Assembly: GCF_003201595.1 (NCBI RefSeq)
Contig: NZ_QJJS01000008.1
Span: 124,001-188,000, forward strand
DNA from: Sphaerotilus hippei
GTDB taxonomy: Bacteria; Pseudomonadota; Gammaproteobacteria; Burkholderiales; Burkholderiaceae_C
Length of the DNA stretch: 64,000 nucleotides
Reading direction: 5' to 3'
In this document: positions 1 to 64,000 of the stretch, piece by piece
Layout of the letters: every line of letters starts with the position of its first letter
Numbering within the stretch: position 1 is the stretch's first letter
Made by a program: the position numbers and the translations under genes
Notes under the pieces: model-generated
Told to the model about the DNA's origin: nothing
Databases searched by the model: none
What the model saw: the letters and a program-made list of their open reading frames with translations, nothing else

Positions 1-2462
<2,462 letters not shown>

Positions 2463-2702
2463 GGAAGCCCTCTGTCTGATCAGGAAAAGGAAAAGGGTAC
2501 CCCCCGCACCGTGGTCCGCACGGTGCCGAGGCTCGGGTACATCCGGGGGCCTGGCGTCGTTATCCGACGCCGCGAGGCCAGGGTTGCGGCGCTTCAGGGC
2601 CGACCGGGTCCGCCGGCAGCGGCGGCCTGCCGCCGGGGGCAGCCAGGTGCTGCGCGAACCGGCGACCGAAGTCGGTGAGCGATGGGAAGGATGGCACGGG
2701 AG
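2463..2702 (-). other. Long structured leader region of nrdA
   Basis: About 240 nt separate the nrdA start from the NrdR boxes and promoter-like sequence. I see no credible gene on either strand. The stretch is GC-rich and contains a perfect 7-bp stem with a 5-nt loop at 2553-2571 and a second GC-rich inverted repeat near 2622-2640. If transcription starts near the NrdR boxes this is an untranslated leader. I do not recognise a known riboswitch in it. Confidence 0.4.
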
Positions 2703-2749
2703 GCACTATATCTAGTGTCAGCCGAACCAACAAGCGCTAGCGGTAGTGT
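2703..2749 (-). promoter_or_regulatory. Tandem NrdR boxes overlapping the nrdA promoter
   Basis: The minus-strand sequence ACACTAGATATAGTGC (2718-2703) matches the NrdR-box consensus acaCwAtATaTwGtgt at about 14 of 16 positions. A second, weaker box lies at 2734-2749 with the conserved flanks CTA...TAGTGT. Box starts are 31 bp apart, three helical turns, the usual spacing for cooperative NrdR binding. TATAGT inside box 1 is a plausible -10, with TTGTTG 16 bp upstream as a weak -35, so a bound repressor would cover the promoter. NrdR represses ribonucleotide reductase genes when dATP/ATP occupies its own ATP-cone. Confidence 0.8.
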
Positions 2750-2810
2750 CCACAGAACAAATTGGGCGTTGAGGACTTTACCCACAAGTTGCCCACAGCG
2801 TTGTGGATCA
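2746..2810. promoter_or_regulatory. Cluster of DnaA-box-like 9-mers upstream of nrdA
   Basis: Four near-matches to the DnaA box TTATCCACA lie in 65 bp: GTGTCCACA (2746-2754), TTACCCACA (2778-2786), TTGCCCACA (2789-2797) and, inverted, TGTGGATCA (2802-2810), which overlaps the ampD stop codon. Each has one or two mismatches. DnaA control of the nrdAB promoter is established in E. coli, so a link between replication initiation and dNTP supply is plausible. Binding is an inference. Confidence 0.5.
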
Positions 2811-3407
2811 GGGCTCGGGCCAGACCTTCAGGCCGCTGCCACGGAGGCGCCGGGCCAGTCGGCGCCAGTCGAAGCCGGGGCCGGGATCACGCTTGCGCCC
2901 GGGGGCCACGTGCTCGTGGCCGACCACCTCGCGCAGCGTGGTCCAGCGCTGCGCGAGCTGCGGCAGCAGCCGCGCCAGCACCCGGTACTGGGATGCGCTG
3001 AAACACCGGCCCTCGAGCCCCTCGAGCTCGAGGCCGACGCTGTAGTCGTTGCAGTTGTCGCGCCCGCGCCAGGACGAACGGCCGGCGTGCCAGGCGCGGC
3101 GCTCGACCCCGACGTACTGCTGCACCGTGCCGCCGCGGCGGATCACGAAATGCGCCGACACCTCCAGTCCCTCGAGCGCCGCGAACGACGGGTGGGCACG
3201 CGGGTCGAGCCGGTTGGTGAACAGGCGCTCCACCGCCTCGCCGCCGTAGCGGCCGGGCGGCAGGCTGATCGAATGCAGCACGACCAGCGTGGGCACGGCC
3301 CCGGCCGGCCGGGGGCCATGGTTCGGGCTTGGCACGGCGACGGCCGGACGCCACCAGTCCTGCTGCCACGGCGTGCGCGGCACCCGCCGGCGACGGGCGC
3401 ACTTCAT
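2808..3407 (-). CDS. ampD: 1,6-anhydro-N-acetylmuramyl-L-alanine amidase AmpD
   Basis: Cytoplasmic zinc amidase that cleaves the peptide from anhydro-muropeptides during peptidoglycan recycling and so keeps AmpR-type beta-lactamase inducers low. The 199-residue protein is an amidase_2 domain. Zinc ligands by alignment with E. coli AmpD (H34, H154, D164) are H45 in VVLHSISLPPG, and H164 and D174 in GHEHVAPGRKRDPG. The start codon overlaps the pilR stop as ATGA, so it is translationally coupled as the last gene of the ccsA-pilSR-ampD operon. The N-terminus is rich in Arg and slightly longer than in enteric AmpD. Confidence 0.93.
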   Translation of the reverse strand: MKCARRRRVPRTPWQQDWWRPAVAVPSPNHGPRPAGAVPTLVVLHSISLPPGRYGGEAVERLFTNRLDPRAHPSFAALEGLEVSAHFVIRRGGTVQQYVGVERRAWHAGRSSWRGRDNCNDYSVGLELEGLEGRCFSASQYRVLARLLPQLAQRWTTLREVVGHEHVAPGRKRDPGPGFDWRRLARRLRGSGLKVWPEP

Positions 3408-4936
3408 GCGCCCAGGCCCGTGCCGGCCTCGTCGGCCGAAGGGCCCTCGCCCGCCACGTGGATGCCCAGCCGGGCCATGCGGTAGCGCATCTGCCTCAGC
3501 GTCAGCCCGAGGCTGAGTCCGGCCGCGGTGCGGTTGTTGCGCTGCAGTTCCAGCGCACGCACCAGCACCTCGCGCTCGATGCCGTCGAGGTAAGCCATCA
3601 GGTCGGCCGGCACCGCATCGACCGCCGGCACCGGTCCGGGCGCCTCGACCGGCGGCGGCAGCCCGACCGGTACGGCGCCCATCGAATCGAGGGCCAGCGG
3701 GATCGCCGCGGACGGATCACCCTCGTCGAGGCCCAGGTCCTCGACCTCGATCACCGGCGAGCTGGCCAGCGCGACCGCGCGGTACAGCAGGTTCTCCAGC
3801 TCGCGCACATTGCCCGGGAAGGGGTGGCGCCCGAGCCGCTCCAGCGCGGCGGCGGACAGCTGCACCTCGCCGGCCCGCAGGCCGCCTTCGATGCAGATGC
3901 GCTCGAGCACCCGGGCGCACAGCAGCGGCAGGTCGTCCATGCGCTCGCGCAGCGCCGGCACCCGGATCTGGATGACGTTCAGGCGGTAGAACAGGTCCTG
4001 GCGGAAACGCCCGGCCTGCACCTCCAGCGACAGGTCCTTGTGGGTCGCGCTGACGATGCGCACGTCCAGCGGCACCTCGCTGACCGCACCGACCGGGCGC
4101 ACCGCCCGCTCCTGGATGACCCGCAGCAGCTTGGACTGCATCAGCAGCGGCAGGTCACCGATCTCGTCGAGGAAGAGCGTGCCGCCCCGCGCGGCCTGAA
4201 AAAAACCGTCCCGATCCTCGTTGGCGCCGGTGAAGGCGCCCTTGCGGTAGCCGAAGAACTCGGCCTCCAGCAGCTGCTCGGGGATGGCGCCGCAGTTGAC
4301 CGCGATGAAGGGCTGGGCCGCACGGGCGCTGCACTGGTGGATCGACCGGGCGACCAGCTCCTTGCCGGTGCCCGACTCACCCTGCACCAGCACCGGGGCC
4401 ATGCTGCGGGCGACCTTGTCGACCAGCAGCCGCACGGCGGCCACCGGATGCGAGGCCCCGACCATGCTGGCCAGCGCATTGCCCGCGACCTCCGACGACG
4501 GCGCGGCCGACCGTGGCGCGCGGTTCGCGGCAGGCGCAGCCACAGCCGACGGCGAGGCCTCGCCCCGGCCCAGCGCGGCCGCCACCACGGCGCGGAAACG
4601 CTTCAGGTCGACCGGCTTGGTGAGGTAGTCGTAGGCGCCGGACTTGAGCGCCTGCACCGCGTTCTCGGCCGAGCCGTAGGCGGTGATGACGATGGTGCGT
4701 TCCGGCCGGCCGGCCTGCTCGAGCCGGCGCAGCAGCTCCAGCCCGGTGCCGTCGGGCAGGCGCATGTCGGTGATCACGGCATGGAAGCCGGACTCGGCCA
4801 GCTGCGCCCAGGCGTCCTCGACGGTGCCGGCGGACTCGACCTCGTAGCCCTCGCGCAGCAGGGTCAGCTCGTAGAGCGTGCGCAGGTCCGGTTCGTCATC
4901 GACGACCAGCAGACGGAAATTCGAGGGGGTGCTCAT
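3404..4936 (-). CDS. pilR: Sigma-54-dependent response regulator PilR
   Basis: NtrC-family activator of sigma-54 promoters, by context the partner of PilS that turns on type IV pilin transcription. The 510-residue protein has a receiver domain (1-120, phosphoacceptor D57 in [11 protein letters not shown]107 in LTKPVD), a linker, and an AAA+ domain with Walker A GESGTGKE (186-193) and the sigma-54-contacting GAFTGA loop (233-238). A C-terminal Fis-type helix-turn-helix follows ([21 protein letters not shown]). It lies 21 bp downstream of pilS. The pilSR-ampD order is familiar in Burkholderiales. The pilin genes themselves are not in this window. Confidence 0.92.
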
Positions 4937-4957
4937 GGATCGACAGGCGCAGGCCCG

Positions 4958-6796
4958 TCAGGCAGGAGAGGACACACGAGACAGCGTGATCACGAACACA
5001 TTGCGGTGCCGGGCACCGGGACCACGCGGCTGGAATTCGATGCCGGCGCCGTAACGCTCGCACAACTCCCGGCAAATGTACAAGCCCAGGCCGCTGCCCC
5101 GGCTGCGGGTCGAGAAGAAGGGCTCGAAGAGGTAGGGCTCCACGTCGGGCGCGATCGGCTGGCCGTCGCTGGCCACCGACAGCAGCACCGCCGCACGGCC
5201 CCGCGGCGCCAGCCGGACCCACACCGCATGCGACTGCCCGCTGCAGTGGCGCCAGGCGTTGTCCAGCAGGTTGACCAGCACCCGGCGCAGGTGATCGGGG
5301 TCGAAGCGTGAGCACAGCGTTTCCTGCCCGAGGTCCAGATGGAGCGGCCCGGACTCGCCCGTGGCACAGCCGTTGGTGCCGGCCCAGTCGGCGCCGATCT
5401 GCGCGATGGCCTGGCGCAGATCGATCAGCGGAGCCTCCCGGGACACCCCGGGCGCCACCTCCAGCACGTCGTCGACGATGCGCTGCAGCCGCTCGACGTT
5501 GTCGGCCACCATGCGGGCCAGGCGCTGCTGCAGCGGCGCCTGCAGCTCTTCCTCGAGCAGCGCATTGGCCTGCGCGATGGCCGCCAGCGGGTTGCGGATC
5601 TCGTGGGCGATGCCCGCCGACACCCGCCCCATCGCGGCCAGCTGCTCCTGGCGGGCCCGGGCACGCCAGGTGCGCACGTCCTCGACGAACATCAGGCACA
5701 GCTCATCGCTGGCGTCCACGCCCTGCCAGCGGGTGAAGCGCAGGCGCAGGCGCAGGTGGCGCCTCTGCACGTGGCCCTGGCTGCTCAGCTCCAGCGCCAG
5801 CTGCTCGCCACCCTCGTGGCAGACCCCCGTCGCGTAGGCGGCCTGCAGCACCTGGTAGAGGGGCAGCCACTGCGCCTGGCTCTGCAGGCCGAAGGTCGCG
5901 AAGCCGGCCAGCGGCGGCAGGCCGATGAGCGCCAGCGCCGCCGGGTTGGCGGCCCGCACCGTGCCGCTGCGGTCGACCACCATCACGCCGTCCTGCATCT
6001 CCTCGATCATCAGCCGGTTCAGCAGCGCCTGCTGGCGTGCCAGCTCCAGCGAGGCCTGCGTGGTGCGCTCCTGCCGAGCCAGGCGCTCGGCCAGCCCGCC
6101 GGTGAGCACGGCCACCGCCAGCACCCCGGCGCCGACCAGGCCGGCCTGCGTCAGCTGCAGCGCCGCGTCCGCACCGGTCAGCGACAGCCACCAGGCGTGG
6201 CCCAACAGCACCAGCACCACGCCGGAGGCCACCGCCAGCGCGAGGCGACGGCGCATCAGCACCGCCGCCATCAGCACCGGCAGGATGAACAGCGCCATCG
6301 CATTGGCCTGCTGGCCCGACAGCGCCAGCAGCCAGGTGAAGGCCAGCAGATCCACCCCCAGCGTGGCCCCCCAGGCCGCGGGGCGCAGCGCCCCGCGCCG
6401 GCCGATCGGACCCGGCGGCAGCGGCGGTCGCCCGGACACCGGCCCCTCGACGAACGACGCCGGAGAACGCCACAGCGGCACCGGCAGCGCGAGCAGCGCG
6501 TAGACCGCACACACCAGCAGCACGCTCAGCGGCGGCGGCGCGGCGGCGTACAGGGTGAGCAGCGACTGCACCCCCAGCAGCAGCACGCCGAGCAGCGCGC
6601 GGGCGATCGCGAAGGCGCGGAACGTGCGGGCCAGCGACGGCAGCACCGGCAGGGTGTCGGCCGGGCCACCCGATTCGGGCACCTCGGCCGGATTCGGCGG
6701 GGCCGGTGCGGGGATCACGACGGGGATGGCGGCCGCCTCAGGAGCGGCGCGGGCGGGCCGCGTCGAGGTGAGCGGTGCTGCAGTAGGCCCGATCAC
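4958..6796 (-). CDS. pilS: Membrane sensor histidine kinase PilS
   Basis: Two-component sensor paired with PilR. The 612-residue reading shows about six hydrophobic helices between residues 60 and 235, a PAS domain (about 260-370, MQDGVMVVDRSGTVRAANPAA), an H-box with H398 in AGIAHEIRNPLAAI, and an HATPase domain ending with GSGLGLYICREL. This matches PilS of type IV pilus systems. The listed start overlaps the upstream PP0621-like gene by 59 nt. A GTG at 6716-6718 in the same frame, 20 nt after that gene's stop and behind a GAGG-like site, would give a 586-residue protein and may be the true start. The first 50 residues are Pro/Ala-rich and carry no recognisable domain. Confidence 0.9.
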   Translation of the reverse strand: MIGPTAAPLTSTRPARAAPEAAAIPVVIPAPAPPNPAEVPESGGPADTLPVLPSLARTFRAFAIARALLGVLLLGVQSLLTLYAAAPPPLSVLLVCAVYALLALPVPLWRSPASFVEGPVSGRPPLPPGPIGRRGALRPAAWGATLGVDLLAFTWLLALSGQQANAMALFILPVLMAAVLMRRRLALAVASGVVLVLLGHAWWLSLTGADAALQLTQAGLVGAGVLAVAVLTGGLAERLARQERTTQASLELARQQALLNRLMIEEMQDGVMVVDRSGTVRAANPAALALIGLPPLAGFATFGLQSQAQWLPLYQVLQAAYATGVCHEGGEQLALELSSQGHVQRRHLRLRLRFTRWQGVDASDELCLMFVEDVRTWRARARQEQLAAMGRVSAGIAHEIRNPLAAIAQANALLEEELQAPLQQRLARMVADNVERLQRIVDDVLEVAPGVSREAPLIDLRQAIAQIGADWAGTNGCATGESGPLHLDLGQETLCSRFDPDHLRRVLVNLLDNAWRHCSGQSHAVWVRLAPRGRAAVLLSVASDGQPIAPDVEPYLFEPFFSTRSRGSGLGLYICRELCERYGAGIEFQPRGPGARHRNVFVITLSRVSSPA

Positions 6797-7004
6797 CGTC
6801 GAGCACGGCCTCGTCCTCGGGCAGGTGCACCCCGCAGTGCACGCAGCTGACCATGCGCTGCTGCGGCAGGCGGGCCGACGGATCAGCCGGCCGGGGCTCG
6901 GCCGGGGGCGACACCGGGCGGGGATCGGCCGTGCGCCGGCGCCAGCTGCGCAGCAGCCAGAGCACCCCCACCACCACGCCGAAGGCCCAGAGCACCTTGA
7001 TCAT
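6738..7004 (-). CDS. PP0621-like small membrane-anchored protein
   Basis: An 88-residue protein with one N-terminal hydrophobic helix (MIKVLWAFGVVVGVLWLL), a basic Pro-rich linker, and a C-terminal treble-clef-like segment MVSCVHCGVHLPEDEAV...GDRAYCSTAH. The CxxC and the later Cys/His suggest metal binding. This pattern is that of the PP0621 family, often found next to pilS and the ccsA-like gene. Its ATG overlaps the stop of the upstream gene as TGATG, so it belongs to the same operon. Function is unknown. Confidence 0.85.
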   Translation of the reverse strand: MIKVLWAFGVVVGVLWLLRSWRRRTADPRPVSPPAEPRPADPSARLPQQRMVSCVHCGVHLPEDEAVLDGDRAYCSTAHLDAARPRRS

Positions 7005-7831
7005 CACAGACCCGCCAGCGCCGGAGCGCGATGAAGCAGCACCTCGAACACGAAGCGCGAACCGACATAGGCCAGCAGCAGCAGGCCGGTGCCGATGTAG
7101 AGCCAGCGCGTGGCCCGCCGCCCCCGCCAGCCGAACGCCCGGCGCCCGGCCAGCAAGCCGGCGAAGACCGCCCAGCCCAGCACCGAGAACACCGTCTTGT
7201 GGTCCCAGTGCCAGACGGGCGTGAACCACACCCCCAGCAGCAGGGCCAGCGACAGCACCGCGAACCCGGCCAGCACGAAGCGGTAGGTCAGCTTCTCCAG
7301 GGTCAGCAGCGGCAGCACCGGCATCTGGCCCGGCTGGCGGCCGGCCTTGCGCATGGCGCGTTCGGCCCGGTCGAGCCAGGTGGCGTGCAGCACCGCCGCA
7401 CCGAACAGCCCGTAGGAGGCCAGGCCCAGCACCCAGTGCAGCGGCGCCCACGGCGAGGCCGGATGCACGCCCGGCTCGCCCGGGAACACCAGCGCCAGCA
7501 GCACCGTCACGCTGCCCAGCAGCGCCAGCCCGCGCCGCACCCGGGGCAGCGGCATGAAACGGCTCTCGATCACGTAGCCCCCCAGCACCAGCCAGACGGC
7601 GATCGACAGCGCCGGCGCGAAGCCGAAACGGGCGCCGTCGCCGGGCAGGCCCCAGCCCAGCACCTGGGCCGTCAGGGCCAGGGCATGCGCGCCCCAGCCG
7701 GTCACCAGGGCCCGCCTCAGCCAGCGGGTCTCGCCACGCCAGGAAGCCAGCAGATAGGCCGCCAGCGCCATCAGCGCAGGCAGGACGGAAGAGGGTGTCA
7801 GGCCCACAGGCAGGGCGGTCGATAAAATCAC
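7004..7831 (-). CDS. CcsA/YpjD-like cytochrome c assembly family membrane protein
   Basis: A 275-residue polytopic inner-membrane protein with roughly eight hydrophobic segments. The late region FTPVWHWDHKTVFSVLGWAVF followed by GRRATRWLYIGTGLLLLAYVGSRFVFEV is typical of the CcsA/CcmC-type cytochrome c assembly family (PF01578), in the short YpjD-like version that usually neighbours ffh. A direct role in haem handling is therefore uncertain. It is the first gene of a leftward operon with the PP0621-like gene, pilS, pilR and ampD, and is divergent from ffh across 76 bp. Confidence 0.85.
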   Translation of the reverse strand: MILSTALPVGLTPSSVLPALMALAAYLLASWRGETRWLRRALVTGWGAHALALTAQVLGWGLPGDGARFGFAPALSIAVWLVLGGYVIESRFMPLPRVRRGLALLGSVTVLLALVFPGEPGVHPASPWAPLHWVLGLASYGLFGAAVLHATWLDRAERAMRKAGRQPGQMPVLPLLTLEKLTYRFVLAGFAVLSLALLLGVWFTPVWHWDHKTVFSVLGWAVFAGLLAGRRAFGWRGRRATRWLYIGTGLLLLAYVGSRFVFEVLLHRAPALAGL

Positions 7832-7907
7832 GTCGAACAGTGTACTTTCGGGCGCCCGCCGTCGGGCGGCGCTTCCGCTTCGCGATCCAACCTACACGGG
7901 GCCACCC

Positions 7908-9275
7908 ATGGCATCTGCCCTCTCCGAACGCCTGTCACGCCTGGTCAAGACCATGCGTGGCCAGGCCCGCATCACCGAAGCGAACGTCCAGGACATGCTG
8001 CGCGAAGTGCGCATGGCCCTGCTGGAGGCCGACGTGGCGCTGCCCGTCGTGCGCGACTTCATCGCCCGGGTCAAGGAGCGGGCACTGGGCACCGAGGTGG
8101 TCGGCTCGCTGTCGCCCGGCCAGGCGCTGGTGGGCATCGTGCAGAAGGAGCTCGCCGCCACCATGGGCGAAGGCGTGGCCGACATCAACCTGGCGACCCA
8201 GCCCCCGGCCATCATCCTGATGGCCGGCCTGCAGGGCGCCGGCAAGACCACGACCACCGCCAAGCTGGCCAAGCACCTGATCGAGAAGCGCAAGAAGAAG
8301 GTGCTGACCGTCTCGGCCGACGTCTACCGCCCCGCCGCCATCGAGCAGCTCAGGACCGTGACGAAGCAGGCCGGCGCCGAGTGGTTCCCGTCGACCGGTG
8401 ACCAGAAGCCGCGCGACATCGCGCTGGCCGCGCTCGACTACGCGAAGAAGCACTTCTTCGACGTGCTGCTGGTCGACACCGCCGGCCGCCTGGCGATCGA
8501 CGAGGCACTGATGGCCGAGATCAGCGACCTGCACGCCACGCTCGACCCGATCGAGACGCTGTTCGTCGTCGACGCGATGCAGGGCCAGGACGCCATCAAC
8601 ACCGCCAAGGCCTTCAAGGAAGCGCTGCCGCTGACCGGCATCGTGCTGACCAAGCTCGACGGCGATTCGCGCGGCGGTGCGGCGCTGTCGGTGCGGCAGA
8701 TCACCGGCGCGCCGATCAAGTTCGCCGGCGTGTCCGAGAAGATCGACGGGCTGGAGGTCTTCGACGCCGACCGCCACGCCGGCCGGGTGCTGGGCATGGG
8801 CGACATCCTCGCGCTGGTCGAGGAGGTGCAGAAGGGGGTCGACCTCCAGGCCGCGCAGAAACTGGCCGACAAGGTCAAGAGCGGCGAAGGCTTCGACCTG
8901 AACGACTTCCTGGCCCAGATCAGCCAGATGAAGAAGATGGGCGGGCTGTCGGGCCTGATCGACAAGCTGCCGGCCGAATTCGCCGCCAAGGCCGGCCAGG
9001 CCGACATGGGCAAGGCCGAGAAGGACGTGCGCCGCATGGAAGGCATCATCCATTCGATGACGCCGCTGGAGCGCCGCAAGCCCGAGCTGATCAAGGCCAG
9101 CCGCAAGCGCCGCATCGCCGCCGGGGCCGGGGTCCATGTCCAGGAGGTCAACCGCATGCTCAACCAGTTCGAGCAGATGCAGGGCATGATGAAGAAGATG
9201 AAGGGCGGCGGCCTGATGAAGATGATGAAACGCTTCGGCGGCGGTCGCAAGGGCCTGCCCGGCATGGGCCTCTGA
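7908..9275 (+). CDS. ffh: Signal recognition particle GTPase Ffh
   Basis: Protein subunit of the bacterial signal recognition particle. It binds 4.5S RNA and signal sequences and docks with FtsY for cotranslational membrane targeting. The 455-residue protein has the N helical bundle, the G domain with GLQGAGKTTTTAKLA, DVYRPAAIEQL, DTAGRL and TKLDGDSRGG, and a Met-rich M domain that ends MKKMKGGGLMKMMKRFGGG. Length is normal. It is monocistronic and divergent from the ccsA-like gene. The ribosome-binding site is weak. Confidence 0.97.
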   Translation: MASALSERLSRLVKTMRGQARITEANVQDMLREVRMALLEADVALPVVRDFIARVKERALGTEVVGSLSPGQALVGIVQKELAATMGEGVADINLATQPPAIILMAGLQGAGKTTTTAKLAKHLIEKRKKKVLTVSADVYRPAAIEQLRTVTKQAGAEWFPSTGDQKPRDIALAALDYAKKHFFDVLLVDTAGRLAIDEALMAEISDLHATLDPIETLFVVDAMQGQDAINTAKAFKEALPLTGIVLTKLDGDSRGGAALSVRQITGAPIKFAGVSEKIDGLEVFDADRHAGRVLGMGDILALVEEVQKGVDLQAAQKLADKVKSGEGFDLNDFLAQISQMKKMGGLSGLIDKLPAEFAAKAGQADMGKAEKDVRRMEGIIHSMTPLERRKPELIKASRKRRIAAGAGVHVQEVNRMLNQFEQMQGMMKKMKGGGLMKMMKRFGGGRKGLPGMGL

Positions 9276-9341
9276 CCCCCGCGGACGGCGTGGACCCATC
9301 GGTTCCACTTTGGTGTTACAGGATTTCAACCATCAGCGGGC

Positions 9342-9370
9342 TTGACGTTTAACACAAGCGCCATTAATTT
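9342..9370 (+). promoter_or_regulatory. Candidate promoter giving a leaderless DUF2726 mRNA
   Basis: TTGACG (9342-9347), a 17-bp spacer and TAATTT (9365-9370) form a plausible sigma-70 promoter in an AT-richer patch. The predicted start of transcription, about 7 nt after the -10, falls on the ATG at 9377. No Shine-Dalgarno sequence precedes that ATG, in keeping with a leaderless message. Confidence 0.45.
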
Positions 9371-9376
9371 GGCGTG

Positions 9377-10138
9377 ATGGATTTCTCATTTCTCGATCTC
9401 ACGGACAGCGGCCTGCTCCTGGCACTGGGGGTGGCCGGCGCGCTTCTGGTGTGGATCGCCAGGACTTTTTTCACCTCGGGCCATGCCCCCGGTCGTCCCC
9501 GGGCGCTGGACGCCGTGGACACGGTGGGCGGCTGGCCGCCGGAGTCCACCCGGGTGCTCACGCCCGGTCATCTGCGGGCGCTGCACATCGTCAACCGCGC
9601 CCTGCCCGACCGGCTGGTGCTCGCGCAGGTGCCGATCTCGCACTTCGTCAAGGTGCCGACCCGGCACTCCTATGCCGAGTGGATGCGGCGGGTCGGCCAC
9701 ATCTGCATCGACCTGATGATCTGCGACAGCGCCAGCAACGTGCTGGCCGTGATCGAGGTGCGCACCGGGGATCGCCCTGAGACCGAACGCGCCCGCAAGC
9801 GGGGCAAGCGCATCGAGCGGGTGCTGAACCGGGCGGGCGTGCCGCTGCACATCTGGAACGAGGCCATGCTGCCGGATGTGAGCAGCGTGCGCCGCTCGTT
9901 CGCCCCCGAACCGGCCGCCTCGCTCCAGGAACCCGGACCCGACACCCGGCCGCTGGAGCGGCCGGAGCGCCACGACCAGAGGGATCCGCCACGGACCTCG
10001 TGGTTCGACGACCTGAACGCGACCCGGCCGAATGCGCTGGACCGGGTCGAGGTGGTCCACGGCGAGACGCCACCATCGGTCGATGGCCGCGCGGCGGCAG
10101 GCCCGCGCCTGGGCGCCGTCCGACCGGGCAAGGCATGA
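9377..10138 (+). CDS. DUF2726 domain-containing membrane-anchored protein
   Basis: A 253-residue protein beginning MDFSFLDLTDSGLLLALGVAG. One N-terminal transmembrane helix is followed by a DUF2726 domain (about 55-160): LTPGHLRALHIVNRALPD, LVLAQVPISHFVKVP, HICIDLMICD, VLAVIEVRTGDRPETERARKRGKRIERVLNRAGVPL. DUF2726 resembles restriction-endonuclease-like folds, with a D...E-x-x arrangement in CIDLMICD and VIEVR, but catalysis is not established. The tail from about 170 is Pro/Arg-rich and probably disordered. A GTG directly precedes the ATG. The ATG is preferred because it coincides with the predicted transcription start. Confidence 0.8.
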   Translation: MDFSFLDLTDSGLLLALGVAGALLVWIARTFFTSGHAPGRPRALDAVDTVGGWPPESTRVLTPGHLRALHIVNRALPDRLVLAQVPISHFVKVPTRHSYAEWMRRVGHICIDLMICDSASNVLAVIEVRTGDRPETERARKRGKRIERVLNRAGVPLHIWNEAMLPDVSSVRRSFAPEPAASLQEPGPDTRPLERPERHDQRDPPRTSWFDDLNATRPNALDRVEVVHGETPPSVDGRAAAGPRLGAVRPGKA

Positions 10139-10159
10139 GGGGTGTGGCCCGCGCTGGGG

Positions 10160-10275
10160 CAAAAAAAGAGCCCCAGCCAGGGCGGCTGGGGCTGCAAAGC
10201 CTTAACGCTGTCAACACGGTAAGGCACCTGCTCAGGGAGGAAAAGCAGGGAACGCACGTCAAAAGACGTATCATT
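10160..10275 (-). ncRNA. Probable anti-hemB / betaproteobacteria toxic small RNA (BTS-like)
   Basis: This intergenic stretch upstream of hemB reads on the minus strand as a compact RNA of about 110 nt. It has a 5' hairpin ACGTC-TTTT-GACGT (10269-10256), a second hairpin CCTGCT...AGCAGG (10249-10227) whose 11-nt loop contains UCCUCCC, a third weak hairpin CCTTA...TAAGG, then a strong intrinsic terminator. Betaproteobacteria are known to carry a small RNA family encoded upstream of and antiparallel to hemB, toxic on overexpression. Position, orientation and multi-hairpin form agree with it. The assignment rests on memory of the family and lacks a covariance-model check. A TAAACT element at 10289-10284 may be its -10. 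Confidence 0.6.
10161..10193 (-). terminator. Intrinsic terminator of the antisense-to-hemB RNA
   Basis: A perfect 10-bp stem, AGCCCCAGCC and GGCTGGGGCT, with a 5-nt loop (10169-10193), is followed on the minus strand by CTTTTTTT. This is a strong rho-independent terminator for leftward transcription. There is no coding sequence on that strand for it to end, which supports the small RNA. It may also shield DUF2726 from leftward reading. Confidence 0.85.
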
Positions 10276-10345
10276 CACCGACAAGTTTAGCAGCAGCCGA
10301 CACCACTGCCGCGTTCGTGGTCTCCCCAACGTGAAAACGTTGTGA

Positions 10346-11449
<1,104 letters not shown>

Positions 11450-11489
11450 CCCCCGCCCGGCCAGCCGGCCGGGCCGTCCCTGGCATCGC

Positions 11490-12581
11490 ATGCGCGTCTT
11501 CCTGATCAGCGACAGCTTCACCGAGTTGCCGGGCCTGCCCGCGCAGCTGCCCGAGACCGGCCACCTGTGGATCACCAGCGGCCGGCGCGAGTTCGAGGTC
11601 AACCAGGCGGACCTGCAGAACCAGCTGCAGGCCTGGACCGGCTCGATGCTGATCGACCTGCACGTCTCGGACCTGCTGAACCACCAGCTGCCCTCGCACT
11701 TCGACTACACCTCGGTCTACGACCTGCTGGTGTTCCGGCGGCTGGCCGCCGGTGCCGGCAGCTCCGCCCTCTTCCTCGACGAGGACCGCGGCACCGCCCG
11801 CTCGGCGCTGGAAGCGCTGCGCACCATCGACACCAGTCCGGTCGGTTTTGCGGTGTTCGATCGCTGCCTGCTGACCGTGCACCCGGCCGACTGCCAGATC
11901 CGCGACTTCTTCGTCGAACGCCTGCGCCAGATGCAGGTCGCCAGCGCCAGCGGCGTCTCCCGGCTGCCGCCGAACCCGGCCGACCTGATGCTGCGCATCG
12001 TCAACCACATGGTCGACAGCTACCTGGACCTGCGCCGGCTGCTGACCCGGCAGCTGGGCACGCTGCAGCAGGAGCTGTTCGGCAAGCGACCGCAGCCGAT
12101 CAACTGGCGGGCGCTGCTGGAGTCGCGCAATACGCTGCACCAGCTCGAGGACATCTGCGAAGACCAGCGCAGCGCGATCCAGGAATGGATGGACGCGCTG
12201 GCCGAATGGCCGGCCGCCGCCGATCCAGCGGCCAAGACCGAGCAGGAGCTGCTGCGGGTGCGCTCGCGTGACGTGCTCGAGCACATCGAGCGGGTGCTGA
12301 CCCATGTGCGGCGGCTGGAGTCCTCGGTCGAGAGCGCCGTGCAGATGCACTTTTCCGACATGGGCCAGCGCACCAACGAGATCATGCGCACGCTGACGGT
12401 GCTGACCGCCATCTTCCTGCCGCTGAACCTGATCACCGGCATCTTCGGCATGAACTTCGAGTCCATGCCGCTGCTGAAGGACTCGCACGGCTTCTGGATC
12501 TCGATCGTGCTGATGGCCTCGGTGGTGGTCGGCCTGGTCAGCGTCTTCTGGCGCCGCCGCTACATCGGCCACGACCGCTGA
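11490..12581 (+). CDS. CorA-family magnesium/divalent cation transporter
   Basis: A 363-residue CorA-type channel. It has a long cytoplasmic N-terminal alpha/beta domain, a long stalk helix (VRSRDVLEHIERVLTHVRRLESSVESAVQMHFSD), and two C-terminal transmembrane helices. The first ends in the signature GMNF (LITGIFGMNFESMPLL) and the basic tail is WRRRYIGHDR. GMN is the ion-selectivity signature of the family. It follows hemB by 40 bp on the same strand and may be cotranscribed. Substrate (Mg, Co, Ni or Zn) cannot be fixed from sequence. Confidence 0.9.
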   Translation: MRVFLISDSFTELPGLPAQLPETGHLWITSGRREFEVNQADLQNQLQAWTGSMLIDLHVSDLLNHQLPSHFDYTSVYDLLVFRRLAAGAGSSALFLDEDRGTARSALEALRTIDTSPVGFAVFDRCLLTVHPADCQIRDFFVERLRQMQVASASGVSRLPPNPADLMLRIVNHMVDSYLDLRRLLTRQLGTLQQELFGKRPQPINWRALLESRNTLHQLEDICEDQRSAIQEWMDALAEWPAAADPAAKTEQELLRVRSRDVLEHIERVLTHVRRLESSVESAVQMHFSDMGQRTNEIMRTLTVLTAIFLPLNLITGIFGMNFESMPLLKDSHGFWISIVLMASVVVGLVSVFWRRRYIGHDR

Positions 12582-12602
12582 ACGCGGCGCGGCCGCAGGC
12601 CG

Positions 12603-13496
12603 TCAGCCGGCCGCCATGGCCTGCCGGTAGACCTCGCCCGCCAGGCAGAGGTCTTCCCAGGAGCGGGCCTTGTCGAGCGGATTGCGCAGCAGGTAGGCCG
12701 GGTGGTAGGTGACCACCAGCGGCACGCCGTGGTATTCGTGCATCCGACCCCGCAGGCGGCCGATCGGCTCGGTGCTGCCCAGCAGCGACTGCACCGCGAA
12801 GCGGCCCATCGCCAGGATCAGCTTCGGGCGGACCAGCTCGACCTGGCGCATCAGGAAGGGCTCGCAGCGCAGCACCTCCTCGGGGCCCGGGTTGCGGTTG
12901 CCGGGCGGGCGGCACTTCAGCACGTTGGCGATGCAGACCTGCTGCTCGGGTGACGCCTCGCCACGGCCGAGTCCGACCGCACGCAGCATGTTGTCGAGCA
13001 GCTGCCCGGCCTTGCCGACAAAAGGCTCGCCCCGCAGGTCTTCCTGCTCGCCCGGGGCTTCGCCCACCAGCATCCAGTGCGCTTGCGGATGACCGGCACC
13101 GAAGACGGTCTGGCGGCGGCTCTCGCACAGCGGGCAGGCCCGGCAGCCGGACACGGCCTCGCGCAGGGCATCCCAGGACATCGAGGCGATCTCGGCCGCC
13201 TGCGGATGGGGCGTCAGCCCTGCCGGGGCCGCCGCCCGGCGCGCCGGCAGCAGGGGAACGGCACGCCCGGCCGGAGCCGGTTCAGGCGCCGACACCGGCT
13301 CGACCGCAGCAGCGGCCATGGCCGGTGGAGCTGACTCGACGCGGGCCGTGACTGGCGCGGGCGGCGACACCGGCGCTGCCACCGGAGCCATCGGCACAGC
13401 GGCCACGACGGTCTCGGCCGGCACGCCACCCGCACCGGGCCACAGCGGCACGCCGATCTCGCGCAGCAGCGCGTGCTGACGCCGGGTCCAGCTCAT
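12603..13496 (-). CDS. Uracil-DNA glycosylase, family 4/5-like (4Fe-4S)
   Basis: Removes uracil from DNA. The 297-residue protein has a short N-terminal helix, a Pro/Ala-rich linker (about 20-95), then a UDG domain beginning SGCRACPLCESRRQTVFGAG. It continues with LVGEAPGEQEDLRGEPFVGKAGQLLDNML, CIANVLKCRPPGNRNP and the late motif VVTYHPAYLLRNP. Two early cysteines (CRAC) and two later ones (CIANVLKC...RC) are the expected 4Fe-4S ligands. The start overlaps the rimI stop as ATGA. The low-complexity linker is longer than usual. It is the third gene of the tsaB-rimI-udg operon. Confidence 0.92.
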   Translation of the reverse strand: MSWTRRQHALLREIGVPLWPGAGGVPAETVVAAVPMAPVAAPVSPPAPVTARVESAPPAMAAAAVEPVSAPEPAPAGRAVPLLPARRAAAPAGLTPHPQAAEIASMSWDALREAVSGCRACPLCESRRQTVFGAGHPQAHWMLVGEAPGEQEDLRGEPFVGKAGQLLDNMLRAVGLGRGEASPEQQVCIANVLKCRPPGNRNPGPEEVLRCEPFLMRQVELVRPKLILAMGRFAVQSLLGSTEPIGRLRGRMHEYHGVPLVVTYHPAYLLRNPLDKARSWEDLCLAGEVYRQAMAAG

Positions 13497-14005
13497 GGTG
13501 CGACCGCTCCCGGGGCCGGCACGGGACAGCGCAGCACCAGCGCGTCCTCGCGTCCCCCGCCATGGTCGGGGTAATAGGCCTTGCGGCGCCCGACCTCCTC
13601 GAAACCGAAGCGCCGGTACAGGCGCAGCGCCCGCTCGTTGCTCGGCCGCACCTCGAGCCACAGGGCCTCGGCACGGGTGCGGATCGCCTCCTGCTCGAGG
13701 GCCCGCAGCAGCATCAGGCCGTGGCCGCGGCCCTGCAGGGCGGGCGCCACGCTCAGGTTCAGCAGGTGCCACTCGTCGACACCGGCCATCGAGACGTGAT
13801 AGCCCAGCAGCTGCCCCTCCGGCGCCCACAGGCACTGGGCCAGGTAGCCCGAAGCCAGTGCATCGACGAAGTTGCCGCGGCTCCACGGGAAGGGGTAGGC
13901 CTGCAGCTCGAGCGTCATGACCTGGTCAAGCGAGCGCACCTCCATCGGCAGCAGCGACGGCGTCGGCTCCACCGCGGCCAGGGCCGCCAGCGGCGCGCGG
14001 TTCAT
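13493..14005 (-). CDS. rimI: Ribosomal protein S18 alanine N-acetyltransferase RimI
   Basis: GNAT-fold acetyltransferase that modifies the N-terminal alanine of ribosomal protein S18. The 170-residue protein has the acetyl-CoA loop LSVAPALQGRGHGLMLLRALEQ and the late motif EVRPSNERALRLYRRFGFEEVGRRKAYY that are characteristic of RimI. It lies between tsaB and udg with 4-nt overlaps on both sides. The tsaB-rimI pairing is widespread. Confidence 0.94.
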   Translation of the reverse strand: MNRAPLAALAAVEPTPSLLPMEVRSLDQVMTLELQAYPFPWSRGNFVDALASGYLAQCLWAPEGQLLGYHVSMAGVDEWHLLNLSVAPALQGRGHGLMLLRALEQEAIRTRAEALWLEVRPSNERALRLYRRFGFEEVGRRKAYYPDHGGGREDALVLRCPVPAPGAVAP

Positions 14006-14718
14006 GGTGCGCCCTCGATCGTGGCCTGGCGCAGGGCCAGCCGCTCGGCGGTGGTCTGGGCGACCTTGTCGCGCACGTACAGCGGCAGCGCCAGCGCCGG
14101 GTCGACCGCCGCGCCCGCGGCAAAGGCCTGGCGCACCGCGATGGCCAGGGCCGCACCGTCGGGCTGCGCGCCGGTCCAGGCCGGCGGCGCTCCGGGCAGC
14201 AGCAGTTCGGGGTGCACCAGGCCGGCATTGCCGGCCAGCGGGGCCGGATCATGGCGCATGGCCTCGCACAGCGCCGCCGGCGACCACAGCGCCACCGGCA
14301 CCGGCTGCAGCCAGCGGCCATCGGGCTGGCGGACGCAGCGGGCGGCGTAGATCTCGCCCATCCGGGCATCGAGCGCGGCCCACAGCGCGTGCGGGGCGCC
14401 CTGCGCCACGGCGGACTCGGCCACCAGGGCCAGCGTGTCCAGCGGGATCACCGGCAGGCCGGCGCCCAGCGCCAGTCCCTGGGTGATGGAGCAGGCCGTG
14501 CGCAGGCCGGTGAACGCACCGGGACCACGGCCGAAGCCGATCGCGTCGAGCCCGCGCACCGTCAGGCCGGCCTGGGCCAGCAGCGCCTGCACCGCCGGCA
14601 GCAGCAGGGCCGAGGACTGCGCCCCACCGGCCACAGCCTGGGTGAGGACCTGATCGCCCTGCACCAGCGCCAGGTGGATGGTGGACGTGGAAGCGTCGAG
14701 GGCCAGGAGTCGGGGCAT
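14002..14718 (-). CDS. tsaB: tRNA t6A37 biosynthesis protein TsaB
   Basis: Non-catalytic partner of TsaD in the complex that transfers threonylcarbamoyl to A37 of ANN-decoding tRNAs. The 238-residue protein has an ASKHA-type start MPRLLALDASTSTIHLAL and the signature GFGRGPGAFTGLRTACSITQGLALG. The ATG at 14718 is chosen because the homologous core begins there. It is the first gene of an operon with rimI and udg. The L-threonylcarbamoyladenylate synthase for the preceding step lies at 17.7-18.7 kb. Confidence 0.94.
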   Translation of the reverse strand: MPRLLALDASTSTIHLALVQGDQVLTQAVAGGAQSSALLLPAVQALLAQAGLTVRGLDAIGFGRGPGAFTGLRTACSITQGLALGAGLPVIPLDTLALVAESAVAQGAPHALWAALDARMGEIYAARCVRQPDGRWLQPVPVALWSPAALCEAMRHDPAPLAGNAGLVHPELLLPGAPPAWTGAQPDGAALAIAVRQAFAAGAAVDPALALPLYVRDKVAQTTAERLALRQATIEGAP

Positions 14719-14850
14719 GGACAGCAAGAGGAAAGTTCGGCGCGCCACAGGCATTCCGGGGCCCGCAGTGTAGCGGGAGCCCCCCGGGAATGCAGGAATG
14801 CTCACCAGCGGCCCGGCAACCTTCAAGACAGCTCCGTATGATGGAGCCCC

Positions 14851-16329
14851 ATGAAATCCCTGATGCGCTCGGTCGGCCTGCTGTGGTGGGGCGCTCTGAC
14901 CCTGCTGCCTGCAGGGACGAGCGCCCAGGCCGTGCCGACCGCCCCGGTCGAGACCACGCTGCCCGCCGCCATCACCCGGGTGCTGGCCGCCCAGCGCATT
15001 GACCCCCGGGCGCTGAGCCTGTGGGTCGGCCGCACGAACCGCACCGAACCGCTGCTGGCCTGGCGCGCCGACACGCCCGTGCTGTCGGCCTCGCTGATGA
15101 AGCTGCTGACCTCGGCCGCCGCGCTGGAGCGGCTCGGGCCGACCTGGCAATGGACGACCACGCTGGTGCTGGAGCGGCTGCCGATGGCCGGCGTGCTCGA
15201 CGGCTCGGTCTACGTCGTCGGCGGCGGCGACCCCCGCCTGACGCCCGAACGGCTGATGCTGGTGCTGCAGCAACTGCGCCAGCAGATGGGCGTGCAGCAG
15301 ATCCGCGGGGACATCGTGCTCGACCGCAGCGCCTTCCGGGTCGAGGCCCGCCACCCGGGCGACTTCGACGGCGAGCCCGGCAAGCCCTACAACGTGCAGC
15401 CCGATGCGCTGCTGATCAACCAGAACAGCCTGATGCTGACCTTCACGCCGGTGCCGGCGCTGGGGGTCGCGCGCGTCAGCATGGTGCCGGGCCTGAGCGG
15501 GGTCGAGCTGCCGGCGACCGTGCCGCTGGCCTCGGGCCCCTGCGGCGACTGGCGCGGCACGCTGGCCGCCGACCTCGGCCGCGCCGACCGGCTGAGCTTC
15601 GCCGGCCGTTTCCCGGCCGAATGTGGCGAGAAGGCCTGGCCGGTGGCCCATGCCGACCCGGCGACCTATGCCGCCCGTGCGATCGGGTCGATGTGGCAGC
15701 TGCTCGGCGGCCAGCTGCAGGGCCGGGTGCGCGACGGCAACCTGCCCGCCGAGGTCGAGGCCCGCGCCGGCAAGGACCCCGCCCTGTACAGCGCCCTGCC
15801 CTCGCCACCGCTGGCCGAGGTGCTGCGCGACATGAACAAGCACAGCAACAACACGATCGCCCGGCACGTGATGCTGGCGCTGGCACCGCAGCGGCCGGCC
15901 ACGGTCGAGGCCGGCCGCGAGGTCGCGCGCGACGTGGCGGTCCGCCAGGCCGGCTGCGCGGCCGACGAGGTCGTGGTGGACAACGGATCGGGCCTGTCGC
16001 GCCAGGAGCGGCTGAGCGCCAGCTGCCTGGGCCGGCTGCTGCAGTGGGCCTGGCAGCGGCCGTGGATGCCCGAGCTGATCGGCTCGCTGCCGATCGCCGG
16101 GGTGGAGACCACCGCACGGCGACTGACCGGCGCCACGGCCCAGGCGCACCTGAAGACCGGTTCGCTCCAGAACGTGTCCGGCATCGCCGGCTACATCGAC
16201 CAGCCCGACGGCACCCGCACGATGCTGGTGGCCATCCTCAACGACCACGGCAGCAGCAGCACCGACACCCGCGCGGTGCTCGACGGCGTGCTGCGGTGGT
16301 CAGCCTCCCTCAGAACGGATACCCCATGA
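14851..16329 (+). CDS. dacB: D-alanyl-D-alanine carboxypeptidase/endopeptidase (PBP4 type)
   Basis: Periplasmic class C penicillin-binding protein that trims or cleaves peptidoglycan cross-links. The 492-residue precursor has a signal peptide (about 1-26, cleavage near GTSAQA). Catalytic motifs are S81-L-M-K84 in SASLMKLLTS, S332-N-N in NKHSNNTIARH, and K435-T-G in LKTGSLQNVSG. The segment between the first two motifs carries the inserted domains expected of PBP4. Its stop overlaps the SemiSWEET start (ATGA). Confidence 0.94.
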   Translation: MKSLMRSVGLLWWGALTLLPAGTSAQAVPTAPVETTLPAAITRVLAAQRIDPRALSLWVGRTNRTEPLLAWRADTPVLSASLMKLLTSAAALERLGPTWQWTTTLVLERLPMAGVLDGSVYVVGGGDPRLTPERLMLVLQQLRQQMGVQQIRGDIVLDRSAFRVEARHPGDFDGEPGKPYNVQPDALLINQNSLMLTFTPVPALGVARVSMVPGLSGVELPATVPLASGPCGDWRGTLAADLGRADRLSFAGRFPAECGEKAWPVAHADPATYAARAIGSMWQLLGGQLQGRVRDGNLPAEVEARAGKDPALYSALPSPPLAEVLRDMNKHSNNTIARHVMLALAPQRPATVEAGREVARDVAVRQAGCAADEVVVDNGSGLSRQERLSASCLGRLLQWAWQRPWMPELIGSLPIAGVETTARRLTGATAQAHLKTGSLQNVSGIAGYIDQPDGTRTMLVAILNDHGSSSTDTRAVLDGVLRWSASLRTDTP

Positions 16330-16670
16330 ACGTGGACACCCTCCAGGACCTCGCGGACGGCCGCGCCGTCGACACCATCGGCACGGTGGCCGCCGTGCTC
16401 ACGACGATGTCCTTCGTGCCGCAGGCCTGGCTGACGCTGCGCACCCGCGACGTCAGCGGCATCTCGCTGTCGATGTACAGCGCCTTCACCGTCGGCGTGG
16501 CGCTGTGGCTGATCTACGGCTGCCTGCTGGGCGCCTGGCCGGTCATCATCGCCAACCTGCTGACGCTGACGCTGGCGGCCAGCATCCTGGGCATGAAGCT
16601 GTGGTTCGGCCGCACGGCCCTGCCGGCCCTGGCCCGCAGCGGCCCGATGTGCCCGGGTGACCGGGCCTGA
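16326..16670 (+). CDS. SemiSWEET-type small sugar transporter (MtN3/PQ-loop family)
   Basis: A 114-residue membrane protein with three transmembrane helices, one SWEET repeat that works as a dimer. The PQ motif is in TTMSFVPQAWLTLRTRDVSGISLSMYSAFTVGVALWLIYG, and a conserved Asn in the third helix is seen in VIIANLLTLTLA. It starts on the ATGA that ends dacB, so it is translationally coupled to a cell-wall enzyme. Sugar substrate is not evident. The C-terminal 15 residues are unremarkable. Confidence 0.88.
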   Translation: MNVDTLQDLADGRAVDTIGTVAAVLTTMSFVPQAWLTLRTRDVSGISLSMYSAFTVGVALWLIYGCLLGAWPVIIANLLTLTLAASILGMKLWFGRTALPALARSGPMCPGDRA

Positions 16671-16682
16671 GCCCGGCCCGGA

Positions 16683-17657
16683 TCAGAACGGGTTGTTGCG
16701 GGCGCGATTGACCGCCGCCAGCCCGAGCTGGCTGTGGAAGGGCAGGCCCGGCCGCTTGGCATCGGCCCACAGATAGGTCGAGGCCGTCGCGTCGGTGATC
16801 AGCGTGGAGGTGGTGCAGTCGGGCAGCGCGGTGCTGCAGGCGGCATCGGCCACGTTGGTGACGCTGTAGGTGCTCGGCGTGGTGATGATCGCGCTGAGGA
16901 TCGAGTGGGCCTGCACCAGGCCGGCGTAGCGGCCCTCGTTCGTCACGTTGGCGCGGAACTCGGTGTTGAAGCGTTCGGTCAGGGCGGTCAGCACCGCCGA
17001 GTCGTCGGCCGACGCCAGGCCGCGCACGTAAGGCGAGTAGATCAGGCTGGGCACGGTGGAATAGACCACCCGCGCGCCGGCGCCGCTGTCGGTGATCGAG
17101 TTGACCAGCGCGCCCAGCTTCGTGCCGGCGGCGGCCACCTGGGCCAGCGCCGCCTCCTGGGTCAGCGTGCCGGCCCGGCGGGCCTCGAACGCGGCCAGCA
17201 CGTCGTGCATGCCCGCCAGCACCGTCACCAGCGTGGCCGGGGCGAAGGTGTTGGCCGCACGGTAGGTGGTGACCTGGGCCACGACGTCGTCCACGGTCGC
17301 GCCGACCGTCGCCTGGATGCGGCTGGGCGGATTGGTCGCCGAGGTGCAGACGTCGAACGGCAGGCTGTAGTTGTCGGCCAGCACCTGGTTCCAGATGGCG
17401 TTGCTGGTGCAGTCGAGGCTGCCGTCGGTGGCCAGGGCGTTGACGCTGTACTTGCGGCCGGTGCTGGAGGTCGAGCCGGCGACGATCACGCTGAGCTCGT
17501 CGCCGAAGCTGACCACCTTGGTGGGCGCGTATTCCTCGACCCGCTGCGCACCGCCGCAGGCCACCAGGGTCGCGCCCAGCAGCATCGACCCGATCCGACC
17601 GCCCCAGCGGACCCAACGCCGATCCGCGGACGGCTGCACAGACTCAAAAGCACTCAT
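16683..17657 (-). CDS. SGNH/GDSL-like lipoprotein with altered catalytic residues
   Basis: A 324-residue secreted lipoprotein: basic N-terminus, hydrophobic stretch, lipobox LVAC with Cys34. The fold is SGNH/GDSL-like. Block I reads VVSFGDELSVIV (50-59), where the nucleophilic Ser of GDSL is Glu54. Block III reads VLAGMHDVL, where the usual Asn of GxND is His151. Block V keeps D299 and H308 (WADAKRPGLPFHSQLG), and the protein ends ARNNPF. The start at 17657 is preferred over an upstream ATG at 17687 because GGAG lies 5 nt before it. Loss of the Ser suggests a non-hydrolytic role or different chemistry, possibly conserved in a subfamily. Confidence 0.8.
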   Translation of the reverse strand: MSAFESVQPSADRRWVRWGGRIGSMLLGATLVACGGAQRVEEYAPTKVVSFGDELSVIVAGSTSSTGRKYSVNALATDGSLDCTSNAIWNQVLADNYSLPFDVCTSATNPPSRIQATVGATVDDVVAQVTTYRAANTFAPATLVTVLAGMHDVLAAFEARRAGTLTQEAALAQVAAAGTKLGALVNSITDSGAGARVVYSTVPSLIYSPYVRGLASADDSAVLTALTERFNTEFRANVTNEGRYAGLVQAHSILSAIITTPSTYSVTNVADAACSTALPDCTTSTLITDATASTYLWADAKRPGLPFHSQLGLAAVNRARNNPF

Positions 17658-17693
17658 CAAGACTCCAAAGGGATGGCAACGTGCCATCGGGCA

Positions 17694-18719
17694 TCAAGCA
17701 TCAGGCGCAGCGGCGGCGGCTCGCTGCAGGCGGTCACGCACGCCGTCCCAGACCGGATCGGCGGGCGGCTGCTCCACCCAGATCTGTCCGACCCGGGCCG
17801 CATCGAGGTCCCGCAGCACGCCGAACAGCTCATGCGCCACGGCATCCGGATCGCTCGGCATCACGCGGTGCAGCATACCCGGCGCCCCGGCCGGCAGGAC
17901 CGAGCGGCAATATACCGCCACGGGGTCTCCCGGACGTGTCGCGGCCGCGGACGACTGCAACGCCGCCCGCAGCGTGTCGGTGTCCATCAAGCGCACGGTG
18001 GCGCTGGGCGCGTAGTGGGCGGCCAGCGTGCCCGACGCCCGCGGGCTGTGGCCGTCACGCTGGCCCAGCGGGGCCTGCAGCACGGCCTCGATGTGTGCCG
18101 CGCTGAGCGCGCCGGGGCGCAGCAGCACCGCCGGCTCGCGGGTGCAGTCGATGATGGCCGACTCGATGCCGACGGCGCAGTCGCCACCGTCGAGCACGAT
18201 CAGCCCGGGCAGCGCGGTGAACTCGTCGGCCACATGCGCGGCCCGGGTCGGGCTGACGCGCCCGAAGCGGTTGGCGCTGGGCGCGGCCACGCCCGGCACG
18301 CCGGCCGCCGCGGCCGCCCGCAGCAGCGCCAGCGCCAGCGGGTGCGAGGGGCAGCGCAGGCCGACGCTGTCCTGGCCGCCGGCCGCCTCGGCACCGATGC
18401 CCTCGCGGCGCGGCACGATGACGGTCAGCGGGCCGGGCCAGAAGGCGGCCATCAGCCGGCGTGCCGACGGGGGCAACTCGGCCGCGAACGCCTCGGCCCC
18501 GGCCGCATCGGCCACGTGCACGATCAGCGGGTGGTCGCTGGGCCGGCCCTTGGCGGCGAAGATGCGGGCCACCGCCGCGGCGTCATCGGCGCGGGCACCC
18601 AGGCCGTAGACCGTCTCGGTCGGAAAGGCCAGCAGCTCGCCACGCACCAGCGCGTCGACCGCGGCCGGCAGGGCCGCGGCCTGATCCGCGGGGCTGGAGG
18701 CGGGCGTCACCCGAGCCAT
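17694..18719 (-). CDS. L-threonylcarbamoyladenylate synthase (Sua5/TsaC type)
   Basis: Makes L-threonylcarbamoyl-AMP from threonine, bicarbonate and ATP for t6A37 tRNA modification. The 341-residue protein has the YrdC domain (about 15-210: LLAFPTETVYGLGARADD, KGRPSDHPLIVHV, WPGPLTVIV, APSANRFGRVSPT, GIESAIIDC). A Sua5 C-terminal domain follows the linker GTLAAHYAPSATVRLMD. Length indicates the long Sua5 form rather than TsaC. It lies downstream of purE-purK in the same direction, with a 22-bp gap. Confidence 0.94.
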   Translation of the reverse strand: MARVTPASSPADQAAALPAAVDALVRGELLAFPTETVYGLGARADDAAAVARIFAAKGRPSDHPLIVHVADAAGAEAFAAELPPSARRLMAAFWPGPLTVIVPRREGIGAEAAGGQDSVGLRCPSHPLALALLRAAAAAGVPGVAAPSANRFGRVSPTRAAHVADEFTALPGLIVLDGGDCAVGIESAIIDCTREPAVLLRPGALSAAHIEAVLQAPLGQRDGHSPRASGTLAAHYAPSATVRLMDTDTLRAALQSSAAATRPGDPVAVYCRSVLPAGAPGMLHRVMPSDPDAVAHELFGVLRDLDAARVGQIWVEQPPADPVWDGVRDRLQRAAAAAPDA

Positions 18720-18741
18720 GACCGAGCTCCGGGGGCACGCA

Positions 18742-19943
<1,202 letters not shown>

Positions 19944-19944
<1 letters not shown>

Positions 19945-20438
19945 CAGCCCTCCAGCTTCATGGCGCGGGCGACCTCGGTCTGGCGCTCGCGGAAGGCCTG
20001 CAGGCGCGCGGCCAGGTCGCTGTCGTGGTTGGCCAGCTGGGCCACCGCGAACAGCGCCGCATTGGCCGCACCGGCCACGCCGATCGCGAAGGTCGCCACC
20101 GGGATGCCCTTGGGCATCTGCACGATGGAGTGCAGCGAGTCGACCCCCTGCAGGTGCTTGCTGGCCACGGGCACGCCCAGCACCGGCACGGTGGTCTTGG
20201 CCGCCAGCATGCCGGGCAGGTGAGCCGCCCCGCCGGCACCGGCGATGATGGCCTGCAGGCCCCGGCCGCGCGCCGCCTCGGCGTAGCGGAACATGTCGTC
20301 GGGCATGCGATGCGCGGACACCACCTGGGCTTCATAGGGCACGCCGAACTCGGCGAGAATCTCGGCGGCATGCTTCATGGTGTCCCAGTCACTGTTGGAC
20401 CCCATGACGATGCCAACCACGGGCGAGGCGCTGTTCAC
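19944..20438 (-). CDS. purE: N5-carboxyaminoimidazole ribonucleotide mutase
   Basis: Class I PurE, which converts N5-CAIR to CAIR. The 164-residue protein shows [24 protein letters not shown] with the catalytic His, [28 protein letters not shown] and the octamer-forming C-terminus. It precedes purK. The pathway's next enzyme, PurC, is encoded 2 kb away on the same strand. Confidence 0.97.
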
Positions 20439-20539
20439 GGCGTACTCCGGGCGGAAAAGGACGCGATTTTAGGCGCCTGACGCACCGGGCTTGCATTTGG
20501 GGGCAGTCGCCTTCACCTCAGCCGCACAAAGGTGCCGCG

Positions 20540-21481
20540 ATGATCGATATCACACTAGAGAATTTTGAAGCCGAACTGATCCAGGCCTCGATGCAGCGCC
20601 CGGTGCTGCTCGACATCTGGGCGCCGTGGTGCGGCCCCTGCCGCACGCTCGGTCCGATGCTCGAGAAGCTCGAGACCGACTACGACGGACGCTTCCTGCT
20701 GGCCAAGCTCGACAGCGACGCCGTGCCCGAGATCGCGACCCAGCTCAGCCAGATGTTCGGCGTGCGCTCGATCCCCTTCTGCGTGATGTTCCTGCAGGGC
20801 CAGCCGGTCGACGGATTCGTCGGCGCGCTGCCGGAGGACAAGCTGCGCGAGTTCCTCGACAAGCATGTGCCGAGCGCCGCCGAGGCGGAAGCAGAGGCCG
20901 ACACGCTGGAAGCCGAGGCGCTGGTCGAGGAGGGAGACGACGACGCGGCGGTGGCCAAGCTGGCCGAGGCGCTCGCCCTGACGCCCGACCACGAGATGGC
21001 GCGCCACGACCTGGTCAAGCTGCTGCTGGAGCTGGGCCGCATCGACGCCGCCCGCGAGGCGTATGCCCCGGTGGCCGGCAAGCCCTACATCGACACCCGC
21101 CTGGCCGCGCTCGGCTGGTGGCTGCTGGCCTGCGAGAAGGCCGGCCAGGCCCGCTCGCTGGCGGAGCTCGACGCGGCGATCGCCGCCAACCGGCGCGACT
21201 TCGCCGCCCGCTTCGAGCGCGCCCTGCTGCTGCTGGCACGCGACGCCCGCACCGAGGCGATGGACGAGCTGCTCGAGATCATCATGCGCGACAAGGCCTG
21301 GGGCGAGGAGAACCCGCGCAAGCTCTACGTCGCCATCCTCGAGCTGATGAGCAAGCCCGCCCCCAAGGCCCAGGCGGCCGAGGCCAAGGGCGCCGTGCAG
21401 CTGGCCGGCAAGGCGACGGTCCCGCAGGGCGATCCGGTCATCGACCAGTACCGCCGCAAGCTCAGCATGTCGCTGTTCTGA
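20540..21481 (+). CDS. TPR thioredoxin CnoX/YbbN-like chaperedoxin
   Basis: A 313-residue protein with an N-terminal thioredoxin domain (1-110), an acidic linker (ADTLEAEALVEEGDDD), and C-terminal tetratricopeptide repeats (about 120-290). The active site is WAPWCGPC, so it should be redox-active, unlike E. coli YbbN/CnoX where the first cysteine is replaced. CnoX proteins protect unfolded proteins under oxidative bleach stress and hand them to GroEL/DnaK. The gene is divergent from purE. Confidence 0.9.
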   Translation: MIDITLENFEAELIQASMQRPVLLDIWAPWCGPCRTLGPMLEKLETDYDGRFLLAKLDSDAVPEIATQLSQMFGVRSIPFCVMFLQGQPVDGFVGALPEDKLREFLDKHVPSAAEAEAEADTLEAEALVEEGDDDAAVAKLAEALALTPDHEMARHDLVKLLLELGRIDAAREAYAPVAGKPYIDTRLAALGWWLLACEKAGQARSLAELDAAIAANRRDFAARFERALLLLARDARTEAMDELLEIIMRDKAWGEENPRKLYVAILELMSKPAPKAQAAEAKGAVQLAGKATVPQGDPVIDQYRRKLSMSLF

Positions 21482-21488
21482 CGCCGGC

Positions 21489-22598
21489 TCAGGCGCGCAG
21501 CAGGTGGCGCTCCAGCCGGGCCTGCACCACCAGCGTCTGCAGCCGGTGGCTGGCCTCGCGGAAGGTCCGGTAACCGCTGTCGGCCTGCTGCTGGTGCTGT
21601 GCGGCCAGCGCGTCGAGCCCCAGGCGGGACAGCACCTTGTGCAGCACCGCATGGGTGATCACGCGCTCTTCCGGCTCGGTCACGGCCATCAGGGTCGAGT
21701 CGGCGGAGCGGGCCGCCGCCAGCGCCTCGTCGCTGCGGCCGAGCTGCAGCAGGCACCAGGCGCGGTCGGCCTGGTAGAGGCACTCGGTGCCGGTCAGGCC
21801 CTCGCGCAGCGCACCGGCCATGTGCTCGTCGTACAGCGCCAGCGCCGTGGCGAAGTCGCCGGAGATCGTCAGCACCTGCGCACGCTGCATCGGCGTGTGG
21901 TGGCTGAGCGCCCGGATGCGCAGGCTCTGGTCGAGGCAGATCGACGACTCCATGCCGAGCTGCACCCGCCGCACCGCGCTCTCGTCACGGGTGCCGAACA
22001 GGTCGGCCAGTCGCACCTCGATCAGCCGCAGCAGCGAGATGTTGTAGATCACGGCACTGAGCGTCGCCCCGTCCCCCTCCGCGGCCGCATGCACGCGCGC
22101 CCGGCTGTACCACGGCTGGGCCAGGTCCTCGCGGCCGGCGAAATGGGTCGCGCAGGCGAGCACCAGGCAGGCCCGCGCCCTCGCGCTGTGGTGATCGGGT
22201 GCGGCCTGGCTCAGGGCCAGATCGGCATGCTCGACCATCGACGGGTAGTCCTGCGCGCGGAAATCACAGTGCGCCATCCAGGCCGCCGACAGCGCCTGGA
22301 TGTGCGGCGCCTTGACCGAACAGGCCAGCGCGTGGGCACGCCTCAGGCGGTCACGCGCCCGGGCGTTGAGGCACTCGTAGTAGTCGACCAGGCCTTCGGT
22401 CAGCCACAGCCAGGCGTTGAGTACCGCATTGGACGGCGTCTCCGGCAGCGCACGCAGGCCGGCCACCTCGGCCCGGGCCTCGTCGACCTGGCCGAGCCGG
22501 GCCAGCACCGACGCCCGCTCGGCGCGCAGGAACGGCAGCTCGCGCGGGATGCGGGCCTGCGCGATGGCAGCCTCCAGATTGAGCAGCTGTCGGTGCAT
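21489..22598 (-). CDS. TPR-like helical protein of unknown function
   Basis: A 369-residue all-helical protein. Repeats such as ASVLARLGQVDEARAEV, AHCDFRAQDYPSMVEHADLAL and AWCLLQLGRSDEALAAARSAD are degenerate tetratricopeptide repeats, together with LYQADRAWCLLQL. There is no signal peptide or transmembrane segment and no enzymatic domain. Similar TPR arrays in this bacterial group often precede a GGDEF domain, which is absent here, so it may be a truncated or regulatory relative. It lies 25 bp after purC on the same strand and ends convergently 7 bp from the chaperedoxin gene. Confidence 0.75.
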   Translation of the reverse strand: MHRQLLNLEAAIAQARIPRELPFLRAERASVLARLGQVDEARAEVAGLRALPETPSNAVLNAWLWLTEGLVDYYECLNARARDRLRRAHALACSVKAPHIQALSAAWMAHCDFRAQDYPSMVEHADLALSQAAPDHHSARARACLVLACATHFAGREDLAQPWYSRARVHAAAEGDGATLSAVIYNISLLRLIEVRLADLFGTRDESAVRRVQLGMESSICLDQSLRIRALSHHTPMQRAQVLTISGDFATALALYDEHMAGALREGLTGTECLYQADRAWCLLQLGRSDEALAAARSADSTLMAVTEPEERVITHAVLHKVLSRLGLDALAAQHQQQADSGYRTFREASHRLQTLVVQARLERHLLRA

Positions 22599-22623
22599 GC
22601 ACGGGCCCGCGGCAGGGCGAGGA

Positions 22624-23535
22624 TCAGATCGCGGTCAGGCGGACCAGGGCTTCGCGGTACTTGGCGGCCGTCGCGTCGATCACCTCGGCCGGCAGCGCCG
22701 GCGACGGCGCTTCCTTGTTCCAGGGCTGGCCGTCGATGCGCACGGCCTCGAGCCAGTCGCGCACGAACTGCTTGTCGAAACTGGGCGGATTCTGGCCGGC
22801 CTGCAGCGCGGCCTCGTAGCTTTCCACCGGCCAGTAGCGCGAGGAGTCCGGCGTCAGCACCTCGTCCATCAGCGTCAGCACGCCGTGCTCGTCCAGGCCG
22901 AACTCGAACTTGGTGTCGGCGATGATGATGCCCTTGGTCAGCGCGAAGTTGGCCGCGGCCTGGTACAGGTGGATCGACACGTCGCGGATCTTGGCGGCCA
23001 GCGGCGCACCGATCTGGTCGACCATGCGGTCGAAGCTGATGTTCTCGTCGTGGTCGCCCATCTCGGCCTTGGTGGCCGGCGTGAAGATGGGCTCGGGCAG
23101 CTTGGCCGCGTTGCGCAGCCCGGACGGCAGCGCCACGCCGCAGACCGACTGGCTCTCCTGGTATTCCTTCCAGCCGCTGCCCGCCAGGTAACCACGCACC
23201 ACGGCCTCGATCGGGACCGGCTTCAGGCGCTTGACCAGCATCGAGCGGCCCCGCACCTGGTCGACCTCGTCGGGCGCGACGACGCTGGCGGGCTCGTCGC
23301 CCGTCAGGTGGTTGGGCACGATGTGGCCGAGCTTGTCGAACCAGAACAGCGCCACCTGGGTCAGCAGCTCGCCCTTGCCGGGAATGGGCTCGCCCATGAT
23401 CACGTCGAAGGCCGACAGGCGGTCGCTGGCGATCATGAGGATGCGATCCTCGCCGACGGCGTAGTTGTCTCTGACTTTGCCGCGGGCGAGCAGAGGAAGG
23501 CTGTGCAGGGAGGATTCGAGCAGGGCTGTGGACAC
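22624..23535 (-). CDS. purC: Phosphoribosylaminoimidazole-succinocarboxamide synthase
   Basis: SAICAR synthetase, which joins aspartate to CAIR in purine synthesis. The GTG at 23535 gives 303 residues beginning [25 protein letters not shown], the usual start. The longer open frame upstream is non-homologous. Motifs are [52 protein letters not shown] and [13 protein letters not shown]. No clear Shine-Dalgarno precedes the GTG. It is downstream of fba, with a hairpin terminator between them. Confidence 0.95.
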
Positions 23536-23587
23536 GGTCGTGATGCAGTTCGGTTGGTGACGGGATTGTAGGCGCGCACCAACAAGA

Positions 23588-23609
23588 ACGGCCCGCTTGC
23601 GCGGGCCGT
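23588..23609 (-). terminator. Hairpin terminator between fba and purC
   Basis: A perfect 9-bp stem ACGGCCCGC/GCGGGCCGT with a 4-nt loop, followed on the minus strand by TCTTGTTGG. It lies just after the fba stop. The U-tract is imperfect, so termination may be partial. Confidence 0.6.
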
Positions 23610-23651
23610 CGTGCGCCGCGGCCCGGCCGCGGCGAAAGGATCGGACGGGGC

Positions 23652-24716
23652 TCAGACCACCATCTGGGCCAGCGCGCCGCTGGCGTACATCGTGGCGATC
23701 TGGCTCATCGCGATCGGCTTGATCTTGCCCGCCTGGCCTTCGCAGCCGAACTCCATGTAGCGCTGCTTGCACAGGGCCGTGGCGGCCTCGCGGGCCGGCT
23801 TGAGCCACTCGCGCGCGTCGAACTTCTCGGGGTTCTCGAACATGAACTTGCGCACCGCGCCGGTCATCGCCAGGCGGATGTCGGTGTCGATGTTGATCTT
23901 GCGCACGCCGTGCTTGATGGCTTCCTGGATCTCGGCGACCGGCACGCCGTAGGTCTCCTTCATCTTGCCGCCGTACTGGTTGATGATGGCCAGCAGGTCC
24001 TGCGGCACCGACGACGAGCCGTGCATCACCAGGTGGGTGTTGGGGATGCGCGCGTGGATTTCCTTGACGCGCGAGATGGCCAGGATGTCACCGGTGGGCG
24101 GGCGGCTGAACTTGTAGGCGCCGTGGCTGGTGCCGATGGCGATCGCCAGCGCGTCGAGCTGCGTGGCCTTGACGAACTGGGCGGCCTCTTCCGGGTCGGT
24201 CAGCATCTGGCTGTGGTCGAGCTTGCCCTCGGCGCCGATGCCGTCTTCCTCGCCGGCCTCACCGGTTTCCAGGTTGCCCAGGCAGCCCAGCTCGCCCTCG
24301 ACGGTGACACCGACCTGGTGGGCCATGTCGACCACCTTGCGGGTCACGTCGACGTTGTAGTCGAACGAGGCCGGGGTCTTGCCGTCGGCCTGCAGCGAGC
24401 CGTCCATCATCACCGAGCCGAAGCCCAGGTCGATGGCGCCCTGGCAGATCGCCGGGGTCTGGCCGTGATCCTGGTGCATCACCAGCGGGATGTGCGGATA
24501 GGCCTCGACGGCCGCCTGGATCAGGTGCTTGATGAAATGCTCGCCGGCGTACTTGCGTGCACCCGCGCTGGCCTGCAGGATGACCGGAGCGCCGAGTTCA
24601 TGCGCCGCGGCCATCACGGCCTGCACCTGTTCCAGGTTGTTGACGTTGAAAGCCGGAATGCCGTAGCCGTTTTCGGCGGCGTGGTCCAGCAGCTGGCGCA
24701 TGGAAACGAGGGCCAT
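23652..24716 (-). CDS. fba: Fructose-bisphosphate aldolase, class II
   Basis: Zinc-dependent aldolase of glycolysis, gluconeogenesis and the Calvin cycle. The ATG at 24716, with AAGGA 5 nt upstream, gives 354 residues starting [30 protein letters not shown]. Metal and substrate motifs are [40 protein letters not shown] and MHGSSSVPQ. It is the Calvin-type (class IIB) form typical of Burkholderiales. It lies between pyk and purC. Confidence 0.96.
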
Positions 24717-24934
24717 GGTGATCCTTGGAGAGTGAAGAGAAATCCTGGCTCCGGATCCGCCGGCGACCGTGGACAAGTCCTGCCGCGCCAGCATGAAACC
24801 GTGCTGTAACCCGCAGATTCTACGGTCCCCACCCGCGGGAAAGAACCCTGCGAGCCGGGGACTCCGTCACCGATCGCCCACGCCGTGGCTTTCTGCCGAT
24901 GCCGGTTCGGGACACCCCCCCCGCCCGTCCGGCC

Positions 24935-26365
24935 TCAGGCGACCAGGCAGACCTTCAGCATGTTGGTGCCGCCCGGATGGCCCATCGGCTCGCCGCAGGT
25001 GATGGCGTAGGTGTCGCCCGGGCGCAGCACGCCGCGGTCCACCAGGATGGCCTCGGCCTTGGCCAGCGCCGCGTCACGCTCGTCGAACGCCGGCATCAGG
25101 ATCGGCCGCACGTTGCGATAGAGCACCATCTTGCGCTCCGACAGCGGCTGGGTCGTCAGGCCGAAGATCGGCACGTTGATGCGGTGGCGGCTCATCCACA
25201 GCGCGGTCGAGCCCGACTCGGTCAGCGCGACGATGGCCTTGCAGCCCAGGTGGTGGGCAGTGAACAGCGCGCCCATCGCGATCGACTGGTCGATGCGGCG
25301 GAAGGTCTTGTTGGTGAAGTCGGCGTCGAGCTTGACCTCGTCGGCACGCTCGGCCGCGTAGGCGATGGCCGCCATCTGCTCGACCGTCTCGACCGGGTAC
25401 TTGCCCGCGGCGGTCTCGGCCGACAGCATCACGGCGTCGGTGCCGTCGAGCACGGCGTTGGCCACGTCCGACACCTCGGCGCGCGTGGGCACCGGGTTCT
25501 GGATCATCGACTCCATCATCTGCGTGGCGGTGATGGCGACCTTGTCCATCTCGCGGGCCATGCGGATCATCTTCTTCTGCAGCGCCGGCACGGCGGCGTT
25601 GCCGACCTCGACCGCCAGGTCACCGCGGGCGACCATGATGCCGTCCGAGGCACGCAGGATGGCCTCGAGCTGCGGGATCGCCTCGGTGCGCTCGATCTTG
25701 GCGATCATGCCCGGCTTGTGGCGCCACGGCTCGCCGGCCACGTTGGCCAGCTGGCGCGCCATCTCCATGTCGGTGGCGTTCTTCGGGAAGGACACCGCCA
25801 GGTACTCGCACTGGAAGGACATCGCCGTCTTGATGTCCTCCATGTCCTTGGCGGTCAGCGCCGGGGCGGTCAGGCCGCCGCCCTGCTTGTTGATGCCCTT
25901 GTTGTTGGACAGCTCGCCGCCGATGCGCACGAGGGTGTGCACCTCGTCGCCCCGCACGGCCTCGACCGTCAGCACGATCAGGCCGTCGTTGAGCAGCAGG
26001 CTGTCGCCCGGCTTCACGTCGCGCGGCAGTTCCTTGTAGTCGAGGCCCACGCCCTCGATGTCACCCGGCTCGACGCGGGACGCGTCGAGCACGAAGGCCT
26101 GGCCCTGCTCGAGCATGACCTTGCCTTCGGCGAACTTGCCCACGCGGATCTTCGGGCCCTGCAGGTCGGCCATGATGGCCACCGGCTTGCCCACGCGGGC
26201 AGCCACCTGGCGCACCAGCGTGGCCCGGTCGATGTGGTCCTGGGCCTTGCCGTGGCTGAAGTTCAGCCGCACGACGTCGACCCCGGCGCGGATCATGCGT
26301 TCCAGCACCGCCGGGTCGGACGAGGCAGGGCCGAGGGTGGCAACGATCTTGGTCTGGCGGGGCAT
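24935..26365 (-). CDS. pyk: Pyruvate kinase
   Basis: Transfers phosphate from PEP to ADP in the last step of glycolysis. The ATG at 26365, behind GGAG, gives 476 residues starting MPRQTKIVATLGPASSD. A frame from 26419 adds non-homologous residues. Motifs are VRLNFSHG, MVARGDLAVEVG, KKMIRMAREMDKVAITATQMMESMI and a C-terminal domain with VALTESGSTALWMSRHR. It is followed by fba. The 218-bp gap between pyk and fba holds nothing I recognise. Confidence 0.96.
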   Translation of the reverse strand: MPRQTKIVATLGPASSDPAVLERMIRAGVDVVRLNFSHGKAQDHIDRATLVRQVAARVGKPVAIMADLQGPKIRVGKFAEGKVMLEQGQAFVLDASRVEPGDIEGVGLDYKELPRDVKPGDSLLLNDGLIVLTVEAVRGDEVHTLVRIGGELSNNKGINKQGGGLTAPALTAKDMEDIKTAMSFQCEYLAVSFPKNATDMEMARQLANVAGEPWRHKPGMIAKIERTEAIPQLEAILRASDGIMVARGDLAVEVGNAAVPALQKKMIRMAREMDKVAITATQMMESMIQNPVPTRAEVSDVANAVLDGTDAVMLSAETAAGKYPVETVEQMAAIAYAAERADEVKLDADFTNKTFRRIDQSIAMGALFTAHHLGCKAIVALTESGSTALWMSRHRINVPIFGLTTQPLSERKMVLYRNVRPILMPAFDERDAALAKAEAILVDRGVLRPGDTYAITCGEPMGHPGGTNMLKVCLVA

Positions 26366-26480
26366 CTGGCGGTCTCCATTGAGGTGTTCTGACCCTCGCA
26401 ACAAGGCGCCGCTGGACATTCCGGCGCCCCCTGCAATGCGGGGTGCGCCGGATTATCGACCCCGATCCGGAACAGACCGG

Positions 26481-28802
26481 TTACAGGCGGCGGGAAGCCG
26501 CACCGGCAGCAGCGTCAGCCACCGCCAGCGCCGTCATGTTCACCACCCGGCGCATCGACGCCGACGGCGACAGGATGTGCACCGGCGCGGCCGCCCCCAG
26601 CAGGACCGGGCCGACCGTCACGCCCTTGCCCGCCGTCACCTTCAGCACGTTGAACAGGATGTTGGCCGCGTCGATGTTGGGCAGCACCAGCACGTTGGCC
26701 GAGCCCGTCAGCGTCGAGTCGGGCAGGATGTTGCGGCGGATCGTCTCCGACAGCGCCGCATCGCCGTGCATCTCGCCGTCGCACTCGATCTCGGGCGCAC
26801 GCGCCACGAACAGGTCACGCGCCTCGCGCACCCGCCGGGCCGACGCCCGCGACGAGGTGCCGTACATCGAGTGCGACAGGAAGGCCACCTTCGGCGGCAC
26901 GCCGAAGCGGCGCACCTCCTCGGCCGCCATCAGCGCGATCTCGGCCAGCTCCTCGGCGCTGGGCTGCTCGTTGATGTAGGTGTCGGTGATGAACAGGTTG
27001 TGCTCGTCGAGCATCAGCGCGTTCATCGTCGCGAACACCTTGGCCCCCGGCTTCTGGCCGATGACCTGCTTGACGTACTCGAAGTGCGTGTCGTAGCGAC
27101 CGTGCAGGCCGCACAGCATCGCGTCGGCATGGCCGAGCTTGAGCAGCATGGTCGCGATCAGCGTCGTCGAGCGGCGCACCGCCGCCTTGGCCGCCTCGAC
27201 CGAGACGCCGTCGCGCTTCATCAGCCGGTGGTATTCCTCCCAGCAGGCGCGGAAGCGCGGATCGTCCTCGGGGTTCACCACCTCGAAGTCGACGCCGGCC
27301 TTCAGGCGCAGGCCGGCACGCTCCAGGCGCATCTGGATCACCGACGGGCGACCCACCAGGATGGGCTGCGCCAGGCCATCGGCCAGCACCGCCTGCACCG
27401 CACGCAGCACCCGCTCGTCCTCGCCCTCGGCGTAGACCACCCGGGCCGGGCTGCGCTTGGCCGCAGCGAACACCGGGCGCATGAACATGCCGGTCTGGTA
27501 GACGTAGCGGGTCAGCGAATCGCGGTAGGCCACCAGATCGGTGATCGGGCGGGCCGCGACCCCCGAATCGACCGCCGCCTGCGCCACGGCCGGCGCGATG
27601 CGCAGGATCAGGCGCGCGTCGAACGGCTTGGGGATCAGGTAGTCGGGGCCGAACTTCAGGTCCTGGCCGGCGTAGGCGGCCGCGACCTCGTCGCTGGTCT
27701 CCTCCTTGGCCAGCGCGGCGATCTCGCGCACGCAGGCCAGCTTCATCTCCTCGGTGATGCGGGTCGCGCCGCAGTCCAGCGCGCCCCGGAAGATGTAGGG
27801 GAAGCACAGCACGTTGTTGACCTGGTTCGGGTAGTCCGACCGGCCGGTGGCGATGATGCAGTCCGGCCGCGCCGCCTTGGCGATCTCGGGGCGGATCTCC
27901 GGCTCCGGGTTGGCCAGCGCCAGGATGATCGGCTGCGAGCCCATGCTCGCGACCATCTCGCCGGTCATCACGCCCGCGGCCGAGCAGCCCAGGAACACGT
28001 CGGCGCCACGGATCGCGTCGGCCAGCGTCACGTCGCTGGTGCGCTGGCAGTAGCGCTGCTTGGACTCGTCGAGCTTGCCGGCGACGACGTCGGCGCGGCC
28101 CTCGCGGATCACGCCCTTGGAGTCGCAGACGAAGATGTTCTCGATCTTCACGCCCAGGCCGACCATCAGGTCCAGGCAGGCGATGGCCGCCGCGCCCGCG
28201 CCCGACACCACCATCTTGACCTCGCCGATGCGCTTGCCCACCAGCTCCAGGCCGTTGAGCAGCGCCGCACCCGAGATGATCGCCGTGCCGTGCTGGTCGT
28301 CATGGAAGACGGGGATCTTCATGCGCTCGCGCAGCTTCTTCTCGATGTAGAAGCACTCCGGCGCCTTGATGTCCTCGAGGTTGATGCCCCCGAGCGTGGG
28401 CTCCAGCGCGGCGATGATCTCGACCAGCTTGTCCGGGTCGTTCTCGGCCAGCTCGATGTCGAACACGTCGATGCCGGCGAACTTCTTGAACAGGCAGCCC
28501 TTGCCTTCCATCACCGGCTTGGACGCCAGCGGGCCGATGTTGCCCAGGCCCAGCACCGCCGTGCCGTTCGTCACCACCCCCACCAGGTTGCCACGCGAGG
28601 TGTACTCCGCCGCCAGCGTCGGATCCTGCTCGATCGCCAAGCACGGATACGCCACGCCGGGCGAGTACGCCAGCGACAGATCACGCTGGTTCATCAGCGG
28701 CTTCAGCGGCGTGACCGCGATCTTGCCGCGCGCGGGCGCACGGTGGTATTCCAGCGCGGCGTCACGCAACGCCTGTTCTGCGGATGACAGGGGTTCACTC
28801 AT
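26481..28802 (-). CDS. maeB: NADP-dependent malic enzyme with C-terminal phosphotransacetylase-like domain
   Basis: Oxidatively decarboxylates malate to pyruvate and yields NADPH. The ATG at 28802, with GGAG upstream, gives 773 residues. Residues 1-430 are the malic enzyme ([64 protein letters not shown]). Residues 440-773 resemble phosphotransacetylase ([33 protein letters not shown]). In MaeB enzymes this tail is regulatory, sensing acetyl-CoA, and usually not catalytic. It marks the left core-genome border of the defence island. Confidence 0.95.
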
Positions 28803-29017
28803 GCAAGGCTCCGAAATGCGTCCCGTGGACGTCAGGAAAAGACAAGGTCCGCGAGGGTAACTGCGCCAACGCCCACCTGAAACCGGCAAATCGGAGGAAA
28901 ACCCGGGTCATGCGACCCCCGTGGAATCGTCATGCAGAAGCGGCATGACGCAGGCAGTCAGCGGGGCAGCACCGCCCACCGGTACGCTGAGGCACCGGCT
29001 TCAGTCGGGGCTCGGCA

Positions 29018-29188
29018 TCAGACGACCTCACCCTCCACCTTCGACCGAAGCCGCACGGTCCAATGCCCGCCGGACTCCTGCTGGAGCGCCAGCAGGTCGT
29101 CGGTGCGCAGCATGTCCAGCAGACCGGAATGACCGTAGGTCTTCGGCGAGAAGGCCGGGTGGGTTTCAGGAAGTGCCCCTGTGCCCTG
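29018..29188 (-). pseudogene. C-terminal fragment of a LOTUS/OST-HTH domain protein
   Basis: The minus-strand frame ending at 29018 reads [21 protein letters not shown] followed by ALQQESGGHWTVRLRSKVEGEVV. This is the tail of a LOTUS (OST-HTH) RNA-binding domain as found at the C-terminus of NYN-domain ribonuclease-like proteins. Upstream of about 29188 the frame stays open but no longer looks homologous, and there is no NYN domain. I infer a gene truncated at its 5' side, probably when the restriction-modification island arrived. Confidence 0.55.
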
Positions 29189-29352
29189 GGTGAAAGCGCG
29201 GCACACACTGGGCATGGGCAGGTGCAGCTCTTGTCCGTCAAGGGCAAGCGTGCTGGGGCTTCGCACGAAGGCTGGCGCGTCTGCCCAACCCCGACATCGT
29301 GTCCGTCGGTGCGGCCCTTTCCACGCCGGGCCGTCTTGGCGACGCTTCTGGG

Positions 29353-29380
29353 CTGACAGATTGTGCTCGGCGGTCAAAAT
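29353..29380 (+). promoter_or_regulatory. Candidate hsdM promoter
   Basis: CTGACA (29353-29358), a 16-bp spacer and CAAAAT (29375-29380) resemble a sigma-70 promoter, with 5 of 6 matches in the -35 element. Transcription would begin near 29387, 28 nt before the hsdM ATG. Confidence 0.5.
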
Positions 29381-29414
29381 GCTCAGAACACTGCCAAGCC
29401 ACTCCTGGAACCGA

Positions 29415-31256
<1,842 letters not shown>

Positions 31257-31280
31257 GTGCGGCTGTTGTCGCCGCGAAAA

Positions 31281-31299
31281 GTGTCGGCAGTGCTGACAC
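31281..31299. terminator. Hairpin after hsdM
   Basis: GTGTCGGC-AGT-GCTGACAC forms an 8-bp stem with one G-U pair and a 3-nt loop, 25 nt after the hsdM stop. On the minus strand it is followed by TTTT, on the plus strand by no U-tract. It may be a processing or weak termination site that separates hsdM from the Abi transcript. Confidence 0.35.
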
Positions 31300-31441
31300 C
31301 AATGCAGCATCTCGCTTGCGCTGATCGCCGACGCACATGCCCTGAACGACAATGTGCGGCAACATCCAGATCGACAAAAAAACGCTGCCACAGCGCAGCA
31401 GACGGCGGGGAAAAAATGGTGGACGGGAGTAGAATCCGCGG

Positions 31442-31510
31442 CAACAACACCCCCCAAGCCTCTCGGACAGCCCGCTGTCATGATGCTCAAACCGGGGGGT
31501 TTATCTTTTT
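31442..31510 (+). ncRNA. Candidate small structured RNA upstream of the Abi gene
   Basis: Directly before the Abi gene, TAGAAT (31430-31435) is a good -10 with no good -35. The next 70 nt can fold with ACCCCCC (31449-31455) pairing to GGGGGGT (31494-31500), enclosing a perfect hairpin GACAG-CCCG-CTGTC (31466-31479). The stretch ends in TTATCTTTTT, a terminator-like U-tract. An alternative hairpin AAACC-GGGG-GGTTT (31489-31502) competes with the long stem. Small structured RNAs are known upstream of abiF-type HEPN genes and act as RNA antitoxins in some. Here that role is inference from position, structure and the HEPN neighbour. It could instead be an attenuator. Confidence 0.42.
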
Positions 31511-31521
31511 GGGGCTGGCCC

Positions 31522-32454
31522 ATGCACTTTGACAAGCCGCCCCTCTCGCTGGCTGATCAGGTCGCCCTCTGGCGGTCGCGTGGCCTGCAGGTAGCGGATG
31601 TGCCTCGGGCCGGGCGCTACCTCGACAACATTGGCTACTACCGCCTGAGTGCGTACTGCCTGCCGTTCGAGGTGCTGCCCGCCCCAGGGGAGCGCCGGCA
31701 GCATCAGTTCATCCCGGGGACGACATTCGAGCAGGTGCTCCAGCTCTACATCTTCGACCGCAAGCTGCGGCTGCTGGTGATCGAAGCCATCGAGCGACTC
31801 GAAGTGGCGGTGCGCACCCGCTGGGCCCATGCAATGTCCTTGCGCCACGGTGCGCACGCGCACATGGACAGCGCGTGCTTCAAGGATCCGGGGTGGCACG
31901 CCAAGAATCTGGCCAACCTTGCGCGGGACATGGAGAACAGCACCGAGACCTTCGTTGTCCACTACCGCGCCACATACACCTCGCCTGTCTTGCCGCCGAT
32001 CTGGGCGGTGGTCGAGACGATGTCGCTGGGCGCGCTGTCGCACTGGGTGAAGAACACGCGCGACAACGTGGCCAAGCAGGCAATCGCCAACAGCTTGGGT
32101 CTGCCGACGGTGGAGGTGATGGAGCGTGTGTTGCACGTGCTGACGCCGATTCGCAATGCCTGTGCGCACCACAGTCGGCTGTGGAACCGGCGCTTGCCGA
32201 TGAAGCTGCCGCACATCAAGCGGCAGGCGAGCAACCTTGTGCCGCCTGAGAGTCCGCACCACCAGGCGAACTACCTCTACAACCCGCTGGCGCTGCTGGC
32301 TGCCATGTTGAACACGATGAACCCTGGCACGACGTGGGCAGCGCGCCTCGTGCGTCTGCTGGACACCGAGTTGCCTGCCGACCGGCTGTCTGCCATGGGA
32401 TTTCCACAGGACTGGCGCATACGGCCGGTCTGGCAGGAGGGCAACAAGCCATGA
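31522..32454 (+). CDS. Abi family (AbiD/AbiF-like) HEPN protein
   Basis: A 310-residue Abi_2-family protein, linked in other bacteria to abortive phage infection. The N-terminus reads PPLSLADQVALWRSRGLQV and LDNIGYYRLSAYCLPFE, with LYIFDRKLRLLVIEAIERLEVAVRTRWAH in the middle, all typical of the family. A HEPN RNase signature R-x4-H lies at R211-H216 (RNACAH). A second R-x4-H occurs at R98-H103. The ATG at 31522 is chosen because family similarity begins there. The longer open frame upstream runs through the candidate small RNA. Its stop overlaps the hsdS start (ATGA), so it is coupled to the restriction system. Predicted action is RNA cleavage on phage infection, normally held in check. Confidence 0.87.
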   Translation: MHFDKPPLSLADQVALWRSRGLQVADVPRAGRYLDNIGYYRLSAYCLPFEVLPAPGERRQHQFIPGTTFEQVLQLYIFDRKLRLLVIEAIERLEVAVRTRWAHAMSLRHGAHAHMDSACFKDPGWHAKNLANLARDMENSTETFVVHYRATYTSPVLPPIWAVVETMSLGALSHWVKNTRDNVAKQAIANSLGLPTVEVMERVLHVLTPIRNACAHHSRLWNRRLPMKLPHIKRQASNLVPPESPHHQANYLYNPLALLAAMLNTMNPGTTWAARLVRLLDTELPADRLSAMGFPQDWRIRPVWQEGNKP

Positions 32455-33815
32455 GCTTTCCCACATACGCGCACTACAAGGATTCCGGGGTCGAGTGGCT
32501 GGGCGAGGTGCCGGCGCATTGGGATTCTTTGAGATTCTCTAGGGCAATTCTTGCCATCAAAGATGGTACGCATGGCACTTTCGCTCGGACAAGCGATGGT
32601 CTCCCTTTGCTCAGTGCAAAAAACGTTTCGAACGGGCTTATCGAGACAACTTCGGCGGAAAGTTTGATTTCGGTGGCTGACCATGACGCCATCGTCGATA
32701 ACGGATTCCCAGTTCGGGGTGACATTTTGCTGACCATCGTCGGCACTATTGGGAGAGTCTGTGTTTATCCCTTCGACCACCCGATTGCATTTCAACGAAG
32801 TGTTTGCTTCGTTCGGCTATCGAGAGGGTACCGACCAACGTTTTTTTTCTATCTCATTCAGTCCAAGTTTTTCCAAGAACAGCTTCAGAGTCGATCAAAG
32901 AGTTCGGCCCAAGCTGGAATCTACATGGGCGATGTTTGTGCGACACATTTGGCTTGTCCGCCAAGCGAGATTGAACAGGATTGCATTGCGACTTTCCTCG
33001 ACCACGAAACCACCAAGCTCGACGCCCTCATCGCCGAACAACGCACCCTGATAGACCTCCTCAAGGAAAAGCGTCAGGCGGTCATCTCCCATGCCGTGAC
33101 GAAGGGGCTGGATCCGCGGGTGCCGATGAAGGATTCGGGGGTGGAGTGGCTGGGGGAGGTGCCAGCGCATTGGGAAACCAAGCGCATCAAACATCTGGTT
33201 GAGAGTTTTGAGCAAGGCTGGAGCCCGCAGTGTGAAGGCTACCCGGTCGAGTCGGACACTGAATGGGGTGTCTTGAAAGTCGGTTGTGTCAACGGTGGAA
33301 AATTTCGTCGTGAGGAAAATAAAGTCTTGCCCATGGATATCGAGCCTATTCCATCGCTTGGTATTTGTGCCGGAGATTTACTGATTTCTCGTGCAAATAC
33401 CAGAGAACTTGTCGGTAGCGCGGCTGTCGCAGATCAGAATTATTCGAACTTGCTTCTGTGTGACAAGCTTTATCGGATCAAGTTGAAGCAGCAAGACTGT
33501 GACCCGCAATTTCTCGGTATGTACCTTGGAACTGCATCGGCGCGGGGGCGGATTGAATTGTCTGCAACAGGTGCTAGTAGCTCTATGGTCAACATTGGAC
33601 AGTCAGCTATATTGGAAATGCAGTTGTCTCTACCTCCATATGGTGAACAATTGCAGATAACTTCATTTCTCAGAGAAGAAACCATTCGCTTGGGCGCTCT
33701 CACTGACGAAGCCCAAACCACCATCGCCTTACTGCAAGAGCGCCGCAGCGCGCTGATTTCCGCCGCCGTCACCGGCAAGATCGACGTGCGCCAGCACACC
33801 ACCGAGGCCGCCTGA
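32451..33815 (+). CDS. hsdS: Type I restriction-modification specificity subunit
   Basis: Recognises the bipartite DNA target for HsdM and HsdR. The 454-residue protein has two target recognition domains (about 20-180 and 240-410). Each is followed by a conserved coiled region (FLDHETTKLDALIAEQRTLIDLLKEKRQAVISHAVTKGL and the later LREETIRLGALTDEAQTTIALLQERRSALISAAVTGKI). Each half begins with the same segment KDSGVEWLGEVPAHW. GC content drops clearly in both recognition domains, as expected for exchanged segments. The gene starts on the ATGA that ends the Abi gene, with GGAGG 10 nt upstream, and overlaps the next gene by one base. Confidence 0.95.
   Translation: MSFPTYAHYKDSGVEWLGEVPAHWDSLRFSRAILAIKDGTHGTFARTSDGLPLLSAKNVSNGLIETTSAESLISVADHDAIVDNGFPVRGDILLTIVGTIGRVCVYPFDHPIAFQRSVCFVRLSRGYRPTFFFYLIQSKFFQEQLQSRSKSSAQAGIYMGDVCATHLACPPSEIEQDCIATFLDHETTKLDALIAEQRTLIDLLKEKRQAVISHAVTKGLDPRVPMKDSGVEWLGEVPAHWETKRIKHLVESFEQGWSPQCEGYPVESDTEWGVLKVGCVNGGKFRREENKVLPMDIEPIPSLGICAGDLLISRANTRELVGSAAVADQNYSNLLLCDKLYRIKLKQQDCDPQFLGMYLGTASARGRIELSATGASSSMVNIGQSAILEMQLSLPPYGEQLQITSFLREETIRLGALTDEAQTTIALLQERRSALISAAVTGKIDVRQHTTEAA
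32478..32524 (+). repeat. hsdS internal repeat, copy 1
   Basis: A 47-bp segment encoding KDSGVEWLGEVPAHW at the start of the first HsdS half. It matches copy 2 at 33129-33175 with about five mismatches. It flanks the first recognition domain and could serve as a recombination point. Confidence 0.85.
33129..33175 (+). repeat. hsdS internal repeat, copy 2
   Basis: Second copy, at the start of the second HsdS half, 651 bp after copy 1 and in the same reading frame. Recombination between the copies would delete the first recognition domain in frame. Confidence 0.85.
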
Positions 33816-34936
33816 TGCCGCTGTTCCACTACACCACCGACCGCCTGCAACCCGTGGCCGAGACCACCTTCGGCGCCGAAGGCATCCTGGAGCGCCAGGA
33901 TCTACAACGCCTGCTGCGCGAGCAGATCGACGCGCTCGGCGAGCGGCTGCTGGTCATCGCCGAAGAGTTCGGCGACTGGGCCGACAGCGCACGCCGCATC
34001 GACCTGCTCTGCCTCGACACCGACGCCAACCTCGTCGTCGTCGAACTCAAGCGCACCGAGGGCGGCGGCCACATGGAGCTGCAGGCCCTGCGCTACGCTG
34101 CCATGGTCTCCACCATGCGCTTCGAGCAACTCGTCGACACCCACGCCAAATACCTCAACCGCCTCGCCGCCGGCCCCGCCCCCGACACCGACGCCGCCCG
34201 CGCCGCCATCCTCGGCTTCCTCAACTGGACCGAAGTCGACGAAAGCCAGTTCGCCCAGGACGTGCGCATCGTGCTCGCCTCGGCCAACTTCGGCCGCGAG
34301 CTGACCACCGCCGTCATGTGGCTCAACGAGCGCAACCTCGACATCCGCTGCGTGCGCCTCAAGCTCTACCGCCTCAACGCCGAGACCGTGCTGCTCGACG
34401 TGCAGCAGATCATCCCGCTGCCGGAAGCCGCCGAGTTCCAGACCCGCATCGACGTGAAGAAGCAGGCCGAGCGGCAGGACCGTTCCGACCGCAAGGTGCT
34501 GCGGGCGCAGTTCTGGGAAGCCCTGCTGGTGGCAGCGAAACCCCAATGCGCGACCCATGCCGGACGGGCAGCGACCTCCGACGGCTGGCTGTCGGGTTCC
34601 GTGGGCCGAGCGGGTTTCGTGCTGAATTACGTGGTCCGCCGCGACGACGCGCAGGTCGAACTCTGGATCGCCCTGGGCACCGGCAAGGCTGCGCTCAACA
34701 AGGCCGCCTTCCATGGACTGAAGGCCCAGCAGGCCGCCATCGAGGCCGATTTTGGTGCGACGCTGGAGTGGCAGGAACTGCCCGAAGGCGAGGGCTGCCG
34801 CATCCGTTATGTCCTGCCGGATGGCGGGTATCACTCGCCCGCCGAGCAGTGGCCGCAGATCCAGGCCCGCATGATCGACGCCATGGTCCGGATGGACCGG
34901 GCCATGCGGACGCGGGTCGCCAGACTCGCGTTCTGA
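33815..34936 (+). CDS. DUF4268 protein with N-terminal PD-(D/E)XK nuclease-like domain
   Basis: A 373-residue protein. Residues 1-210 resemble DUF91/NucS-like endonucleases: RIDLLCLDTDANLVVVELKR supplies D63 and E77-x-K79 of a PD-(D/E)XK site. Residues 225-373 are a DUF4268 domain (LRAQFWEALLVAAKP, GRAGFVLNYVVRRDDAQVELWIALG, EWQELPEGEGCRIRY), common near restriction systems. The start overlaps the hsdS stop (TGATG), so it is translated with the specificity subunit. A role in defence is inferred from this linkage. DNA cleavage itself is not shown. Confidence 0.85.
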   Translation: MPLFHYTTDRLQPVAETTFGAEGILERQDLQRLLREQIDALGERLLVIAEEFGDWADSARRIDLLCLDTDANLVVVELKRTEGGGHMELQALRYAAMVSTMRFEQLVDTHAKYLNRLAAGPAPDTDAARAAILGFLNWTEVDESQFAQDVRIVLASANFGRELTTAVMWLNERNLDIRCVRLKLYRLNAETVLLDVQQIIPLPEAAEFQTRIDVKKQAERQDRSDRKVLRAQFWEALLVAAKPQCATHAGRAATSDGWLSGSVGRAGFVLNYVVRRDDAQVELWIALGTGKAALNKAAFHGLKAQQAAIEADFGATLEWQELPEGEGCRIRYVLPDGGYHSPAEQWPQIQARMIDAMVRMDRAMRTRVARLAF

Positions 34937-34972
34937 CCCTAGATCTGCGACCGACTGGCTGTACGCCTGGCC

Positions 34973-36121
34973 TCACCGCGTCAACAACTCGATGTAGGTA
35001 CCGTAGCTGTAGATCCGGTTTTTTTTCTGGCCTGTTTGCTCGGTCACGATGGTCAACTGCTCCAGCAACTGGACGGCCGCGTTGGCGGTGGGAAAGCTGG
35101 TGTCGAGTTTTTGCCGCGCCTGCTCGACCGTGAAGCGCGGCATCAGCGGCAGCAACTCGAACAGGCGGTAGCTGGCTGGACCTGCTTTCGGGTGGGCTAG
35201 CAATCGGCGGCGGTCGGTGTTGACCAGACTCGCCACGGCGATGATGCTGCGCTCGGCTTCCTCGGCCGCTCGACTCACGCCTTCCAGGAAGAAACCGACC
35301 CAGCCCTCCCAGTCGCCCTCGGTGCGGATGTTCGACAAGCGCCGGTAGTACTCGGATTGGTGCTGCTTCAAATAGCCGCTGAGATAAAGCAGCGGTTCGG
35401 ACAACAGACCCCATTGCTCCATCAGGGCACCGATCAGCAGCCGGCCCAGGCGCCCGTTGCCGTCCAGGAAGGGGTGGATGGTCTCGAACTGTGCATGTAC
35501 CAGTGCCACGCGCACCAGCGGTGGCAGAGTGGCCGGGGTCTGGTGGATGAAGTGTTCCAGGGCGGTCAACAGCTCGGGCACTTGTTCGGCCGGAGGGGGA
35601 ACGAACGCAGCGTTGCCGGGGCGGGTACCACCGATCCAGTTCTGCGACCGGCGCAGTTCGCCCGGCTGCTTGCCTGCCCCCCGTGTGCCGTCCAGCAGCA
35701 GGCGGTGTGCATTGCACAGCAGGCGCACACTCAGTGGAAGCCCGGTGGGAGAGCGCATCTCGGACTGCACGTGGCGAAACGCGCGCAGGTAGTTGGTGAC
35801 TTCCTCGACATCGTCGGCGTTGTGCACGGCAAAGCCGGCTTCCTGGTCGAACACGTCGGTCAGCGTGGCCTGCGTGCCTTCGATTTGCGAGGTGAGCAGG
35901 GCCTCCTTGCGCACCGCGCCGTACAGCAGCCAATCGACCGACGGCACAAGCCCCGACACACCGGCCAGCCGGGCCAGCGCCAGCTCGGCCAGATGGTTGG
36001 CTGCTTGTACGGCTTCCATCGCCAGTGCAGGGGAGTCCGGAGGCAAGGGGTGCGGCACAAAGGCCTTGACCTCTTCGCCGAGGGTGGTGGTGCGGGCGTG
36101 ACGCCCCGTGATGCGCTTCAT
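34973..36121 (-). CDS. Fic family protein, class II, with C-terminal winged helix
   Basis: Fic enzymes transfer AMP or other nucleotide parts to target proteins. The 382-residue protein has the intact active site H216-PFLDGNGRLGR. Its N-terminal inhibitory motif is T77-SQI-E81-G in LLTSQIEGTQ, which makes it class II (inhibitor within the same chain). A C-terminal winged helix (about 315-382: ARQKLDTSFPTANAAVQLLEQLTIVTE, IYSYGTYIELL) could bind DNA. It is on the opposite strand to the restriction genes and splits hsdR from hsdM-hsdS. It faces hsdR across 123 bp that contain a perfect palindrome, suggesting autoregulation. Confidence 0.92.
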   Translation of the reverse strand: MKRITGRHARTTTLGEEVKAFVPHPLPPDSPALAMEAVQAANHLAELALARLAGVSGLVPSVDWLLYGAVRKEALLTSQIEGTQATLTDVFDQEAGFAVHNADDVEEVTNYLRAFRHVQSEMRSPTGLPLSVRLLCNAHRLLLDGTRGAGKQPGELRRSQNWIGGTRPGNAAFVPPPAEQVPELLTALEHFIHQTPATLPPLVRVALVHAQFETIHPFLDGNGRLGRLLIGALMEQWGLLSEPLLYLSGYLKQHQSEYYRRLSNIRTEGDWEGWVGFFLEGVSRAAEEAERSIIAVASLVNTDRRRLLAHPKAGPASYRLFELLPLMPRFTVEQARQKLDTSFPTANAAVQLLEQLTIVTEQTGQKKNRIYSYGTYIELLTR

Positions 36122-36152
36122 GATGAAAGCCGATTTGAATGGCTGAAGCGCA

Positions 36153-36172
36153 AATTAAAGCATGCTTTAATT
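36153..36172. promoter_or_regulatory. Perfect 20-bp palindrome between fic and hsdR
   Basis: AATTAAAGCATGCTTTAATT reads identically on both strands. It lies 31 bp before the Fic start and 72 bp before the hsdR start, in an AT-rich island within GC-rich DNA. This is a typical dimeric operator position. The Fic winged helix is the obvious candidate ligand, but that is inference. Confidence 0.65.
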
Positions 36173-36244
36173 GCTGGGCGCGTGATGAAAGGCGGCTTGC
36201 ATTCAGCGGACCCTTCACCGCGTGGCACCAGGGGGAACGAACAC

Positions 36245-39200
36245 ATGTCACTGCACCGAGAACATCACTTCGAGTCCGAGATCTGCGCGCATCTGGCGAC
36301 CAACGGCTGGCTCCACGCCGCAGGTGACGCCGCACAGTTCGACCGCACCCACGGCCTGTTCCCGCCCGACCTGCTCGCCTGGATCGAAGCCACCCAGCCC
36401 GACGCCTGGACGCGCCTCACCAAGACGCACGGCCCCGCGCTGCCCCGGGTGCTGGCCGAGCGGGTGCGCAAGAGCCTGAACGAGCGCGGCACGCTGGACG
36501 TGCTGCGCCGGGGCGTGGAGATGCTAGGCCTGCGCGAGCCGCTGATGCTGGCCCAGTTCAAGCCGGCGCTGGCGCTGAACGCCACGACGCGCGCCCACTA
36601 CGAGGCCAACCGCCTGCGCGTGGTGCGGCAGGTCACGCACTCGCCCAACAACCCGAAAGCCGAGCTGGACCTGGTGCTGTTCCTCAACGGCCTCGCGGTG
36701 GCCACGGTGGAGCTGAAGTCCGACTTCACGCAATCCGTCCACGACGCGGTGGACCAGTACCGCTACGACCGCCACCCGCAGCCGAAGGGCGGTTTGCTGG
36801 AGCCGCTGCTCGGCTTCCCGGGCGGGGCGCTCGTGCATTTCGCGGTCAGCCAGTCCGAGGTGATGATGGCCACACGGCTGGCGGGCCCGGCCACGGTGTT
36901 CCTGCCGTTCAACCGAGGCCACGACGGCGGCGCCGGCAACGCGCCCAACCCCGAGGGCTTCGCCACCGCCTACCTGTGGGAAGAGGTCTGGGCGCGGGAA
37001 AGCTGGCTCGACATCCTGCACCGCTACCTGATCGGCAAGCGCGACGACAAGAAGCAGCTCAAGAGCGTGGTCTTCCCGCGCTACCACCAGCTCGACGCCA
37101 CGCGCCGACTCGTGGCCGACGTGCTGACGCAGGGGCCGGGGCAGCGCTACCTGATCCAGCACTCGGCCGGCTCCGGCAAGACCAACTCCATCGCCTGGAC
37201 CGCCCACTTCCTCGCGGACCTGCACGACGCCGAGCACCGCAAGCTGTTCGACAGCGTGCTGGTGGTGAGCGACCGCAACGTGCTGGACGTGCAGTTGCAG
37301 GAAGCCCTGTTCGACTTCGAGCGCAACGCCGGCGTGGTGGCGAGCATCACGAACGAACACGGCGCCAAGAGCGCGCAGCTCTCGCAGGCGCTGAAGGACG
37401 GCAAGAAGATCATCGTCTGCACCATCCAGACCTTCCCATTCGCCTTGAAGGCCGTGCAGGAACTCGCGGCCACCGAGGGCAAGCGCTTCGCCGTGATCGC
37501 CGACGAGGCGCACAGCTCGCAGACCGGCGAGGCCGCGGCGAAGCTCAAGACGCTGCTGTCGGCGGAGGAATGGGCGGACCTGCAGGACGGCGGCGCCGTG
37601 GACGCCAACGACATCGCCGCCGCCAACATGGCCGCCCGCGCCGGGGACAGCGGGCTGACGTATGTCGCCTTCACCGCCACGCCCAAGGCCAAGACGCTGG
37701 AGCTGTTCGGCCGCAAGGGCGCCGACGGCCTGCCGCAGCCGTTCCACGTCTACTCCATGCGCCAGGCGATCGAGGAAGGCTTCATCCTCGACGTGCTGAA
37801 GAACTACACCAGCTACCAGCTCGCCTTCAAGCTCGCCCACGACGGCAAGACCTGCGACGAGGCGCAGGTCGAGCGCAGCGCGGCGATGAAAGGGATCATG
37901 CAGTGGGTCCGGCTGCACCCGTACAACATCGCCCAGAAGGTGCAGGTCGTCGTCGAGCACTACCGCGAGAACGTGCAGCCGCTGCTGCAGGGGCGGGCCA
38001 AGGCGATGGTGGTGGTCGGTTCGCGCAAGGAGGCGGTGCGCTGGCAGAAGGCCATCCGCGCCTACATCAGCCGCCAGCACTACCCGCTGGGCGTGCTGAC
38101 CGCGTTCTCGGGCGAGGTGGACGACCCGGACAGCTACCCGGACGCGGTCACCGAGGCGTCCAAGGAGCTGAACCCGGGCCTCAAGGGGCGCGACATCCGG
38201 GATGCGTTCGCCGCGCCTGAGTTCCACCTGCTGCTGGTCGCCAACAAGTTCCAGACCGGGTTTGACCAGCCGCTGCTGTGCGGCATGTATGTCGACAAGG
38301 TGCTCGGCGGCATCCAGGCGGTGCAGACGCTGTCACGGCTGAACCGGTCGCATCCGGGCAAGGACACAACCTACATCCTCGACTTCGTCAACGAGCCGGC
38401 CGAGATCCTCAAGGCTTTCAAGACCTACTACCAGACAGCCGAGCTGGAAGCCGCCACCGACCCGCACCTGGTCTACGACCTGCGGGCGAAGCTGGACGCC
38501 GCCGGCCACTACGACGACTTCGAGGTGAACCGCGTCGCCAAGGTGGACCTGGACCCGCTGGGCACGCAAAAGCAGCTCGACGCGGCCATTGCCCCGGTGG
38601 CCGACCGCCTGCTGCGGCGCTACAAGGCCGCGCAGTTGGAGCGGATCGCCGCGCTGGAGCGGGGTGACGACAAGACCGCCGCGCAGGCGAAGGACACGCT
38701 GGACGCCCTGGTGCTGTTCAAGAACGACATGGGCGCCTTCGTGCGGCTGTACAGCTTCCTCAGCCAGATCTTCGACTACGGCAACACCGACATCGAGAAG
38801 CGTTTCCTGTTCTTCAAGCGGCTGATCCCGCTGCTGGAATTCGGCCGGGAGCGCGACACGGTGGACCTCAGCAAGGTGGTGCTGACCCACCACACCCTGA
38901 AGAACCACGGCCGACAAGCCATGGGGCTCGACGTCGACGGCCGCTACACGCTGCCGCCCATCGACGCGGTGGGCAGTGGCGCGGTGCAGGAAAAGGAAAA
39001 GACCTACCTGGACGAGATCATCCAGAAGGTGAACGGCCTGTTCGAAGGCGAGCTGACCGACGGCGACCAGCTCGTCTACGTCAACGGCGTGCTCCGGGGC
39101 AAGCTGCTGGAGAACCAGATGCTGATGCAGCAGGCCGCGAGCAACACCAAGGAGCAGTTCGCCAACTCGCCCGACCTGAAGGATGCGCTGATGCACGCCA

Positions 39201-39352
39201 TCATGGACGCGCTGGACGCCCACACCACGATGAGCACGCAGGCGCTGGGCTCGGAGCGGGTGCGCGATGGGCTCAAGGACATCCTGCTGGGGCCGGCACG
39301 GTTGTATGAGGCGCTGCGGGCGCGGTCTGGGACTGGGGCGTTGTCCAGTTAG
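36245..39352 (+). CDS. hsdR: Type I restriction endonuclease, R subunit
   Basis: ATP-dependent translocase and nuclease of the type I complex. The ATG at 36245, preceded by GGGGGA, gives 1035 residues. The N-terminal nuclease domain has D142 and E156-LK158 (AELDLVLFLNG...VATVELKSD). The two RecA-like motor domains show Walker A HSAGSGKTNS (about 306-315), DEAH (420-423, VIADEAHSS), FTATP and the motif VI region QTLSRLNRSHPGK. The C-terminal helical part contacts HsdM. The frame is intact, so the system is probably functional. It lies 1.3 kb beyond the DUF4268 gene, with its own promoter region shared with fic. Confidence 0.95.
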   Translation: MSLHREHHFESEICAHLATNGWLHAAGDAAQFDRTHGLFPPDLLAWIEATQPDAWTRLTKTHGPALPRVLAERVRKSLNERGTLDVLRRGVEMLGLREPLMLAQFKPALALNATTRAHYEANRLRVVRQVTHSPNNPKAELDLVLFLNGLAVATVELKSDFTQSVHDAVDQYRYDRHPQPKGGLLEPLLGFPGGALVHFAVSQSEVMMATRLAGPATVFLPFNRGHDGGAGNAPNPEGFATAYLWEEVWARESWLDILHRYLIGKRDDKKQLKSVVFPRYHQLDATRRLVADVLTQGPGQRYLIQHSAGSGKTNSIAWTAHFLADLHDAEHRKLFDSVLVVSDRNVLDVQLQEALFDFERNAGVVASITNEHGAKSAQLSQALKDGKKIIVCTIQTFPFALKAVQELAATEGKRFAVIADEAHSSQTGEAAAKLKTLLSAEEWADLQDGGAVDANDIAAANMAARAGDSGLTYVAFTATPKAKTLELFGRKGADGLPQPFHVYSMRQAIEEGFILDVLKNYTSYQLAFKLAHDGKTCDEAQVERSAAMKGIMQWVRLHPYNIAQKVQVVVEHYRENVQPLLQGRAKAMVVVGSRKEAVRWQKAIRAYISRQHYPLGVLTAFSGEVDDPDSYPDAVTEASKELNPGLKGRDIRDAFAAPEFHLLLVANKFQTGFDQPLLCGMYVDKVLGGIQAVQTLSRLNRSHPGKDTTYILDFVNEPAEILKAFKTYYQTAELEAATDPHLVYDLRAKLDAAGHYDDFEVNRVAKVDLDPLGTQKQLDAAIAPVADRLLRRYKAAQLERIAALERGDDKTAAQAKDTLDALVLFKNDMGAFVRLYSFLSQIFDYGNTDIEKRFLFFKRLIPLLEFGRERDTVDLSKVVLTHHTLKNHGRQAMGLDVDGRYTLPPIDAVGSGAVQEKEKTYLDEIIQKVNGLFEGELTDGDQLVYVNGVLRGKLLENQMLMQQAASNTKEQFANSPDLKDALMHAIMDALDAHTTMSTQALGSERVRDGLKDILLGPARLYEALRARSGTGALSS

Positions 39353-39359
39353 CCGAACA

Positions 39360-39626
39360 TCAGATGCCAAGCCTCGCTTTCAGCGCCGCGACCTCATCTC
39401 CCGACAAAGCCGGAAACAAGCCGTGGTCAAGCCCGAAGGTCACTGTCGTTTGCGCCGTACCATTTAGCCCCTGGATGACCTGCCTTGTACAAGGCTGCGT
39501 TGCTACCCATGACGAGGCCATGCCCACGTCCTGCGTGTAAAGCACTGTCTTGACACTCGGGAAGAGGGCATGGCCGTTGTGCAACAACTCCAGCGCGAAA
39601 ATGTCCGCCAGCGCGTTGCAGGCATC
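39360..39626 (-). pseudogene. Unidentified gene remnant at the right edge of the island
   Basis: A minus-strand frame of about 88 codons that starts directly after a stop codon, without a convincing ATG (TTG at 39590 or 39587 is possible). It reads ADIFALELLHNGHALFPS, VKTVLYTQDVGMASSWVATQ, and ends SGDEVAALKARLGI. Composition and amino-acid use look protein-like, and the end is a natural-looking C-terminus. I do not recognise the family. It is probably the tail of a disrupted gene and is convergent with hsdR, 7 bp away. Confidence 0.4.
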
Positions 39627-39688
39627 TTATTCCTCGAATTCAAGCTTCGGTTTGACGACGGCTCTCCCCGGCGTGGCAGAACGATGGC

Positions 39689-39952
39689 TTGAGATGGCAG
39701 GGTTGGCGTCGTAGCCTCGAACAGGCAGAGGACTTCGAACTGGTCCTGTCCTTCTCGAACGGTGCGCGAGGACGCTTCGACGGGGCGGCTTACCTGGGCA
39801 CCCGCCACGGCCCGCTGCTGGAACCGCTGCGCCAGGCCGGCTACTTCCGACGCTGCTTCGTCGAGGCGGGCGCGGTCTGCTGGCCCAACGGGCTGGAGCT
39901 GAGCGGCGCACGGCTGTTCGAACTCAGCCAGCCGCTCAGCCTGGCCGCCTGA
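39689..39952 (+). CDS. DUF2442-like small protein, start uncertain
   Basis: The 87-codon frame from a TTG has EDFELVLSFSNGARGRFDGAAYL and FVEAGAVCWPNGLELSGARLF, matching the DUF2442 pattern, including the WPNG-x-L-S signature. DUF2442 proteins are about this size and often act near toxin-antitoxin-like DUF4160 genes. Here no ATG precedes the domain and the open frame begins only at 39656. The gene may therefore be 5'-truncated at the island border or use a rare start. It is convergent with pgk. Confidence 0.55.
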   Translation: MRWQGWRRSLEQAEDFELVLSFSNGARGRFDGAAYLGTRHGPLLEPLRQAGYFRRCFVEAGAVCWPNGLELSGARLFELSQPLSLAA

Positions 39953-39972
39953 GCGGCCAGGGGCTCGGGGCT

Positions 39973-41166
39973 TCAGCCCTCGGCGCGCTTGCTCAGGATC
40001 TCGAAGGCCGGCAGCGTCTTGCCTTCCAGCACCTCGAGGAAGGCGCCGCCGCCGGTGGAGATGTAGCCGACGTCACCCTCGATGCCGTACTTGGCGATCG
40101 CCGCCAGCGTGTCGCCGCCGCCGGCGATGCTGAAGGCTTCGCTTTCGGCGATGGCGCGGGCGACGGTTTCGGTGCCGTGCGAGAAGGCCTCGAACTCGAA
40201 CACGCCGACCGGGCCGTTCCAGACGATGGTGCCGGCGGCCTTGAGCTGGGCGGCCAGGATGGCGGCGGTCTGCGGGCCGATGTCGAGGATCAGGTCGTCG
40301 TCGGCGACGTCGGTGGCAGCCTTGACGGTGGCCACGGCGTCGGGCGAGAAGGTCTTGGCGCAGACCACGTCGACCGGGATGGGCACGGCGGCGCCGCGGG
40401 CCTTCATGGCGTCGATCACGGCCTTGGCTTCACCGACCAGGTCGGGCTCGGCCAGGCTCTTGCCGATCGAGAGGCCGGCGGCCAGCAGGAAGGTGTTGGC
40501 GATGCCGCCGCCGACGATCAGGCCGTCGACGTTGGCCGACAGGGCCTTCAGGATGGTCAGCTTGGTGCTGACCTTGGAGCCGGCGACGATGGCGACCAGC
40601 GGGCGCTTGGGGTTGGCCAGGGCCTTGGAGATGGCGTCGATCTCGGCGGCCAGCAGCGGGCCGGCGCAGGCGATCTTGGCGTACTGGGCGATGCCGTAGG
40701 TGCTGGCTTCGGCGCGGTGGGCGGTGCCGAAGGCGTCGTGCACGAACACGTCGCACAGCGCGGCCATCTTCTGCGCCAGTTCGGCGTTGTTCTTCTTCTC
40801 GCCCTTGTTGACGCGGCAGTTCTCGAGCATGACGAGCTGGCCGGGTGCGACCTCGACGCCGTCGACCCAGTCGGCGACGACGGGGATCTCGCGGCCCATC
40901 AGCTCGCCCATGCGGGCGGCGACCGGGGCCAGCGAGTCGGAGGGCTTGAACTCGCCTTCGGTCGGGCGGCCCAGGTGGCTGGTGACCATCACGGCGGCGC
41001 CGGCCTTCAGGGCCATCTCGATGCAGGGGATGGAGGCGCGGATGCGGGTGTCTTCGGTGATGTGGCCGGCGTCGTCCTGCGGCACGTTCAGGTCGGCACG
41101 GATGAACACGCGCTGACCGGCGATCTGGCCGGAGGCGATGAGGTCTTGGAGGCGGAGGATCTTCAT
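39973..41166 (-). CDS. pgk: Phosphoglycerate kinase
   Basis: Glycolytic and Calvin-cycle kinase. The 397-residue protein begins [30 protein letters not shown]. It has [36 protein letters not shown]-like substrate-binding residues, the nucleotide-site [13 protein letters not shown], and [18 protein letters not shown] at the C-terminus. In related genomes pgk sits beside pyk and fba. Here maeB and the 11-kb island lie between them. Confidence 0.97.
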
Positions 41167-41216
41167 GGGAGTCGCTCGAGGTCAGTGAAAAAAATCGGAG
41201 GGGCCGGGCGGCGGGC

Positions 41217-41546
41217 TCACCAGCCCAGGCCGATGCGCAGCGGCATGAACACCAGCATGCCGACCACGATGGTGCCCAGGATGCCGCGCCGCCAGAAGTA
41301 GTACGAGGCGGCGGCCACGGCACCGAGCAGGCGGGCATCGGCGACGGTCTGCAGCAGGCGGCCCTGGGTCAGCAGCACGTCGGGCACGACGATGGCCACC
41401 AGCGCGGCCAGCGGGGCGTAGCGCAGCGCGCGGCCGACCCAGTCGGGCAGCGGCAGTTCGCGGTCGGGCAGCAGGAAGAAGCTGCGGGTCAGCAGGGAGA
41501 TCAGCGCCAGGCCGGCGATGACGAGCACGATTTCCAGCGCGCTCAT
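41217..41546 (-). CDS. azlD: Branched-chain amino acid exporter small subunit AzlD-like
   Basis: A 109-residue membrane protein with about four transmembrane helices (EIVLVIAGLALISLLTRSFFLL, ALRYAPLAALVAIVVPDVLL, the last FWRRGILGTIVVGMLVFMPLRI). The family works with AzlC in export of branched-chain amino acids. Its ATG overlaps the azlC stop (ATGA). It lies 50 bp upstream of pgk in the same direction. Confidence 0.9.
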   Translation of the reverse strand: MSALEIVLVIAGLALISLLTRSFFLLPDRELPLPDWVGRALRYAPLAALVAIVVPDVLLTQGRLLQTVADARLLGAVAAASYYFWRRGILGTIVVGMLVFMPLRIGLGW

Positions 41547-42292
41547 GATCCGGCCCGCGCCGGGGCGGCGCCCCCGATGCGCTCCATCATCAGGCCGGCG
41601 GCCACCGCGGCCGCCACGGCCACGACGATGTTGAGCTTGTAGGGCATGGCCACGGCCGCGACGGCGGCCAGCGACGCGACGCCGGCGCTGACCCAGGTGG
41701 CGCGGCCGATCAGCAGCGAGCAGGTCAGCGCCAGCAGCGCGAGCGTGCCGGCGAAGCCCAGGCCCCAGGCCGGCGGCACGGCGTCGGCCAGCACGATGCC
41801 CAGCACCGACGGCACCTGCCAGCCCGGCCACAGCACCGCGACCCCGCCCAGCAGGTAGGCCTGCTGGCCCGGCTGCGGCCGGGGCTCGGGCCAGGCGCGG
41901 GTGAACATCGCCAGGTTCATGTCGGCGGCGAAATAACCCAGCAGCAGGCGGCGCTGGCGCGGCAGGCCACCGAAGTAGAGGCGCCACTGCACGCTGTAGA
42001 TCACGAAGCGCAGGTTGACGACGAAGGCGGTGAGCCAGATCACCCAGGCCGGCGCCTGGGCGGCGATCAGCGGCAGGGAGGCGAGCTGGGAGCTGCCCGC
42101 ATAGACCAGCAGGCTCATCAGCAGGGCGAGCGGCACGCTCAGCCCGCTCTTGACCATGGCCACGCCGGTCACCAGGCCCCAGGCGGTGATGCCCGGCAGC
42201 ATGGGCAGCATCTCGCGCATGCCGCGCAGGAACTGCGGATCACGACGCAGACGCTGCCAGCGCTGGCGGATGGAGGGGGCAGGCGTGGGCAT
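41543..42292 (-). CDS. azlC: Branched-chain amino acid exporter large subunit AzlC-like
   Basis: A 249-residue polytopic protein. Family features are MLPMLPGITAWGLVTGVAMVKSGL, LLVYAGSSQLASLPLI, and FVVNLRFVIYSVQWRLYF followed by FAADMNLAMF. It has a basic N-terminus and alternating helices to the C-terminus. It forms an operon with azlD. The substrate is assumed from the family (branched-chain amino acids or analogues). Confidence 0.91.
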   Translation of the reverse strand: MPTPAPSIRQRWQRLRRDPQFLRGMREMLPMLPGITAWGLVTGVAMVKSGLSVPLALLMSLLVYAGSSQLASLPLIAAQAPAWVIWLTAFVVNLRFVIYSVQWRLYFGGLPRQRRLLLGYFAADMNLAMFTRAWPEPRPQPGQQAYLLGGVAVLWPGWQVPSVLGIVLADAVPPAWGLGFAGTLALLALTCSLLIGRATWVSAGVASLAAVAAVAMPYKLNIVVAVAAAVAAGLMMERIGGAAPARAGS

Positions 42293-42393
42293 CCCGCGAT
42301 TGTCACATCGGCACCGGACGGCGCCTACCCGTGGCGGGCCCGCGCAGCCTCGCGGGCAGCGCATTCCACCCGGTTCGGGCGGGGGCGCGGGGC

Positions 42394-42876
42394 TCAGTGG
42401 GTGGTGGCCTGGCGCTTGACGGGCGGTGCCTCGTCGTCGGCCGCGGCGGCCTTGGCCTTGCTCTTGCCCTTGCGGGGCGTCTCCTCGGCGTCGGCTTCGG
42501 CCTTGTCGGCATGGGCCGAGTCGGCCTCGGCGCCATGGGCATCGGCAGCGTCCGCCGCGGGGGCCGAGGCGGGTGCGGGCGGCGGCTTGGGCGTCTCGCG
42601 CGGGACGACCGGCACGATGCCCTCGAGCTTGTTCTCGCGCATGTACTCGTCCATCTCGCGCCAGCCGGTGTAGATCGCGGCCTTGGGCACCTTGCGGTTG
42701 AGGGTGTAGCAGTCCTCGATCGCGCGCAGCGCGTGGCGGCAGGCGCTGCCGATGGCCTTGCCCTCGGCTTCCTTGCGCTCGGCGGCGGCACTGCCGGACT
42801 CGATGCCCAGCACGTCGCAGCCGCCCAGCAGGGTCGCCGATGCGAGCACGGAAAGAACGACAGCAGACAAGCGCAT
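42394..42876 (-). CDS. Small lipoprotein of unknown function
   Basis: The 160-residue precursor starts MRLSAVVLSVLASATLLGGC, a lipoprotein signal with Cys20 as the lipid site. The mature part has an alpha-helical segment with two cysteines (GSACRHALRAIEDCYTL), probably a disulfide, then KAAIYTGWREMDEYMRENKL. A long Ala/Pro/Asp/Glu/Lys-rich, probably disordered tail follows, ending KRQATTH. It lies 46 bp after fmt. I do not recognise a family. Confidence 0.75.
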   Translation of the reverse strand: MRLSAVVLSVLASATLLGGCDVLGIESGSAAAERKEAEGKAIGSACRHALRAIEDCYTLNRKVPKAAIYTGWREMDEYMRENKLEGIVPVVPRETPKPPPAPASAPAADAADAHGAEADSAHADKAEADAEETPRKGKSKAKAAAADDEAPPVKRQATTH

Positions 42877-42922
42877 GGCAGCGGCACCCGGCAAGGGACA
42901 CAACCGTCCCGGATACCTGCTC

Positions 42923-43942
42923 TTATCGGCGCGCCGCGGCCTCACTTGAGGTGGCCACGCCGCCCAGCACCTCGCCGACGGCGATCGGGCAGGCGCGCAG
43001 GAAGTCGGCGGCCGGCAGGCGCCGCCCGCCCGGGCGCTGCAGCTGGGTCAGGCGCAGCGCCCCGTGGCCGCAGGCGACCAGCACCTGGTCGGGCCCGACC
43101 TCGAGCACCTGGCCGGGGGCCGTGCCCTGGCCGGGCTGCGCCGTGGCGGCCCACAGCTTGATCGTCTCGTCGCCACGCTGGAAGGTGCAGCCCGGGAACG
43201 GATCGAAGGCCCGCACGCGCCGGGCCAGGACCTCGGCCGGCAGGCTCCAGTCGAGCGCGGCCTCGGCCTTGTCGATCTTGTGGGCATAGCTGACGCCGGC
43301 CTGCGGCTGCACCACCGGCACGAGCGCGCCCGCGGCGGCCAGCGCCAGGGCGTCGACCATCATCTGCCCGCCCAGCGCCGCCAGGCGGTCGTGCAGCGTG
43401 GCCGTGGTGTCGGCCGGATCGATGGCCAGGCGCTCGACGAGCAGCATGTCGCCGGTGTCCAGCCCGGCGTCCATCTGCATGATGGTGACGCCGGTGGCCT
43501 CGTCGCCGGCCTCGATGGCGCGGTGGATGGGCGCGGCGCCGCGCCAGCGCGGCAGCAGCGAGGCGTGGATGTTCAGGCAGCCCAGCCGGGGCAGGTCGAG
43601 CACCCACTGCGGCAGGATCAGGCCGTAGGCGGCGACCACCAGCACGTCGAGCCGGGCGGCCTCGAGCGCGACCCGGGCCGCGGCCGCCTCCTGCGGGTGG
43701 CGGCCGTCGAGCTTCAGGCTGGTGGGCTGGCAGACCGGCAGGCCGTGCTCGAGCGCCAGCTGCTTGACCGGCGAAGGCTGCAGCTTCATGCCCCGGCCGG
43801 CCGGGCGGTCGGGCTGGGTCAGCACCAGCGGCACCTCGAAGCCGGCCGCCTGCAGCCGCTCGAGCGCCACGCGGGCGAACTCGGGCGTGCCCGCGAAGCC
43901 GACCCGCAAGGCGCCGGGCATCACGCTCGCCACGGTGTTCAT
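42923..43942 (-). CDS. fmt: Methionyl-tRNA formyltransferase
   Basis: Formylates initiator Met-tRNA. The ATG at 43942 gives 339 residues: [17 protein letters not shown] at the start, [21 protein letters not shown] with the catalytic Asn and His, [17 protein letters not shown] with the catalytic Asp, and the C-terminal OB-like domain ([12 protein letters not shown]). Its start overlaps the def stop (ATGA), the standard def-fmt operon. Confidence 0.97.
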
Positions 43943-44454
43943 TCGTCGCCTTCGTCGTCGCGGCCGCGCTTGAGCAGCTTGCTGCGGATGCGGTTGCGCT
44001 TGAGCGCCGACAGGTACTCGACGAAGACCTTGCCCATCAGGTGATCCATCTCGTGCTGGATGCACACGGCCAGCAGGCCGTCGGCATCGATCTCCTGCAT
44101 CCGGCCGTCGCGGTCGAGCGCACGCACCCGCACCGTCGCGAAACGCTCGACCTTGTCGTAGATCGCCGGCACCGACAGGCAGCCTTCGTCGCCGGTGAGG
44201 CGCTCGGTGCTGGTGGCGACGATCTCGGGGTTGATCAGCACCAGCGGCTCGTTGCGCTCCTCGGAGATGTCGATGACCACCAGCCGCTCGTGCACGTCGA
44301 CCTGCGTGGCCGCCAGCCCGATGCCACGGGCGTGGTACATGGTCTCGAACATGTCGTCGATCAGGCCGCGCACGCGGTCGTCCACGGCGGACACGGGCCG
44401 GGCCCGGGTGTTGAGGCGGGGATCAGGGTAGCGGAGGATGGACAGCTTGCTCAT
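43939..44454 (-). CDS. def: Peptide deformylase
   Basis: Removes the N-formyl group from nascent proteins. The ATG at 44454 gives 171 residues starting [15 protein letters not shown]. Motifs are [16 protein letters not shown] and the metal site HEMDH. The C-terminal tail is basic and acidic (RGRDDEGDE). A second ATG 15 nt upstream would add five residues. It is divergent from the lysM-dprA-smg operon. Confidence 0.97.
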
Positions 44455-44575
44455 GATGGGGATCCGCAACCGGCCGGGCCCGGCCCGGCAAAACGGAGAG
44501 AAGGGAATGTGGATGGGTCACAACGAGTACGTGTGCACGCGCCACCGGGCATGGCATCGTGCACGACCAAATTCA

Positions 44576-44604
44576 TTGCGACATCAAGGGTTTAGGGGCA
44601 GAAT
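44576..44604 (+). promoter_or_regulatory. Candidate promoter of lysM-dprA-smg
   Basis: TTGCGA (44576-44581), a 17-bp spacer and CAGAAT (44599-44604) lie in the AT-richer centre of the 263-bp gap between def and the LysM gene. Both hexamers match at four positions. Confidence 0.4.
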
Positions 44605-44717
44605 TTAGAAGATCAAGTGAAGATTTTCCCGCAAGGCCGACCGGTCTGCAGAAGTCTTTGCATCAACCCCGGGTGGTGCTGGTTCCGGTGAACCCGCCGC
44701 CTTTGGAGTCGAGGTCC

Positions 44718-45893
44718 ATGATCCTGCGCCCATCACCGCTCCCCCGCCGGCCGCGCTCGGCCACCCGACTCGGGCTGTGCACGGTTCTCGGGCTGATCGG
44801 CAGCGTGACGGCAGCCTACGCATTCCCCGATTATCCGATCACTGCGGACCAGCGCGGCACGGCACGCCAGGTGGCACAGGCCGGCGTGCCGCTGTCGGAG
44901 CTGTCGCCCACGGCCCCGGACTTCCACGTGGTCAAGCGCGGCGACACCCTGTGGGACATCTCCAGGCTGTTCCTGCGCAGCCCGTGGCGCTGGCCGGAGC
45001 TGTGGGGCATGAACCTCGAGCAGATCCGCAATCCGCACCTGATCTACCCCGGCCAGCGCCTGGTGCTGGTGAAGTCGGGCGGGCGGGCCCGCCTGGAGAT
45101 CGACCGCGGCAGCAGCGGCACCGTCCGGCTGTCCCCGTCGGTGCGGACCGAGACGCTGAGCCCCGAGGCGATCACCGGCATCCCGATGAGCCTGATCCGG
45201 CCCTTCCTGACCGACGCGGTCGTGCTCGACGAGCACGAGCTGGCCTCGTCGCCCCGGATCGTCGCCGGCCGTGAAGGGCGCCAGCTGCTGGGCCGCGGTG
45301 AGACCGCCTACGTGCGCGGCGACCTGCCGGCGCTGCAGAACTGGCGGGTCTTCCGCCAGCCGCGACCGCTGCGCGACCCGGCCACGCGCGAGATCCTGGG
45401 CTACGAGGCCACCTACGTCGGCACGGCGCAATACCAGCGCCAGGGCGACGTGGTCACCCGCGAGGCCGGAGCCACCGAGGTCATCCCGGCCACCTTCAAC
45501 CTCACCACGCTGCGCCAGGAGGCCAGCATCGGCGACCGGCTGATCCCGGCGGCCACCGGAGACGAGCCGACGCTGATGCCCCACGCGCCGGCTCCGTCGA
45601 CGCAGGGCCTGGTGGTCTCGGTCTATGGCGACCAGCTGACCGCCGGGCAGGACCAGGTGGTCTCGATCAACCTGGGACGCCAGCAGGGCATGGAGCCCGG
45701 CCACGTGCTGTCGCTGCTGCGCGGCGGCGAGACCGTGGTCGACCGGGACGACCCGCTGCGCACGAAGCTGCGCCTGCCCGACGAACCCAACGGCATGCTG
45801 TTCGTGTTCCGGGTCTTCGACCGGGTGTCCTACGGGCTGATCCTGCACTCGGCCGGACCGGTGCGCAGCGGCGACCGCGTGACCGCGCCCTGA
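44718..45893 (+). CDS. LysM peptidoglycan-binding domain protein
   Basis: A secreted 391-residue protein with a basic signal region and hydrophobic stretch (LGLCTVLGLIGSVTAAYA, cleavage near AYA-FP). One LysM domain lies at about 70-120 (FHVVKRGDTLWDISRLFLR, NPHLIYPGQRLVL), followed by a family-specific domain with EPTLMPHAPAP and the late GQDQVVSINLGRQQGMEPGHVL. The ATG at 44718, behind GAGG, starts at the signal peptide. Genes of this type stand before dprA in many betaproteobacteria. It probably binds cell wall in the periplasm, role unknown. Confidence 0.88.
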   Translation: MILRPSPLPRRPRSATRLGLCTVLGLIGSVTAAYAFPDYPITADQRGTARQVAQAGVPLSELSPTAPDFHVVKRGDTLWDISRLFLRSPWRWPELWGMNLEQIRNPHLIYPGQRLVLVKSGGRARLEIDRGSSGTVRLSPSVRTETLSPEAITGIPMSLIRPFLTDAVVLDEHELASSPRIVAGREGRQLLGRGETAYVRGDLPALQNWRVFRQPRPLRDPATREILGYEATYVGTAQYQRQGDVVTREAGATEVIPATFNLTTLRQEASIGDRLIPAATGDEPTLMPHAPAPSTQGLVVSVYGDQLTAGQDQVVSINLGRQQGMEPGHVLSLLRGGETVVDRDDPLRTKLRLPDEPNGMLFVFRVFDRVSYGLILHSAGPVRSGDRVTAP

Positions 45894-45908
45894 GCCGACG
45901 GCCCCGCC

Positions 45909-47069
45909 ATGAGCCGCGCCGCCTCGCTGGACCCGGCCGAGATCGCGGAATGGTCGGCCTGGCTGCGGCTGCTGGAGACGCCCGGCGTCGGTCGGGTGAC
46001 CGCCCGGCGCCTGCTGGCGGTGCATGGCAGCGCGCAGTCGATCTTCGCGGCCAGCCTGGCCGCGCTGGTGGATCGCAAGACGGCCCTGGCGCTGGCCCAG
46101 CCGCCGGAAGGCTGGGCGGCACTGGTCGAGCGCACCCGGGCCTGGCTGGAGAAGCCCCGGCCCGGCGAGCCAGCCCACCACCTGATCGTGCTGGGGGACG
46201 GGCGTTATCCACCGCTGCTCGGGCAGCTGGCCGATCCGCCGCTGCTGCTGCATGCGGTGGGCCGGCTCGAGCTGCTGGAGCGGGCGGCCGTGGCGGTCGT
46301 CGGCAGCCGCAACCCGACGGTGCAGGGCGTGGACCTGGCGCGCACGTTTGCCGCCGGGCTCAGCCAGGCCGGCATCACCGTGGTGTCCGGGCTGGCGCTG
46401 GGCATCGATGCGGCCGCGCATGAAGGGGGGCTGTCAGGCCCCGGCGGCACCATCGCCGTGGTCGGCACCGGGCTGGACCGGATCTACCCGCGCAGCCACC
46501 TGGCGCTGGGCCGGCGCATCGCCGAGACCGGCCTGCTGCTGAGCGAGTTCGTGCTGGGCACTCCCCCGCTGGCCGCCCATTTCCCGCAACGCAACCGCCT
46601 CATCGCCGGCCTGTCGCTGGGCACGCTGGTGGTCGAGGCCAACGTGCAGTCGGGCTCGTTGATCACCGCCCGGCTCGCCAGCGAGGCGGGCCGCGAGGTC
46701 ATGGCCATTCCGGGCTCGATCCACAGCCCGCAGTCGCGCGGCTGCCATGCGCTGATCAAGCAGGGGGCCAAGCTGGTCGAGAGCCTGGAGGACATCCTGG
46801 AGGAGCTGCGCATCCTGCCGGGCGCGGCCTGCCCGGTGGCGGCCGAGGGCCCGGACCCGGCCGGGACCACCGCGCCCGGCAGCGACGACGGCGACTCGCC
46901 CGACCCGGTGCTGCGGGCGCTGGGCTGGAGCCCGGCCACGCTCGAGGTGCTGCAGCTGCGCACCGGCCAGTCGGCCACCGACCTGACGGTGCGGCTGTTC
47001 GAGCTCGAGATGGACGGCCACATCGCGCGGCTGCCCGGCGAGATCTTTCAGCGCAAGGCCTGCGCCTGA
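45909..47069 (+). CDS. dprA: DNA-processing protein DprA
   Basis: Loads RecA on incoming single-stranded DNA during natural transformation. The 386-residue protein has an N-terminal SAM-like helical domain (LLETPGVGRVTARRLLAVHG), a Rossmann core with VVGSRNPTVQGVDLAR, VSGLALGIDAAAHEGGL and FPQRNRLIAGLS, and a C-terminal winged helix (SATDLTVRLFELEMDGHIARLPGEIFQRK). It lies 15 bp after the LysM gene. Confidence 0.96.
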   Translation: MSRAASLDPAEIAEWSAWLRLLETPGVGRVTARRLLAVHGSAQSIFAASLAALVDRKTALALAQPPEGWAALVERTRAWLEKPRPGEPAHHLIVLGDGRYPPLLGQLADPPLLLHAVGRLELLERAAVAVVGSRNPTVQGVDLARTFAAGLSQAGITVVSGLALGIDAAAHEGGLSGPGGTIAVVGTGLDRIYPRSHLALGRRIAETGLLLSEFVLGTPPLAAHFPQRNRLIAGLSLGTLVVEANVQSGSLITARLASEAGREVMAIPGSIHSPQSRGCHALIKQGAKLVESLEDILEELRILPGAACPVAAEGPDPAGTTAPGSDDGDSPDPVLRALGWSPATLEVLQLRTGQSATDLTVRLFELEMDGHIARLPGEIFQRKACA

Positions 47070-47142
47070 TCCCCTGACAACGGTGTCCGGAGCCGCCCGT
47101 TTCGAGCCCTGCGACGCATCGGGGCTGGGTTATAGTGGATTC

Positions 47143-47595
47143 ATGTTCGACGTGCTCGTGTATCTCTACGAAAACTACTGGCGTCCGGACGCTTGCCCGG
47201 ACCACGACCAGTTGTCGAAGAAGCTGTCGGCCGTCGGCTTCGAAAGTGAAGAAATCCAGGACGCGCTCAGCTGGCTCGATGGACTCACCCACGTGGCCGA
47301 CACCTGCAGCACGCCCCAGAGCGCCCATGCGATGCGGGTCTACACGCCGTTCGAGCAGGAGCACCTGGGCACGTCGTCGATCGCCTTCATCAGCTTCCTC
47401 GAGTCCGCCGGCGTGCTGCCACCGGCCATGCGCGAACTCGTGGTCGACCGGGCGATGGCCACCAGCAACTCGCCGATCGACCTCGACGACCTGAAGATCA
47501 TCGTGCTGATGGTGTTCTGGAGCATGGGAGAAGAGCCCGACGCGCTGATCCTCGACGAACTCTTCGTCGACGCCACCGACCGGCTCATCCACTGA
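47143..47595 (+). CDS. smg: Smg family protein (DUF494)
   Basis: A 150-residue protein, MFDVLVYLYENYWRPDACPDHDQLSKKLSAVGFESEEIQDAL, which matches the Smg/DUF494 family that follows dprA in proteobacteria. It is acidic and helical and lacks membrane segments. Function is unknown. The usual next gene, topA, is absent here: a convergent DUF1631 gene follows instead. Confidence 0.92.
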   Translation: MFDVLVYLYENYWRPDACPDHDQLSKKLSAVGFESEEIQDALSWLDGLTHVADTCSTPQSAHAMRVYTPFEQEHLGTSSIAFISFLESAGVLPPAMRELVVDRAMATSNSPIDLDDLKIIVLMVFWSMGEEPDALILDELFVDATDRLIH

Positions 47596-47637
47596 GCCCG
47601 AGGCCGCCCGCGAGCGCGTGGCGGCCACGACCCCGGC

Positions 47638-50076
47638 TCAGTGCAGCAGGCGCTCGGGATCGGCGTCCAGCTTGGCCAGCGCATCACGCGTGGCCCGCAC
47701 CGTCAGCGACTCTTCCTCGACCGGCAACAGCAGGCCGGCCTGCAGGAAGGACGCGAGGCGGTTCTTCTGGAACATCACGCCCCGGCCCTGCGTGGTCACG
47801 AACAGGCTGAGCTGCTTGCGCATGCCTTGCCAGGCCAGCTGCACCGCGTCGCTGCGGCCCCGGTAGTCGAGCTTGAACCAGCTGCCGACCTGCAGCTCGG
47901 CCGCCCAGGCCTGCATCGCGGGCGTCGGCATCGAGCCGCCGTCGGACACCACCTCGAGGTCGGTCGACTCCTGGCCGGACAGGTCGCGGATCATCGACTC
48001 GTCGATCTCGATGTCGCCGATGTCGGGCAGCAGGTCTTCCAGCGTCTCGAGCTGGGCCGTCAGCTCGTCCATGCGCTCGCTCGGGATGGTGGCGGTGCGC
48101 GCCGAGAAGGCCGCCGCCAGCGAGTTGTTGAGCGAGCGGATGTGCTCGTCCTGGCGGGCCTGCGGCACGCCCGCCGAGGCCATGCCCTCGCGCAGCATCT
48201 TCAGCAGCGGCGGCAGGCGCCGGATGGCCGCGGCCCGCTCCTCGCGCGAGACCTTGGCGCTCGCCAGCCAGACCAGGTCGGCGGCGGCGCGCTGCATCTG
48301 CCGGGTCGACTCGCTGGCCGGCCCGGACTTCACGCCCGTGGTCGCCAGCACGTCGGCCCAGATCTGGAACAGGAACTCGCGCACGCCGTCGTGCACCGGC
48401 ACCTCGTTGAGCATCTTGCGCAGCTCGATCGTGTACTGGATCGCCAGCGTCTCGCGCTGCTCGATCTGCTGGGCCAGCGAGACCCCCTTGGCGGCCGCGG
48501 CGTGCGAGGTCTTGAAGTAGTTCTCGACAAAACGCTCGAACTCGGTGAGCACGGTCTGGAAGACCCGGCGGCCGGTGTCGGGATAGGCCTCGACCACCTG
48601 CACGACCCGCTTGATCTCCTTTTCCATCGGCTCGCTGACGCCGGAGCTGCCGGCCTCGAAGCCCATCACGCAGGCGCCCATGCGGTCGATCAGGCGGCGC
48701 GCCGGGTGGTCGATGGTGGCGAAGAAGTCGGGCTCGACGATGGCCACGCGCAGCACCGGCATCTGCAGCCGGGCAAACCAGACGCGCACCGTCGCGGGCA
48801 GGCGCTCCTCGGTCAGCAGGCTCTGGAACATCAGCGCGACGATCTCGATCGTCGCGCGCTCCACCGGCGTGCTGGCCGCCTTCTTGAGGGCCTGCTTGCG
48901 GGCCTGCAGCTCCTGCAGCAGGCCGGGCGTGCTGATCGCCGCCTGCGGCGACAGCTGCGGCACGTCCGCCTTGCTGCCGAGGAAACGGCGCTGCAAGGCC
49001 ACCTGGGCGTCGTTGATCGCGGCCTTCAGGCTCGGGCTGGCCGAGTGCGGCTGGGCCACCGTGGACCCGGCGAACTCCGGCACTTGGCGCGACACCAGGC
49101 GGTTCAGCCGGCCCAGCACCGCCTCGGCATGCTCGACGCTGCGCATCACCAGCGACGGGAAGCGGGTCATCAGGCGGGTCTCTTCGTGCACGTCGCGACG
49201 CTGCGGCGCACCGGACGGACGGCGATCGGCCGACTCGGTCATCACGGTCGGCGCGAACAGGTCGGCACCGCCGCCCTGGCCCGAAGGACGCGACGCACGC
49301 CCGAAACCGGAGCCCTCGCCCCCATCCGGGCCCCCGGCTCCGCCGCCCTGGCCGCCGCCCTGCCCCCCGCCACCCGACAGCGTGTTCGCCGACGACGACG
49401 TGGCCACGCCGACGTCGCGGGTGCGGCGGATGAAGGGCCGCAGGTCGACCTCGGTGCAGACCCCGTGGCTGACCAGCCAGCGGTTGACCTCGTGGTAGGC
49501 CTCGTGGGCCAGCGCCGCGAACTCCTCGTGCAGCAGCGGCTGGCAGGTCTGCCAGTGCGACAGCGTCAGGCCCGCCGCCCGCCAGCCGTCGACGACGACC
49601 CGGGTCAGCACATGCGGGCGCAGCAGGTCCTGCGGCTGCATCTCGTCGTGTTGATCGACCACGGCCATGCGATAGCGCAGGTCGGAAAACTCCCAGGAGA
49701 CCTTGTCCATCACCGCCAGCGCGAGGCGGGAGGCGACGATCTCGATCTCGATGGTGTCGTCCTCGACCAGCGACAGCGGCACCTGCGAGGTCCGCCCGGT
49801 CGGGGTCGCCGGCACGGCGGGCCTGCTGCCCTGCTTGAGCGCCGTCTGGTGCAGGCCGTTCTTGCAGGCGTGGTGCCAGGCCGAGGCCAGCCGCGGCACG
49901 TCCAGCCCCGCGTCACGCACCCGGACCAGCTGGTCGGCCGACGTGGTGCGGCCCAGCATGTCGCGCGCCCCCTGGGCCACCGCCTTCACCACACGCGGCA
50001 GCTCACGCTGGAGCAGTTCCAGATAGTGGCGGCGAACCTGGACGGACAGGGCGGAAGGAGGGGCGGCTGGTGCCAT
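47638..50076 (-). CDS. DUF1631 family protein
   Basis: An 812-residue cytoplasmic protein of the DUF1631 family (thymidine-phosphorylase-annotated in some databases without support). Features are an N-terminal helical domain (LLQRELPRVVKAVAQGARDML), a Gly-rich low-complexity stretch (about 225-265, GGGGQGGGQGGGAGG), and a long helical core with QVALQRRFLGSKADVPQL. The C-terminal domain reads WFKLDYRGRSDAVQLAWQGMRKQLSLFVTTQGRGVMFQK and resembles a PilZ-like barrel. In this class of proteins a link to c-di-GMP is possible but unproven. It is convergent with smg and 67 bp from secF. Confidence 0.82.
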   Translation of the reverse strand: MAPAAPPSALSVQVRRHYLELLQRELPRVVKAVAQGARDMLGRTTSADQLVRVRDAGLDVPRLASAWHHACKNGLHQTALKQGSRPAVPATPTGRTSQVPLSLVEDDTIEIEIVASRLALAVMDKVSWEFSDLRYRMAVVDQHDEMQPQDLLRPHVLTRVVVDGWRAAGLTLSHWQTCQPLLHEEFAALAHEAYHEVNRWLVSHGVCTEVDLRPFIRRTRDVGVATSSSANTLSGGGGQGGGQGGGAGGPDGGEGSGFGRASRPSGQGGGADLFAPTVMTESADRRPSGAPQRRDVHEETRLMTRFPSLVMRSVEHAEAVLGRLNRLVSRQVPEFAGSTVAQPHSASPSLKAAINDAQVALQRRFLGSKADVPQLSPQAAISTPGLLQELQARKQALKKAASTPVERATIEIVALMFQSLLTEERLPATVRVWFARLQMPVLRVAIVEPDFFATIDHPARRLIDRMGACVMGFEAGSSGVSEPMEKEIKRVVQVVEAYPDTGRRVFQTVLTEFERFVENYFKTSHAAAAKGVSLAQQIEQRETLAIQYTIELRKMLNEVPVHDGVREFLFQIWADVLATTGVKSGPASESTRQMQRAAADLVWLASAKVSREERAAAIRRLPPLLKMLREGMASAGVPQARQDEHIRSLNNSLAAAFSARTATIPSERMDELTAQLETLEDLLPDIGDIEIDESMIRDLSGQESTDLEVVSDGGSMPTPAMQAWAAELQVGSWFKLDYRGRSDAVQLAWQGMRKQLSLFVTTQGRGVMFQKNRLASFLQAGLLLPVEEESLTVRATRDALAKLDADPERLLH

Positions 50077-50143
50077 GCTCAGGAGGTGGGGTGAAGAAGC
50101 AATTGAAAAAACTGCAACACCATGAATCTACACCGGCCAGCGC

Positions 50144-51175
50144 TCACACGACAGCGCCAGCGTTCGGATCGTTCGGATCCTGATCTTTCTTCGAGGAGCT
50201 GAGCAGATCTTCACGGCGCACGCCCAGCCACATCGCGATCGCGGCGGCCACGAACACCGACGAGTAGATGCCGAACAGGATACCGATGGTCAGCGCCAGC
50301 GCGAAGTAGTGCAGCGTCGGGCCGCCGAACAGCAGCATCGACAGCACCATCATCTGGGTCGAACCGTGGGTGATGATGGTGCGGCTCATCGTGCTGGTGA
50401 TCGCGTGGTCGATGACCTCCGCCGTGGTCATCTTGCGGTACTTGCGGAAGGCCTCGCGGATCCGGTCGAAGATCACCACCGACTCGTTGACCGAATAACC
50501 CAGCACCGCCAGCACCGCCGCCAGCACCGACAGCGAGAACTCCCACTGGAAGTAGGCGAAGAAGCCCAGGATGATGATGACGTCGTGCAGGTTGGCGATG
50601 ATGGCCGCGACCGCGAACTTCCATTCGAAGCGCAGCGCGAGGTAGATCATGATGCCGACGACCACGAAGGCCAGCGCCTTGGCGCCGTCCTCGGCCAGTT
50701 CCTTGCCGACCTGCGGGCCGACGAACTCGCTGCGGGTCAGCCGCACCGGCTCGGCACCGCTGGCATCGCAGACCTGGCGGCTGATCTGCTCACCCTTGTC
50801 GGTCGTGGTCTGGCGCTGGGTCAGCGTGCCCTTCTCGGCCGCGCAGAGCTGCTCGAACACCCGGCTGACGACCTCGGTCTGCTTGACGTCGCCACGCAGC
50901 GGCAGGCGGATCAGCACGTCGCGCGAGGTGCCGAACTTCTGCACCTGCACCTCGCCGAACTTCATCGCCTCGATGGTGGTGCGCACCCGCTCGATGTCGG
51001 CGCTCTGGGCGTACTCGGTCTCGATGACCGTGCCGCCGGTGAACTCGACCGACAGGTGCAGCCCGCGGGTGAACAGGAAGAACACCGCCGCGGCGAAGGT
51101 CAGGAACGAGATGGCATTGAAGACCAGCGCATGCCGCATGAACGGGATGTCGCGCCGGATACGGAAGAATTCCAT
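50144..51175 (-). CDS. secF: Protein translocase subunit SecF
   Basis: Inner-membrane partner of SecD that uses proton motive force to pull proteins through SecYEG. The 343-residue protein has six transmembrane helices, an N-terminal LSVEFTGGTVIE, FVGPQVGKEL before helix 2, and VLGYSVNESVVIFDRIRE with RTIITHGSTQMMVL. It follows secD by 11 bp and closes the yajC-secD-secF operon. Confidence 0.97.
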   Translation of the reverse strand: MEFFRIRRDIPFMRHALVFNAISFLTFAAAVFFLFTRGLHLSVEFTGGTVIETEYAQSADIERVRTTIEAMKFGEVQVQKFGTSRDVLIRLPLRGDVKQTEVVSRVFEQLCAAEKGTLTQRQTTTDKGEQISRQVCDASGAEPVRLTRSEFVGPQVGKELAEDGAKALAFVVVGIMIYLALRFEWKFAVAAIIANLHDVIIILGFFAYFQWEFSLSVLAAVLAVLGYSVNESVVIFDRIREAFRKYRKMTTAEVIDHAITSTMSRTIITHGSTQMMVLSMLLFGGPTLHYFALALTIGILFGIYSSVFVAAAIAMWLGVRREDLLSSSKKDQDPNDPNAGAVV

Positions 51176-51186
51176 GGCGGGCTCCT

Positions 51187-53088
51187 TCAGGCCTTGGGCG
51201 GGGGGGTGAGAGCGGTCGAGCCCGAACCGGGCTGGGCCGCCGGCTTCCAGACCTGCCCGATGGACACGCCCTGCAGCTTCTTCTTGCGGCCATACCAGAG
51301 GTTGACCAGGCCCCGCGAGAAGAACACGGCCGAGAACATCGAGGTCAGGATGCCCAGGCAGTGCACGACCGCGAAGCCGCGCACCGGGCCGGAACCGAAG
51401 GCCAGCAGCGCGACCCCGGCGATCAGCGTGGTGACGTTGGAGTCCAGGATGGTCGCGAACGCCCGGTCATAACCGGTGTGGATGGCGGTCTGCGCCGAGC
51501 TGCCGTTGCGCAGCTCCTCGCGTACCCGTTCGTTGATCAGCACGTTCGCGTCGATCGCCATGCCCAGCACCAGCGCGATGGCGGCGATGCCCGGCAGCGT
51601 CAGCGTGGCCTGCAGCATCGACAGCACCGCCACCAGCAGCAGCAGGTTCATGCCCAGCGCCAGGGTCGAGAACATGCCGAACAGCATGTAGTAGGCACAC
51701 ATGAACACGGCGATCGCGAGGAAGCCGTAGAGCACGCTGTCGAAGCCCTTGGCGATGTTCTCGGCGCCCAGGCTGGGGCCGATCAAGCGCTCCTCGATGA
51801 TGTCCATCGGCGCGGCCAGCGAGCCCGCGCGCAGCAGCAGCGCGGTGTCGGCGGCCTCGACCGGCGTCATCGAGCCGGAGATCTGCACCCGCCCGCCGCC
51901 GATCTCGCTGCGGATCACCGGCGCGGTCACGACCTCGCCCTTGCCCTTCTCGAACAGCACGATGGCCATGCGCTTGCCGATGCTCTCGCGCGTGATGTCG
52001 CGGAAGATGCGCGCACCGCGGGCATCCAGCGTCAGGTGCACGGCCGGCTGCTGGGTGTCGTCGAAACCCGGCTGGGCGTCGGTCAGGTTCTCGCCGGTCA
52101 GCACGACCTGGCGCTTGACGATCACCGGCACGCCGCCGCGCTCGAGGAAACGTTCGGTGCCGAACGGCACCGGGCCGGTGCCGGCCATCGCGGCCTGGGC
52201 CTCGAGGCTGTCGTCGACCATGCGCACTTCCAGCGTGGCGGTGCGGCCGATGATGTCCTTGGCCTTGGCCACGTCCTGCACGCCCGGCAGCTGCACGACC
52301 ACGCGGTCGAGCCCCTGCTGCTGGATGATCGGCTCGGCCACGCCCAGCTCGTTGATCCGGTTGTGCAGCGTGTTGATGTTCTGCTTGAGCGCCTGCTCCT
52401 GCACGTTGCGGGCGGCCGGCAGCTTGAGCGTGCCGGTCAGCCGGGGCTCGGTGGCGCTGCCGGTGGACACCCATTGCAGGTCAGGCAGCTGCTGGTTGAG
52501 CAGCGTGGAGGCACGCTCCAGGCCGTCGGCGTCGCGCAGGCGCAGCTCGACGCTGTCGCCGTTGCGGCTGATGCCGGCGTGGCGGATGTTCTTGTCGCGC
52601 AGCAGCGTGCGCAGGTCACCGGTGAGGGACTCGGCCTTCTTCGTCAGCGCGGCCTTCATGTCGACCTGCATCAGGAAGTGCACGCCACCCCGCAGGTCCA
52701 GGCCGAGGTACATCGGCCGCGCATGCAGCGCCGTCAGCCACTGGGGCGAGCGCGAGATCAGGTTGAGCGCGATGATGTAGGACGGATCGGCCGCATCGGG
52801 GTTGAGCGCCCGGGCGATCGCGTCACGCGCCTTGAGCTGGGTGTCGGTGTCACCGAGCCGTGCCCGCACGGACAGGCCCTCGAACTGCACGAAATCGGGC
52901 TTCAGGCCCGCCGCGTCCAGCACCTGCCGCACGCGCGACACCAGCGCGTCATCCACCTTGACGGTGGCCTTGGCACTGGACACCTGCACGGCAGGCGCCT
53001 CGCCGTAGAAGTTGGGCAATGTGTAGAGCAGGCCGACCAGCATTGCGACGGCAATGATCAGGTACTTCCACCAGGGGTAGCGGTTCAT
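51187..53088 (-). CDS. secD: Protein translocase subunit SecD
   Basis: The 633-residue partner of SecF. It has helix 1 near the N-terminus (YLIIAVAMLVGLLYTLPNFYGE), a large periplasmic domain starting PMYLGLDLRGGVHFLMQVD, and the P1 head. A membrane bundle follows with IEERLIGPSLGAENIAKGF, ALVLGMAIDANVLINERVREEL and DSNVTTLIAGVALLAFGSGPVRGFA. Length and motifs are normal. Confidence 0.97.
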   Translation of the reverse strand: MNRYPWWKYLIIAVAMLVGLLYTLPNFYGEAPAVQVSSAKATVKVDDALVSRVRQVLDAAGLKPDFVQFEGLSVRARLGDTDTQLKARDAIARALNPDAADPSYIIALNLISRSPQWLTALHARPMYLGLDLRGGVHFLMQVDMKAALTKKAESLTGDLRTLLRDKNIRHAGISRNGDSVELRLRDADGLERASTLLNQQLPDLQWVSTGSATEPRLTGTLKLPAARNVQEQALKQNINTLHNRINELGVAEPIIQQQGLDRVVVQLPGVQDVAKAKDIIGRTATLEVRMVDDSLEAQAAMAGTGPVPFGTERFLERGGVPVIVKRQVVLTGENLTDAQPGFDDTQQPAVHLTLDARGARIFRDITRESIGKRMAIVLFEKGKGEVVTAPVIRSEIGGGRVQISGSMTPVEAADTALLLRAGSLAAPMDIIEERLIGPSLGAENIAKGFDSVLYGFLAIAVFMCAYYMLFGMFSTLALGMNLLLLVAVLSMLQATLTLPGIAAIALVLGMAIDANVLINERVREELRNGSSAQTAIHTGYDRAFATILDSNVTTLIAGVALLAFGSGPVRGFAVVHCLGILTSMFSAVFFSRGLVNLWYGRKKKLQGVSIGQVWKPAAQPGSGSTALTPPPKA

Positions 53089-53190
53089 CGTGACATCCTC
53101 GGGGGTTGACCCCGGACTGCGGCCCGGCGAGACCGGGCCGCCTGGGCGGCAGCGCCTGTCGAGAGGACGGCTGCCGCGCTCGGGATCGAC

Positions 53191-53520
53191 TTACTTGATC
53201 GTGCCCTTGGGCAGGATCTGGACGACGGAGGCCCGCTGGACCTGCACCTCGACGCCGCTGGAGACTTCCAGGCTGACGTAGACGTCACCGACCTTGGCGA
53301 CCTTGCCGAGCAGGCCACCACCGGCGACGACCTCGTCGCCCTTGGCCAGCGCGTCGATCATCGCCTTGTGCTCCTTCTGGCGCTTCATCTGCGGACGGAT
53401 CATGATGAAGTAGAGCACCACGAACATCAGCACCAGCGGCAGCAGGCTCATGAGCTGCGAGCTGCCCGAGGCAGCGGCGGCCGGTGCGGCTTGGGCGTAT
53501 GCGTTGGAAATGAACACCAT
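53191..53520 (-). CDS. yajC: Preprotein translocase accessory subunit YajC
   Basis: A 109-residue single-pass membrane protein of the Sec holo-translocon. The segment LPLVLMFVVLYFIMIRPQMKRQKEHKAMIDALAKGDEVV is diagnostic. An Ala-rich N-terminus precedes the helix. AGGAG lies upstream of the ATG, and TACAAT at about 53565-53560 is a possible -10. It is the first gene of the sec operon and is 102 bp before secD. Confidence 0.96.
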   Translation of the reverse strand: MVFISNAYAQAAPAAAASGSSQLMSLLPLVLMFVVLYFIMIRPQMKRQKEHKAMIDALAKGDEVVAGGGLLGKVAKVGDVYVSLEVSSGVEVQVQRASVVQILPKGTIK

Positions 53521-53642
53521 CAGGCTCCTGAAGAGGAATTACGAACAAAGCGTTCGATTGTAGGTGTAGGGCATGAGCCCGGTGTGCAAGGCACCACACC
53601 CGGGCGGCGGACCGGGGTCAAGCCGGCGGCGGCCCCTCCGAT

Positions 53643-55229
53643 ATGGACATGGAAATGCTACGTTCCATTCCACCCCTGCCCCGTCTGAGCCGGCTGCCCG
53701 GTCGGACCCCCGACCCCGCGGCGCCCTCGACCAGCCACCAGGCCTGGCTGCAGGCGGCGCGGGTGGATGCCGCCGCCACGGCGCCGCGGCCGCTGCCACC
53801 CGCCCCGGGCCGGCCAGCCGCTCCGGTGGCCGCCGCGGCGCCACCGCCCCCCGACCCGGCCAGCCTGCCGGTGCTGGGAACCGCCCCGCAGGGCGGCGAC
53901 GCCTCACCCGCCCCGCGGGCCCGCATCGCCGTCTCGGTGAGCGCCGCGCTGCGCGGACCGGTGATCGAGGCGCTGTGGCGCGCACGGCTGCAGCCGGTGC
54001 TGAGCGCCTCGACCCCGCGGGCGGACACGGCGATCGAGCCCCCGGCCGCCCGGCTGGTCGAGTTCGGCCCGCTGGCCCCTGCCCTCGAGGCTGCCGCCCC
54101 GGGCGGCACGATGGCGACCACGGTCGCCATCGTCATGGCCGATGACGCTCCGGCACGGGCCCAGGCCCATGAGCGAGCACTGACTTCCGGCGCCCGGCTG
54201 GTCATCGTGGACGATGCCGACCCCCGGGCCACGGCCGAGGCCGCCACGCAGGCACTGATCGGCCTGCTCGACCCCGCACCGCCGCCCGAGGTCCCGGCCG
54301 TGCGCCTGCCCGACGACCTGCGGGTGCGCCGGCGCCTGCAGATGGCCTTCGGCAACGGCAGCCTGACCTTGCGCTACCAGCCCCAGGTCGACCCCCAGTC
54401 CGGCGCCGTCACCGGCGCCGAGGCGCTGCTGCGCTGGAACGACGACGAGATCGGCGTGGTCGACCCGGCCGTCTTCCTGCCGATCGCCGAGGACTGCGGC
54501 CTGATGCAGGCGATCGGCGACTGGGTGCTGCACGAGGCCTGCCGCCAGATCCACCGCTGGATCGCCCGGGGCATCGAGGTGCCGCGGGTGACGGTCAACA
54601 TCTCGGCGGCCCAGCTGGCACGGCGCGACTTCGCCGAGACCGTGCTGGCCATGCTGGGCAGCTATTCGGTGGAACCCCGGCGCCTGACGCTGGAGCTGCC
54701 CACCCCGCTGCTGATGCCCGCCGACGACGAGGCCCGTCCGGCCCCGGGCACGCTGGCCCAGCTGCAGCGCCTGCGCGGCGCGGGGGTGCACATCTCGCTC
54801 GACGGCTTCGGGCTGTCGAACTGCTCGCTGCTGCAGCTGCGGCTGCTGCCGCTCGACGAGGTCAAGATCGACCGCGCGCTGCTGACCCGCCCGGACGCCA
54901 TCGGCACGAGCCTGGTGGGCGCCATCATCGCGCTGGCCCACACGCTGGCGCTGCGGGTGGTCGCGGTGGGGGTCGAGACCGAGGAGCAGTTGCAGCAGCT
55001 GCGGGAACAGGGCTGCGACGAGTTCCAGGGCTTCCTGATCGCCGAGGCGCTGAGCGTGACGACGATGACCGACGTGCTCGCCAATGCCGGCCTGCAGCAG
55101 CGCATCATCGCGCGGGCCATGGAGAGCACCGTGGACGCCGGGACCGCCACCCGATTCACCCCCACCGAGGTGACGCCGCTGGCCGACCGCCCGGATTCGC
55201 TGGCCTGGCCCACGCTGACCAAGCCCTGA
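53643..55229 (+). CDS. Degenerate receiver-EAL domain protein, probably without phosphodiesterase activity
   Basis: The 528-residue protein has a Pro/Ala-rich N-terminus, a receiver-like domain without clear phosphoacceptor (about 93-210) and an EAL domain (230-480). Retained residues are E260 in GAEALLRW, N319, E351 in LTLELP, K408 in KIDR and Q462 in FQGFL. Changed residues are the second Asp of DDFG (LDGFG, G388) and the Glu of AEGVE, the catalytic base in RocR-type enzymes, which is V442 in VVAVGVETEEQ. I infer a c-di-GMP-binding or protein-docking role. The gene is divergent from yajC. Confidence 0.85.
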   Translation: MDMEMLRSIPPLPRLSRLPGRTPDPAAPSTSHQAWLQAARVDAAATAPRPLPPAPGRPAAPVAAAAPPPPDPASLPVLGTAPQGGDASPAPRARIAVSVSAALRGPVIEALWRARLQPVLSASTPRADTAIEPPAARLVEFGPLAPALEAAAPGGTMATTVAIVMADDAPARAQAHERALTSGARLVIVDDADPRATAEAATQALIGLLDPAPPPEVPAVRLPDDLRVRRRLQMAFGNGSLTLRYQPQVDPQSGAVTGAEALLRWNDDEIGVVDPAVFLPIAEDCGLMQAIGDWVLHEACRQIHRWIARGIEVPRVTVNISAAQLARRDFAETVLAMLGSYSVEPRRLTLELPTPLLMPADDEARPAPGTLAQLQRLRGAGVHISLDGFGLSNCSLLQLRLLPLDEVKIDRALLTRPDAIGTSLVGAIIALAHTLALRVVAVGVETEEQLQQLREQGCDEFQGFLIAEALSVTTMTDVLANAGLQQRIIARAMESTVDAGTATRFTPTEVTPLADRPDSLAWPTLTKP

Positions 55230-55255
55230 GCGGCAGGCCCGCCCCGGGCCCGAGT

Positions 55256-57319
55256 TCAGGCGGGCGGCCTGGCCTGCGCCGCCCGCGCCGCGAACTCGGC
55301 GCGCAGCGCCTTGAGCTTCTCGCGCGGGTCTTCCTTGATGGTCTTCTCGTCGAGCTTCATCTCGCCGATGAAGCGGCTGGGGAAGGCCTTCTTCAGCTCG
55401 CGGCCGCGCCGCTGGCGCATCAGCGAGCTGACCAGCAGCGTGCGCCGGGCCCGGGTGATGCCCACGTACATCAGGCGACGCTCCTCCTCGAGGCGCTCGG
55501 CGGTCATGTCCTCCTCCTCGCGCTTGAAGGGCAGCGTGCCCTCGTTGACGCCGACCAGCACCACGTGGGGCCACTCCAGGCCCTTGCTGGCATGCAGCGT
55601 CGACAGCGTCACCATGTTCTGGTCCTCGCCACGCTCGGCCAGGCTGAGGATGACGCTGATGGTCTGCGCCACGTCGAGCACGCTCTTCTTCTCGGCCTCG
55701 ACCTGCAGGCCGCCGTCGTTCTCGAGCTGGCCGCCGCAGCGGCGCGCGATCCAGTCGATGAAATCCAGCACGTTCGACCAGCGGGCCGCCGCGACCTTGG
55801 GGTTCTCCTCGCCGTCGATCAAGTGCTGCTCGTAGCCGATGTCCTTGAGCCACTCGAGCAGCATCGGCTTGGCCGCCTCGCCGCCCACGGTGTGGCGGGC
55901 GCGGTACTCGAAATCGTTCACGTAGCGGCCGAACTCGTGCAGCGAGCCGATGGCCTTCTTGTTCAGCGCCGTGCCCAGCGACTCCTGGAACAGCGCCTCG
56001 AACAGGCTGACCTTCCACTTGCCGGCGAACTCGCCCAGCGCGCCCAGCGTCTGGTGGCCGATGCCGCGCTTGGGTGTCGTGATGGCACGCAGGAAGGCCG
56101 GATCGTCGTCCTGGTTGACCAGCAGGCGCAGCCAGCCGCACAGGTCCTTGATCTCCGCGCGGTCGAAGAAGCTCTGCCCGCCCGAGACCTTGTAGGGGAT
56201 CTGCGCCTTGCGCAGCGCCTCCTCGAGCTTGCGGCTCTGGTGGTTGGCGCGGTAGAGGATGGCGAAGTCCTTCCACTCGGTCGTGCCGGTGTAGGCGCCG
56301 GTGGCATTGGCCACGATGCCCTGGATGCGCGCCACCGCACGCTCGGCCTCGTGCTCCTCGTGGTCGCACTCGACCACCCGCACCGGCTCGCCTTCGCCGA
56401 ACTCGCTCCAGAGCTTCTTCTGGAAGATCTTCGGGTTCAGCGCGATGACGTTGTTGGCAGCGTTCAGGATGGCGCCGGTGGAGCGGTAGTTCTGCTCCAG
56501 CGGGATGACCTTGAGCCTGGGGTAGTCGTGCGGCAGGCGCTTGAGGTTGTCGATCGTCGCGCCACGCCAGCCATAGATGCTCTGGTCGTCGTCGCCCACG
56601 GCGGTGAACACGCCGTCGCTGCCGACGATGGCCTTGAGCAGCTCGTACTGGGTCGCGTTGGTGTCCTGGTACTCGTCGACCAGCACATGGCGCAAGGCAC
56701 GGTTCCACTTGGTCCGCACCTCCTCGTCGCGCTGCAGCAGCTGCAGCGGCAGGCTGATCAGGTCGTCGAAGTCGACCGCCTGGTAGGCCGCCAGGCGCTC
56801 CTGGTAGAGCCGCATCACGTGGGCAGCGACCCGCTCGTCCTCGTCGGCGGCCGCGGCAGCGGCCTGGTCGGCATCGAGCCCCTGGTTCTTCCAGAGGCTG
56901 ATGGTCCACTGCCAGCGCCGCGCCACTTTCGGGTCGGTGGTCGCCCCGGCCTCGCGCATCATGCCCAGCACGTCGTCGCTGTCGAGGATGGAGAACTGGG
57001 GCTTCAGGCCGAGGCGCTCGCCGTCCTCGCGCAGCAGGCGCACGCCCAGGCTGTGGAAGGTGGCGATCAGCAGGTCCTTGGCCGCGCGGGCGCCGATCAG
57101 CGAGCGGGCGCGCTCGCGCATCTCCTGCGCCGCCTTGTTGGTGAAGGTGATCGCGCCGATCTGGCCGGGCTGGTAGCCCGCCTGCAGCAGCCGGGCGATC
57201 TTGTGGGTGATCACGCGGGTCTTGCCGGAACCGGCCCCCGCCAGCACGAGACAGGGACTGTGGAGGTGGTGCACCGCCTCCAGCTGGGCGGGATTGAGAG
57301 TCGAAGGAGCTTCAGCCAT
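55256..57319 (-). CDS. rep: UvrD/Rep-family DNA helicase
   Basis: Superfamily 1A 3'-5' helicase that aids fork progression. The ATG at 57319 gives 687 residues: LNPAQLEAVHH (Q motif), AGAGSGKTRVITHKIA (Walker A), VLVDEYQDTNATQYELL (motif II), VGDDDQSIYGWRGA, EQNYRSTGAILNAAN, TLHASKGLEW and the motif VI region VGITRARRTLLVSSLM. Length and the short C-terminus favour Rep over UvrD. The open frame upstream to 57361 is not homologous. Confidence 0.9.
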   Translation of the reverse strand: MAEAPSTLNPAQLEAVHHLHSPCLVLAGAGSGKTRVITHKIARLLQAGYQPGQIGAITFTNKAAQEMRERARSLIGARAAKDLLIATFHSLGVRLLREDGERLGLKPQFSILDSDDVLGMMREAGATTDPKVARRWQWTISLWKNQGLDADQAAAAAADEDERVAAHVMRLYQERLAAYQAVDFDDLISLPLQLLQRDEEVRTKWNRALRHVLVDEYQDTNATQYELLKAIVGSDGVFTAVGDDDQSIYGWRGATIDNLKRLPHDYPRLKVIPLEQNYRSTGAILNAANNVIALNPKIFQKKLWSEFGEGEPVRVVECDHEEHEAERAVARIQGIVANATGAYTGTTEWKDFAILYRANHQSRKLEEALRKAQIPYKVSGGQSFFDRAEIKDLCGWLRLLVNQDDDPAFLRAITTPKRGIGHQTLGALGEFAGKWKVSLFEALFQESLGTALNKKAIGSLHEFGRYVNDFEYRARHTVGGEAAKPMLLEWLKDIGYEQHLIDGEENPKVAAARWSNVLDFIDWIARRCGGQLENDGGLQVEAEKKSVLDVAQTISVILSLAERGEDQNMVTLSTLHASKGLEWPHVVLVGVNEGTLPFKREEEDMTAERLEEERRLMYVGITRARRTLLVSSLMRQRRGRELKKAFPSRFIGEMKLDEKTIKEDPREKLKALRAEFAARAAQARPPA

Positions 57320-57380
57320 GAGGTGCGCAGTAGAGCAGCCGCCAATGAAAAAGGCCAGCACGTTGTGCTGGCCTTGATCT

Positions 57381-57465
<85 letters not shown>

Positions 57466-57573
57466 TAGGTGTCTGTCTCAAATCGAGAATGAAACTATAA
57501 CAGCATTTCTGGATTTGCCTAGCGTTTTCTGAACTTTTTTCTTCCGGCCCGGCCCGCACTACAGTGAGACCCC

Positions 57574-59166
57574 ATGACCGACCCCGCGCGCCACCCCGAT
57601 CGAGACCGCCGCCACTGGCTCGCCCAGGCCGCCGGGGCCGGACTCGGCGGCCTGACGGGCATCCTGCTCGGCGGCTGCGCGCCGGCGGCACCCCGCGGCC
57701 CCCGGTCGAGCGGAGCCGACCGTTTTGCGCTGGGCATCGCCTCGGGCTCGCCACAGGCCGACCGGGTGGTGCTGTGGACCCGGCTGTCCGGCCCCGACCT
57801 GGCCGAGGTGGTGGACGTGCAGTGGGAACTGGCGCTCGACGAAGGCTTCCGGCAGCTCGCCGCCCGGGGCACCGAACAGGCCCGGGCTGCCGACGCCCAC
57901 AGCGTGCACGCCGAGCCGGCCGGCCTGGCACCGGGGCGCTGGTACTGGTACCGCTTCACGGCGCTGGGCGAGCGCAGCGCGGTCGGTCGCACCCGCACCC
58001 ATCCCGCCCCGGGCACGGCCCCGCCACTGCGCTGCGCCATCGCGTCCTGCCAGCGCTGGGACCATGGCCACTACGCCGCCTGGCGCCACCTGGCCCAGGC
58101 CGCCGACCGCGCCGGCGGCGAGCTCGACCTGGTGCTGTTCCTGGGCGACTACATCTATGAATACGGCGGCTTCCCCGGCCGGGTCCGCCAGCACACCGGC
58201 GGCCTGTGCCGCACGCTGGACGACTACCGGGCCCGCTACGCGCTCTACAAGAGTGACGCGTCGCTGCAGGCCGCCCACGCCTGCTGCCCGTGGGTGACGG
58301 TCTGGGACGACCACGAGGTCGACAACGACTACGCCGGACTGCAGGAGCAGTGGCTCAACGTCGACTTCGCCGCGCGCAGGGCGGCGGCCTACCGGGCCTA
58401 CTGGGAGCACATGCCCTTCCCGAAGTCGGCCCGGCCCGGCCGCGACGGCGGCATGCGCATCTTCGGCCATGGCGACTGGGGCTCGCTGGCGCGCATCCTG
58501 ACGGTCGATGACCGCCAGTACCGCGATCCCCAGGCCTGCCCCCGGCCGCCCCGCGCAGGGTCGACCACGGTGGCGACCCGGGACTGCGCCACGCTCGACG
58601 ACCCGCGGCGCAGCCTGCTGGGCGCCGACCAGGAAGCCTGGCTGGCACGCCACTGGAGCAGCACCCACCGCTGGAACCTGCTGGCCCAGCAGACGCTGAT
58701 GGCGCCGATGAACTGGAACGACCCCGCCTCGCCCGAAGGGCCGAAGGTCTGGACCGACGGCTGGGACGGTTATCCCCAGGCCCGGCGCCGGCTGCTGGAC
58801 ACGCTGGCGCAGCGCCACATTCCCGGCGCCGTCGTGCTGGGGGGCGACGTGCACGCGAACTACGTGGCCGACCTGCACCTCGACCCGGCCCGACCGGACT
58901 CGCCCATCGTGGCCAGCGAGTTCTGCGGCACCTCGATCAGCAGCGAGGGCATGGCCCAGTCGCGCCTCGACGCCATGCGGCCCCACCACCCGCACCTGCA
59001 CCACGGCCGCAGCGACGAACGGGGTTACGTGCGGCTCGAATTCGGCCCGGACACGCTGCAGGCCACGCTGCTGAAGGTGCAGCACCCGCGCCGGCCCGAC
59101 AGCGCCGTCGGGATCAGCGCCCGCTTTGCCGTCGATGCCCGGCAGCCCGGCATCCTGCCCCCCTGA
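57574..59166 (+). CDS. PhoD-like alkaline phosphatase/phosphodiesterase
   Basis: A 530-residue exported protein. The N-terminus DRDRRHWLAQAAGAGLGGLTGILLGGC carries twin arginines and a hydrophobic core, a Tat signal with a possible lipid Cys. The metallophosphatase domain shows FALGIASGSPQADRVVLWTRL (N-terminal PhoD domain), LVLFLGDYIYEYGG, TVWDDHEVDNDY, the late GGDVHANYVADLH and VASEFCGTSISSEG. This is the Ca/Fe-dependent PhoD type that releases phosphate from organic esters outside the cytoplasm. Confidence 0.91.
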   Translation: MTDPARHPDRDRRHWLAQAAGAGLGGLTGILLGGCAPAAPRGPRSSGADRFALGIASGSPQADRVVLWTRLSGPDLAEVVDVQWELALDEGFRQLAARGTEQARAADAHSVHAEPAGLAPGRWYWYRFTALGERSAVGRTRTHPAPGTAPPLRCAIASCQRWDHGHYAAWRHLAQAADRAGGELDLVLFLGDYIYEYGGFPGRVRQHTGGLCRTLDDYRARYALYKSDASLQAAHACCPWVTVWDDHEVDNDYAGLQEQWLNVDFAARRAAAYRAYWEHMPFPKSARPGRDGGMRIFGHGDWGSLARILTVDDRQYRDPQACPRPPRAGSTTVATRDCATLDDPRRSLLGADQEAWLARHWSSTHRWNLLAQQTLMAPMNWNDPASPEGPKVWTDGWDGYPQARRRLLDTLAQRHIPGAVVLGGDVHANYVADLHLDPARPDSPIVASEFCGTSISSEGMAQSRLDAMRPHHPHLHHGRSDERGYVRLEFGPDTLQATLLKVQHPRRPDSAVGISARFAVDARQPGILPP

Positions 59167-59177
59167 GCGAGCCCGCC

Positions 59178-60164
59178 GTGCAAGCCATCGCCGCCGTCAC
59201 CCTGCCTTTCTTCGCGCTGATCCTCACCGGCTACCTGGCGGCCCGCCGCCGGCTGCTGCCGCTGGAGGCCGTGCCCGGGCTGAACCTGTTCGTGCTGTAC
59301 TTCGCGCTGCCCTGCCTGCTGTTCCGCTTCGGGGCGAGGCTGCCGGTGCACGAGCTGCTCGACCCGGTGGTGCTCGGGGTCTATGTCGGCTGTGCGCTCG
59401 TGGTCGTGGGCCTGACGATCCCGCTGAGCCGCCGCGAGGGCCTGACCGACGCCGCGTTCGGCGCGCTGGTCGCGGCCTTCCCGAACACCGGTTTCATGGG
59501 CGTGCCGCTGCTGGTGGCGCTGCTGGGCCCGGCCGCCGCCGGGCCGGTCATCACCTCGGTGCTGGTCGACCTGTTCGTCACCAGCTCGCTGTGCATCGCG
59601 ATCGCCCAGGCGCAGTCCCGCCTCGGGGCCCACGAGAGCACGGCGGCGTCGATGCTGCGCTCGGTGCGCGCCGCGCTGTCCAACCCGCTGCCCTGGTCGA
59701 TCGGCCTGGGCGCGCTGGCCTCGGTGAGCGGGCTGCAGCTGCCCGGCCCGATCGACAAGGTGATCGCCATGCTGGCCGATGCGGCCAGCCCGGTGGCGCT
59801 GTTCACCATCGGCGCGGTGCTGTGGCGCTCCGGGCGGCCGGGCCCGGACGACCAGGCCGACGCCCGCCGCCCGATGCCGCTGTCGCGCTACCTGCCGGTG
59901 GCGCTGATCAAGCTGTTCGTGCACCCGCTGCTGGTGCTGCTGGCGGCCTGGGGCGCCCGGGCGCTCGGCACCGGCCTGAGCGACTTCCAGATGACCGTGC
60001 TGGTGCTGGCCGCGGCGCTGCCCAGCGCCAGCAACGTCTCGCTGCTGGCCGAGCGCTACGGCGCGGACAACGGCCGGGTGGCCCGCATCATCCTGGCCTC
60101 GACCGTACTGGCCTTCGCCAGCTTCACGTCGATCGCCTGGCTCTTCGGGGTGCAGCCGGGCTGA
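59178..60164 (+). CDS. AEC family transporter (auxin efflux carrier-like)
   Basis: A 328-residue membrane protein of about ten helices in two repeats, starting at GTG 59178. Typical segments are TLPFFALILTGYLAARRRLL, LNLFVLYFALPCLLFRF, AAFPNTGFMGVPLLVALLG and VLAAALPSASNVSLLAERYG. It lies 11 bp after the phosphatase gene. Malonate, malate or other organic acids are usual substrates in bacteria. The one here is unknown. Confidence 0.88.
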   Translation: MQAIAAVTLPFFALILTGYLAARRRLLPLEAVPGLNLFVLYFALPCLLFRFGARLPVHELLDPVVLGVYVGCALVVVGLTIPLSRREGLTDAAFGALVAAFPNTGFMGVPLLVALLGPAAAGPVITSVLVDLFVTSSLCIAIAQAQSRLGAHESTAASMLRSVRAALSNPLPWSIGLGALASVSGLQLPGPIDKVIAMLADAASPVALFTIGAVLWRSGRPGPDDQADARRPMPLSRYLPVALIKLFVHPLLVLLAAWGARALGTGLSDFQMTVLVLAAALPSASNVSLLAERYGADNGRVARIILASTVLAFASFTSIAWLFGVQPG

Positions 60165-60170
60165 CGGGGA

Positions 60171-60968
60171 TCAGGCGCCGGCCGGGGCCCGCCGGGGCGC
60201 GAACAGGTGGCGGAAGCCGTCGATGCGGTGGTAGTCGCGACCGAGGCTGGCGGCGATCAGCTTCAGGGTGCGGGCGGTGTAGAACGACACATGGCCGTTG
60301 CGGGGCGCGACGTACCAGTCGTCGGTCCAGCGGCCGCTGACCTCGCTCATGTCCTTGGTCGACAGCAGGATCAGCCCGTGGTCGGCGACGTGGGAGCCCA
60401 GCTCGGCGAACAGCGCCAGCGGGTTCGTCGAATGTTCGGCCACCTCGATGCAGATCACCAGGTCGAAGCCGCCCTGCTCGGGCTTGACCGGGTCGCCGTG
60501 GAACGGGTCGTACTCGACCACCTGGGCATAACCGGCCTCGCGCAGCAGGGCGGCGGTGTAGCCGTTGCCACTGCCGTAGTCGAGGATGCGGGCGGCCCGG
60601 TTGCGCACCAGCTGCTGCACCAGGCTGGTCGTGCCCTTCGGGCGCACCGTCGCGAAGTTCGGGTCGAACAGCGCGTATTCGTCGTTGTAGATGTGCTGGC
60701 TGAATTCGTCGGCGCTCCAGGCGTCGAACGCGTCGGTGAAGGCGAAGTCGCAGGCCGCGCAGCGGTAGTAGGCGATCGGCAGGCCACGCACCTGGCCACG
60801 CTGGGCGTTGTGGCCGTAGCAGTCGCGGTCGAAGTCGACGAAGCCCTCGAGCACCGCCTCGGCCCCGCAGCACTTGCAGGCGGCCCGCGCCGGCACGCTG
60901 CCCTGCAGCGGCGCCCGCTCGGGCGGCCGGTGGTCGATCCGGGAGGCGAGGGTCGCGGCGGTCTGCAT
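60171..60968 (-). CDS. Class I SAM-dependent methyltransferase with N-terminal zinc-ribbon-like motif
   Basis: The 265-residue protein begins MQTAATLASRIDHRPPERA. Two C-x2-C pairs (CKCCG at about 31 and CAACDFAF at about 70) frame a segment with GFVDFDRDCYGHNAQRG, a probable metal ribbon. The methyltransferase domain has ILDYGSGNGYTAALLREAGY, VICIEVAEHSTNP and LILLSTKDMS. This layout is found in O- or C-methyltransferases acting on nucleotide sugars or other small molecules. The substrate is unknown. The ATG at 60968 is preferred over 61019. Confidence 0.85.
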   Translation of the reverse strand: MQTAATLASRIDHRPPERAPLQGSVPARAACKCCGAEAVLEGFVDFDRDCYGHNAQRGQVRGLPIAYYRCAACDFAFTDAFDAWSADEFSQHIYNDEYALFDPNFATVRPKGTTSLVQQLVRNRAARILDYGSGNGYTAALLREAGYAQVVEYDPFHGDPVKPEQGGFDLVICIEVAEHSTNPLALFAELGSHVADHGLILLSTKDMSEVSGRWTDDWYVAPRNGHVSFYTARTLKLIAASLGRDYHRIDGFRHLFAPRRAPAGA

Positions 60969-61112
60969 GGAAGCCTTTCTGCTGCCGGCACCACCTTCCG
61001 CCCATCGGAGGCCAGACACCGGGCTTCCATGCTAGGGAGCTTCATCTTGCTTCACGCCCGGAAAAACAAGTTCACCGGACGGCAGATCAAGGGATGCGCC
61101 CGCCCCCGCCGC

Positions 61113-62021
61113 TCAGAGCGAACGGGCCTCGAAGGTGTTGCAGTCGGCCACCCGGCCGCCCTCCATGCCACGCCGGAACCAGCGCACCCGCTGGGCGCTG
61201 GAGCCGTGCGTGAAGTTCTCCGGCACGATCGGGCCGCCCGACTGGCTCTGCAGCGTGTCGTCGCCGATCTTCGAGGCGGCGTTGAGCGCCTCCTCGACGT
61301 CGCCCTGGTCCAGCCACTGGCGCGCCTGCTGCGAGTCGTGGGCCCAGATGCCGGCGAAGCAGTCGGCCTGCAGCTCCAGACGCACCGACAGCGCATTGGC
61401 CTGGGCCTCGCCGGCCCGCCGCCGCGCGCTCTCGACCTTGTCGCTGATGCCGGCGAGCTGCTGCACATGGTGGCCGACCTCGTGCGCGATCACGTAGGCC
61501 TGGGCGAAGTCGCCCGGCGCGCCCAGGCGCTGGCGCATCACGTCGAAGAAGTCCAGGTCCAGGTAGACCTTCTGGTCTCCCGGGCAGTAGAACGGCCCCA
61601 TCGCGGCCTCGCCCTGGCCGCAGGCGGTGCGGGTGCTGCCGCGGAACAGCACCAGCACCGGCTTGCGGTAGCTGCCGCCGGACTGCGAGAACTGGCCGCT
61701 CCAGACGTCCTCGGTCGAGGCCAGCACGGTGGAGACGAAGCGGGTGGCCTCGTCGCGTGCCACCGGCGCCCGCACCGCGCCCGGCGACGGCGTGGTGGCC
61801 GGCGCCGAATACCCGCTCTCGCCGCCGCCGCCGAGCAGGCCCAGCAGCGTCAGCGGGTTGATGCCGAAGATCCAGCCGGCGATCAGCGCCACCGCGACCG
61901 TGCCCAGCCCCACCTTGCCGCCGCCCAGCGGCAGGCCGGTGCGCCGGCCACCGCCGTCGTGCGATCCCCCGCCGCGGCGGTCCTCGATCTGGTCGCTCTC
62001 GCGCTGACCGTCCCATTTCAT
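61113..62021 (-). CDS. Neutral zinc metallopeptidase (YpfJ/KPN_02809 family)
   Basis: A 302-residue protein: charged, Gly-rich N-terminus ([19 protein letters not shown]), one transmembrane helix ([21 protein letters not shown]), and an extracytoplasmic domain with [25 protein letters not shown] and the zinc site HEVGHH in [31 protein letters not shown] supplies a third ligand, and QRVRWFRRG lies near the end. A strong AGGAGGG precedes the ATG at 62021. Function is unknown beyond the peptidase fold. Confidence 0.93.
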
Positions 62022-62077
62022 CGTTTCACCCTCCTGGCATGCACTCGCCCCTGCGCTCATTGTGACCGTGCGAAGCG

Positions 62078-62986
62078 TCACGCCTGCCAGTAGCCCGGCG
62101 TGCCGTACGTGTGCTTGAGGAAGTCGATCCACAGCCGCACGCGCAGCGGCAGATGCTTCACGGTGGGAAAGACGGCGTAGATGCCGTTCGGGGGCGCGGC
62201 GTAGTCGTCGAGCACGGTGAGCAGCCGCCCGGCGCGCAGGTCGGCCGCCACCTCCCAGGTGCTGCGCCAGGCCAGGCCCAGGCCGGCGAGGCACCACTCG
62301 TGCAGCACCTGGCCGTCGGAGCAGTCGAGGCGGCCGGGCGGACGCAGGTGGTGCACCTCGCCGTCGACCTGGAAGGCCCAGCCACGCGACTGGCTGGCCT
62401 CGGAGCTCAGCGTCAGGCACTCGTGCTGCATCAGGTCCTGCGGCAGCGCGGGCCGGCCGGCGCGGGCCAGGTAGTCGGGCGCGGCCACGCACAGCCGGCG
62501 GTTGTCGGCCAGGCGCACCGAGATCAGGCTGGAGTCGGGCAGGTCGCCCACGCGCACGGCGCAGTCGTAGCCCTCGTTGACCAGGTCGATCACGCGGTCC
62601 GACAGGTTCAGCGACAGGCTGACCTCCGGATGCAGCCCCATGAACTGCGGCACCAGCGTGGCCACGTGGCGCCGGCCGAAGCCTCCCGGCGCGGTGATGC
62701 GCACCTGGCCGCTGGCCTTGACCCCGCCGGCGCTGACGCTGGCCTCGGCGCTGGCCAGGTCGGCGATCAGGCGCACGCAGTCCTCCAGGAAGGCGCTGCC
62801 TTCGTGGGTCAGGCTGAGCTTGCGGGTGGTGCGCACCATCAGCTTGACGCCCAGGCGCGCCTCGAGCGCGTCGATGCGCCGCCCGATCATCGCCGGCGCC
62901 ACCCCGTCGATCTGGGCGGCCGCGGTCATGCTGCCCTTCTGGGCGGCGAGCACGAAGGACTCGATCTGCTTGAGGCGGTCGGTCAT
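62078..62986 (-). CDS. LysR family transcriptional regulator
   Basis: A 302-residue regulator with a winged helix-turn-helix (1-60, [53 protein letters not shown]) and an effector-binding domain (90-295). It is of the CrgA-like subgroup, which has the [21 protein letters not shown] element. It is divergent from the haloacid dehalogenase gene across 89 bp and may control it. Confidence 0.92.
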
Positions 62987-63037
62987 CGCCCGGCCCTCGA
63001 TTCGTGCATCCAGGTCACAAATCCATGCACAAACTGG

Positions 63038-63066
63038 TTATCAATCATCGGATAAGTATCTAATAC
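63038..63066 (+). promoter_or_regulatory. Candidate promoter in the LysR/dehalogenase divergent region
   Basis: TTATCA (63038-63043), a 17-bp spacer and TAATAC (63061-63066) lie in an AT-rich patch (63029-63070) of otherwise GC-rich DNA. The region would place the dehalogenase transcript start within a few bases of its ATG. LysR binding sites are expected here but I cannot define a T-N11-A site with confidence. Confidence 0.3.
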
Positions 63067-63075
63067 AGTGCAGCC

Positions 63076-63780
63076 ATGGACAAGCCCGCTGCTCCCGCCC
63101 CCCGCGCCGTGCTCTTCGACGCGTACGGCACGCTGTTCGACGTCTACAGCGTCGGGCTGACGGCCGAGCAGCTGTTCCCCGGCCGCGGCGAGGCGCTGGC
63201 GCTGCTGTGGCGCGACAAGCAGATCGAATACACCCGGCTGGTGACGATGAGCGCGGCCGACGGCAGCCGCTACCGGCCGTTCTGGGACCTGACGCGGGCC
63301 GCGCTGCGCCATGCGGGCGCCCGGCTGCAGCTGAAGCTGGACAGCGAGGCCGAGGAGCGGCTGATGAACCAGTACCGCCACCTCAGCGCCTTCCCCGACG
63401 TGCACGAGGTGCTGCTGGGCCTGAAGGCGCGCGGCATCCCCGCGGGCATCCTGAGCAACGGCGATCCGGCGATGCTGGGCATCGCGGTGCGCAGCGCCGG
63501 GCTGGAATCGCTGCTCGACCACGTCATCAGCGTCGAGCCCGCCCGGGCCTTCAAGACCGACGCCCGCGCCTATGCGCTGGGCCCGCGGACGCTGGGCCTG
63601 CCGGCGCGCCAGATCCTGTTCGTCTCCAGCAACGGCTGGGACGCGATCGGCGCGACTTGGTTCGGCTACAGCACGCTGTGGGTCAACCGCGCCGGCCTGC
63701 CCCTCGAAGGACTCGACACCGAACCCACCCGCATCGGCCACAGCCTGCGCGACGTGCTGGGGTTTTTTGCGGCCCCGTGA
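63076..63780 (+). CDS. Haloacid dehalogenase type II
   Basis: A 234-residue HAD-superfamily hydrolase. Motif I is [15 protein letters not shown], with the nucleophilic Asp. Motif II is [10 protein letters not shown] and the late motif is [25 protein letters not shown], as in L-2-haloacid dehalogenases. [17 protein letters not shown] forms the cap. Substrate may be a halogenated acid or another small molecule. It is divergent from a LysR gene. Confidence 0.91.
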
Positions 63781-63850
63781 GCCGGGGCGCCCGCCAGCCT
63801 TCATTCTTTCCTCCTCCCTCCTTCTTCCGCACACCCTCGAGGCATCCACC

Positions 63851-64000
63851 ATGACTGCACGCACCACCCTCCACGGCCTGCAAGTGGCCACCGAACTGTT
63901 CCGCTTCATCGAGGATGAGGTGCTGCCGGACACCGGCGTGGCCTCGGCCACGTTCTGGGCCGGCTTCGACGCCATCGTCAGCGACCTCGCGCCGAAGAAC
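63851..64000 (+). CDS. glcB: Malate synthase G (partial, N-terminus only)
   Basis: The first 50 codons of a gene cut by the right edge: [38 protein letters not shown] and DLAPKN. This is the conserved N-terminus of malate synthase G, which condenses glyoxylate with acetyl-CoA to malate in glyoxylate metabolism. No catalytic residues are in view. Confidence 0.85.

Follow-up and report, generated by a model that had tools for sequence, protein, structure and literature searches.

A small abiF RNA with an AbiF gene at the hsdM/hsdS joint of a type I restriction operon in Sphaerotilus hippei, very probably an antitoxin–toxin cassette

What is an abortive-infection gene with a small RNA of its own doing inside a type I restriction operon, and is it controlled by that RNA or by the restriction genes around it? 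The locus lies in a 64,000-nt stretch of Sphaerotilus hippei DNA (contig NZ_QJJS01000008.1, positions 124,001 to 188,000), which we call the window; coordinates are those of the window and refer to the plus strand unless stated. From the open reading frame list, Pfam and PADLOC, the window holds a type I restriction-modification (R-M) operon with open frames for the modification subunit hsdM (29415..31256; Pfam N6_Mtase 195.6 bits and HsdM_N 91.2 bits; PADLOC MTase_I 2.4e-270), the specificity subunit hsdS (32451..33815; Pfam Methylase_S; PADLOC Specificity_I 1.4e-122) and the restriction subunit hsdR (36245..39352; Pfam SWI2_SNF2, ResIII and HSDR_N; PADLOC REase_I 4.9e-31). The order is hsdM, abiF RNA, abiF, hsdS, a DUF4268 gene, a Fic gene on the minus strand and hsdR. 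As a preliminary description had read from the letters, the abiF unit is nested between the end of hsdM at 31256 and the start of hsdS at 32451, and its gene is coupled to hsdS by an ATGA stop/start overlap at 32451..32454, seen both in the sequence and in the alignment of nested loci. The hsdS/hsdR interval of the same operon (33815-36121) also carries cargo: the DUF4268 gene (33815..34936, plus strand; Pfam; PDC-S11 in PADLOC) and the Fic/DOC-family gene (34973..36121, minus strand; Pfam; SoFic model in PADLOC). In the gap between hsdM and the abiF RNA there is a minus-strand terminator-like hairpin with a T run (31382-31401), to which no minus-strand gene is assigned. Elsewhere in the window, Rfam finds an anti-hemB RNA (10162-10251, minus strand, 62.8 bits) that is unrelated to the abiF unit.

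Our results support the identification of the unit between hsdM and hsdS as an abiF RNA followed by an AbiF protein. The gene at 31522..32454 belongs to the Abi_2 (AbiD/F) family of HEPN RNase-type toxins. Its Abi_2 domain scores 187.6 bits against a Pfam cut-off of 25.6 and is the only Pfam domain found in the 310-residue protein; an ABC ATPase/NTPase was not found. The R-x4-H HEPN motif reported earlier is there: the protein read from 31522 has RNACAH at residues 211-216 (R211 to H216, 32152..32169), and R[N/H/D]xxxH is conserved in 87 of 87 aligned AbiF rows. The predicted fold matches PbAbiF (PDB 8VZ6) over nearly the whole protein at 34% identity, and the catalytic R and H of the two proteins align. 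Among the Foldseek/VIA-align matches listed, 8VZ6 was the sole convincing one; Cas13 chains were absent from those listed, which excludes nothing. In a plasmid collection, 406 of 72,556 records have a relative, all below 60% identity, and no near copy was found there.

The RNA extends over 31442..31513, as judged from Rfam, our own covariance model and covariation. The preliminary description had suspected an abiF-type RNA here, and a scan of the whole 64 kb against 4227 Rfam families bears this out: RF03085 matches at 31450-31500 with 41.5 bits against a gathering cut-off of 37 (E 3.5e-4), and this is the sole RF03085 match at E <= 0.001 in the whole genome. The RNA lies just upstream of abiF, position 31499 and the AbiF start being 22 nt apart. 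Its outer helix of 7 bp (31449..31455 with 31494-31500) and inner helix of 3 bp (31457..31459 with 31485-31487) appear in both fold and alignment, and a hairpin of 5 bp (31466-31470 with 31475-31479) in the fold, in accord with the long-range stem around a hairpin described before. In the alignment, changes on both sides occur in 6 of the 7 outer pairs, the remaining pair being invariant, and in all 3 inner pairs. RNAalifold, given no structure, returned the Rfam fold with 10 pairs, 9 of them changed on both sides. Over 76 distinct rows, 99.1% of 760 cells are paired, compared with 28.7-53.3% for control structures with slid partners, and double-change cells number 102 against 30.7 +/- 4.3 in shuffles. 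Conservation and covariation among homologous loci, on which the earlier account had staked the RNA, were thus both found. The folding energy itself is ordinary (31442-31513: z -1.5, 17 of 200 shuffles as stable; 31450-31500: z -1.8, 8 of 200), and with z of only -1.5 to -1.8 we rejected single-sequence folding as evidence; the case for a structured RNA is conservation and covariation, not folding energy. Our covariance model R1 scores the window RNA at 59.4 bits, the window itself being part of the model.

Upstream of the RNA, a -10-like TAGAAT is present at 31430..31435 as had been claimed; a consensus -35 is missing, the best pair being GGGAAA/TAGAAT at 8/12. A promoter scan of 31200-31600 found none, so a consensus promoter in the window was rejected, and only the -10 is credible, by its conservation. 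This conservation was counted in 79 loci (from the best 80 of 580 AbiF relatives) plus the window, with expectations from single-base shuffles of the 50 nt upstream. Of these 80 RNAs, 46 have TANNNT at 3-10 nt before their CAACAA where 15.7 were expected, with 10 against 2.1 among the 17 nested RNAs and 36 against 13.5 among the other 63, and full promoter sites of at least 9/12 at the right spacing occur in 21 of the 80 against 1.2 expected. Given the poor -35 and the empty promoter scan, we put forward separate transcription of the RNA only as a proposal. At the other end, the U-rich tract noted in the preliminary description, TTTATCTTTTT at 31500..31510, follows the outer helix and may serve as an attenuator or as the 3' end of the RNA. 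Across the 80 RNAs the tract is conserved, the 15 nt after the helix having a mean of 8.7 T against a local background of 3.4. A plus-strand terminator scan, which considers loops of only 3-8, lists none between the RNA and abiF; the outer helix is conserved together with the tract.

Does the RNA accompany AbiF elsewhere? Contigs were scanned with an alignment of 8 AbiF proteins and the best 80 of 580 relatives were used, so that the proportions below describe near relatives and not AbiF at large. The same RNA element lies beside AbiF in the upstream DNA of these loci; the covariance model finds it in 80 of 80, a count that is circular for the 79 in the model and partial for L100. A less circular comparison comes from order-level Abi_2 loci, in which 12 of 27 besides the window match the model. 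These represent 11 distinct places, because L019 overlaps with L028. Two of them have counterparts in the model: L003 coincides with L032, and L007 is almost a copy of L109. The model found no match in the other 15 (L009, L010, L012, L014-L018, L020-L023, L025-L027), and an Rfam rescan at E up to 5 found no abiF RNA in 12 of them (L009, L023 and L025 left out). L009 covers the rear portion of a gene; the front of this gene lies on a different contig of the same genome (L030), where the RNA is present. The idea of an RNA at every Abi_2 gene was therefore rejected on the 15 of 27; more distant Abi_2 proteins often have no detectable abiF RNA. In 398 genomes of the phylum, including the window's own, 10 genomes have an RF03085 match at E <= 0.001, 4 of them above the cut-off, and none of 14 control genomes has one. 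At one locus, a second abiF RNA of 59.2 bits (L092:11456-11516) follows downstream of the AbiF match at a distance of about 580 nt.

The position between hsdM and hsdS recurs. The neighbour profiles, built at E 1e-8 from the hsd proteins of the window itself, can overlook distant R-M types, and a number of stretches are short, so that the following counts of nesting in the best 80 of 580 are lower bounds. In at least 16 of 80 loci the RNA-abiF unit directly follows hsdM and is itself followed by hsdS (L040, L043, L047, L054, L061, L062, L064, L065, L066, L067, L072, L076, L085, L095, L096 and L105; in L040 hsdS starts 555 nt on, and in L085 another gene intervenes), and at least 5 of 80 have hsdS directly before it (L051, L052, L057, L068 and L070). 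Together, 21 of the 80 have hsdM or hsdS directly adjacent, and in a further 6 some hsd gene occurs within the stretch (L048, L063, L080, L084, L088 and L091). In the fetched stretches of the remaining 53 of 80, some of them short, the profiles found no hsd gene. Pfam tallies, which take the longest nearby frame and can be misled by shadow frames, found, among 77 upstream frames, N6_Mtase in 16 and Methylase_S in 4, and among 78 downstream frames Methylase_S in 5, fewer than the profiles did, shadow frames being part of the cause. With the window added to the 16 nested loci, abiF is joined by ATGA to the hsdS position in 14 of 17; L085 has the overlap into a different gene, and L040 and L054 have none. 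Order-level L005 and L008 are nested as well, and around L003, L004, L006 and L007 no hsdM, hsdS or hsdR was found in the sequence stretch. On a quick AbiF tree of 87 rows, with SH-aLRT support only and L006 on a long branch, the nested label (19 rows: the window, the 16 loci, L005 and L008) takes 13 parsimony changes, each a gain or a loss, of which at least 7 are forced by starred branches. The label clusters more than expected by chance, with 2 of 500 shuffles needing as few changes, and a single co-evolved clade of R-M-nested AbiF was rejected on these 13 changes for 19 rows. The unit has been repeatedly gained at or lost from the hsdM/hsdS position; this nesting is recurrent and real.

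The joint also receives other genes. Searching 399 genomes of the order with the window's hsdM gave 51 with a match at E <= 1e-60, and among the 30 listed loci that were examined, hsdM runs straight into hsdS by direct overlap in 15, cargo named from Pfam lies between them in 10, hsdS is absent or not seen in 3 (L124, which has a Phd-like frame just below the Pfam cut-off and a PIN gene, L143 and L148), and the contig ends at the joint in 2 (L144, L146). The cargo is RNA plus abiF in the window (L120), L127 and L149; YhcG/DUF1016 in L121, L126 and L135 (cut short, with a GIY-YIG gene); RhuM in L130; a MazE-like gene plus PIN in L139; and one frame without a Pfam name in L147, with L122 as the tenth cargo joint. 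By eye, L127 retains a YhcG-like start before its abiF unit. A class-level search of 369 genomes (25 with a match at E <= 1e-150) added 22 loci: 13 direct with an hsdS match, L182 direct without one, L167 with a 133-nt gap before hsdS, contig ends in L172 and L178, and 5 with cargo, namely RNA plus Fic (L163), Fic (L168), two RNAs plus abiF (L176) and RhuM (L179, L180); no hsdS was found in the fetched stretch of L168, L176, L179 and L180. The hsdM/hsdS joint therefore looks like a general insertion site, taking YhcG, RhuM, MazE-like/PIN and Fic genes. Some of these joints hold decayed copies of the unit. L122, which is the same as L151, shares about 82% identity with the window in hsdM. It has two abiF RNAs, at 63.3 and 46.1 bits, and a TTGACA-TATAAT pair precedes the second; its AbiF start stops after 29 codons and is followed by a PIN gene with a small HicB/Arc-like partner (below Pfam cut-offs) and then by hsdS. 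In L163 an abiF-like RNA (3581-3637, 28.1 bits) with TATAAT just upstream is followed by a small frame and the Fic-family gene, and no abiF gene was found at the joint. The antitoxin RNA thus seems to outlive the toxin in L122/L151 and L163.

On the basis of what the window holds, that is, the RNA family and structure, the AbiF family with its predicted fold and motif, the position, the coupling and their recurrence, we consider it very probable that the unit combines an AbiF toxin with the abiF RNA as its antitoxin, in a self-contained cassette inserted at the hsdM/hsdS joint of a type I operon. The closest model is the AbiF_Cd/RCd22 system of C. difficile phi027, for which passages of PMC12373285 report that AbiF_Cd is toxic and that RCd22 represses it by early termination and protein binding; the earlier remark that structured RNAs upstream of abiF-type genes can act as antitoxins holds for a member of the family. 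Like the window, that system has an Abi_2/AbiF HEPN toxin with an RNxxxH motif, an abiF-motif RNA immediately upstream and a U-rich end between RNA and gene; unlike the window, which has one motif within an R-M operon, it lies in a prophage lysis module, and its RNA carries two abiF motifs together with a separate terminator hairpin (PMC12373285). Since the parts and their order are the same, the same mechanism is the best reading. PbAbiF, from Prevotellaceae, shares the predicted fold and the catalytic R and H; it has been assayed, whereas the window protein is known from sequence. Its structure and the loss of activity of a catalytic variant are recounted in PMC12373285, and in 8VZ6 the RNA AbiFr is bound to AbiF and inhibits its RNase, according to the review PMC12737573. 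The RNA is most likely produced in excess, from a promoter close upstream or by read-through from hsdM, and would fold into the conserved two-helix structure; by analogy with these tested relatives, it would bind the AbiF dimer and block the HEPN RNase site. The outer helix and U-rich tail would probably also reduce read-through into abiF and hence into the coupled hsdS. Upon infection or a shut-off of transcription, the RNA may fall behind, and AbiF would then cleave RNA and stop growth; this trigger, a role in phage defence and the effect on hsdS are what we infer.

Control by the R-M enzyme itself would be a different answer. By analogy with PrrC-PrrI, also a HEPN nuclease in a type I R-M operon, Anantharaman et al. 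proposed a second line of defence for HEPN genes in R-M operons (PMC3710099): the R-M complex would hold AbiF inactive, phage anti-restriction would release it, and the RNA would be a secondary control. The nesting, its at least 7 forced gains or losses and the ATGA coupling all fit. However, PrrC contains an ABC NTPase and is kept in check by the R-M enzyme (PMC3710099); AbiF has a cognate RNA, and Abi_2 is the sole domain found in the window's protein. Control of AbiF does not seem to need the R-M genes, because the same AbiF and RNA occur in the 53 of the best 80 of 580 stretches where no hsd gene was found. PrrC, moreover, lies after hsdS in its own operon, not between hsdM and hsdS. Since the RNA is found beside AbiF both with hsd genes nearby and where none was found, we rank RNA control above R-M control and regard the latter as quite unlikely. 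The back-up suicide module of the preliminary description, which would be lost or set free on disturbance of the restriction genes, gains no support from our results. It is still less probable that the RNA acts solely in cis, attenuating abiF and hsdS without binding AbiF. The outer helix with its T-rich tail would suit this, as would RCd22, which with its terminator strongly lowers downstream expression (PMC12373285), but conservation extends to the inner helix and to flanking bases that are unpaired, for which a terminator has no need, and the tested relative is neutralised in trans and binds its RNA directly (PMC12373285).

Two further readings are compatible with an RNA-neutralised cassette. 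AbiF and the R-M genes may be functionally untied, the unit being cargo in a favoured site; this is a serious possibility, given the many unrelated inserts at the joint (YhcG, RhuM, Fic and PIN modules) and the very mixed neighbours of AbiF elsewhere. The same position and ATGA coupling in distant lineages speak against pure chance, yet they favour a preferred site rather than a shared mechanism. Rather more doubtful is that the unit mainly serves addiction, keeping the R-M operon or itself because its loss would remove the labile RNA before the toxin. Protein toxin-antitoxin-like pairs are among the other cargo at the joint, and RNAs persist where abiF is broken (L122/L151) or absent (L163), toxin-first loss being the safe order; but a decay order in two loci is weak evidence, and a short RNA could persist by chance. 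Unlikely, but of consequence, is the idea that the abiF RNA is a gate of the restriction operon as well as an antitoxin, HsdS being made only on read-through and from the same messenger as the toxin, so that the ratio of RNA to AbiF would report the integrity of the operon. HsdS could then not increase without an increase in toxin, and the leftover RNAs in L122/L151 and L163 would be safe exits from addiction.

The toxin, the RNA and the nesting habit are already known, and the window is a clear new example, not a new system. The abiF motif was reportedly first described in a NAR paper of 2017. Abi2/AbiF/AbiD genes are listed as 'Embedded in R-M operons' in PMC3710099, which like our case places a HEPN Abi gene inside an R-M operon; unlike our account, the passages concerned make no mention of an RNA or of the hsdM/hsdS joint. 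DarTG2 likewise is a toxin-antitoxin pair carried as cargo inside hsd genes of a type I system, in passages of PMC12255303 that call the hsdS/hsdR site a potential recombination hotspot and cite work on defences embedded within other defences; it differs from the window in its protein antitoxin, its hsdS/hsdR site and its repressor RptR. Classic ToxIN type III systems have a tandem-repeat RNA antitoxin, whereas the window has a single abiF motif at 31442-31513; L122 and L176 have two copies. In the literature searched we found no description of an abiF RNA inside an R-M operon; the Cell 2025 work on AbiF and Cas13 or the first paper on the motif may hold one. The AbiF HEPN lineage has been proposed to precede Cas13 (PMC12373285, PMC12737573).

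We add here that the hsdM/hsdS position recurs and that every nested copy examined has the RNA, and we give evidence for the uptake of cargo at the joint. The locus offers a clean, testable case of a HEPN toxin, neutralised by RNA if the analogy holds, within the overlapping-gene chain of a restriction operon. Should the RNA gate hsdS too, a single small RNA would link abortive infection with restriction.
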